This document shows, in pieces, positions 1 to 64,000 of a DNA stretch of 64,000 nt. The notes below the pieces were generated by a model. That model had not been told where the DNA came from and made no database searches. It was given only the letters and a program-made list of their open reading frames with translations. The position numbers and the translations under genes were made by a program. The DNA lies in NCBI RefSeq assembly GCF_029962835.1, contig NC_080575.1, forward strand, positions 63,033,493 through 63,097,492. Reading direction: 5' to 3'. Source of the DNA: Magnolia sinica (lineage: Eukaryota > Streptophyta > Magnoliopsida > Magnoliales > Magnoliaceae). Every line of letters starts with the position of its first letter. Position 1 is the first letter of the stretch.

Positions 1-480
1 TCACTTGCATTCAATCATACATCAAGGGGGTCCCAATATATGTGGGCCATTAAATCAAAGTTCAACGGTGGAGATTCCTTCTCCACTCAAAATAGACGGT
101 CTAGATGACCTCTTTTCATGCAAGAAAAATAAACATCATGAAGGGGTCCATGGAGAATGACCCCATCATGGAATGATCATGAGAATCAAGGTGGGTCATC
201 GGCCACATCTAGGGTCCAAAGTGAAATCCATACTATCAATCGGTAGGGCTCACTTGGCCCATCATCAAAACATGAAAAATTTAGCCTATAGAAGCACCCA
301 CTGTTCGATCTTCTTGGTCCATTGGAAAGGTGATATCCTTGTGCTTCAATTTGATGGAGGGGTGATGAGGTTTGAATGGCTAGGATGATAGATCTAAGGA
401 GAGGAAGTGGGCCACACAAACTCACTTTTCTCTCATAGAAGAGCTTGGACGTGAGCCTCTTCTCTTGCTTGGAATTTTTG

Positions 481-488
<8 letters not shown>

Positions 489-519
<31 letters not shown>
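489..519. repeat. (GA)n microsatellite
   Basis: An uninterrupted GA dinucleotide tract of about 31 bp inside the presumed LTR. Confidence 0.95.
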
Positions 520-524
<5 letters not shown>

Positions 525-659
525 AAGGAGAGAGAGTGATGGGTGGTGGAGTGATGGATGTGAGGTGAGTGATGGGTGAGGTGAGTGATGGGTTGACTTT
601 GGTGGTTGCTTAACTTGTGGAGAAAGAAAGCATGGGTGCTCTTGTACTTGATATGAGGT

Positions 660-684
660 GATTGATTGATTGATTGATTGATTG
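660..684. repeat. (GATT)n microsatellite
   Basis: About six tandem copies of GATT. Confidence 0.95.
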
Positions 685-975
685 GACATGTTGTAGAGAT
701 TCTCTTGGGATTGCAAACGCACGGCGTTTCTTCAAAATAAACACCGGCCCACATCTCCTGTCCAGGTTATCGGATCGGTGTGTAAGACACGACGTTGGAA
801 CCGTGGCAACGGTGCGATCGCAATGGTACAAGTCTCAGATGAAGCTAACTCAAATCTAAAGGATACGACTTAGGGTCACGCGCAAACATCGATTATAGGT
901 CATGGATTACCGAAATTCGCCGGGAAGGATAGCGGGAGTCGACGGAACAGTACGGACTAGGATACGGGTCTTACA

Positions 976-2118
976 ACCATCATCTTTGAACTTGAGATTC
1001 ACAAGTCACCTTATCAGAAAAATCTTATTATCAGCTATCTTCCTCTCATACAGCCCTTGTAATTTTAGCCATAGGCTAGCAGCTGAGGTCTCTGTAGACA
1101 CAGTGTAATACGGAATCGTCCAACCATTATCTAATAAACCCCACCGCCTTTCAATCCATCTTCTTCCAATCATCATTAGACATATCCTTAGAATTTGCTG
1201 ATATGCCTAAAATTGGAGAATATAAGTCCTTGCAATAAAGCAAGTCCTCCATGTTAGCCTTCCATATGGTCTAGTTAAAACCATTGAGGTTGATCATCCT
1301 TGATGAGCCACCTTCCATAATTTAAAACCGATCTTACTCCGTTCAATGAACTTAGCTCTGATGCCACTTTGTTGGGGGCCTTACACAAAACCTTATTATA
1401 TAGCCTCCCAAAACAAACCAGAATTATGGGATAATAAAGCAATGAAATAGATCAAAGCATAAACCACACCACACAATAGATTTTTATGTGGAAAACCCTC
1501 AAAGAGGTAAAAACCACGGGACCTCGTCTAGATCAACAATCCACTATGAAGTAAAATGTTACAACCTTCTTCACTCACGTAGGAGTGGATAAACAATAAG
1601 AGAATAAAAAAAAATTGACAGATCTCACCGATTACGAGGATGTAGAAGCACTAAGATATAGTAGATCACCTCTACGAGCATAACCTCCCTTTCACAATCT
1701 TGCTCTCTCTCTTTCTCTCTCTCTCTCTCACACCTTTAATAGCCCTAAACCCTTTAACAAACTCTTGTAAAGCTTTAGGAAACCCTCTTGCATCACCTAA
1801 AAAGCCCTAGGTACCTCCTATTTATAGTTTAGGAAAACTCCCTTTCACATGGGTGCAAAAACTGCCTCAAAATTCTGAATCCCGCACAAAATCGAACTAG
1901 AATCTGCATAACCTTGACTAGTCGAGCAGTGTCCTCGACCGGTTGAGCAGCCCACTTGACCGATCGAGCACCTCCCTCAACTAGTTGAGCACCACGGGAA
2001 AAAATAACCTAAAGTCGCTGGACTTTAAGTCGAGTCAAGGTTCGACTGGTCGAGCACCACCCTCGATCGGTCGAGTGAGGCTCACGACTGTTCGAGCCTG
2101 GGGAAAAAACCCCCATCA
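976..2118 (-). mobile_element. Truncated copia element: 5' LTR, PBS and start of gag
   Basis: Read on the minus strand this is the 5' end of a copia element of the same family as the one at 24888-30383. The LTR is 1370-2118 (about 749 bp, TG...CA), a tRNA-Met-type primer binding site is complementary to 1355-1366, and the leader plus the first part of gag follow down to 976. Similarity to the second element runs through the leader and gag and then stops where the probable gypsy LTR ends, so the rest of the element is missing here. The LTR carries several CGAC-GTCG type motifs in its U3. It is a fossil fragment with no coding potential. Confidence 0.8.
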
Positions 2119-2866
2119 ATTTACCCATTCCAAGGGGCCTTAGAAAGTGATGAGATAGAACAGAGAGAGAGAGAGAGGAGGGATCCAAGCCATCCATCCT
2201 AGTCTCCCAATGATCTAAGCCATCCAACCCAACATCACATTGGCTCGAGCCTTCCCGATGGATCGGATCGAGTGGAATAGAGGTAGAACTTAAGATATCT
2301 AATCATTTCTATCACCAAAAGTGTTGGGTCTTTCACTTCTCTCATCTCTCGGCATGCTGCAATCCATTTTGATTTCTAGATACAATATTTCAATTTTATA
2401 TGTCCTAGTTGTATTGTTCTTTTTAGTCTTTACAATAATTATCTCATCAATCATGGTCAATTTCGTGTGCTTCGTCTCCATGGTCGTGATCATAGTAGGG
2501 TTACTTTAATTTCATCTTTCTAAAACTGAATAATCCCCAAAATTCCCCAAATCTCACTACGTAGAAACCATTGGTGAGTGCGGACGAAGAAGGATGCCTA
2601 ACCCCTTCACTTCTCCATCATCTAGGCCCGTATGCCAGATTTCTGAACGTAGAACAATCACATGAGTCACTCAAGTCAGGGAAGTCTTCGATTCCCTTAG
2701 CCATTGTGGGCTTATAGTATCTAGCCGACCATAGATTCTGAGATCATTGGCTAGTAGCAACTCCAAGTCTAAACCAAACCAAAGTCAAAATCACTCAGAC
2801 CATTAAAAAAGAAAGAAACACTAACGAGAGTGAAAGTGCACTACCGGTCTAGTGCAAGCATGGGTG

Positions 2867-2908
<42 letters not shown>

Positions 2909-3389
2909 TGATTTTAGCATCAAAATTAGGTTTTCTAAGCCACATAGATGTAAGAGAGCCCATTTATGCTATACGCATGTAAAAGTGGCACAGGTGCAAT
3001 CTAATCCATCCATCAGGTGGCCCCAACCATGTAAATGCTATTATTTTTCCCAAACCCAACTAGAAACCTAGATCCAAAGACCCGAGGGGTACCCAACGGA
3101 TACCTGAACCTGATATGATCTGAGCTCGATTCTTGAGAACTAGATCCAGACCCAAAGGGACCTAGACCCAGCAAGACCTGAACCCAGATAGCCCAAGTAT
3201 GGGTGCCTATAAGACCCCACCCAAACCCAACCCATTAACAACCCTCAAAGCATCAGAGCTTACAATTACCAAAAGACTGTTTGGACACCTACAAATGAGT
3301 TTATCAATTTTAGTTAATAGTAATTATGTATTAGAGACTAAGATCCCTAATACATAATCAGTCCATAGATCAAGATCTCTAATTCATAC
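2119..3389. other. Intergenic repeat-derived sequence, no gene seen
   Basis: No gene is supported. There is a short GA tract near 2163-2182 and a long AC tract at 2871-2905. The segment around 2560-2780 reads like old retrotransposon leader sequence, but no domain can be named. Confidence 0.5.
2871..2905. repeat. (AC)n microsatellite
   Basis: An uninterrupted 35-bp AC/CA tract. Confidence 0.95.
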
Positions 3390-3500
3390 TCTTGTTTTGC
3401 TCCGGGGGTAAACTCCCAGGAGTTTCAACACCTGGTCAAGGGTTCGAGTACCCATAAGTGGTGAAATCCCACTATAGTGTGAGTGTGTGGGGGTTGTTAA
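3390..3500 (+). mobile_element. tRNA-derived SINE-like fragment
   Basis: It contains GGTTCGAGTACCC, which fits a pol III B box, within a block (GGGAGTTTCAACACC-like, then GTGGTGAAATCCCAC) that recurs on the opposite strand at 48590-48745. A G/T-rich stretch follows in both copies. Recurrence plus a B box suggests a SINE family. An A box and a defined target duplication were not identified. Confidence 0.5.
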
Positions 3501-3940
3501 CTAAAATTAGATGAACTCAATTTTAGGCACGAAGGATCGTTATTCCTTTCATGCACTTCTTCCTTTTTCCCCTGAGAGATGTTAAGGATGTGTGTAAAAT
3601 GTGCACCATACAGAGCATCTATAGTGTTCCAAGTCCCACTGTAGATGGACAACATGGAAAGTATCTCATTTATCAACCACCGGAGATCTCACCATCCATA
3701 CAAAGTTTAGTTCAAGACAGCAGTTCAGGAAAATAGTTTCTGACTCATCCATATAAACAATCTAGATCATAACATCCTGCAAGCATCTCAGGACGAGCTT
3801 CCTTAGCAAGACCCCTTGCTTTTCTTCATTTCATCTACAAACCAAAGATCATTGAAATATATTGTAGGATTCTTGCATTTTGGGGACGTGAAACTGTTGA
3901 AACAGGAAGAGATTCTTCAGAAGCATTAACAAAACAAAAG

Positions 3941-3970
3941 GAAGAAGAAGAAGAAGAAGAAGAAGAAGAA
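3941..3970. repeat. (GAA)n microsatellite at the insertion site
   Basis: Ten GAA units immediately beside the target duplication of the composite copia element. Confidence 0.95.
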
Positions 3971-3972
3971 AC
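3968..3972. repeat. Target site duplication GAAAC, left copy
   Basis: It matches GAAAC at 15921-15925 and directly abuts the LTR start TGTTGGG at 3973. Confidence 0.85.
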
Positions 3973-4448
3973 TGTTGGGAAGTGCGGAAGGTGAGCTCTC
4001 AAGATATGACGGTCTACACGAGTTTTGGAACCCTCACAAAGCAGAAGATTGATGCTCTGATGGCCTGCCTATCTACAACTAGAGTAGATGGATCTATTCA
4101 CACCTCTGATCCTACGGTATAAGTGGCCCCGGATCATGACCTATAGATTAGATTGTCCCAAGGATAAGAAAAAATGGACAGACCACTATGCACACTATAT
4201 CTCTCTCTGTATACTCTCAGTATTTCTTATGATCGATTACGAGAGAGTCTCATCCTTTATATAGGAAGGAATGAGAGTTTGGATGAGATTGGATGAGACC
4301 ATATCATCTGATCACATCCTTATCTCCCATCAAAAATCAAATTCATATTTGAATTTGAAATTTAATTGAAAAGAAGAGGCCAGAATAAGCATGGGACGTA
4401 CCCACTAGAGATTGCTCACCAGTGGGCCCCACTGGCCTAGGTCTAACA
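3973..4448 (-). repeat. Copia LTR (left; 3' LTR of the outer element)
   Basis: A 476-bp LTR reading TGTTGGGAAG...TCTAACA on the plus strand. Immediately inside it (from 4449) is a purine-rich tract on the minus strand (GAGTGGG-like), as expected of a polypurine tract. Confidence 0.9.
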
Positions 4449-6378
4449 TCACCCACTCAATCACATTGTGGGATAGGCACAAAAATTTATCCATTTAACT
4501 GGCCTAATAACAATCAAAGACCAAACATCGCGTTCAAAAGAATCAGAGGCATGGGACCAGCTGGATCACCGTAATCTTCTCACAGGTGTTTAAGTACTAA
4601 GTGACCACCTAACTAATACTCAATAACCTAAGCTTTGCAATGCCCGTCGTAGTCTACATGACCACACCGGATGGAATTGACTCCTGACCTGGAGTACTCG
4701 GCCAACATACGCACTTATCCAACTTATCGAGTTATTCTGAAAACTTGATTTTTTTCACGAACTTCGACTAAAACCAATTTTAAAGCAGTACTATATATTC
4801 TTTTTAAGAAAAATATTGTTTACAAAAGTCTAAGAAAAATAACTCGATACTGTCGGCAGATAAGTCTTCAAGTGCATATTTATAGTTCTAGAAGCTTGGG
4901 GTAGCTGTCACGGGATCTTCCCCATGCAGATTTGAAATTTGGAATCAATCAAGCTGTTTTCCTAGCGTAACCGAGTCTGGCCAATTAAGGACATTTTGTC
5001 ATAGTACACTAAAGTAACGACACTCAATCTCATCCTCATATAAACAAGCGGAGGGCAACTAAGGACCGAAAGAGTCACCTATGGGACTGGCTACTCGCAC
5101 GTTATAATGATTAGATCGAATCAAAGCAATCTGTAAGTAAAAGGTCCATGCACGTGGCTACAATCCATGTCATAAAGTAGACACTACTAGGTGTATGTCG
5201 GGTCTACAATACGTAGGTCATTCTACATGAGGTACGACTCCTCTCATAACCTCATAACTTGGCTTTAAATTCAAGCCATAACATTGATCACATGAAAAAT
5301 GAATGGTGCGATTATGTTATTCAACTTTATCAGTCTTATCTTCAATCTTAAAAGATTGTAAGTGGATAAGACTCACTCATATCCTCATCCTTTATTATTC
5401 AAAATAAAGAGAAGTTCATATCTCAATTTACAAACATTGCCCCAAATGTACCTCTCTTGTACATTCCAGGTTGGTCATCCCGTGCGAGTGGGTGATCGGC
5501 CTGTCGACAAGAATAGAAATCCTACTTGCCTAGTTTATATTAGTGTTCAATACTGAATAAATGGAATATGTTATTCATTAATGAAAGATCAAAGGTATTA
5601 CAAAACAAATACATCACTTAAGCTTTCCTCAATCCCATCTGCCTGACGTGAACCTGAAATAGATCTCGAGCTATAGGTTTCGTCATGGGATCAGCCATCA
5701 TCTCCTTAGTAGGAATGTAGCTGAGAGCAACCTTCTTATCTCTTACTTAATCATGGACGTAGTGATACTTGATCACAATGTGCTCAGATTTCTGGTGGTG
5801 TTTAGGGTCATTTGTCAAGTCAATGGTAGAAGTATTGTCTATCTTCAGTGATATAGGCTGACGAACACTCGGTACAACACTTAGACTCAATAGAAATCTG
5901 TGAACCCATACACACTCCTGAACTGCAGCACAACATGCAATGTACTCGGCCTCCATAGATGAAAGAGTTGTGGATGTCTGTTTCTTACTCAACCATGAGA
6001 TAACTCCTCCTCCGAGTAAGAATACATACCCTGAAGTAGACTTCCATTGTTGGCATCATTACCCAAAGTAGCATCAGAATATCCTTTGAGCTCGAGGCTT
6101 GTGCCTTCATAACATAACATTAGGTCTTTTGTTCCTCTAAGATAGCGGAATATACGTTTGACGGCTTGTCAATGAGACTATCCCGGGTTACTCTGATGGC
6201 TGCTGACTATGCTAACTGCATAGCTAATATCTGATCTTGTGCAAAGCATAGTATACATTAAGCTCCCTATTGCGCTTGCATAAGGTACTGAGGACATAGC
6301 CAATTTCTCGGCTTCAGTTTGGGGACACGATTTCCTGTCTAGCTTAGTAACTTTATGTAAGTGCCATAGTTTATAGCC
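4449..6378 (-). mobile_element. Copia pol 3' portion (RT end, RNase H, 3' noncoding), minus strand
   Basis: Minus-strand translation gives the copia RNase H block (the [19 protein letters not shown] motif region around 5750-5990), then the 3' noncoding region up to the LTR. The whole segment is an inverted copy of about 12232-13988 on the plus strand. At the protein level the RNase H stretches differ at roughly one residue in nine. Fossil, broken. Confidence 0.85.
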
Positions 6379-6383
6379 CTTTG

Positions 6384-8161
6384 TGTTGTCAAATTTGTGG
6401 TGCCAAAGACACTATTATGAAGCTTACATCTGTGATGAAAAATGCTCTACTCAAGATCAACTTAGGTTGGCAAGCACTGTTCACAAGTCACGAATCTCAA
6501 GAAGCTTTCAAGTTCAACCTCAAGATCTCAAGAAGCTTTCAAGTTCAATCTCAAGATCTCAAAAAGCTCTCAAGTTTAAACGACATCAAGACTTCAAGCT
6601 CCATTACTTTCAAAGGTTACTCGTCTCTAAAGTTTCAATGTCCTTACTTCATTATTGAGGTATGATTGACCTTAGGTTGACCTTTAGAGCAGGCCATTTT
6701 GGATACATAATTCATATGTTTTATATAAGTGAGTTTGGTCTGTTCTAAGACTAGTCCTAGACTTTGTTCAACTAGTCCTAGCACTGCTTCAACCTGTCTA
6801 AACATTTCCTGGATCAATCGTAAGTTTGTTACAAAAATCAGAAATTTTCTGTTAGGCTTTGATTAGTCCTGGGGACTGTTCGACCAGTCGTAGGAACAGT
6901 GTCGACTGCATCTTTGACCAGTCGTAGACCTACGACTCAAAGAACAGTGCTGAAATTTAGCCACTTACAACTAGTCGAAGGGATCCTACGACCAGTCGAA
7001 GGAGACCTATGACTAGTCGAAGGAAACCTACGACCAGTCGTGAAACTGCCAAATCTTATCGCGCCCGAATTTTCAAATATCTGTTGATTCTACGACCAGT
7101 CGTAGAGGTCCTTAGACCAGTCGAAGGCGTGATTTGCTCACCTATAAATAGAGCACGAATCTCAAAATTATACATGAAAATTAAAGAACTTTAAGCTAAA
7201 TTAATTCGGCCTTCCAAGAGATAAGTCAGTGCTCCATATAAGCTAAGTGTGCATATTTAATATTCTCTTTCTTTAGCTTTCTTAATTGATTTTGTTTCTT
7301 GTATTCCAATCTAATCTAAAAAGAGGAATTGTTGTTTTCCTTTTTCTAGAATTAAAATCAATTAGAGCTAGCCCTTTTATTTTAATTTAAAATCTATTAG
7401 AACCTAGAACCATTATAAAGTGAGTATTGGACATTGAACTTTGACATTTAAATCTCTACTCCGACTTGGTTCTTCTGGGCTGCTACAACGAAGGAGAAAA
7501 TGAGGTATTTTACAATTTGTGTAATTTACATTATTTGGTTTTATTTGAGGTTAAGATAGAAAAATCTCAAAGTTGTTGGTTATCTGAGGAGAGCGAGAAA
7601 ACTCAGAAGTGAGGGTTTTTGAATTGTATAAGCCCTTTGAAAAAGACACAATTGTGAAGGTTTTAGGTGAACCTGTGAAAACCTATTTGATAGTGAACGC
7701 TAATATCTCCTGTGTGAGGATATTAGGAGTGGAGTAGCATGCTGTGTGGCTGTTGTTTAATAGTTAGTGAACACACAGGCAAACCACTATAATTCTTTGT
7801 GTTGTGGATGTGTGATTTGTGAATTATATTTCCTATCTTTTATTATTCAGAATTGTGGAATTTATGTGTGGATGTGAATGTTGTAAATTTTACATTTCAA
7901 GCATAGTGGGGAATGTTGTAATAATTTAGATTTACATTTCAGCATTATATTTTTGCTATCTCTTTATTACTTTGAGCTTCAGTTTCTCTATTTGTTCTAG
8001 TAAGGTTGTCCTGCCATTTTTATGGTGCATGGTTGTCCTTAAAACTATCAATATTTTGAGCTAGCATTCAGCAGTGTGAATTGATTTATTTATTCAGTTC
8101 TATCTTTCTATATTTCTGCTGTATTTATCTTAAAATTTGGCATAGTCCTATTCACCCCCTC
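6384..8161 (+). mobile_element. LTR-like block of a second copia family, copy A
   Basis: It begins TGTTGTCAAATTTGTGG and ends in GTCCTATTCACCCCCTC. From memory, that ending resembles Sirevirus-type LTR ends, in which 'CCTATTCACCCCCCTCTAG' comes just before the PBS. The first third carries a 31-bp tandem repeat (6497-6580) and many CGACCAGTCG-type motifs (6840-7130). A TATA-like CTATAAATAGAG lies at 7142-7153, as in an LTR promoter. No PBS follows. The block is unrelated to the outer LTR. Confidence 0.6.
6497..6580 (+). repeat. 31-bp tandem repeat, about 2.6 copies
   Basis: The unit starts AAGAAGCTTTCAAGTTCAA; two near-identical copies and a partial third lie inside the LTR-like block. Confidence 0.85.
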
Positions 8162-8162
8162 A

Positions 8163-9309
8163 CCTATGACTAGTCGAAGGAAACCTACAACCAGTCGTAA
8201 AACTGCCAAATCTTATCGCGTTCAAATTTTCAAATATCTGTTGGTTCTATGACCAGTTGTAGAGGTCCTTAGACCAGTCGAAGGCGTGATTTGCTGACCT
8301 ATAAATAGAGCACGAATCTCAGAATTATACATGAAAATTAAAGAACTTTAAGCTAAATTAATTTGGCCTTCTGAGAGATAAGTCGATGCTCCATATAAGC
8401 TAAGTGTGCATATTTAATATTCTCTTTCTTTAGCTTTCTTAATTAATTTTGTTGCTTGTATTCCAATCTAATCTAAAAAGAGGAATTGTTGTTTTCCTTT
8501 TTCTGGAATCAAAATCAATTAGAGCTAGCCCTTTTGTTTTAATTTAAAATCTATTAGAACCTAGAGCCATTATAAAGTGGGTATTGAACATTGAACTTTG
8601 ACATTCAAATCTTTACTCTGACTTGGTTCTTCTGGGCTACTACAACGAAAGAGAAAATCAGGTATTTTACAATTTGTGTAATTTACATTGTTTGGTTTTA
8701 TTTGAGGTTAAGCCAGAAAAATCTCAAAGTTGTTGGTTATCTGAGGAGAGCGAGAAAACTCAGAAGTGAGGGTTTTTGAATTGTATAAGCCCTTTGAAAA
8801 AGACACAATTGTGAAGGTTTTGGGTGAACCTGTGAAAACCTATTTGATAGTGAACGCTAATATCCCCTATGTGAGGATATTAGGAGTGGAGTAGCATTCT
8901 GTGTAGCTATTGTTTAACAGTTGGTGAACACACAGGCAAACCACTATAATTCTTTGTGTTGTGAGTGTGTGATTTATATTTCCTATCTTTTATCATTCAG
9001 AATTGTGGATGTGAATATTGTAAATTTTACATTTCAAGCACAGTGGGGAATGTTGTAATAATTTAGATTTACATTTCAGCATTATATTTTATCTCTTTAT
9101 TACTTTGAGCTTCAGTTTCTCCATTTGTTCTAATAAGGTTGCCCTGCCATTTTTATGGTGCATGGTTGTCCTTAGAACTATCAATATTTTGAGCTAACAT
9201 ATAGCAGTGTGAATTGATTTATTTATTCAGTTCTATCTTTCTATATTTCCGCTGTATTTATCTTAAAATTTGGCATAGTCCTATTCACCCCCCCCCCCCC
9301 CCCCCCCTC
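8163..9309 (+). repeat. Direct tandem duplicate of 7003-8161 (copy B), ending in a C tract
   Basis: From CCTATGACTAGTCGAAGG onward this repeats 7003-8161 almost base for base, including the CTATAAATAGAG box (8299-8310), and ends in an uninterrupted run of about 20 C (9288-9307). The junction at 8161/8163 is abrupt. It is followed at once by plus-strand gag of the outer family, with no PBS between. Confidence 0.9.
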
Positions 9310-12300
9310 TATGACATATAGCTTGGCCATTTCACAAAGTCAGATACGAGAGTTCGGGCAATGGAATTAGAATTCCAGGAGTATAGGATGTCAGTCGGTT
9401 GCCCCATCAAAGATTATATCCGTAAGATGGAGTAAATGATAGGTGCTCTTAGGAATATTGGGTGTAAATTGACTGAAAATCAAAAGATTATAGCCATACA
9501 CCGTTCCTTATCTGAATCTTGGGCCCCAATCAAAAGAATTCTGAACCATACTGATTCTATCACTTTGTTCAGAAACTTTTATGGCCACTTGGCACGTAAG
9601 GTTAAAATGAATGTAATTTAGCCAAGTTCGGTCAAGGCCTTTGTAGAGAAACCCATAAGCGGAAAGCTAATAAGAAACAATTCAAAGCTCGCAAGAAGGT
9701 GAAAAAGAATAACAATAACAGAAGACCACTACACCTCCTCCAAATCTCAAGAAGGAGAATGGAAAGAAGTAAAAAAAGATAAATATAATCTGCTTTGTCT
9801 ACAGAAATTTCAGCCATTATGCTCGGCAGTGTGCCCATAAAAAGACGGTAATTTCTCTGTCACAAGATACTTTGTATGTAGGCATTTGTTCTGAAATCCT
9901 TTCCGTTCATACTATATCTAATGAGTGGATTTTGGATTTAGGTGCAACAAAGCATGTGACACGGAGTCGTCGAGGACTCGAGGAATTGCGGCCTGTAGCC
10001 AAGGAAAGTTACAAGCTGTCCATGGGTAATAACGCTGTTGAAAACGTACTAGGGATTGGCATTTACTATCTCCGTACATGCATAGGGCGAACAATAATCC
10101 TCCGTGATACTCTTTATGCATCGGAGATGCGTCGAAATTTAATTTCTATTTCTATATTATTATTTGATAGTTTTGATATTCAATTTTTCGGGACAAGAGT
10201 TTCTTTGAGACTAAATAACTTCATTTTTGCAGGAAAAAATTTAATTTTTGATTTATTTATTCTGGACGTAAATTGTAATAATGTACCTCTTTTTTTATCT
10301 ACTATGTGGAATGAAACTGTAGTATTTGAATCTCAAAAATGGCACGCGAGATTAGGTTACATTGGAAAGGATTATATGATAAGAGTAGTATGTTCTGGTC
10401 TGTTAGACTCCTTATCCAAAATTGATTTGTCATTTTGTGAACATTGTGTTTTCAGAAAGACTTCAAAGAAACCATTTCCTAAAGCGGTTAGGTCTAAGGG
10501 TATACTAGAGATAATTCATTCAGATATCTGTGGACCCTTCAATGTACATGCCAAGAATGGATGTCAATACTTTGTTACTTTCATTGATGATTACTCACAC
10601 TATGGATATGTGTATCTTATCTCACACAACTCTGAGGCTTTTGATTGTTTTCTTAAATATAAAGCTGAGGTGGAAAATTAGCTTGAGAAAAAGATTAAAA
10701 TCCTTCGATCTGATAGAGGTGGCGAGTATACATCTAAAATATTTAAATCATATTGTGAAAACGTTGGAATTGTTCGGCAATACAAAATGGCTTACACTCC
10801 ACAACAAAATGGTGTTGTAGAGAGAAGGAATAAGACACTATTAGACATGGTTAGATCGATGATGGCACAAGCCAATCTCTCTACCACATTCTGGGGAGAC
10901 GCACTGTTAACAGGCGTCTACGTCCTTAATAGAGTCCCATCCAAATCTATTACTAAGACCCCATATGAGATGTGGTCTAAGAGGATTCCTTCTCTTGCCA
11001 ACCTACGCCCTTGGGGATCTTTAGGATATATTTTGTTACCTACTCCACATGGAGGTAAACTTGATAGTAAAACCATTAAATGCATGTTCATTAGGTACCC
11101 TATGCATTCAAAGGGATACGTTCTAGTTTATAAGGACCATGGACGATGGATTAAGTTAGAATCCCAGGACATGACCTTCATTGAAGATAGATACCCCATC
11201 CGAATGAAGCAAAAGGCTCCAATAGAACTTTTTAAAATACCCGATATATCTCAGGAGAGTGAAAATTTTACTTCTTAAGATGATGATGCTCCTATAGTTC
11301 ATTAGGACAGTGGGAGGACATCTCAGCAGGCTCTTGAGTTACGTCGAAGCGAAAGAGGATTGATTTCCCGAAGATACTTCGATATTGAGAGAAAAACATT
11401 TTCTTGCATTTCAATTGACGATGATGAACCTGATTCATATCAGGATTCATTATTATCTTCCAACTCGGCCGATTAGGTGAATGTTATGGACGAAGAGAAC
11501 GCTTCCATGGAGAAAAATAAAGTCTAGGAACTTGTTAATCTGTCTTCCAATCGCAAAGCGATAGGTAATAAATGGGTACTAAAGATCAAAAGAAAGGTAA
11601 ATGGTATAGTGGACAAGTACAAAGCACGATTAGTTGCTAAAGATTTTACAGAAAAAGAAGGCATCGATTACGAAGAGACCTTTTCACCTATTGTAAAGTT
11701 CTTCTCAATCCACATGATCTTGTCCATTGTCGCAAGTTTAAACTTAGAGTTATATCAGATGGATGTAAAGACCGCATTCTTAAATAGTGACTTGGATGAA
11801 GAAATATACATGCAACAGCCCATGGGTTATGTAGACAAAAAGCATCCAAAGAAAGTCTGTAAGTTGTTGAAATCTATCTATGTGCTGAAGCAATCTTTAA
11901 GACAGTGGTACATGAGGTTCCACTTGGCCATCACCACTTTTAGATTCATAATGAGTGAAGAAGATCATTGTGTATACATGAAACGATCTGGAAGATCTTT
12001 TCTGATACTATCTCTATATGTAGACGATATCCTGTTAGCTGGTAATAACATGTAATTGTTGATATTGACTAAAGATTGGCTATTCTCGAACTTTGAGATA
12101 AAAGACCTCGGTGAAGCCAACTTTAATCTTGGAGTAAAAATCATCAGGGATCGCCCTAAGAAATTTTTAGGCTTGTCTCAAGCAACCTATATACAAAAGA
12201 TCTTAGAGTGGTTCAGGATGAAAAATTCAAAAGCTATTGAAACCCCTATGGATAAAGCTACCAAGCTAGACAGGAAATCGTGTCCCCAGACTGAAGCCGA

Positions 12301-12925
12301 GAAATTGGCTATGTCCTCAGTACCTTATGCAAGCACAGTAGGGAGCTTAATGTATGTCATGTTTTGCACCAGACTGGATATTAGCTATGCAGTTGGCATA
12401 GTTAGCCGTTTTCAGAGTAACCTAGGACAGTCTCATTGGCAAGCCGTTAAACGTATATTCCGTTATCTCAGAGGAACAAAAGACCTAATATTGTGTTATG
12501 AAGGCACAAGCCTCAAGTTCAAAAGATATTTTGATGCTGCTTGGGGTAATGACGCCGACAAGGAAAAGTCTACTTCAGGATATGTATTTTTACTCAGAGG
12601 AAGAGCTATCTCATGGTCGAGTAAGAAAGAGACATCCACCGCTCTTTCATCTATGAAGGCCGAGTACATTGCATGTTGTGCTGCAGTTCAGGAGTGTGTA
12701 TGGGTTCGCAGGTTTTTATTGAGTCTGAGTGTTGTACCGAGTGTTCGTCAGCCCATATCACTAAAGATAGACAATACTTCTACCATTGACTTGGCAAAGG
12801 ACCCTAAACACCACCAGAAATCTAAGTACATTGAGATCAAGTATCACTACGTCCGTGATCAAGTAAGAGATAAGAAGGTTGCCCTCAGCTACATTCCTAC
12901 TAAGGAGATGATGCTGATCCCATGA
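9310..12925 (+). mobile_element. Copia gag-pol relic, plus strand
   Basis: Domains in copia order: a gag stretch (about 9320-9620), protease/GAG-pre-integrase with WILDLGATKHV and the WHARLGY box (about 9900-10470), integrase with HSDICGPF and FIDDYSHY (10510-11000), reverse transcriptase with the SLYVDDILLAG box (11600-12060), and RNase H with [19 protein letters not shown] (12060-12925). It is broken in about six places and is a fossil. Coding sequence similarity shows it belongs to the same family as the minus-strand arm at 4449-6378. Confidence 0.9.
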
Positions 12926-13612
12926 TGAAACCTATAACTAGAGATCTATTTCAGGTTCACGTTAGGCAGATGGGATTGAGGAAAACTTGAGTGATATACT
13001 TATTTTCTATTACCTTTGATCTTTCATTAATGAATAACACATTCTATTTATTCAGTAATCTTTTAAGATTGAAGATGAGACTGATAAAGTTGAATAACAT
13101 AATCGCACCATTCTTTTTTCATGCGATCAATGTTATGGCCTAAATTTAAAGCCAGGTTATGAGGTTATGAGATGAGTCGTACCTCATGTAGATTGACCTG
13201 CGTATTATAGACCCGACGTTCACCTAGTATTGTCTACTTTACGACGTGAATTATAGTCACGTGCTGGGACCTTTTACCTACAGATTGCTTGATTCAATCC
13301 AATCATTGTAACGTACGAGTAGCTAGTCCCGTAAGTGACTCTTTGTGTCCTTAGCTACCCTCCTCTTGTATATATGAGGATGAGATTAAGTGTCGCTACT
13401 TTAGTGTATTATGAAGAAAGGTCCTTGATTGGCCAGACTTAGTTATGCTAGGAAAGCTGCTTGATTAATTCCAAATTACACATCTGCATGAGGAAGATCC
13501 CATGATAGCTACACTAAGTTTCTAGAACTATAAATACGCACTTGAAGACTTATCCGCTGGCAATATCAAGTTGTTTTTATTAGACTTTTATAAACAATAT
13601 TTTTCTTAAAAA

Positions 13613-13649
<37 letters not shown>

Positions 13650-14155
13650 TATTGCTTTAAATTGGTTTTAGTCGAAGTTTGTAAAAAATCAAGTTTTCAG
13701 AATAACTCAATAAGTTAGATATGTGCGTATGTTGGCTGAGTACTCTAGATCAGGAGTTAACTCCATCCGGTGTGGTCATGCGGACTAGAACAGGCATTAC
13801 AAAGCTTGGGTTATTGAGTACTAGTTAGGTGGTCACTTAGTATTTAAGAACCTATGAGAAGATTACGGTGATCCAGCTGGTCCCACGCCTTTGATTCTTT
13901 TGATCGCCATGTTTGGTCTTTGATTGTTATTAGGCAAGTTAGATGGATAAATTTTTATGCCTATCCCACAATATGATTGAGTGGGAGGTGTTAGACATAG
14001 GCCAAAGGGGCCCACTGGTGAACAATCACTAGTGGGTGGGTCCCATATGTTTAGGCTTCTTCCAGCTTTTTCCTTTTTGTTGAGATTTCAAATTCATTTT
14101 TGAATTTGATTTTGGATAGGAGATAGGGAGAAGACCGGATAATCTGGTCTCAGAT
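12926..14155 (+). mobile_element. Copia 3' noncoding region and partial LTR, plus strand
   Basis: This is the inverted copy of the region next to the left outer LTR: the 3' noncoding part, a GAGTGGGAGG polypurine tract (13979-13988), then the start of an LTR (TGTTAGACATAGGCC at 13989) that is recognisable only to about 14155. An AT microsatellite lies at 13614-13647. Confidence 0.75.
13614..13647. repeat. (AT)n microsatellite
   Basis: An AT dinucleotide tract of about 34 bp, absent from the inverted counterpart near 4800, so it expanded after the two arms separated. Confidence 0.9.
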
Positions 14156-15429
14156 ATAGAAAGTTGATCAGGTGGGTCCAACCGATTATGATTCATGGCC
14201 TGAAAATAAGGTGGTGCGGCAATCAGATGGCCTACGCTAATGGGCGTTGAACACCTTTTACTATGGTGTGGTCCACCAGATTTGTGGGTTTGCCTCATTT
14301 TTAACCCCATGTCATAACATCATATAGAGAAAATAATGAATGGAGTGGATCCCGAGAAGTAATCAAAAGTGGACCCCACGTATCCAACCCAGATTGTATG
14401 GAATCTGTCCACAGGCAACCAGAATAGGTTGTGGCGTGTTGGCGTAAAATATGGAATGGTACCTTGAATCCAAACTTTCCATAACACCTACCGTGGCGTG
14501 TTTGCAGAAAAGATGGTTTTGATACCACGGTACTTTTATCCAAACAGTTCATGTAGTGGGCCACATTATGCATGTACATACTTAAAACCAATTTCGCTAT
14601 CTGGTAATTCAGACCATCTGATTGCACCCACTCTTAAATGTGGACCATTAGCTTTAATTCTTTATTTTCAAATTATGCTAATACCTTTATGGTGAAAGGT
14701 CTCATTTGATGTTGGAAATGATTAAGTCTAAAACTGAGCTAGCCAACAAAATGGATGGTTTGGATACAACTTATACCATGTGATCAGACCCACATGAGTG
14801 GCTGACGTCAATTTAGCTTGTATGATGAACGTCATCCAATCCACATCTCAAATACATCAGCTAGTGGTGTATTTCAATACAACAACATCAGCCACTAATA
14901 GCTATGTTGTATTTCAATATAACAACATCAGCCAAACTGATCTCCACGTGTGCATCAGATATGGCATAATGTACACCAGCCATTATGATCTCCACGTTTA
15001 CAACAGCTATTGCATGATGTACACAAGTCAAAATGACCCCCCATGTGTACGAAAGCTATGGAATGATGCATATCTGTGATGTACATGCATGTGGTATATT
15101 GCTGTTGTGATGTACACTCATGGGTTACATCACGTGGACCAATCCATAAACTAACAAAATGGGATACATAATGTGTATGGAAACATAATCGGGCTTTCAT
15201 GCACATGGCATACATGTATACAAAATTTAATCCACCGTACACATGACTTTTCATGTATGGAATCAAGATCATTCTAATTGACAGGTCGTGATAGTGGGTA
15301 CTGCCCACTAAATTTTATACGTGCACATATTGATCCAATACCATTCAAAAACCATGGATTCCAATCCAAAAAGAAAGGACGGGCTACTTACCTTTTTAGA
15401 TGAAAATAATCAGAGATCCGCCGTTGAAA
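14156..15429. other. Unassigned sequence inside the composite element
   Basis: No gene or domain is recognised. A segment near 14860-14935 repeats the phrase GTATTTCAATACAACAACATCAGCC. It may be element leader sequence or intergenic DNA trapped by rearrangement. Confidence 0.4.
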
Positions 15430-15441
15430 GCTCTGATACCA
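15430..15441 (-). other. Primer binding site of the outer copia element
   Basis: Minus strand TGGTATCAGAGC, the usual plant copia initiator-Met tRNA site, one base inside the right LTR. It sets the orientation of the outer element. Confidence 0.9.
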
Positions 15442-15442
15442 C

Positions 15443-15920
15443 TGTTGGGAAGCGCGGAAGGTGAGCCCTCAAGATCTGACGGTCTACATAAGTTTTGGAA
15501 CCCTCACAAAGCAGAAGATTGACGCTCCAACGGCCCGCCTATCTACTACTGGAGCAGATGGATCTATTCACACCTCTGATCCTACGGTATAAGTGGCCCC
15601 GGATCGCGATCTATGGATTAGATCATCCCAAGGACAAGCAAAAATGGACAGACCACTGTGCACACTATATCTCTCTCTGTATACTCTCAGTATTTCTTAT
15701 GATCGATTACGAGAGAGAGTCTCATCCTTTATATAGGAAGGAATGAGAGTTTGGATGAGATTGGATGAGACCATATCATCCGATCACATCCCTATCTCCC
15801 ATCAAAAATCAAATTCATATTTGAATTTGAAATTTAACTGAAAAGAAGAGGCCGGAATAAGCATGGGACGTACCCACTAGTGATTGCTCACTAGTGGGCT
15901 CCACTGGCCTAGGTCCAACA
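15443..15920 (-). repeat. Copia LTR (right; 5' LTR of the outer element)
   Basis: 478 bp, about 94% identical by eye to 3973-4448, followed by the GAAAC target duplication at 15921-15925. Confidence 0.9.
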
Positions 15921-15925
15921 GAAAC

Positions 15926-15982
15926 ACCAGCTTTCTCAGCCAAATCATGGAGGTCCAATTGCGCTTTATAGGAAATTATCAT
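15926..15982 (-). CDS. Possible host reading frame split by the copia insertion
   Basis: On the minus strand, from ATG at 15982-15980, a short frame reads MIISYKAQLDLHDLAEKAGV and reaches the target duplication. The host sequence on the other side (3972 to 3835) stays open in the same frame, through the (GAA)10 tract read as poly-Ser, to a stop. I do not recognise the protein. It may be a chance frame of about 65 residues, but the composition of the first 20 residues looks coding. Confidence 0.25.
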
Positions 15983-17194
15983 GGTTGGTTAGTCAAAACA
16001 AGTGAATCACTCAAAAGTCATCTAGAAGTTATATCAATTTGAGATACCTACTACGATGCAGAGACATAGGTCAGTGGCAAAGATGCCAAGTGATATCTCC
16101 TTTCTTTGGGTGGGCTTCAGCCAAGATCCACTAAACGAGAAAGCGGAGTAGATGTGTAAGGGAAGATTGAGGGGACAGTTCAAGGGACATGCCGATGTGC
16201 TACATTAATGAGATCCAGGCTATTCATTAGATGGGACCCACCCCGAACATTCCCTGGCTCAAAATCAGGGCAGTCCACTCATCAAGTAGGCAGTATTAGA
16301 AAAATAAGGAGTTCAACATGTGAGCCACATGATGAGTAGACAATCCTATTATTTGGTCTCATCCATGCTCATGGTCAGCCCACCTGATGAATCACACATA
16401 TGTGCAATCACTTGTCATGTTAGTCTTTCCTCATGCAACTTGCCTTTGCTTTTCTCATTGGGAAAAAAACAATGAGCAGGGTGGATGCGGACATTCATTC
16501 ATCCTGGAGAAGGAAACTTCAACTGTAGCTATTTCCTGTTCAATTGGATAGCCGCAGAAACAATCATAGGACTGTCATCCGATAGAACATCAAGGACCCT
16601 AAGCAATGGACAGATTCGAAAGAAGGCACATGGTTTTTCTTTGATGAAGGATGTCAAAGAAATACAAACTTATTGGCTTAAATATTTCAACTATCCAGTG
16701 AGAGATTCTGTGACAAATGCATTCACAAATGCTCGCATAGTTGTATTACAAACAAGAGAAGATTGATCCATAGTTTCATCGGATTTTCATTTCTACAAGG
16801 CCATGATTCATTGATGATTGATCCATCCTATTGATCTAATGAGACCGACTCTCGACAAACCATTCCTCCAAAATCTCCCACTTTGGAAGACCCTAGACAT
16901 CCAATCCTTGACATTTATTTTCAATTGAATGTAGTCCATTCCTGTACTTCTTTTTACACTTTGATTGAGGAGCCTACATGGTTGGTCCACTGTGAGACCC
17001 ATCAAATCAACAGTCACTGAAAAGTGGGACTACTTGTACCAAACTGAGGTAAAAGACACCAAATATTACTATTCATATCCTTGGGTGAAGGAGCATATAA
17101 TTCTTCTTGAGGAAACATAAGCAATCATGCCAATGCGCTGAAGAAAATAAGGCCATTATGTTGTCCACCATTGGCCATTCAACGTGATAACATC
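15983..17194. other. Intergenic stretch between two copia insertions
   Basis: Repeat-type phrases occur near 16200-16400 and 16830-17020. A 93-codon plus frame at 16485-16766 is not recognisable. No gene is supported. Confidence 0.5.
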
Positions 17195-19404
17195 CCCCAC
17201 CCACTTGTGTTTTATTTGAAGTGGCCCTGTGCAATATTTGCAATAATGTCATTAGTAACAAAAGTAAAAATACTAACATGTCCCACAACTGAACTTTTGT
17301 AAAATAGGCCAAATAAAGAGAGCTAAACACACAGGAATGGGCTAAGTTATGGTCCATAATACTCTCGCTTAAGTTGGAGCATATATATCACCAATGCCTA
17401 GCTTGACAGTGATGTAACCTAGGAGAGGATGACTGAGCTTTAGTAAACATATCTACCAGTTGATCTTGTGATTTGACAAATAGCATACTAGTAAGCATCT
17501 CCTTGATAAGGTGACAATTGACCTCGATATGTTTGGTTCTCTCACAACAAACATGATTGTTGGCAATGTGGGAAGCTGCTCAATTATCACAGCTTCATAG
17601 GAGTATCCACCACAAATTGAAGTTCGCCCATTAATGTCTTCAACCACATGAGTCCACATGTTGCATGAGCCATAGTCCTACATTCCGCTTCAACATTGAA
17701 CTAGCCACCAATGTCTTTTATTTTTTACAAATCCAAGTGACAAGGTTACCCCCTATAAAAATACAATAGCCAGTAGTCAACGCCTATCAAGTGGGGAGCT
17801 TGCCTAATCTGCATCCAAATATCCTTGTACACAAAGATGACCATTCCCCTTGTATAGGATATGGCGACCAAGCACTGCCTTTAAATACTTAAGAATATGA
17901 AACACCACCTCCATATGAAGAGTTCAAGGAGCTTACATGAACTGGCTGACCACACTTTGTGGTATCGGGTCGAGTGATGGTCAAATATATTATTTTCCCA
18001 CCAGACGGCAATATTTGGCTGGATCATTAGACAATTCTCCTTCCAAAATCAACTTCTGACTTGTATCCATAGGACTTTCAACGGGCTTAGCTCCTAGAAG
18101 ACCCGTCTCCTCCAATAGATCCATCACATATTTTCATTGTAACAGATTAATTCCCAACACAAACCTTGCAACTTCAATGCCTAAGAAGTATCTAAGACAA
18201 CCTAAGTCCTCTGTATAAAAATGTTTCCTCAAGAAATCTACAACTTTTCAAGTCATGTACGATCACTACTCATGATAAAAATATCGTTCACATGCACCTC
18301 TAACATGATACTGCCTGCCTCACTCTTCCTTACAAACACATAATGGTCTGCTTGGCTACGCTTCATACCAAATTCAAGCACCACTTCACTAAACTTATCA
18401 AACGAAGCTCTTGGAGACTGTTTCAAACTATAGATTGATTTTTATTTTTTTTTAAGGCCACATGCCTTATCTAACTCCCCCCTAAGCAACAAATCCGGAT
18501 AATTACTCCATATATATTTCTTCAACCAAATTGCCATGAAGATATACATTTTTTTACATCAAGTTGATATAGAGACCAGCCCAAATATGCAACAATAAAC
18601 ACAATCACATGTATTGAATTGAAATTCGCAACTAGGGAGATTTTCTAAGTGGTCAACTCGTACAATCTGAGAATATCCCTTTGTAACCAACCGCGCTTTC
18701 AATTGATCAACTAAACCATCAGGATAATACTTTACTGTATACACCCATCTGCATCCAACAAAATGCTTTCAAGCAGAGAGATCAACTAATATCGAATTTT
18801 GATTTTGATGTAGTTTAGCTATTTCTTCTTCCATAGCTCCTTTCCACCTTTCATACTTCAGAAAATCCTAGAAAGAATGAGAGATAGACATAGACGACAA
18901 CAACAAGGCAAACTGACGGAATGAAGGAGATAAATTAGTAAATGAAACAACATTGGAAATAGGATGTTGTGTATAAGAATGTGTTTCCTTGCTAAGTGCA
19001 ATAGGTAAATTACCTTCATTAGGAGATGTAGAGAGAAACTTTAAAGGGTGAAGATCTATCAACAAATCAAGAGGATTGGAAGAAGGCATGCCTAAATGTA
19101 CTCCCTCTCCATGCTTGGAACATCTAGAGTAAACCTGTAAAGGTTTATCTGTATGTTGCAAAGGTATCTCTTCAAAAATGCCCATAGAAACATTTGTTAC
19201 AACAGGCAAAGTAGTAATGGGATTTGCTTCAAGTTGTAAAGATTTTCCTCCCTTGGAGAAATATGAAGTTTGTTTGAAAAATGTGACATCTGCTGACACA
19301 TCTTTTGCGAGAAATAAGATTGTAACACTTGTATCCTCTTTGAGTATGAGAATAGCTGGGAAAGATAACAATTGATCACCCTGAGCAAGATGTTCCATAT
19401 CCAT

Positions 19405-20105
19405 TACGATTTGCCCATAACGGCAGATACATATAGGTAACAGCCATGACCGTTACGCGATACAAGGGTGAAATGAGGCAATTGGCTTTTTGGGACCGTA
19501 TCGGCTGTTACAGTGATCATAAAGGCTGTTACGGGGCATAACGATCGTTACCCCTATAACGGTCAAAAAACGGCCACTTTATTTTCTATTTAAATCCATT
19601 TTTCTCCTCTCTTTTTCACTTTTCTCATTCTAAAATTGTTCCTAGATTATTTTATAATAGATTTCAACCACTCTTACTATAGTTTTCAAGATTAAAACCG
19701 TAGATTTAAGTTATTTGAGCGAATAGAAGCTCCGATGGCCTTTTTTTCAAAAAATTTAAAAAGTAGTATTTATGCCTTTTTTTTCTAATTTCTAGTTTTA
19801 ATGCTTGATTGTAATGTGTAAACATTATATACATATAATCATATTCACAAATTCACTAGATAGCCCGATACAACACTCTCACCAAAGAGTAGACCGTTAC
19901 ACTACCATAAGCATGTTAAAAAAAAAAAAAACATATTTGTAATATTTACATTATTCTGGATTTTTTAGATATTTTTTCAGAATTTTTCAGGCAAAAAAAA
20001 ATTTCCAACCATTACGACGGTTGCAACGGTCATTACGCAATGTCTGATACCCATATTGGTAATGGTGGTGACCGTTACGACCACCGTTACCGATACAGAA
20101 TATCT
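19405..20105. mobile_element. Non-autonomous repeat inserted in the copia relic
   Basis: About 0.7 kb that interrupts the copia internal region. Both ends are rich in CCGTTACG/CGTAACGG motifs, partly as inverted repeats, with an AT-rich centre. ATATC occurs at both edges and may be a target duplication. It is possibly a MULE-like or other TIR element; the class is uncertain. Confidence 0.5.
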
Positions 20106-22676
20106 TGACCCTGAGTTTAAACTTTTCATGAACATGATCAAGCTCATGCATAAAACACAACCAAATACTTTTGGTGGGACAAAAAAAGTGGGGATGTTAG
20201 GACATAAAACAGAAAAGGAATTTTCCATCTAAGACGGATGAAGGAATCCTATTTATAAAATAGCATGCAGTTAAAATTGCATTACTCCAAAATATTTTAG
20301 GAACCTTCAAATTCAATAACAATTCCCTAGCGACTTCAAGTAAGTGACGATTCTTATGCTCGGCTACCTTATTTTGATGTGGTGTATGTGTACATGATGT
20401 TTGGTAAATGATGCCATGAGATGCAATACATGAATTAAAATCATTGGATATATATTCTCTACAATTATCAGAACGTAGGACACGCCTTAAAATGAAATTG
20501 TCTCAATTTCCCTATGAAATTCCTAAATTTTTTTATTTTATTTTTAAAAAAAAACACCTCTCGCCTATCTCTCATCAAATATAACCAAGTCATTCTAGAG
20601 TAATCATCCATAAATATAACAAAGTACTCAAAGGTTGATAAACTAGTAAAATGAAATGGACACCAAATATCCGAATGTACTAAATAAAAAGGTTTATCAC
20701 TCATTTTGTTAAGATGAGGAAGAATGGACGCTCTATGGTGCTTGCTCAACTCACAAGCTTCACACTGTAACTCGGAAACATGCAACAATGACGGAACTAG
20801 ACTTTTCAAACTACTTAAAGAGGGATCAAACCTGATAATAAAAGGGATATTAAACTTCACAATCAAGATTAGCAATTCACGATCAAGATTAGTAAAGTTA
20901 CTCCAGAATTTCCTTACTTCATTTAGTCCACGATCAAGATAGTAAAGTTCATTTGCTTCCTACCCTCCACCAATCATCCTCCATTTCTTTAGATCCTGAA
21001 ATTGACAATAATAGGGATAGAACGTGATAGAACAATTTAGAGACTTGGTTAGTTTACTCACTGATAATAAACTTAAAGGAAATTTAGGAATATAAAGTAC
21101 TGACATAAGTGAAAGTGACAAGGTAGGACGAGCAGTGCCCAACCTAGACACATGGGTTGATGTGCCGTCTACTAAAGTGATAGAAGAAATAGGTGACAAT
21201 TTGATTAACTGAGACAATTCAGTTTGTTTACTAGGCATATGATTAGAAACACTTGAATCAATGACCCAAGGGGTATATCACTTGATGCAAGACATTGTAC
21301 TTGATTGAGCAAAAGCTATTGTGGAGGATAATGTGAGAGTGGAACAATCCTTCAGAAGTCTAGCATATTCCTCCTTAATCAAAGTAATTGTCTCACCTTA
21401 GGTACTCAGCTAAAAAAAAAAAAACAAAGGGAATAAGCTTAGGAGCATAACCTTTGGTGCCACCATATGAACTTGACTTTCCCAAGCAAGTTTTCTCACA
21501 AGATCCCAACATGCGTCAACTCTATAATTACTAATACCACAATGAGTGCAACGTTGGTTGCCCCGACCACGACTACTATTGAAATTTGCACCGCGACCTC
21601 CCCAATTATTTCTACCTCCCCTTGAATCTCTGCCACCAACTCAACCATCATGTGCACAACCTTGACTCCCCCATCACCTCTACCAGACATAGAAACAAGA
21701 GTTGAACGATCTGAAGGAGATGAACCCTATACACTAAGTACACGTTGAACACGAGCAAATGTCTTCGTAATAGATAGAATCTCACTACCTCCAAGAATTT
21801 GGGCATGAACATGCTTAAACTCGAGACGAAGTCCAGAGAGGAATTTAACAACACATAATTCCTCTCTATCGTCTCATAATATCATAATCAAGGGTCAATG
21901 GCTAGTATACATATAATTCTTCCCACATTTCCCTCAAGGTTGAATAGTATTAGTCAATACTCGCCTCCTTGTTGTAGGGTAAATATGTTTTGAAACAACT
22001 CAAAGATTTTTATTAAGTTCTTTTCACCCAAATACATTTCTATCAAAATTTCCCATACTTTCTTCATGGTTTTGAGAAAGATAACATTTGTGTTGATTTA
22101 AGGCTCTATACTATTCCAAAGTAGAGCTCTAATTTTTACATCCTCTGCCACCATATCTTCATATTCAGATGAACTTTCTTTAAGTTCGGGGGAAGTCAAA
22201 TATTTCATCTTTCTTTTTCTTGTGAGAAATACCTCTACTGATGTAGCCCATTGAAGGTAATTTGATCCATTGAGTTTGGTCAATGTAATCTAGAAGTTCC
22301 TTGACTTCGATGGAGACAGAATATTTAAATTGGCTTCATTCTTTGTATCCATAAGTTTAGGAAAATGAAATAAATCACTAAGAGAATAATATTTGATTTG
22401 AACTTACCAACAAGTATATTAGAATCCGATGAACAACGACGGACGATGGTTCAACACCACTTCTTGCCTCAACACACCTTGACACATGCACACACTGGTT
22501 CTTCACCACTCGTCATACTCACGTTCAACACATATTTAACTTCTTCAAATCTTACCATAAAAACCTGGCCACATACGTATGATACCCTGCTTTATCCATT
22601 ACAATGGATATAGGTGAAAGAGGGCATCACACACCTTCACAGGGGGGGGGGGAGAGATGTAAGGGTTTGGATGTTC

Positions 22677-22885
22677 CCCAATCTCTTATGTTTTATTTGA
22701 AGTGATTTTGCAATAGTTGCAATAATTCCATTAGTAACAAAAGTAAAAATACCTAACATTTCCTACAACTAAACTTATGTATGTCCCCCAATCTCTTATG
22801 TTTTATTTGAAGTGATTTTGCAATAGTTGCAATAATGCCATTAGTAGCAAAAGTAAAAATACCCAACATGTCCTACAACTAAACT
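22677..22885. repeat. Tandem duplication of about 104 bp inside the copia LTR
   Basis: The block beginning CCCCAATCTCTTATGTTTTA occurs twice head to tail (about 22677-22780 and 22781-22885) with few differences. The other LTR of this relic has one copy. Confidence 0.9.
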
Positions 22886-23165
22886 TATGTAAGATAGGAT
22901 AATTAAAGAAAGCTAAACACATAGTAATGGTGTAACACTCACCACCAAAAATATTGTTGAGAGCGTACATCAATTATAGAAGCAACAACATTCAAATCAT
23001 CTAGGTCTACCGGTCACAAGGCCCATCAATGTCTCCAAAATATTCTTCTTAAGAAGCCGCATTTACGTGCATTAGGATCCTTATCTAAAACATTACAGGA
23101 ATGCGAAAGTTACAGAATCTATACATGGCAGTTTGAAATGTAATAGGAGATGGAGAGAGACATAC

Positions 23166-23310
23166 CTTTTAATGTTCCAGCTGCATATAAAGCTTCTTCT
23201 GCAATAGGTTTCCATTGTTCGGCACACGAGTAGTTTATGCCTAGACCAACACTCAATCCTCTCAAGAGATGCACTGTTCGGAGAATTGAAAATAGCTCCT
23301 CCGGAAAAGT
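23166..23310 (-). pseudogene. Isolated exon resembling an ABC1/UbiB-family kinase
   Basis: The minus strand has a splice acceptor (TTTTTAG before 23310), a 145-nt open exon and a donor (GTATGT from 23165). The product begins TFPEELFSILRTVHLLRGLS and continues VGLGINYSCAEQWKPIAEEAL. This resembles the C-terminal helical part of plant ABC1/UbiB (aarF-domain) kinases, which act in plastids and mitochondria in quinone and lipid metabolism. The identification is from memory and not certain. No other exon of such a gene could be named nearby: a copia relic lies just downstream and a LINE/copia nest upstream. It is either a stranded exon of a gene torn apart by insertions or a transposed fragment. 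Confidence 0.5.
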
Positions 23311-23595
23311 CTAAAAACAGCAATGAAAACGATATACAATGTAATGGAATAAATCAGCATGAAGCAAACAAATTCAAGAACACAAATCCAACTCCTAAAT
23401 CCAGCTTTATTTGGGTGACCCAAAACACCTCAAATGTGTGACATGAACATAGTTATGTATCTATGTTTGGATGCAGATTCATGTATATGCATATGTTTTT
23501 GTGCTTATGTATGTAAATGTTGTTCATCACATTACAGCCAACCATATTAGAGTAACAGTACCTCAATCTTATCCGTTGCATATGCAAGGAGTTAC

Positions 23596-23632
<37 letters not shown>

Positions 23633-24071
23633 CACGGTCTAACTAATCAAGATGACAAAAGTTTCTTCCCAAAGTCTCGCTTGGTTTAGACTGGTGCATT
23701 TGTTTCTGCAAATCATGCGTCTTCTCCTCCATGCACTCCTTGTGAGTATTTATTCAGAAGCCATGGATCACATGACAGGTATGTTGGATCTTTCTTTCAC
23801 TGTATCAACTTTTTCTCAGTTGTGATACCATCAGAATAGCTGATGGGACTCCAGTTCCAATTAAAGGTAGAAGAAACATCTTATAAAAAAATTTCTTATT
23901 TAAACAGCAACAACACATTAAAAAATAATAATAATAAATAATAAATAAAAAAATCCTTAAATTTCTATAGAGGTCTTCCAAAAAGATGTCGTTAAACTCC
24001 TCGGCAACAATGCCCAATCACCATATTGGACTTGATTTTCTTTAACATGGGTAATCAAGCAGGATACTCTG
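23311..24071. other. Noncoding stretch
   Basis: It contains an AT microsatellite (23598-23628) and an A/AAT-rich tract (23918-23955). No coding exon is supported. Confidence 0.5.
23598..23628. repeat. (AT)n microsatellite
   Basis: An AT dinucleotide tract of about 30 bp. Confidence 0.95.
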
Positions 24072-24887
24072 TCAAATATCCCACATGACCACATGTAAGT
24101 GTAACTTATCCTCTTGGCCTAAACGGACCGAAAGACCAACCCAATCATTAACAGAATTTAGAAGCATCCACGAAACCTCGAAAAGCATGAAGAAGGAACA
24201 CATATTTCCAGTGAGAAACCCGCAATGCAGATAGAGATCGCCATCTCCTTGTCGAAAGCACACACTTGGGAGAGTCATTCTTCTTAAATTTTCAAAGGAG
24301 AGGATTTCTTATCTAAGAAAATGCTTCAGCATGAGGAGCCGAAGTACCAAACTTTAATACATGGTGGCCTAGGAAGATTTGCAGGGATATGAGACTTAAA
24401 GAACCCCTTTGCCAAAAAGGTCCCAAGAGATGAGGGGACTGATCCTTTCATCACTCTTGTTGGAGGGGAGGAAGGTACCTCTGAGAATGCAAAGCAACTA
24501 TGAAAGCACAACAGGCTTCTTAGTTCCACACTACTCACCCAATATGTCCTAGCAATCCTTGATAAGGATATTCCTATATGAGAGCAAGAATAGTTGAGGA
24601 ATCTATCCAGAAAGGCAGTAACCCCAACCCATGACTTCACTGAATTTGGTTCTATCATCATTTGCCAACTCTAAATCTCACTCCACCAACAAAGATTTTT
24701 CTCACGCCTCTTGGTATGTCACTAAAAGTTGAAATATCCTTCCACATAAAAGAGTCCCTTCTGTTTCTAACTCCAATAGGAATACTATCTTATTCCTTTT
24801 CCTCATAGTTGCTAGAAATTATGTTCCTCCATAAAGCTCCTTGTTTGCTGCCAAAACCTCACCCTCATTAGATAGAAAGGTCCAATT
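24072..24887 (-). mobile_element. LINE (L1-type) relic, zf-RVT end
   Basis: Minus-strand frames show the region downstream of the LINE reverse transcriptase, with a zf-RVT-like stretch at 24072-24278 (MTLPSVCFRQGD, LHCGF, FFMLFEVSWM). The upstream part of the same LINE lies at 30389-30810 beyond the inserted copia element. Several stops and frame changes show it is dead. No poly-A tail was identified. Confidence 0.7.
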
Positions 24888-25259
24888 TGATGGGGTTTTT
24901 ACCCCATGCTCGACCAATCGTGAGCCTTACACGACTGGTCGAGGGCTGGTGCACGACCAGTCGTGGAGTCGAGTCCTGACTTGACTCAAATTCTAGCGAC
25001 TTTAGACTATTTTTTCCAAGGGTGCTCGACCAGTCGAGGGTGGTGCTCAACCGGTCGTGGGTGGCACTCGACCGGTTGTGGCTTCATCTCGACTGGTCAT
25101 GGTTATACAGATTCGTTCCGCGATTTTGCGGATTGCGAAAATATGAGTCCTTTTGCAACTGGGATTCGAAAAGGAGTTTCCTAAAACTATAAATAAGGGT
25201 TCCTAGGTTTTTCTGTGTATATAAAAAAATACAAGAGGGCTATCAAAGGTGTGAGGGAA

Positions 25260-25298
<39 letters not shown>

Positions 25299-25639
25299 GC
25301 TTGTAGAAGGGAGATTATGCTCGTGGAGGTTATCTACTGTGCAACTTATATCTCAGCGCTTCTACGTCCTCGTAATCGGTGAGATCTCTCCATTTTTCTT
25401 TTATTCTCTCATTGTTTATCCACTCCTGCATGAGTGAAGACGGTTGTAACGTTCTACTTCATAGTGGATTGTTGATCTAGACGAGGTCCTGTGGTTTTTA
25501 CCTCTTTAAGGGTTTTTCATGTAAAAATCTCTTGTGTGGTGTGTGATTTATGCTTTGATTTATTTCATTGCTTTATTATCCATAATTCTAGTTTGTTTCG
25601 GGAGGCTAGATCCTAAGGTTTTGTGCAAGGCCCCCAATA
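24888..25639 (+). repeat. Copia 5' LTR
   Basis: It starts TGATGGGG. U3 has repeated CGACCAGTCG-like motifs (24905-25100). A CTATAAATAAG box lies at 25187-25197, and a GA microsatellite at 25258-25294. Confidence 0.9.
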
Positions 25640-25642
25640 AAG

Positions 25643-25655
25643 TGGTATCAGAGCC
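25643..25655 (+). other. Primer binding site of the copia element
   Basis: TGGTATCAGAGCC, the plant initiator-Met tRNA complement, three bases after the 5' LTR. Confidence 0.92.
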
Positions 25656-28600
25656 AGGTTCATTGAACAGGTAGGATCGGTTTTTTGAATTACGAAAGGT
25701 AGCTCATCAAGGATGATCAGCCTCAATAGTTCTAACTGAACCATATGGAAGGCTAAGATGGAGGACTTGCTTTATTTCAAGGACCTATATTCTCCAATTT
25801 TAGGCATATCAACAAAATTCAAGGATATGTCTGATGATGATTGGAAGAAGATGGACCGAAAGGTGGTGGAGTTTATTAGACAATGGTTGGATGATTCTGT
25901 GTTCCACCATGTATCTACGGAGACCTCAGCCACTAGCCTATGGTTGAAATTAAAAGGGCTGTATGAGAGGAAGATAGCCGGTAATTAAAAAAATTTGATA
26001 AGGCGACTTATGTATCTCAAGTTCAAGGATGGTGGTTCTATGGCCGAGCATATAAATGAGGTCGGCAATATAGTGAACCAGCTCTTTACTATGAAGATGG
26101 TCCTGGATGATAAATTGCAGGCTTTACTATTACTTAGTTCATTGCCTGACAGTTGGGAGACATTGGTGGTGTCTCTAAGTAACTCCGTGTCAGACGAAAA
26201 GATATCCATGGAACAGGTGACCAGTTGTCTCTTCAATGAGGAGACAAGGAGGAAGTCTCAAGGGTCTACTCAGCAAGAGGCCCTTGTGACATAGGAACGG
26301 GGAAGAGGAAAGAACAAGAAGGGCGAGAATGTCCGAGATAAATCAAGAGGCAAGTCAAGTAACAGAAAGGATGTTGATTGTTGGAATTGTGGCAAGAAGG
26401 GCAACTACAAGCATGAATGTCATGGTAAGAAGAACGACAAGAAAGGAAAAGGAAAGAAGAAGGAAGATGAATCAGATTCCACTGCAATTGCTTCAGATGG
26501 CAACGTTGTAGTTATTCTTTCAGCAGATCATGATGTTTATCTCACGACTACGAGTCAGGACACCGACTGAGTGATTGACTCAGGAGCTTCTTTTCATGCG
26601 ACTCCACGCAGGAACTTCTTCACAAGCTATAAGTCTGGTGACTATGGGACCGTGAAGATGGGAAATTCTGGTGTATCGAAGATCATAGGGGTCGGTGATA
26701 TTTACGTGAAGACCGATGTTGGCTGCACATTGGTTCTCAGGGATGTGAGGCATATCCCAAACCTTCGCCTCAAATTGATGTTGACAGGAAGGTTGGATGA
26801 TGATGGCTATGAAAGCCAGTTTGCTAGTGGGCACTGGAAGCTCATCAAGAGTTCATTAATCGCAGCCAAAGGAAAGAAGTGTTGCACCCTTTACAAGGCA
26901 AGTGTCAATGTGTGCAAGGGTGGGTTGAACGCAGTGGAAGATTCAGCTATTGACACGTGGCACAGGCGTCTAGGTCACATGAGTGAAAAAGGGCTTCAGC
27001 AACTAGCGAGGAAGCGGTTCCTTCCAGACGTGACAGTTATACCTCTCAAAACCTTGATTGTTTATCAGGGAAACAGTATAGAGTTTCATTCATCAAAACT
27101 GCTTCTCATATTAATAAAGTGCATGTATTAGATTTGGTTTATTCCGATGTTTGTGGTCCTATGAGGACAAAAACCTTGGGTAAGCCATTGTATTTTGTCA
27201 CTTTTATAGATGATGCATTTAGGAGGGTTTGGGTTTATGCTTTGAAATCCAAGGACGAGGTTTTTAGTGTGTTTAAATTGTTTCATACTATGGTTGATAG
27301 AGAGACAAGTAGATCATTGAAATGTATCCGTACTGACAATGGTGGTGAATACATTGACGACTTTCATAAGTACTGCAAGTCCCTGGGTATACGGCATGAA
27401 CAGACGGTTCCAAGACCCCCCAGCATAATGGTGTAGCTGAGCGAATGAATCGCACCATTGTAGAGAGAATCAAATGCATGTTATCCCATGCGAAATTGCC
27501 CAAGATGTTCTGGGGAGAAGCAATGCATACGGCAGTGTATCTGATAAACAGGTCTCCATCAGCCTTGTTGAATGGATAAGTACCCGAGAAAGTGTGGACT
27601 GGACAGGATCCATCGTACAGCCATCTCAGGGTGTTTGGATGCAAGGCATCCGTTCACGTACCAAAGGACGAAAGGTCCAAGCTCAATATGAAGATCAGGC
27701 AGTATGTGTTCTTGGGGTACGATGATGAAAAGTTCGGCTATAGATTATAGGATCCGACCGAGAAGAAGCTCGTCAGGAGTAGAGATGCAGTTTTCTTTGA
27801 AGATCAGTGTATAGAAGACATTAGTAAGCTAGAGAAGAACCAACCTAGTTTAGGTGAGCTATAAGACATAGATCTAATTATTCCTCCCGTGGTGCCTGAT
27901 GATGGGGGAGTACAGTAAGGCGCAGAGGACGAGGGAGTTCTTTAAGAAGATGGACCAGGGGAGCAGCCCCCACTTGATCCACTTGTTGAGCCACAGGTGA
28001 GGAGGTCATCTAGGGATAGACAGCCGTCCAAGAGGTACTCGCCGCATGAGTACATTATGCTGACTGATGGGGGAGAGCCAGAAGATTATTATGAGGCCCT
28101 AGCCGACAAGCATAAGGGGGAGTGGTTGACAGCTATGTAAGAGGAGATGGAATCCTTGCATAAGAACCACACCTATGATATGGTGAAATTGCCAAAGGGT
28201 AAGAAAGATTTGAGCAACAAGTGGGTGTTCAGAAAGAAGGTTGAGCAAAAGAATTCACAGACGAGGTTCAAGGCCAGACTTGTGGTGAAAGGGTTTGGTC
28301 AGAGGAAAGGTATAGACTTCGAGGAGATATTCTCACCAGTGGTGAAGATGACATCTATACGGGTGTTGCTTAGGTTGGCGGCTAACATGGATCTAGAGAT
28401 AGAGCAATTAGATGTTAAAACCACCTTCCTCCATGGTGACCTGAAAGAAGAGATCTACATGCACCAACCAGAAGGGTTCGAAGTCAAGGGCAAAGAGCAT
28501 ATGGTGTGTAGGCTGAGGAAAAGCTTGTATGGGCTGAAACAAGCTCCACGGCAATGGTACAAGAAGTTCGACTCGTTCATGTTATAGCATGGGTATGACA

Positions 28601-29650
28601 GAACGGAGTCGGACCAGTGTGTGTTTACGCGCAAGTTCTTAGATGGTGATTTCTTAGTTCTGTTGTTTTACATTAATGACATGCTCATCATGGGAAAAGA
28701 CATCAAGAAGATCGACAAGCTGAAACAGGAGTTGGGCAAGTCTTTTACAATGAAAGACTTGGGCCCGGCTAGACAAACCCTAGGAATGGAGATAACCCGT
28801 GACAGAAGCAGCGGGAAGCTTTGGCTGCCACAAGAGCGGTATATTGAGAAGATCCTAGAGTGGTCTAATATGAATGCAGCGAAGCCGGTCTGTACTCCAC
28901 TGGATGGTTACTTCAGATTGAGCGACAGGCAGTGTCCCAAGACGAAGGCAGAGGTGGAAGAGATGTAGAAGATACCCTACGCGTCAGCTGTAGGAAGTTT
29001 GATGTATACTATGATGTGTACACTCCCAGACTTAGCATATGCGGTTGGTGTTGTTAGCTGGTATCTTGTCAATCCTAAGAAAGAACATTGGGCAGTGGTT
29101 AAGTGGATACTGCGGTATCTAAGAGGCTTATCCAGGTTGAGCCGATGCTGTGGTGATAAAAAACCTGTGTTAGAGGGCTACACAGATGCAGATATGGCAG
29201 GCGAGGAAGTCTACCTCAGGGTTCATGTTCACGTTTGTAGGGGGAGTAGTTTCTTGGCAGAGCAAGTTACAAAAGGTCGTAGGATTGTCGACGACAGAGG
29301 TCGAGTACATTGCAGTCACAGAGGCATGTAAAGAAATGCTTTGGATGAAGAGGTTCTTATAGGAACTTAGCCTAAAGCAGGAGGAGCACGTGGTCTATTG
29401 CGATAGTCAGAGTACTATACACTTGAGCAAGAATCCAAGTCAGCATTCCAAGTCAAAGCACATAGAGATTCGGTATCACTGGATCAGGGATACTTTAGAA
29501 CAGAAGATGTTACAGCTTGAGAAGGTCCACACGGATGATAATGGGTCAGACATGATGACCAAGGCTTTGCCCAAGGGCAAGTTTGAGGTTTGTAGAAACC
29601 AGGCTGGCTTGAAGAAGGTAAATCCCTCCTGGGTCAAAAAGGGAGAGATT

Positions 29651-30383
29651 TGATGAGGTTTTTTCCCCGTGCTCGACCGGTCGTGAGCCTTACACGACCA
29701 GTCGAGGGCTAGTGCACGACCAGTCATGGAGTCGAGTCCTTACTCGACTCAATGTCCAGCGACTTTGGACTATTTTTTTGGGGGTGCTCGACCAGTCGAG
29801 GGTGGTGCTCAACCGGTCGTGGGTGGGGCTCGACTGATCGTGGCTTCGTCTCGACCAGTCGTGGTCACGTAGATTCGTTCCGCGATTTTGCGGATTGCGA
29901 AAATCTGAGTCCTTTCGCAACTGGGATGCGGAAAGGAGTTTTCTAAAACTATAAATAGGGGTTCCCAGGGTTTTTCTGTATATATGAAAAACACAAGAGG
30001 GCTATCAAAGGTGTGAGGGAAAGAGAGAGAGAGAAAGAGGAAGCTTGTAGAAGGGAGATTATGCTCGTGGAGGTTATTTATTGTGCAACTTATATCTCAG
30101 CGCTTCTACGTCCTCGTAATCGATGAGATCTCTCCATTTTTCTTTTATTCTCTCATTGTTTATCCACTCCTGCATGAGTGAAGACGGTTGTAATGTTCTA
30201 CTTCATAGTGGATTGTTGATTTGGACGAGGTCCCGTGGTTTTTACCTCTTTAAGGGTTTTCCACGTAAAAATCTCTTGTGTGGTGTGTGATTTATGCTTT
30301 GATTTATTTCATTGCTTTATTATCCATAATTCTGGTTTATTTCGGGAGGCTAGATCCTAAGGTTTTGTGCAAGGCCCCCAATG
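29651..30383 (+). repeat. Copia 3' LTR
   Basis: It starts TGATGAGG after a polypurine tract, has the same U3 motif array and CTATAAATAGG box, and ends at the CAATT duplication. Confidence 0.9.
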
Positions 30384-30388
30384 CAATT

Positions 30389-30810
30389 ATTATCTCTAAT
30401 TCTTCCAATTGCAATACCCTCCTCATCTTTAGGTTTTTGGATGTCCTCCCAAATCAAAAGTGGATATTTACAGCTATTTCCTCTTCCCTCTCATAGAAAA
30501 TTACATATTCTCAAGCTTCTTGGAAATCCTTGTTGGGAATTTGAGAAGACAGATAATATGTTGGAAGATTGGCAAGCATAGAATTGATGAGCATAATGTG
30601 ACCTACAAAGGAAAGAAATATCATTTCCAAGCCACAAGCCTCGTATCAAACCTTTCAATTACCATAACTCAAATGGAGGAGGAGTAGGGAATGACCCCAA
30701 CAGAAGCCTCAAGTATTTTAAGAAAAGAGAGGCTTCACCCAAGAAACCTTACCAAGTTGGCCACGATCCTCGATTCCATAGCTACACTGTGAATAACACT
30801 TTTTGGAGTT
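30389..30810 (-). mobile_element. LINE (L1-type) relic, RT C-terminal part
   Basis: On the minus strand the frame reads GHIMLINSMLANLPTYYLS, the well-conserved segment after the plant LINE reverse transcriptase core. It continues in the same direction across the copia insertion into 24887-24072. Dead copy. Confidence 0.75.
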
Positions 30811-30869
30811 AATAAGAAGGGCTGAAAAAAATCTAAAACACTAAAGAATGTCTTTAATGATATAGAACT

Positions 30870-31065
30870 CAATATTTATTATAATGATCATATCATATGT
30901 GAACTAAAGATAATGAGGACTCAATATAGTACAATAATCGAGATCCTTCATCTTGATAACGGGGGAGAATAATTGGCTCGTAGGTTGAAAGATTGTCGCC
31001 TTGACCAGCGTATTGAGTTTCAAACATGTCCCTATACCCAAAATGATAATTATTTACCTAATGGG
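30870..31065 (+). mobile_element. Small copia-type integrase relic
   Basis: Translation gives HLDNGGE followed by EFQTCPYTQND, matching the copia integrase pair 'SDNGGEY...HQTSCPYTPQQNG'. No other parts of the element are seen. Old and broken. Confidence 0.5.
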
Positions 31066-31232
31066 AAATGTCTAAGGTACTACCCTTATGGCCTCCCTAT
31101 GGTCCTTACCTACACCTGCACATGTATTGGCTCTTGGGTGGCTACTGGCTAGTGAGATGCAATAAATTTCTTATGATTGATCATCTTTGTAGCATAAAAA
31201 TGATAATCATCAAGTGTTGTTATATATATACA

Positions 31233-32076
31233 TAATGTTTAAAATATCGACAATAGCGGCAGAAATATCTCACAATATATCTTATACCCCATCTATGCGA
31301 TACAAAACGCACATGCAATGTTTTAAATATCGTTATCGCGTAATGTATCGCACCCTTGGGATACGGATACGTATCGGTTATCGCATGAGATATATCGGTT
31401 GTATCGCGTAATGTATCGCCGTTGTTGGGAAACATTGAAAAATTGGGAAATTGGTCAAATTTTTCAATGAAACTTCGAGGATTGTTGAAAAAGACATCAA
31501 TACACATTTAGAAATCAAAACATTACAATAATAATAATAATAATAACAATAATAAATTGCACATAATAAGGGTTTCCTTGTATGGGGTCCTAATATATGC
31601 ACTTTCCAACTGAATTGATGTAAGTATATTCAAAGTTTATTCATATATTTATAAATGTAAGAAGACAGGTATGGAAACACTAGCAATACATTCAAAAGCA
31701 AAAGAAGAATCACTAGATCAGGTTACATATATGTTTAATTTTGTGTTTGGATACAAACATTGTAACTGATTTGCGAGAAATTGAGAATTTTTTATTTTTC
31801 TCAATTTTCCACAACTTGACCTATCTCCCCTAAATCTCGAAATCGAAGTTCCAAATCCATGATTTTTAATGGAAAATATGAAGAATCATATATTTGTAAC
31901 AATTTGACACTAGTTTAACGTGATTTACAACAAAAACATGGATCAAAAATTGAAAATGCACACTGGATCGAATAAGTGGGATGTATCGGCACTACCTGTG
32001 CGTTTCTTATCGCACAGGTGGGATACAAGATATATTGTGGAATATATCGGCTAATATCATCGATATTTAAAACACT
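31233..32076. mobile_element. Non-autonomous TIR element with ATCG-rich ends
   Basis: The left end (TTTAAAATATCGACAATAG...ACAATATATCTTATACCCC) and the right end are inverted repeats of about 60 bp with modest divergence. The interior has GATACGTATCG-type motifs and AT-rich sequence, with no transposase frame. MULE- or hAT-like non-autonomous element; superfamily not resolved. Confidence 0.6.
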
Positions 32077-32344
32077 ACACACAGGTAGTGTTGATATATC
32101 CCACATGTTTGATCCGGTGAGCATTTTTAATTTTCGATCTCCTTTTTTTGTTGAAATTATGTTAAATCAATATCAAATGTTTATAAATCCATTGGTTCTT
32201 CATATTTTCCATGAAACATATGGAGTTGGAGCTTTGATTTCGATATCCATTGGTTCTTCATGTTCTCCCATGTTTTTTTCGTTTTTTTTTCGAAACTTTC
32301 CTTCAACAAGCTATCAATTAAAACCCAGCTAGTGTGTTAATGTC

Positions 32345-32800
32345 ACCAAGTTCAGTGGGTCCCATTATGAGTTATGTGTTATATCCTAACCATCCATCCA
32401 TTTGATGAGCTTGTTTTAAGTCTTGAGCAAGAAAATAAGACAGATCCAAAGATCAAGTGGACCACACTGTAAAAAACAATGGGAGATTGAACGTCTACCA
32501 TTCAAACCCGTTTGGGTCACTTAAGTTTTGTATCAATATGATATTTGTTTTTCCTCTTCATCCAGTTATTTTTTTACCTTACAAACAGATTGGGATGGAA
32601 AATAAACATTACGGTGAACCCTACTAATGTTTTACCGGTGAGAATCATTGTGCCCACTGCTATTTATGGTGTGGTCCAATTAAGATTTGAATATGATTCA
32701 TTTTTGGGACAGTGATCTAAAATAATATTGCCAAATGGATAAACGGTGTGGATATAATAGCTACATCAATTTGGGGCCATGTAACTGTAATCTCCTTTGA
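32345..32800. mobile_element. MITE-like repeat, family B
   Basis: A block of about 450 bp with phrases such as ACCATCCATCCATTTGATG, CAAGTGGACCACAC and GGTGTGGTCCAATTAAG, also seen at 46668-47015 and as fragments at 42335-42610, 44196-44300 and 52795-53000. Several dispersed copies in one window mark it as a high-copy non-autonomous repeat. I recall very similar sequence throughout magnoliid genomes. Confidence 0.6.
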
Positions 32801-32836
32801 ACCGTCGTACAACTCGGAGCTACAAGTCTTCGCACG
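32801..32836 (+). repeat. 36-bp direct repeat, left copy
   Basis: ACCGTCGTACAACTCGGAGC (first 20 bases) through CGCACG, identical to 45859-45894. It abuts the CACTA-1 left terminus. Confidence 0.97.
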
Positions 32837-32848
32837 CACTACAAGAAA

Positions 32849-33660
32849 TTTCACTTTTACCTACGAAAAATTTCGTAGGTAAATGATATTATTTCGTAGG
32901 CAAAGAATTTTACCTATGAAATATTTCGTCGATATATTCGTTGGTAAAAAGCCGTGGCTAAAGACTTTTACCGACGAAAAAATGTCATCGTCGGCAATGG
33001 TAAGACTTTTACCAACGAAATTAAAAACTTTGTTAAGACTTTTACCTACGAAGTGTTAAGACGTAAAAACTTTGTTAAAACTTTTACCTACAAACATTTT
33101 CGTAGCTAAAAACTTTGCTAAAACTTTTCCCTCTGAACATTTTCTTAGCTAAAAACTTTGTTAAAGCTTTCACCTACGAATTTTTTCATAGGTACAAATG
33201 GTGTTAGGACTTTTACCTACGGGCATTTTCATAGCTACAAACTTTATTAAAACTTTTACCTACGACATGTTTCGTAGGTACAAACTGTATTAAGACCTTT
33301 ACCTACGAATGTTTCCGTAGTTATAAACTTTGTTAAAACTTTTACCTACGAATTTATTCGTAGGTACAAACGGTGTTAAGACTTTTACGGAAACACTTTT
33401 ACCAACGAAAAAACATTTGTTGGCAAAGATAAGACTTTTGTCGACGAATGTCTTCGTCGGTAAAACCTTTTACCAACGACGTCTTTCGTAGGTAGAAATT
33501 ATTACAAAAATGTTACCTACGAATCTTTTCATTGGTAAAAAGTATTATAAAACTTCTTCCTACAAATATTTTCGTAGCTAAAAATATATATAGAACATGA
33601 TGAGACTTTTTACCTACGAAAAGTTTCGTGGGTAAAAATGCATTCTTTTACCTACGAAAA
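32849..33660. repeat. CACTA-1 left subterminal repeat array
   Basis: Dozens of TTTACCTACGAA / TTCGTAGGTAAA units, often paired head to head with a short spacer and so hairpin-forming. These are typical of CACTA subterminal transposase-binding repeats. Confidence 0.9.
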
Positions 33661-33699
33661 TTCTTCTTCTGTTTTTTTTTTCCAATATTCCAGTGAAAA

Positions 33700-33785
33700 A
33701 TTCCTGAAATACACCTGTTACAATATATTTCATCATATTCTTCCTGATATACACCTGTTATGTAATATATTTTATCATATTCACA
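33700..33785 (+). repeat. Short tandem repeat of about 42 bp, two copies
   Basis: TTCCTGAAATACACCTGTTA...TATTTCATCATATTC is followed by a similar second copy. Confidence 0.75.
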
Positions 33786-33909
33786 TTCATTCACACTAAT
33801 GGGCTCAACTTGTAGGAACTGAGATATTACATAACGTCCTCGAGTTGCAGATCATACAATTCATTTGTTCCCGACACTGGCTAACAAGTAAGGAGACTTC
33901 ACAAGCTAC

Positions 33910-34147
33910 CTGTACCAGCTGGGCCCATGCTTACTTTATTTCTACATCCCCTACCACCGCCAAAACCACTACCGCCTCGGCCGCCTCCAAATCGGCCACC
34001 ACTATCTCTGCAACCTCTACCACCGCCGCTCCTGCCACCACCTTCATGGTTGTCACTTGGCTCAAGGCGTAGTCCCCAAGTTCTGAACCGTTAAGTTCCA
34101 AGGCCATGGAGAAACTATCAGCATCTGTTAAATCTAGGTAAGCTGAC
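33910..34147 (-). pseudogene. Captured nucleolin-like fragment (RRM end and GAR tail)
   Basis: Minus-strand acceptor (TTTGCAG) before 34147 and donor (CAG|GTAGCT) at 33910. The start reads AYLDLTDADSFSMALELNGS, matching the end of the second RRM of plant nucleolin ('ALELNGSELGG'). In another frame a Gly/Arg-rich tail (GGGRSGGGRGCRDSGGRF) and PAGTG follow, as in the nucleolin C-terminus. One frame change separates the two. Plant nucleolin is a nucleolar protein of rDNA transcription and pre-rRNA processing. This is a fragment inside CACTA-1, not a working gene. Confidence 0.7.
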
Positions 34148-34549
34148 CTGCAAACAAAGGTGAGGCAAAAGTCACCTAACAAGCAACAACCAAACAGATA
34201 TGGAAAATCCCCAAATTATTTGCTCAAAAAAAAAGATAAAAAGAATATGAGTAGGTATGTCAGAAGTGGCAATATTGAAAGAAATGGCATCTTCCCATTC
34301 AACACGGCAGTAGTATACATGGGGCCAATCAGCACATTTCTTGGGTTGACTTCCACAGAGCACACAACTACACTTAGCATACATCTATACACACTGGCAA
34401 AACAAACCGCAAGAGCCTTTTTTTTTGAAAGGTGTAATAAAATACAATAGCTTTTCTCAAAAGATGTCAGAACAAAATCGCGAGCATACCTACGCACATT
34501 TGACATTTAGCAAAACAATTAGCTTTTTCACAAGACCTCTTGTCACAAA

Positions 34550-34640
34550 TAGCTTGGTCTAATTAAAATACCATCATCCTGAATAGCCTGGTCTAATTAA
34601 AATACCATCATCCTGAATAGCTTGGTCTAATTAGAATATG
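34550..34640 (+). repeat. 34-bp tandem repeat, about 2.6 copies
   Basis: The unit AGCTTGGTCTAATTAAAATA...CATCCTGAAT is repeated head to tail. Confidence 0.9.
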
Positions 34641-34799
34641 ATGCAACATGTATGTATCTTGGAGCTGAGCAAGCTACAAACATAGACTGTTGAATAGTTT
34701 GAAAAAGAAAAGAAAAGATATGAAAACCATCATCCTAAATAAAACCATAGTGAAGGTAAAGGACATTCTGTTAGCAATATAAAGATGGAAATGGGCATG

Positions 34800-35052
34800 G
34801 AGCTTCAAAACATTCTGTTGATTCTCCCTTGCTAATGGAAAATTAGTAACCTGCATTGCCAGAAAAACATGAAAGAACACCACCAAGAAATCCCTTTTAG
34901 AAAGAAGAAGAAAACACACGCATGCATGCAACTAGCTCAGGCAAGTAGTTAGTATATGACAGACCATTCCTTCCATCTACAACATAAGTTGGCCGCCCCA
35001 TTGTTGCTTCAGCTTAGTTAAAAGGCTTTGTTCATGGTCAACATTCATGCTC
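34800..35052 (-). pseudogene. Captured cullin-1 fragment (two exons and intron)
   Basis: The minus-strand exon 35052-34966 follows a TTGACAG acceptor and reads SMNVDHEQSLLTKLKQQWGG ... MEGM. A second piece follows an ATGCAG acceptor at 34850 and reads VTNFPLARENQQN. Together these match the plant CUL1 stretch '[31 protein letters not shown]'. CUL1 is the scaffold of SCF ubiquitin ligases. The first exon has an in-frame stop, so this is a non-coding capture. The intron between the exons is kept, so genomic DNA rather than mRNA was captured. Confidence 0.8.
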
Positions 35053-35110
35053 CTGTCAAACAACAAAAGATAATCCAGAAACCTTCCTTGAACAAGGAAA
35101 TCATTTACCA

Positions 35111-35226
35111 TAATCTAAATCATTGAAAAGTCTTTCAGGAGGGACAACCTTTTGCATTTTGACAGTTAAAAAGTTCAAACGTTCATATTTCACAATTCTC
35201 CGCTTATTCTTTAGTAATTCATATGC
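35111..35226 (-). pseudogene. Captured exon of an unrecognised gene
   Basis: A minus-strand open exon with a TTTCAG acceptor before 35226 and a GTAAAT donor after 35111. It reads AYELLKNKRRIVKYERLNFL and ends PPERLFNDLDYG. It looks like a genuine exon (clean borders, no stop, coding-like composition) lying between the RPAC1 and cullin-1 fragments. I cannot name the source gene. Confidence 0.55.
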
Positions 35227-35431
35227 CTGAAACAGATTTAGCAAACCATATTATCTTTGACTTTTTACCTTGATTACAGTTTCTTCCTTCCACATATCAA
35301 ATCCCTTGAAGAAAGACCTTGAATAAGTACCTAATACATGCATTAAAAAAAAATAAAAATCAATGTACAAATAAGCCCAATTCAAATTAATGAAAGCCAA
35401 AATAAAAATAAAAAGTCAACGAACTGTCAAC

Positions 35432-35530
35432 CTGAAACATATTCGAACAGCCTTGGGTCAGCTTTGATGGGAGTAAGGCCCAACCTATTGGCTAGGACTT
35501 TATCTTGGACCACGATGTGTTGTCTACACC
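35432..35530 (-). pseudogene. Captured RPAC1 (AC40) exon of RNA polymerases I and III
   Basis: The minus-strand exon reads [20 protein letters not shown] then LFEYVS, ending at a CAG|GT donor at 35432. It matches the conserved '[25 protein letters not shown]' of RPAC1, the alpha-like assembly subunit shared by Pol I and Pol III. Only this exon is present, so it is a fragment. Confidence 0.85.
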
Positions 35531-38033
35531 AACCATCTCAAAAGATGGTTATAAACAAAAAGGAAAAGTCATGTGCTATACAACTGCTTCTCTCTGTAAA
35601 CATCAGCAGGCTCCTTCCCAAGTACGTGCTACACAACTGCTTTTCTCTGCACATATTGAATACAATTAGTAAGATTTACACTTTAAAAAAGGACAATGAG
35701 AACCTAATTACCCTATCATTCAACTCGACTTGGCAAGATTTTGAGTTGCGTCTCTTCAAAACTTGTTGGAGATTAACTCTTTAAAAAAACTTGCTGGAGA
35801 TCCTGTCTTGATCCGGACTCAACAAGACTAGAAACATGTAAAGAGTTCTCGCAGGAATCCATTTCTAAGTTAAATCTTCAATTACACTACATCAATTATG
35901 TTTACTAACAAGTAAACAGGCACTTCACCTTTACTATGTGTGCTTTCCAACAAAGCAAAATGGGACGAGATGTCAATTGACCTTTCAACCAATCATGAAA
36001 AACAATTTCCCTGGACCCTTTCACAACCACACCTTGTCTTGGGAAAAACTTGAATCATGGATGAAAGGTTCACATTCTTATATCAATGACATGGATAATT
36101 TATATAAACCAAGATCACTGAAACATAAATACTCTTAACTAAAATGAGATGAACTAATTTTAATTTACATTGCAGGTGGATTGTTAATGACAACAATGAT
36201 GGATATGCATGGCAACATCACATTTGCTGATTGAAATGGAACAATTCAGTCAAACCCATTTCTTAAAAATGTTTCTCTTAGCATTAGGAAGAAAGGGGAT
36301 CCGTAAAACCAGATCAGGCCGGTTGGTAGTAAGATAGAAAAGCTCGATCACATTTGCTAATCTCACTTAGCACCTAAGGTTGGGAACTGACCTGGATCTT
36401 CAATAGAAGAAAACTAATTCTTCTGTCTCAGAAATTGCACAGAACTGTATAATCATGAAGAACATAAAAACATCCTATACTCTAGGATGCACAGATGGAC
36501 TTTGTCAACATGTACCATGAGGACCCCTTAAGAAACTGCCACCGCTAATTATGCACAAACCACAATGAGGCTGTGTTTTGATGTACTCCAAATCACTGGT
36601 TATTCATATATTTTGGCAACAAGAACAGCCATCAACTCGCCAAGCATTTCAGATGGAGTAAGAAACCAGAATCACATTATATGGGATACGGTGTCTCTAC
36701 CTTCTCTGCACAAAATAATATCCAAAGTGTTTCATCCTACCCAAAACAGAAAGGTATTAATATTGCAGAAAAGCATCCCATCCCACCTTTCTAAGAATAT
36801 CCAAAATCCAAGTACGGTTATACCCAATTGCGAAGTTCAGGAACAACCAAAAATGTTGGCTTCTCATTCTTATATCACTATTCTTTCCAAAATTGTATAA
36901 AGCTGTAACAAACACCCCAAGTACGTAATGTGCTTATTATAACATACACCCCAAGCACCCATTTCCCAATAACTGGCATTGATACCGCAGAAGCTACAAT
37001 CATACCCACATTTAGATTTTATTTTTTTTTTCCTTTTTCTTTTTTGCCTTTAATACCCTCTAGGCAGTTTAATTTTAGGCAGATGTGCCATTTCTGAGTG
37101 CCAGTGTATCATCCATCACACCCTGCCAAAGTATCAAATCATATACAGTAGCATGGGGCCCACATAAACTTGCCCCTAATTTTATTTGTCCTGAAAGTTG
37201 CGGTTGCTGATTTACTTTCTAAATCTGTTTTCAAGAATCCATCACTTGTGCAATTATTCATAGTAAAGTAATTCATCAACAACATAGAAATACATAAATG
37301 CAAAAACTGTGATGATGCACTCATTCCATCCAAATGTAGCAAGTGATAATCCACACTATAAATCCAATGAATCTCAGTGTGGATGGAAGATGCCCTCTGA
37401 TAGAGAGGTTCCTGATCTTTCGATCAATGTCCCTGGAGTAAACGGTTAAGGAAAAAAAATACAGCAATAGTCTGTAAAAATGCCAAAGAGTGGATGGTTA
37501 GGAACTTCCACTTGGTTCAGGTTCCAATAAAATGAGAACTTGTGAGATTGTTGACAAATTACAAATGCAAATCAGATTTTATCCTAGATATGAAATCACC
37601 ATTTTCTGTTCCCCTTTTATTCTTCCAGGTGTGGGGATTGATTGGAGATCGACTGAAGCACCTAGAGAGATGGGGAATTGACCATCAAATATGGTACTTC
37701 TTGCTTCTAATTTTATTTCAACCCTTGGGCTACTTTAGTTCACAAGCTGCATCCATGTTATACCAGTGCCTTATCCATGCCATATCTAGTGAAAATAGAA
37801 CCTGAATTTCGAAATCCACTCTGGCACTTGTATTAAGCTTTTACAATACAAGCAATGAGAATATTAGGAAGCTAATAAGCATGTAAGTAATGAGTGTACA
37901 TAGAATGGAAAACTAAACCAACGGCTACACTATGTTCACAAAACACTAGCTTTAAAAAAACCTCCACTTTAACATAGAGAGTTCTATTAAAACATGAAAA
38001 TGACAGCTTTAAAAGAAGACTCCGAAAGAGTAC
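35531..38033. other. CACTA-1 interior without recognised exons
   Basis: Several open frames of 60-110 codons exist on both strands, but none shows recognisable protein motifs. A plus-strand stretch at 37628-37805 follows a TTCCAG acceptor but is unrecognised. Captured intron sequence is a likely source. Confidence 0.4.
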
Positions 38034-38109
38034 CTGAATGACAGCAACACCACCAGAGAGTTTTGCTATTCTTTCATTAAGCCTCTCTTTCATAATCCTG
38101 TTCAGCATC
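38034..38109 (-). pseudogene. Captured plastid chaperonin-60 beta exon
   Basis: A minus-strand 76-nt exon between TTTTTGCAG and CAG|GTACTC. It reads [20 protein letters not shown] then GVAVIQ, an almost exact match to plastid CPN60 beta ('[24 protein letters not shown]'). CPN60 beta forms the plastid folding chamber that assists Rubisco assembly. The exon is intact but isolated inside CACTA-1. Confidence 0.9.
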
Positions 38110-38944
38110 CTGCAAAAACCCAAAATATATATGCCACTAAGGTTGCCATTTGAGGTAGTATTCATCTTGCATTATTACCAGCTACTCCATTGCCTACATA
38201 TTTGATAATACCCTGTGTGTATCTCCATCGCACTCCTAAAGCACAATAATCCAAATGATTCAAGTCTACAAAGAGTAGATTATGCATTTTTACAGAAACA
38301 AAGAAGTAATTGAGCATGAACCTGTATAATGTCAGCTGGAACATAAGTTTCTGTCCGTATAATCACGAGACAGTTTAATAGGCCAACATGTATGCCATCA
38401 TAGTACTAAGTGAACACTAATTTCACTTAAGACATAGGTTTCCCACACCGCTCCCAAATCCATATCGAAACATGTCAAATGCAATTCTTCTCATGCATAG
38501 AAGAATAAATGTAACATGTTTATTAATGGATCAAAAATGTGGAAGGCAAGGAGATAAAAGCAATGGAAGGGTCAAAGGGAAGAAAAATATAAGACAATCA
38601 TCCATCCTCCCAACTTGCAGAAGTTCAAAGTAAAATATGCAGAATAAGAAGGTTAGGTAAATGCAATTCTCCTCAAAACACAATTTATTGGTCATGCAAA
38701 CTTTCTTAGGGAAAACAAAAACATGATTCACAAAGATAACCCAATCAAAGATAATGCTTAGAAAACATCATGTAACACCAAAAATATTAATGCCATGTGA
38801 ATTTGTAAATTTAAACTATAAGAAACATTCCTTAAAGTGAAGCAGGCAGAGATGTATACTTATAAAAAGTTTCCATCCAAAAGGCATTTCCTGTTAGAAG
38901 ACAACCCAGAAAGAGAAAAAAACAATGTCAAAATTTCCACATGA
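38110..38944. other. CACTA-1 interior between the CPN60 and VPS32 fragments
   Basis: A short minus-strand frame at 38344-38162 (LGVRWRYTQGIIKYVGNG) is open but unrecognised; ETYVPADIIQ near 38355-38325 might be another captured exon edge. Nothing firmer is seen. Confidence 0.3.
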
Positions 38945-39215
38945 TGGAAGCAATCAGTAAGATGTTCCTCCAACTCAGCTCCCTCCAATTCCTCGAGCTC
39001 TGCCTCCAGTTCATTCTAACATGGTGAAAAGATTATATTCAGAATCTCCAGCTAGAAAAAGTAAATGGACAAATGAAGATTTATGCGAGGATGAACGTAC
39101 TTCATCAAAATCAGCTGCTGTGCCAATAGGAGTAGACAGTGCTTCCTGAATCTGTTTCATGTTCTCAGTCTGCTCGTTGATCTCATCCATTGTCTTGTCC
39201 ACATCATCAATGTTT
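38945..39215 (-). pseudogene. Captured VPS32/SNF7 (CHMP4) fragment, two exons and intron
   Basis: The minus-strand exon 39215-39101 (acceptor TTTACAG, donor GTACGT) reads NIDDVDKTMDEINEQTENMK and continues QIQEALSTPIGTAADFDE. The next exon begins at 39015 after GTTAG and reads NELEAELEELEGAELEEHLT. Both match plant VPS32 (SNF7), the main filament subunit of ESCRT-III in multivesicular body sorting. The 85-bp intron is retained. The N-terminal half is absent, so this is a fragment on the same strand as the other CACTA-1 captures. Confidence 0.9.
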
Positions 39216-41639
39216 CTGTAAAATAAAACACCATTATGGAATTATTGAAACCAGTTTTGCAATAAACGAGTAGAGTGAAAATTTTCATTTAAAACTAAGA
39301 ATGGGAATTCACATGTGTGCAAAGTGCTGTCATCTCAAAACACCATCAGGCCATAAGAAAGTGATTTCAAATGCAATGGGGAAATGGTTGAAGAATCCTA
39401 GACTGGATGTTCGTGTATCACAATTTTGCATTGGAAGAGGAGAAATTTTTCACTAGAACTAGGTATCATTGTGGTATTTCCTGTGCAATTTTTGTAAAAT
39501 ATGGTATTAAGATCCAAGCTAATACAAAGCTCACATCCTCCACAAGTGTTCCATTGTGGCAAAACCATTGCCCAATCCATATGATTTTGTCCATGAACAA
39601 TACGGTTGTATCATCCACGTCACCGGATAAGGGTGATATGGCCCATTTCTATTGGTGACATAAACGGCCCACCAAAACCAATTTTCAATCGTCCACATTT
39701 TGATATAAAGACTTGATAAAATTATAATCATTGTTCTATTTGTTTAGTAAAAGAATATAACTAACATGATTATTATTATTTTTTCAGGTATGGACATTGG
39801 ATTTTTCAAATATCTAGCTCAATGCCAAGCATTCAAACTTCAAAATGGCCGTTTGAATAAAATCAGTCTGAAAAAATGAGTGACTAGGATATTACATGGA
39901 TGAGAAATTTGTACACAAGTGTGGGGTGTGCTGCTGGTGCTGCTACAAGGTTACACACATGTCAAAACACATGTTTTTTTAGATGTTTATATGTAATTCC
40001 AACCTAGAAAAATACATGAGCTCCATGCATGGTTTTTTTTTATTTTTTCAAATTGAATAGATTTTTGGGGTCCTGTTATCATGGTGAGGCGATGTGGATT
40101 GGCAGGTTAGATGCCATACAAACAGGAGGGTGGGCCCAACAGAAAGCTAGTTGCAGGATATTCTCATCCACAACAGCTGTAAAGGAAGTGGCCTCGAAGA
40201 AGAAAAGGGAGGTGGAATTTGATTAGACTAGTGAGTTATAGTAAGAAACAGAGTCACCATCAAGAGAAACACTGACAAGAAGAAAATTGAATGGAGAGGT
40301 GCAGCAAATCAGACAGGTGCATCAAAGATGATAAGGGTTTTCAAAAGTTGTTATTGAAGACTGTTGTATTCTTCAAGTTTGTTGCAACAACTTTATCATA
40401 TACACATCCACTTGTTTATACAAATAAAGCAATATTTTCTTCTACAACTCTAATTCATAACTCAAATGCCCATAGTCAAAATATCCATCTGCCAACATCA
40501 TCTGCCTGAACTGAGAGAACTGGATTTCATAAAAAACTGCCAGATGATGTGGATAGAGCATGATATTTTAGATCGCATATATCTAATGCTTCATGAATTC
40601 ATATTATGAAACTAAAGTCTATAGGATTTTTTGTCGTTATTCATATTATGAAATATATTTTCAATTTCATTATATATCATTGTAGGTGTGCCAGCATATC
40701 AGGTTTTCCAAGGTTCCAATGTCCAGCACCTGGTGTCTGTATCCAACACGGACACACATGTCCATGTCCAAGTTACATACAAATTTTCACGAATGCAATA
40801 TAAGGCTTGAAAGAAAGCATTCACCCAAAAATTCATTCTGGATATCGACGGACAGTTGGAACAGAAAGCATTCTGTTAATGTAGAGGCCACTGCTTAAGG
40901 TTAATGTCTTTTAACCAAAAGAAGGAAAATGTACTACATCAATAGCATCAATCTCTATCTAGAAAGGAAGGAGAAAATGAATCTGGGTGTGCTAAAAAAT
41001 ATTTGAAAATTAAAAAGGAGAGATGTTTCGAGGAAAGTAGCTGGAAAACTCTAAATGCTATCAGTGCCGTTTGTCAAGCAACTTACGAACAATTCAACAA
41101 CAAACTAATTTAGGAATAATGAGCAAGAGAAAAGTAATTACCAAGAAGAGAAATTATATGACTCATACAAACTAGTGGAAGCAAAGTAATCATCAAAAAG
41201 ATACATGCACATAGCTGGATCTAATAGTCTGGCACCCGTAAAAATCATATACCCATGATTCAAGTAATCATAATCACTACAATTGCGGTGAAAGCTATGA
41301 CATGTTTAAGATAAAATACAATAACAACTACAATAGCATTAAATGAATCGATAAAAAATAGCTGAATCAAATGGTAGTAGTAAATGTTAGAACGAAGCAT
41401 ATATCTTTTTTTTCTGAAAGTGCTTGCAATGGCGCCTCTCAATCTAGCAACAAAGAGGGAAACCAGTAGTCCCAGATGCACCGAGACAAGTCAATGATGG
41501 AACTCCAATCGAGATGATGAAGGGTCCTCTGAGGTTTTCTGAGGTGATGAATCTGATAGAGGGAGAGGGAGCACGACACAGGGAGAGGGAGATGGAGCAA
41601 GAAACGGCGAGAGATGGAGCACGAGATTGGGGAACAGAG
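39216..41639. other. CACTA-1 interior, mostly noncoding
   Basis: Repeat-like blocks occur near 39500-39700 and 39780-40120, with scattered short frames of no recognised family. No exon is supported. Confidence 0.4.
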
Positions 41640-41687
<48 letters not shown>

Positions 41688-41790
41688 GGGAACGAATAGA
41701 GAGAGGGAGGAAGATGAGAGAGCTGGAGCAAGATCGGGAGAGAGATAGGGTTAGGGAACGGAGCGCGCGCGCGCGAGAGAGAGACAGAGA
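41640..41790. repeat. GA-rich and GC-repeat tract
   Basis: An uninterrupted GA tract (about 41642-41684) and a short GCGCGCGCGC run (41764-41773) around a TAGGGTTAGGG motif. On the minus strand this is a CT-rich stretch with CCCTAACCCTA, like a plant 5' leader with a telo-box. Confidence 0.75.
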
Positions 41791-41869
41791 GATTCAGATA
41801 TTTGGGGTTTTTTTGGGCGGGCCTCTTTTTGAGAGCGCGCCCAAATTTTGGGGTTTTTTTTGGTAGGAC

Positions 41870-42320
41870 TCTGTGGGCCCCACCATGATGCGTGTCAAAC
41901 ATCTACCCCATCAGTCAGATGCATCATCACATGATGGGCCCAGGGATTAAAAATCAAACCAATCTATAACTTTTGTGGGCCACACCACATACAAAAGTTG
42001 AGAGGGGTTACTCTCCATTAAAACATTCATAATTATTTTTTGGGCCCACAGAGATGTGGTCCACAAATCCAGCCCATCCATTATGTGTATGCCACTTGGA
42101 TGAGGGGTCATACCAAGTTTCAAACGCATCCAAATTTCAGTTGGGCCCCACTAAGTGCTTTTATATGTTTTAGGCATGTCTTCACATGATTTTAGATGGT
42201 ATGGCCCACCGGAGTTCCGTATATGGCTGATTTTTGGGATATCCCATAATTTAAAGGGGACCAATCAAATGCATGGTGTTGATGTTTGACACACGTCATG
42301 GCGGGGCCCACATAACTTGA
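41870..42320 (-). mobile_element. MITE-like repeat, family A, inside CACTA-1
   Basis: It runs from TGTGGGCCCCACCATGATG to CATGGCGGGGCCCACATAAC, in the opposite orientation to the full copy at 61488-61987, with the outermost terminal repeat degraded. Confidence 0.75.
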
Positions 42321-42981
42321 CCTCATGGGGACGGCATGGATTAAACACATACATCATGGTGTGGTCCACCTGAGATTTATATCCCGAAAAATGGATGAAC
42401 AATGTGGATTGATCCCAAATTTTCAGTAAATCCAAAACTCAAGTGGACCATGCCACACGAAACAGTGTGGAATAATGATTTCCACCATTGATACCTTCCT
42501 CAGGCCCATAGTAATGTTTATTTGACATCCAACATGTTCATAATATCACGAAGATATGAATGAAGAGAAAACACAAAAATATATGAATTATTATAGGCCA
42601 ACTATGATGAAAGTGTAAAATCCACTCCGTCTATCATTTTCTCTTAGAATGAGATCTAAAAAATCAGATAGATCCATTGTTAAAGAAATGGAGAGCAGAT
42701 ACCATCATTTGTACCAAAGTAGCCCATGGGTGCAAGATCTAAGTCGTACATTAGGTAAGTCCCACCGTGTACGTCTTTGATTCCAGTTTACTACTCAAGT
42801 GGATCACATATTTATCTTCCCCGACCTTCAAATAGCTGCCCCAAACATATTAGCTATAGAACCTTGCATCACCCATATGCCCGTAGTTTCTTGAATTGCA
42901 GTTTTTTTTTTTTTCTTTTCTGTTGGAAGGTATAATCTCAACAAATGATTCAAGAAGACTTCAACGACCTTGAAGCAGAGA

Positions 42982-43270
42982 CTAAAAAGTCAGATCTTTT
43001 GGATCCTCAATGATCTTCACTAGAGTTTGCAAGAATGAAGTCAAATCAACACCATATATAACACGATGATTTGCAAATACATTCACCTGCAAGCATTCAC
43101 AATTTTGCCCAGGTGAGTTTGTGGAAGGCTCAAGACCGGAGGTTCCAGGCTTCCAAATAACTCATCAGGCCGAATGTTTCTCACTTGCACATCTGACTTT
43201 TCACACCAATCTGACCATCCTTGGTAGCAACTACAGTTGGTTGGGATGCTCCAATGGCTATGATTGCACC
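42982..43270 (-). pseudogene. Captured plastid pyruvate dehydrogenase E2 (dihydrolipoyl acetyltransferase), C-terminal exons
   Basis: The minus-strand exon 43270-43185 (acceptor TTTTGCAG, donor GTGAGA) reads GAIIAIGASQPTVVATKDGQ then IGVKSQM. The last exon, 43086-42982 (acceptor CTTGCAG), reads VNVFANHRVIYGVDLTSFLQ and ends IIEDPKDLTF plus a stop. This is the C-terminal catalytic end of plant plastid E2 (LTA2/LTA3 type), which transfers acetyl groups to CoA in the pyruvate dehydrogenase complex feeding fatty acid synthesis. Compared with the family, a 2-nt insertion near the first exon's end would shift the frame, and the active-site DH motif is replaced (ANHR for ADHR). The natural stop is included, so capture reached the gene's 3' end. 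Confidence 0.92.
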
Positions 43271-44195
43271 CTGCAAAACAGTCCATTACAAATTTGGCAG
43301 TCAGACTCTTATTTGTGTATTTGAGAGTCCCCTTGTTTTTTTTTTTTTTTTCTTTTCTCAAAGTGGGTATTTGATTTACATGGTGCAGCATCCAGTGAAT
43401 TTCCTGAAGACACAAGAGTCAGGAAATTCAATTTTCACCCATGGCATAGAATCACAAGTGTTCCCTGCACTTGTTAAAATTAAATGACACTAGCAGTGCC
43501 ACCGGTCCTTGGGCCAAGACATGACCTTGACTGCTTATTAAGTGGATTGCTACTGAATTAGTTTAGTGGGTGTTTACACAAAACTATGCTGACTAATGAA
43601 GAAGTTTCATAATGCAACCAAATGCACCATTACCCAAAAACAAACACCAATTGGATTATCCTAAATATCCATATTATGGGCTGAAAATGGATATTTAAAA
43701 ACAAAAATCACCAACACATATAACAAATAAGAAGAAAATCAACTCTGATATGGTTAGGATTGTTTGATTAAGGTAACTTATGTAGCTATTCCACAATGAG
43801 ACCCACCAAAATAAAAGGTTGAAATTACAGGGGAAAATCATTTCCCATACACAATATAAGGATAAAAGAAAACATGAACTCTGTTGTAAGTGACTAACTA
43901 GTGCATATACCAAGTCATACTCATCCAAGTGACTAACTAGTGCATTTCTGATCACCCTTTGTGAAAAACTACAATCATGCGGATTTTCTGTACTCTGAAA
44001 AACTACAATCATGTGGATTTTCTATATTTGTTAAGAGGAGTTTCTTCAAGGCATATATCAAGTACTCAAGGTATCGGTCGGCCTAGTTTCTCATCTCTAT
44101 TATGCTCTCTCTGTGAGGTTTTCTTGCGTTATTTTCAACTGTTCCAAGCCCGTGCCAACCAAAATCATAATGTTAAACAAACCCGGCCCTAGTGT
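43271..44195. other. CACTA-1 interior, no recognised exon
   Basis: A T-rich tract lies at 43336-43352. A short repeated phrase (GTGACTAACTAGTGCAT, near 43891-43945, and GAAAAACTACAATCATG, near 43966-44012) shows local tandem duplication. No gene is seen. Confidence 0.5.
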
Positions 44196-44722
44196 GGGGC
44201 CCACCTTGAAGATGTGTTATATATCTACATCGTCCATTCATTTTACCAGTCCATTCTAGGACGTGGTTCCAAAAATTGAACAGATCTAAATATCAGGTGG
44301 GGCTCCTAGACTTGGTAACTGGTGTTGAACATCTACCCCATCAGTCAGATGTACCATTCCATGATAGGCCTAAGGCTTAAAAATCAAGACAATCCGTGAC
44401 TTTTTTGGGCCACACCACATACAAAAGTTGAGAGGGGTTACCCACCATTAAAATATTCATAATCATTTGTTGGGCCCACCGAGATGTGGTTCACAAATCC
44501 AGACCATCCATTATGTGTGTCCCACTTGGATGAGGAGTCAGACCAAGTTTCATATGCATCAAAATTTCAGGTGGGCCCCACCAAGTGCTTTTATATGTTT
44601 GAGCCATTTCTTCACATGATTTTAGATGGTATGACCCACTTAAGTTCTGTATATGGCTGATTTTTGGCATATCCCATAATTTAAAGAGGTCCCATCAAAT
44701 GCACGGTATTGATGGTCGAGAT
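44196..44722 (-). mobile_element. MITE-like repeats, families B (fragment) and A (partial)
   Basis: Family B phrases lie at 44196-44300. Family A sequence runs from 44325 and is cut at 44722, where the CACTA-1 right subterminal array begins. Confidence 0.65.
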
Positions 44723-44729
44723 GCTATAA

Positions 44730-45858
44730 AAAAAAGACTTTTACTTACGAAATATTTCGTCGGTAAAGGTTTAATTTATATATTTTAGAAAAGTTTTTAC
44801 CTACGACAATTTTCGTAGGCAAAAGTGTCAACGTTTGAAATTTAAAGTAGATATTATATTTTTACCGGCGAAACATTTTTTAGGGAAAAGTCTGATAAAT
44901 GTTTTTTACCTACGAACAATTTCGTAGGTAAAGGTCGAATTTTACTACGATTATTTTTTTACCTACGAACCATTGTGCAGGAAAAGTCTCATACACGTTT
45001 TTTAGCTACGAAATATTTCGTAGGTAAAAGCCTCATCACCTACGAAACTAGTTGCAGGTAAAAGTCTCATAGACGTTTTTTTACCTACGAAACCGTTAGT
45101 AGGTAAAAGTAAACTTTTCAATTTTTGATTTTTTCAAAAATTTAAAACACCTTTACCTGCGACAACTTTTATAGGTAAAGATGGGTTTTACCTACCAGAT
45201 TCCATTTTGTAGGTAAAAGTAATCTTTCGTTCGTACTGCCCTTCAGGCAAACACAGTTGAAAATTTGAAAACACCCTTTACCTATGAAAATTGGCGTAGG
45301 GAAAGATGACTTTTACCTACAATAGTTAAATTCGTCGGTAAAAGTAAACTTAAGTATAGTTGGTAATTTGAAAACACCCTTTACCTACGAAAATTGGCAT
45401 AGGAAAAGATGACTTTTACCTACAACAGTTAAATTCGTCGGTAAAAGTAAACTTAAGTAAACTTGATTTAAGACACCTTTTAGCTACGAATATATTCGTA
45501 GGTAAAGATAGTGTTTAAAAATATTTTTTTGTATTAAAAAAATTGAAAACACCCTTTACCTACGACAATTTTCGTAGGTAAATATGACATTTACCTACGA
45601 AATTACCTTTCGCTGGGAAAAGCGGTAAAAATATTTTTTTGTATTTAAAAAAATTGAAAACACCCTTTACCTACGACAATTTTCATAGGTAAATATGACA
45701 TTTACCTACGAAATTACCTTTCGTTGGTAAAAGTAAAATTTTTGGAAGGAAAAATTGAAAACACCCTTTACCTACGAAAATATTCGTAGGTAAAGATAAC
45801 TTTTACCTACCAAATTTAATGTCGTCGGTAAAAGTCATCTTTACCTATGAAAATTAAT
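44730..45858. repeat. CACTA-1 right subterminal repeat array
   Basis: Repeated TTTACCTACGAA / TTCGTAGGTAAA units, as on the left, including a larger internal duplication of about 120 bp (around 45535-45730, two copies). It ends abruptly at the 36-bp flank repeat, without a CACTA terminus. Confidence 0.9.
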
Positions 45859-45894
45859 ACCGTCGTACAACTCGGAGCTACAAGTCTTCGCACG
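45859..45894 (+). repeat. 36-bp direct repeat, right copy
   Basis: Identical in all 36 positions to 32801-32836, and followed by the presumed original continuation of the target (ACACGTACCC). Confidence 0.97.
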
Positions 45895-46667
45895 ACACGT
45901 ACCCACACCAGCCAGGTCGGTGGTGGCTGGTACACCAGCCAATCCGCTTCCGTTTAACTGATCTTATAAAAAATCATGCATGTCACGTGGATTTGAAAGT
46001 TGTTGGAACACAATAATATCCCATGTATGCATTGAATTGCCGCCTTTTTCGTAGGAAGCGGGTTGTGTCCTATCCCACTTATCCCACTTGCAAACCGGCG
46101 GATTTGTGAGGGAGACACCTTGTTGTATCTGTGTACCAAAGCCGTTTATCGCTTTTATCATATCATTTTAAGGTATTAACCTACAAATAAGACGGATCTA
46201 GCGCTCAAGTGAACCACACTAAATATTAAACTTAGGTTCCATTAAAAATGGATAAAACATGAAATGCATGAGTCATCCATGGTATAGTTCACTTAGCGTT
46301 GCATCTGCCTTATTTTGAACCTATATATTAAAACTATACGAAAAAATATGTGGACGGATTGGATAAAACAGATAGATGAGGGTTGGCCCCACACAAATCA
46401 ACCCATTGGTGGACAGAGGTGGGTAGGTTCGGACGCAATCCGCTTCCTTTGATTACGGATCCTCTGATTGCGTCAAGCAAAGAAATCGAGGTTGTTGCAA
46501 TCCAAGTGGACGGGAACATTACCTACCGTCATGGCTGACTGGCATGGACACAACGTAGATAATGGAAAGCAGAAAAGTTGGCAAGCATGCTCGCTACCTT
46601 TTACGCAATACTCTCCACGTGTTTTAGCTGGGGGCGAATTGATTACGACCTTGCTCAGTCCCAGGCT
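45895..46667. other. Intergenic sequence
   Basis: No gene recognised. Repeat-type phrases occur around 46190-46330. Confidence 0.5.
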
Positions 46668-47015
46668 CGGCAGGGCTCCTAGGGACCATCATGATGCATG
46701 GGTTTATCCCCACCGTCTATCCATTTTACTCTATCCTTTTATGTTCGTGGGCAAAAATGAATTAAATCTAAGGCTCAAGTGGACCACGAAATAAGGATTA
46801 AATTCTTACCATTGAAAACTTTTTAAGGGCTACATTATCATTGAATATTTCAACAATAGGGATCATTATCATTGCTGCTTTTGGTGTGGTTTGGTCCAAT
46901 TGAACCTTGATTTGCCTCAATTTTTTAGCCTATGCCCTAAAATGACAGGGCAAAATAGATGTACGGTGTGAATAAAACCCATACATGGGCACCTTAGAGC
47001 CCTGGAAGCTTGGTA
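46668..47015. mobile_element. MITE-like repeat, family B
   Basis: ACCATCATGATGCATGGGTT, CACCGTCTATCCATTTTAC, CTCAAGTGGACCACG and CCTAAAATGACAGGG align with the copy at 32345-32800. Confidence 0.6.
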
Positions 47016-47329
47016 CAGGTGGGGTAATATTCTTTTCGGGTATACTTGGGCTCATTTAGGATATTATAAGTGGAGATAAATGGAAAATAGACTCGGAGGA
47101 AATGAATTGGGAGTAAATTAATGACTTACATAGTTGTATTTGTATGTGGGAGTAGATGAAATGCATGTCAAATATCCAAATATATCTTCTTGGGGAGTAA
47201 ACATTATGAACTGAAATGCATTTTATTTTTTTTAAATGTTCACGGGAGTATATGTGATATCCTAAATCAATTTGAATATCCCTAGTGCGTGGAGAGAATT
47301 GCTCACCTACGCACTAGTTTTCACAAAAA

Positions 47330-47612
47330 TTTGTGAGAATTTTTTCAAAATTTATCTCCACAAAATATGAATCATCCATGTGATGCAACACCCCATGAAA
47401 ACACTAGGGCCCAACTTTCACCCTTATCCAAGACATTGGTGGGCCAAGGCACAATACGGAGAGAAATTAAGGGAGAAACTGTTTCCTTTTTCCATGGCCC
47501 ACCAAAGTTTTGGATCAGGGTGAAAGTTGGTCTCTAAGGGTTTCATGGGGTGCCGCATCACATGGAAGATTCAGATTTTGTGCTCATATTACAGGAGATG
47601 AGTTTTGAAAAC
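47330..47612. mobile_element. MITE-like repeat, family C
   Basis: The centre is a long imperfect palindrome: ACTAGGGCCCAACTTTCACCC faces GGGTGAAAGTTGGTCTC, with GGCCCACCAAAGTTTTGGATC in the right arm. The same block is at 62030-62395. Confidence 0.65.
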
Positions 47613-47621
47613 GTTCCAAGC

Positions 47622-48085
47622 TATGTAGGCCCCACCATGATGTGTGTCGAACATCAACACCATGCATTTGATGGGTCCCCTTTAAAATATGGGATATCCC
47701 AAAAATCAGCCGTGTACGGAACTCAGGTGGGCCATACCATCTAAAATCATGTAAAGACATGCCTAAAACATATAAAATCACTTGGTGGGGCCCACTTAAA
47801 TTTTATATGCGTCTAAAACTTGGTCTAACCCCTCATCCAAGTGGGACACACATAATGGATGGGCTGGATTTGTGAACCACATCTCGGTGGACCCAACAAA
47901 TGATTATGAATGTTTTAATGGGAGGGTAACCCCACTCAACTTTTGAATGTGGTGTGGCCCACCCAAATCATGGATTGACTTGATTTTTAAGCTTGTGGCC
48001 CACCATGGGATGGTGCATCTGACTGATGGGGTAGATGTTCCACACGCATCACCGTGGCACCCACACAGCTCTACCTCATGGGAAG
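47622..48085 (+). mobile_element. MITE-like repeat, family A
   Basis: Same orientation as the copy at 61488-61987, from GTAGGCCCCACCATGATG to ACACAGCTCTACCTCATGGG. It lies upstream of the beta-glucosidase gene. Confidence 0.75.
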
Positions 48086-48094
48086 TTCCCATGA

Positions 48095-48117
48095 GTGTGT
48101 GTGTGTGTGTGTGTGCG
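48095..48117. repeat. (GT)n microsatellite
   Basis: A GT dinucleotide tract ending in GTGCGTGG. Confidence 0.9.
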
Positions 48118-48589
48118 TGGAATATTTAATAGAATGATCACCCTCACACCCACACTGTCCATTTATATGGTCATCCTGTGGACGGTTTGCATCATTCTTT
48201 TAGTGTGATTTTTGTGTAACAGCTGATAATGAAATTGTTTTAAAGTATGATTAGCATGGCATCTGTACGGTAAACATGTGCATAGTGGCACATTTATTTA
48301 CGTGTGACTCTTCAAGGGAATTCAAAAAGTCATTTGAACTGGTTAACTTGCAAAGGATTTCATTTACATGCACGTTACTCCCATTTCATTTCATTCATAT
48401 GTATTTACTTATATTCAAACAAACTTCAAGTCTTATTTACCTCCATTTATTTCCAATTCCAACCATTTAATATCACCCAACTGCCCCCAACCATTTAATT
48501 CCATTTAATATCACCCAACTGCCCCCTGTATGAACAGTTCCCATGCTCTCCGTGGTCCTCAAGCTATTGGCGGCCTCTTTCTTTCTTTT

Positions 48590-48745
48590 TTTTTTCTTTT
48601 TTTCTTTTTTTTTAACACACGCACACACACACCCCACACACACACACACGCTTACACATGCACACACACCCCACACACGCACGCCGTGGGATTTCACCAC
48701 TGGTGGGTACTCGAACCCTTGACCCGGTGTTGAAACTCCCGGCGG
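48590..48745 (-). mobile_element. tRNA-derived SINE-like element
   Basis: On the minus strand it has the same block as 3390-3500, with GGTTCGAGTACCC as a B box, followed by GT-rich repeats and an A-rich tail (T-run at about 48578-48613 on the plus strand). This tail structure supports a SINE. Confidence 0.55.
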
Positions 48746-49258
48746 CCTCTTTAGATGCTATGGGTTATACAAATGCTACTGAGATTTTGAAATGTCGATA
48801 TTATTGTGAAAATGCGTTAATGATGTTATCATGATATTATCAAAATCTCAACAGATTAAAAAATACCATGTTTTTATTGTGATAATATTGTGACATGACT
48901 CAAAAATTAGTCAAAATAATAAGGATTTTTTATATGTAAATATATTTTTATATTTAAAATTTTCTTAATAATTTAAAATAAATATTTTAAAGTATTTTTT
49001 ATATGGCAAGATTTTCTCAATAATTTCTTGAGAAAGAAAATTAAAGTTTGAAAATCTCTCGAGAAATTGTTAAGAATGACACGTGTCACCATGGATATGA
49101 TCGTGGTTGTAGAATCCAGTGTGAAAAGAAAACAAGGGCACCGGACACTTAATGGACAGGTAGGCGCAGGAAAAGGTCTATGTAAAGGGACTTCCCTCAA
49201 TCATTCTCCAAAGCATCCTTGGTTTTGAGCATTTTGATTAGGGTTATATTAGCTCGAT
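48746..49258 (+). promoter_or_regulatory. Upstream region of the beta-glucosidase gene
   Basis: It includes a very AT-rich stretch (48900-49030) with ATATTTTTATATTTAAAA-type sequence. No clear TATA box at a fixed distance from the ATG can be defended. The sequence just before the ATG (TATTAGCTCGAT) shows no start-codon competitor. Confidence 0.35.
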
Positions 49259-61219
<11,961 letters not shown>

Positions 61220-61403
61220 GTAAGTCGTACCTGCACTGTTGTTCTGTGTATAGTCCATCATCCACTATCCATTCCTCAAGGATGTAGAGATAGTGGAGCA
61301 CCTTGCTGTCACATTGAAATGAATACTCTTGTCATGAGAATTTTTTTTTTGGTTTAATATTTTCTTGGCCCCAAACAAACTTTCCAAAGTTCTTATGACA
61401 TCC

Positions 61404-61406
<3 letters not shown>

Positions 61407-61448
<42 letters not shown>
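61407..61448. repeat. (AT)n microsatellite
   Basis: An AT tract of about 42 bp just upstream of the family A MITE. Confidence 0.95.
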
Positions 61449-61454
<6 letters not shown>

Positions 61455-61487
61455 GTATGTATATGTAGGGAAAATGTTCTATACGGT

Positions 61488-61987
61488 CACGCTCATGGGA
61501 ACTCCCCATGAGGTCAAGCTGTGTGGGCCCCACCACAATATATGTTGAATATCAACACCATGCATTTGATGGGTCCCCTTTAAATTATGGGATATCCCAA
61601 AAATCAGCCGTATACGGAACTCCATTGGCCATACCATCTAAAATCATGTGAAGACATGCCTAAAATATATAAAATCACTTAGTGGAGCCCACCTAAAACT
61701 TGGATGCATCTGAAATTTGGTCTGACCCCTCATCCAAGTGGGACACACATAATGGATGGGCTGGATTTGTGAACCACATCTCGGTGGGCACAAAAAATGA
61801 TTATGAATGTTTTAATAAAGGGTAACCTCTCTCAACTTTTGTATGTGGTGTGGCCCACACAAGTCAAGGATTGACTTTCTTTTTAAGCCCTAGTCTTACT
61901 ATGGAATGGTGCATCTGATTGATGGGGTAGATGTTCGACATACATGATGGTGGGGCCCACACAGCTCGACCTCATGGGGAGTTCCTC
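61488..61987 (+). mobile_element. MITE, family A, full copy with long terminal inverted repeats
   Basis: The left end GGGAACTCCCCATGAGGTCA...GGGCCCCACC and the right end GGTGGGGCCCAC...TGACCTCATGGGGAGTTCC-type sequence are inverted repeats of about 55 bp. About 500 bp, no coding capacity. Partial copies: 41870-42320, 44325-44722, 47622-48085. Inserted in intron 4. Confidence 0.8.
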
Positions 61988-62025
61988 TCTCTCTCTCTAT
62001 ATATATAGAGAGAGAGAGAGAGAGA
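61984..62025. repeat. Palindromic (CT)n-(AT)n-(GA)n microsatellite
   Basis: A shorter version of the tract at 60406-60500, directly at the right edge of the family A MITE. Confidence 0.9.
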
Positions 62026-62029
62026 AAGA

Positions 62030-62395
62030 GGAATGGTCAGTCGTGCGCCAGTTCTCACTGGTTATCTTAAGAACTTTTTGGAAGCTCATTTCTAGTGATA
62101 TTAGATCAAAATCTGAACCGTTCCCCTAATTAAACACCCCATAAAACCCCTAGGACCCAATTTTTACCCAGATCCAAAACTTTGGTGAGCCATGAAGAAA
62201 GAGAGGAAAATCAAGGGAATAAATAATTTCCTTTTGCCATGGTCCATCAGAGTTTTGGATCCAGGTAAAAATTGGGTCTTGAGGGTTTCATAGGGTGATG
62301 CATCCCGTGAACAGTTCAGATTTGGGTTTTCTATTACTGAAAATGAGTTCTCAAAAAGTTCTCACCGGAAGGCGCGAGAACTGATGTGATATATA
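62030..62395. mobile_element. MITE, family C
   Basis: The ends are inverted repeats (GCGCCAGTTCTCACTGG at the left; CCGGAAGGCGCGAGAACTG at the right), with an inner palindrome (CCCAATTTTTACC / GGTAAAAATTGGG). No coding capacity. Related to 47330-47612. Confidence 0.7.
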
Positions 62396-62462
62396 TATGG
62401 GAAATGGTTCTATATATATATATACGGGAAATGGTCAATGCGGTCGACCTCATGGGAACTTT

Positions 62463-64000
62463 TGTAACACCCTAAAAATAGGGGGTCGAGCAAATCTCAA
62501 CTCCCGAGGTTCAGAACATCACTTATGCAACATAGATAATGATGTTTGAATGTTGTTCATATTAATGCATTAAACATGAATGAGATTATACTAAAATAGC
62601 GTGTCATACTCCAGAGTTAATGTAATTTGGCAAGCGGAAGACTGAGATAGATATATAAAGTATATAAGTGTTTCATAATCTTCAGAGTATGAGTATGTTA
62701 CCGGGCTGAATATCTACATGTATTGGTTCAAAATAGAGAAATTATCAAATGTAAGGTGCTTGACTAAATCATAAGTCCCTATAAACCCATCGAATCAACA
62801 CGGGGTCTACATAGACCCGCCTGAGAGCTGAATGTATGAGAACTCTTCCTCCTCACCTATGAAGTCCATTTCAGCTACATAGATTCCACCATTACCTGCA
62901 TCTAAATCAGAGTTTGGGTAGTGTTTTAGAACACCGCCCCAGGTGAAAATGAGTAGCTAATTCAGTGGAACTATAAAACAAAGGTTAACATGTCATCAAT
63001 TCAGTCAAGCAGTAATGATAAGGCAATACAACAAGCATTCCTAGGTACTCTGGTTAATGCAAGGATGATATGTGTTAATGATGCATGCCCTCTCCTATAC
63101 TCCCTCTGCGACATCATCTCACGATCGCGGCATGCACCCCTTCCTCTATGTTCAACTCTAATGCCAAAGGCATATGCAATGCGGTGCATGTATGTGATTA
63201 ACCAAGTTCTTACTTAGTCTTATTCATACAGTAGGTTGGGAAGCTAAGGCACCTCCCTTTATATCATCTACCCAAACAATAATCCATCTAGGGTTGTCAA
63301 TCCTAGTTAATCTCTTACGTTAGCAGTTCTAAGTCGCTACGGAGAGACTTGTTACCTCAGCGCAGACCTAGTTTATACTCGAGGTCACTACGGAAAGGCT
63401 CGTCACCTTAGCGTAGTCCTAGTGTATACTCGATGTCACTCCCCCAATGCCCTACTAACTGGTAGTTTATTTTCGAAGGCTCGTCACCTACCCGACTAGG
63501 GACCATAGTCAAGCTACGCCAGTATAGGCCGACAGCTTAAATACAGTGTCCCATACCACAATATTCGGCTCATGAGTTTGGGTTGCTCACTGGTCACTAC
63601 GAGGAGGCTCGTCACCCCAGCGTAGGCCGACAGCTCGACCACGGTGTCCTATACCACCATGCCCGGCTCATGAGTCTTATCAGATCGTGGTACCAAGGTT
63701 AAACGGGCTTTGCACTGGTAAGTTGGTACCTTAAATTCAAGCAGTAGTGTCCATACATGGTAAACACACAATAGGCCAATTGGGTTACTTGACAAGTTCG
63801 ATTGGTACGAGCGTACGCTGAATTAATCGATATGGTACCACTGTCGACAATCATCTTATGACTCAGATTCACCGAACGTATCTAATGTGGCGAAACTAGT
63901 TCGGCCACTCAAACGGGAACCGTTACCGATTGCATGGACAAACAATTTAAACACTACAATTATTTAAGCATTTTATGAAATACAGAACGAACATATCATC
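62463..64000 (+). mobile_element. Probable Ty3/gypsy LTR, 5' part, running off the window
   Basis: Starts TGTAACACCCTAAAAATAGG, a common plant gypsy LTR start, right after a cut family A MITE end (62443-62462). It contains repeated segments with TCACTACGGAAAGGCTCGTC-type sequence (63326-63700). No PBS or coding domain is reached by 64000, so the family call is tentative. It lies in intron 4 of the beta-glucosidase gene, or beyond the gene if the gene is truncated. Confidence 0.5.
63326..63700 (+). repeat. Degenerate tandem repeats with 'cactacgg..ggctcgtcacc' core
   Basis: Units built on GTCACTACGG...GGCTCGTCACC...GCGTAG and GCCGACAGCT...GTGTCCCATACCAC occur three to four times with variable spacing, inside the gypsy-like LTR. 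Confidence 0.7.

Follow-up and report, generated by a model that had tools for sequence, protein, structure and literature searches.

How CACTA transposons come to capture pieces of host genes is unsettled in the literature, where fusion of neighbouring insertions stands against gap filling and template switching. In soybean, Tgm-Express1 is a non-autonomous CACTA element at the wp allele of F3H; the available part of its description gives a length of 5.7 kb, a position in one gene intron, transcription, and a cargo of exons and introns from five unrelated host genes (PMC1947982). The element considered here (element 1) occupies positions 32837-45858 of the window, that is, of the whole 64-kb stretch analysed from Magnolia sinica contig NC_080575.1. 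It likewise carries exons together with introns of several unrelated genes, but it is about 13 kb long, has at least 11 long copies, draws on six or seven sources and has flank DNA for a right end. The Pack-CACTAs of Arabidopsis and maize resemble it in their CACTACAA termini, captured coding DNA and several loci per element; capture is ascribed, in the accessible portion of that report, to fusion of neighbours, whereas no inner remnants were found in element 1 and its pieces are common to other repeats (PMC8903248). Pack-CACTAs with several donors (Tgm-Express1; those of maize) were already known, and the element 1 family joins them. The original prediction of six or seven donors in one Pack-CACTA stands, but not its view that this number is unusually high.

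Abortive gap repair and filler DNA have reportedly been described for Ds excision. At the excision sites of rice DNA transposons the fillers measure 1-123 bp, and these cases, so far as the available text describes them, share with element 1 the combination of loss at a break and copied DNA; there the element is gone, whereas element 1 stays, minus 46 bp (PMC4423477). For the Pack-TIR elements of animals, gap filling and FoSTeST were invoked, a template-switching proposal like the one made here for element 1, and microhomology was seen at many breakpoints (PMC8277862). The accessible account deals mostly with hAT and TcMariner elements, whereas element 1 is a CACTA, and single parental sequences were captured in the cases examined, whereas element 1 is a mosaic of several sources (PMC8277862).

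We think it likely that element 1 is a disabled copy of a multicopy Pack-CACTA, its mosaic put together by template-switch repair, mostly at second hand, and its right end a repair scar. It would then display templated repair at a CACTA end, with siblings that reveal the lost part, and sister repeats that reveal pieces swapped into or out of the mosaic. Related intermediates could separate fusion, gap repair and second-hand exchange. The locus also carries a warning for annotation: pieces resembling housekeeping exons in such a genome can be many-copy transposon cargo.

Ends and cargo of element 1

Element 1 is a non-autonomous Pack-CACTA whose cargo derives from six or seven genes. As predicted, it has a CACTA terminus, intact on the left, and at either end a subterminal array. 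The left terminus (CACTACAAGAAATTTC) and its array span 32837-33660 (plus strand), CACTACAAGAAA being exact at 32837; with up to one mismatch allowed, CACTACAAGAAA has three matches in the window against 0.68 expected from shuffling. The right array (44730-45858, plus strand) lacks, by comparison with the C11 sibling, the last 46 bp, terminus included, and the right terminus CTTGTAGTG, sought across the whole window, is absent. Both arrays are made of subterminal palindromic repeats, and all 18 plus-strand copies of TTACCTACGA in the window fall within them. The interior ORFs of at least 27 aa (119 on the minus and 128 on the plus strand) matched no transposase family at E values up to 0.1. 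Transposase_21 (PF02992) is found elsewhere in the genome, where all 150 candidates scored, out of 1669, exceeded the cut-off; elements of this kind would be moved in trans by such CACTA transposases, which are abundant here. A MITE-like repeat is nested at 41862-42331, with a second, partial copy at 44322-44719. The unit 37247-37606 recurs with the same borders at many loci (73-97% identity) and may be another nested repeat rather than a captured module.

The cargo consists of nine exons, every one on the minus strand, with borders that we placed ourselves. An AG acceptor precedes all nine, and a GT donor follows each of the six that are neither last nor cut. All the gene pieces are partial, and several are frameshifted or stopped. 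The plastid PDH E2 piece comprises a second-last exon (43185-43270), frameshifted near its end, and the last exon with its natural stop (42982-43086); the joined peptide matches Pfam 2-oxoacid_dh at 2.5e-11 (3.3e-4 for the unjoined ORF). We assign it to the plastid type because it is closer to three cyanobacterial E2s (65, 59 and 59% identity) than to a Verrucomicrobia E2 (34%). Two VPS32/SNF7 exons, 39101-39215 and 38963-39015, the latter truncated where a module ends near 38959, match Pfam Snf7 at 1.8e-14 and PDB CHMP4B at 2e-8. The RPAC1 exon (35432-35523) matches PDB RPAC1 at 2.5e-7 and nothing in Pfam. An extra exon with AG/GT borders (35226-35109) matches nothing in Pfam or PDB. These four results agree with the original prediction, which also named the three exons that follow. 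The CPN60 exon (38034-38109), with a 2-bp frameshift, matches GroEL/CPN60 chains in PDB (best 0.0012, over 22 aa) and nothing in Pfam; we take it to be of the 'beta' type. The cullin exon (34965-35052), with an in-frame stop, scores 1.4e-3 and 17.9 bits against Pfam Cullin, under the cut-off of 33.2, and matched no cullin in PDB. The last exon at 34147-33899 is frameshifted and has a longer open relative (L073); it matches nothing in Pfam or PDB, nor does the relative in Pfam, and 'nucleolin-like' stands for what is presumably half an RRM and a glycine/arginine-rich tail.

The pieces retain introns and were therefore captured as genomic DNA. All six named sources share one strand, which would happen by chance once in 32 if they were independent; we give this no weight because three of the exons move as one block.

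A multicopy family and shared modules

The genome search advised with the original prediction did yield further copies: the mosaic recurs at 10 other places in the 1.84 Gb genome. There are at least 11 long copies, element 1 included, with 95-100% identity over about 5.6 kb, a lower bound since 40 of 1816 candidates were scored; p-distances across the 11 are 0.4-3.4%. The copies stand in different flanks, and thus the family has moved as a unit. In all 10 siblings we inspected the position where a right end should lie: five showed a CACTA-type terminus (C3, C6, C11, C14 and C19, the last ending in TAGTA) and one a degenerate terminus (L067); in the other four none was found within the stretch fetched. 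Matching 3-bp target duplications flank four of the five siblings with a readable right end (agg in C11 and C3, tgt in C14, gct in C19). The fifth, C6, is flanked by taa and cat and so lacks the 3-bp duplication; nor did a comparison of its flanking bases show any long repeat. The four duplicated siblings combine both CACTA-type termini with the same one-strand mosaic of gene fragments. Helitrons have a 5' TC, a 3' CTRR with a hairpin, and insert between A and T; the 3-bp duplications and CACTA ends of the siblings point to CACTA as against Helitron. Left ends were compared at 12 loci (the 10 siblings and two partial copies): six are of the element 1 type, four of another CACTA-like type and two are lost. 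Differing left ends on similar cargo could in part reflect divergence rather than exchange.

Parts of the mosaic are shared more widely. An eight-copy sister family (family B, L026-L033) has only the left 3.4 kb in common with element 1 (32837-36197, 91.6-93.5% identity), and in the 1.5 kb beyond that module seven of its copies are 97.8-99.9% identical to L029. Family B carries a left CACTA terminus; no right end was seen in the short stretches read. The block holding the cullin, 35226-35109 and RPAC1 exons (34582-35723) occurs at five loci of other context (L035 and L037-L040, L040 extending to 35541), with no terminus within 1.5 kb flanks, and the piece with exon 35226-35109 stands alone at seven other loci (90-94%). 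Of 40 scored matches to the E2 piece, 29 cover nearly all of it, and by our assignment of coordinates 18 of these lie outside the loci of the element 1 family. The CPN60 piece lies at 17 loci of other context (90-94%), two carriers of which were read for 0.7 kb each. Each piece searched had further matches beyond the family.

Donor loci in the same genome, expected from the original prediction, were mostly not found: no donor gene was located there for the E2, CPN60-beta, cullin, RPAC1 or 35226-35109 pieces. The VPS32 piece, intron included, is 97.5% identical to its best match, L054, itself one of five similar loci. Several candidates did not prove to be donors. For E2, L075 and L076 have E2 exons, the last one being absent from the stretch read; they are similar to one another and apparently further pieces. 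The match of L085, at 81%, is confined to the exon with its intron side. For CPN60, L081 is a chimera and apparently a further piece, and L084 is a CPN60 gene, presumably alpha-like, with only 45 bp matching at 87%.

Routes to the mosaic

From these comparisons the mosaic was probably assembled largely second-hand, out of fragments already multiplied, though any single piece could still have come directly from a gene. Growth would have occurred by template switching during break repair within the element, a route suggested by the sharp borders of the modules. We entertain more tentatively a wider reading, in which exon fragments form a pool common to the repeats of this genome, and Pack-elements mostly swap amplified pieces, cargo halves and even termini by template switching, rarely sampling genes.

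Capture could instead proceed by repeated fusion of neighbouring CACTA insertions, whose inner ends are lost so that the intervening DNA moves along. Accessible parts of two reports describe this tandem-insertion model for Pack-CACTA (PMC8903248; PMC13317346). Element 1 does carry a terminal deletion, and a second Pack-CACTA (element 2) lies about 4.3 kb downstream. Repeated fusion should, however, leave inner termini or subterminal repeats, unless old remnants decayed or were deleted. A BLAST search with the right array gave 59 matches in the left array against one in the interior, at the interior border. A 14-base motif, with up to three mismatches, occurs in the interior zero times forward and once in reverse, as against six forward and two reverse occurrences in the window outside element 1. 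The simple fusion model is disfavoured for element 1, and we consider this route unlikely.

The cargo might be functional, its minus-strand transcripts being spliced into chimeric RNAs or yielding small RNAs against housekeeping genes. The exons lie on one strand with acceptors and donors where expected, and splicing of captured exons has a precedent in the available account of Tgm-Express1 (PMC1947982). Yet in element 1, the copy in which frames were read, the E2, CPN60 and nucleolin-like pieces are frameshifted and the cullin piece is stopped; the VPS32, RPAC1 and 35226-35109 frames are open, yet partial. Across the 11 copies 79 of 791 exon columns segregate, as against 367 of 4890 others. 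There is no sign of cargo kept for function, because exon columns vary no less than the rest, and we give this possibility a slim chance.

Right end and setting of element 1

Element 1 is flanked by a 36-bp direct repeat and not by a 3-bp duplication. The first unit is the left flank (32801-32836, plus strand), and an exact copy (45859-45894, plus strand) stands where the right terminus should be, in place of the missing 46 bp. A loss of about 30 bp, guessed from symmetry, was abandoned when the C11 sibling was read. The 36-mer has exactly two exact matches in the genome, both flanking element 1, and the copied flank stops exactly at the insertion point. We suggest that the element broke close to its right end, perhaps in a failed excision, and that repair copied either the left flank or an empty site and then joined the copy to the right flank, which would have left the scarred element immobile. 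It counts against this reading that the joint shows no plain microhomology; CGTCG is shared but 2 bp off.

Two other origins of the repeat were rejected. A tandem 36-bp duplication already present at the target, with element 1 landing between its units and later losing its right end, would yield two copies; it requires the element to have inserted precisely where the two units meet and the later deletion to have stopped at that very point, and no other exact occurrence of the 36-mer exists in the genome, which makes it very improbable. More improbable still is that insertion itself produced the repeat as an atypical target-site duplication: an exact direct repeat does stand on either side, but four of five readable siblings have 3-bp duplications, no long repeat shows in the bases compared for the fifth, element 1 lacks its right terminus, and the repeat begins inside the array. 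That the exons belong to collinear real genes at this locus, the outcome against which the original prediction was set, can be dismissed on the recurrence of the mosaic at 10 other places, the stops and frameshifts, and the presence elsewhere in the genome of VPS32 exons with an intact C-terminus.

The missing right end, the 36-bp flank copy, the multicopy family and the occurrence of fragments at other loci go beyond what had been predicted. Element 2 appears to be intronic and is on that account the closer parallel to Tgm-Express1.

Termini, arrays and captured exons

The CACTA terminus and the subterminal arrays of the original prediction are present in the Pack-CACTA at 32837-45858 (element 1): an exact CACTACAAGAAA lies at 32837, and palindromic repeats occupy 32837-33660 on the left and 44730-45858 on the right. 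Between them are nine exons, all on the minus strand, from six named sources and one unidentified. The six predicted gene matches fared unequally: SNF7/VPS32, PDH E2 and RPAC1 are well supported by database matches, CPN60 fairly well and cullin weakly, and the exon that we take to be nucleolin-like had no match in Pfam or PDB. The E2 piece is of plastid type, since it is closer to three cyanobacterial E2s (65, 59 and 59% identity) than to one Verrucomicrobia E2 (34%), the comparison set being four confirmed loci out of 106 stretches. Frameshifts interrupt the E2, CPN60 and nucleolin-like exons, and a stop the cullin exon; the VPS32, RPAC1 and unidentified pieces keep an open reading frame, yet are partial.

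Because the exons share one orientation and keep their splice borders, a spliced RNA is possible; the captured exons of soybean Tgm-Express1, which are spliced (PMC1947982), provide a precedent. Exon columns are no less variable than others among the 11 long copies of the element (79 of 791 segregating vs. 367 of 4890). Upstream of most exons, on the sense strand, both this element and a second Pack-CACTA (element 2, below) have a CT-rich stretch (41500-41870, minus; 50260-50440, plus). These presumably resemble plant 5′ UTRs and could be captured promoter regions. A MITE-like repeat of ~460 bp with inverted ends lies at 41862-42331, 44322-44719, 47617-48075 and 61503-61964 (87-88% identity between copies), and element 1 contains one of them whole and another in part. 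In the window outside 33640-44740, a set of 150 ORFs, the longest of 235 with at least 58 aa, included Copia-type retrotransposon domains (RVT_2, rve, gag).

The right end, a probable repair scar

Absent from the original prediction were two features of the right end. The terminus is missing, by a search of the window, and the 36 bp immediately preceding the left junction recur exactly where the right array stops. This 36-mer has exactly two exact matches in the genome, both at element 1; the reversed control has none. Apart from a few substitutions, element 1 matches C11 (one of 10 siblings, the other long copies) as far as AATTAAT; the 46 bp that C11 has from there to its terminus are missing. 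They are replaced by the 36 bp of left-flank sequence, which continue directly into the right flank. A single step of templated repair at a broken right end, with either the left flank or an unoccupied site as the template, would account for both the loss and the flank copy. Plain microhomology is absent at the joint; the CGTCG common to both partners sits two bases off. We infer that element 1 can no longer move.

Pack-CACTAs and gene-fragment-rich CACTAs are already known, several with more than one donor. No description of a CACTA element with a copy of the opposite flank in place of one end was found in the portions consulted of PMC1947982, PMC8903248, PMC13317346, PMC4423477, PMC8978399, PMC2773423 and PMC8277862, a set that covers little of the subscription literature. 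The relatives of element 1 are unusually informative.

Relatives and shared modules

The genome (1.84 Gb, 127 contigs) contains CACTACAAGAAAA 2600 times, vs. 151 for the reversed pattern. Further copies with the same cargo do exist. A 5.6-kb cargo piece (pieces being stretches used as genome-wide queries) matched at least 11 long copies, element 1 included, at least two partial copies, at least eight loci over its first 2.5 kb only and at least 20 shorter stretches; these counts are lower bounds, since scoring covered the best 40 of 1816 candidates. The long copies differ pairwise by 0.4-3.4%, and their distance to the majority sequence is 1.0% for element 1, 0.4-0.5% for six and 1.1-2.6% for four. 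The right end of the siblings is of CACTA type in five of 10, degenerate in one and absent from the stretch read in four. Matching 3-bp duplications flank four of those five (C11, C3, C14, C19); C6, flanked by taa and cat, has none. Among 12 loci (10 siblings, two partial copies) the left end is of element 1 type in six, of a different CACTA-like type in four and lost in two. Similar cargo lies between different ends, which divergence may explain in part. The family would have transposed in trans, as supported by the 3-bp duplications, the copies with different flanks and the Transposase_21 genes (150 of 150 scored over the cut-off, of 1669 candidates in the genome).

Eight sister copies (L026-L033) share 32837-36197 with the family at 91.6-93.5% identity, followed by an unrelated tail. 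Against the L029 tail, the other seven show 97.8-99.9% identity (1.5 kb read), which suggests that this sister family, with different cargo of its own in the tail, amplified recently. In five loci the shared sequence is limited to the block of cullin, unidentified and RPAC1 exons, 34582-35723 (to 35541 in L040); four of these loci are alike over 1.8 to 3.3 kb, the fifth over less. A 576-bp piece of this block gave 27 whole matches among the best 40 of 78 candidates: by our assignment 11 long copies, two partial, one older relative, eight sisters and the five block loci. The remaining scored matches cover only ~35156-35523 (six) or ~35062-35256 (seven).

The other pieces also match loci beyond the family. 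For CPN60, 12 matches were of family type, another 17 had 90-94% identity and nine were short (38 of 38 scored). Of the 17, two were read; they share 94% identity along 700 bp, and their exon is without the 2-bp deletion but has a stop at its start. The E2 piece had 29 near-complete matches, by our assignment 11 in family loci and 18 elsewhere, and 11 partial ones (best 40 of 41 scored), with none in the C18 copy. The VPS32 piece matched 11 family copies and six other loci (17 of 17 scored). The best, L054, shows 97.5% identity along 510 bp that include the intron, and its C-terminal exons are open up to the natural stop; being one of five similar loci, it may itself be a carrier. The nucleolin-like piece had 22 matches of family type and five others (27 of 27 scored), one of which, L074, adjoins a CACTA array. 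In the partial copy L025, 37093 is joined straight to 40721. A further chimera, L081 (G000:C4:61919950-61920450), has a 66-bp CPN60 scrap near a second exon, presumably protein-kinase-like.

Assembly of the mosaic and the second element

Close relatives of the pieces occur elsewhere in the genome and suggest that capture was second-hand; our confidence in this is moderate, because most of the genuine donor genes could not be located. Fusion of neighbouring insertions is one proposed model of Pack-CACTA assembly (PMC8903248 and PMC13317346); it predicts inner end remnants, and none beyond background was found in the interior of element 1. We prefer the view that the mosaic was assembled by template switching during repair, which would fit the scar, the filler DNA left after excision in rice (PMC4423477) and animal Pack-TIR work (PMC8277862).

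Element 2 (50149-59272) has both termini, CACTACAAGAAA and TTTCTTGTACTG (right end TACTG), with TTA on either side. It apparently lies within intron 1 of a beta-glucosidase gene, in the same orientation as the gene, between exon pieces at ~49253-49477 and ~59819-59886 (Pfam Glyco_hydro_1, 7.3e-19 on the joined exons). It carries, on the plus strand, pieces of eIF2A (2.2e-8) and UDP-sugar pyrophosphorylase (8e-13), and also an exon that we assume to be kinesin, which had no Pfam match. A 2.24-kb piece (52100-54340) gave 54 matches, with the best 40 of 1534 candidates scored, and at least five whole copies, element 2 included. Sharp borders divide it into four modules (1-494, 486-1138, 1134-1602 and 1602-2241 of the piece), each recurring alone elsewhere in the genome; at some outside loci two of them occur together, ~150 bp apart. 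Element 2 supports the picture drawn from element 1. Adjacent modules overlap by 9, 5 and 1 bp, and these overlaps could reflect either microhomology or spill of the alignments.
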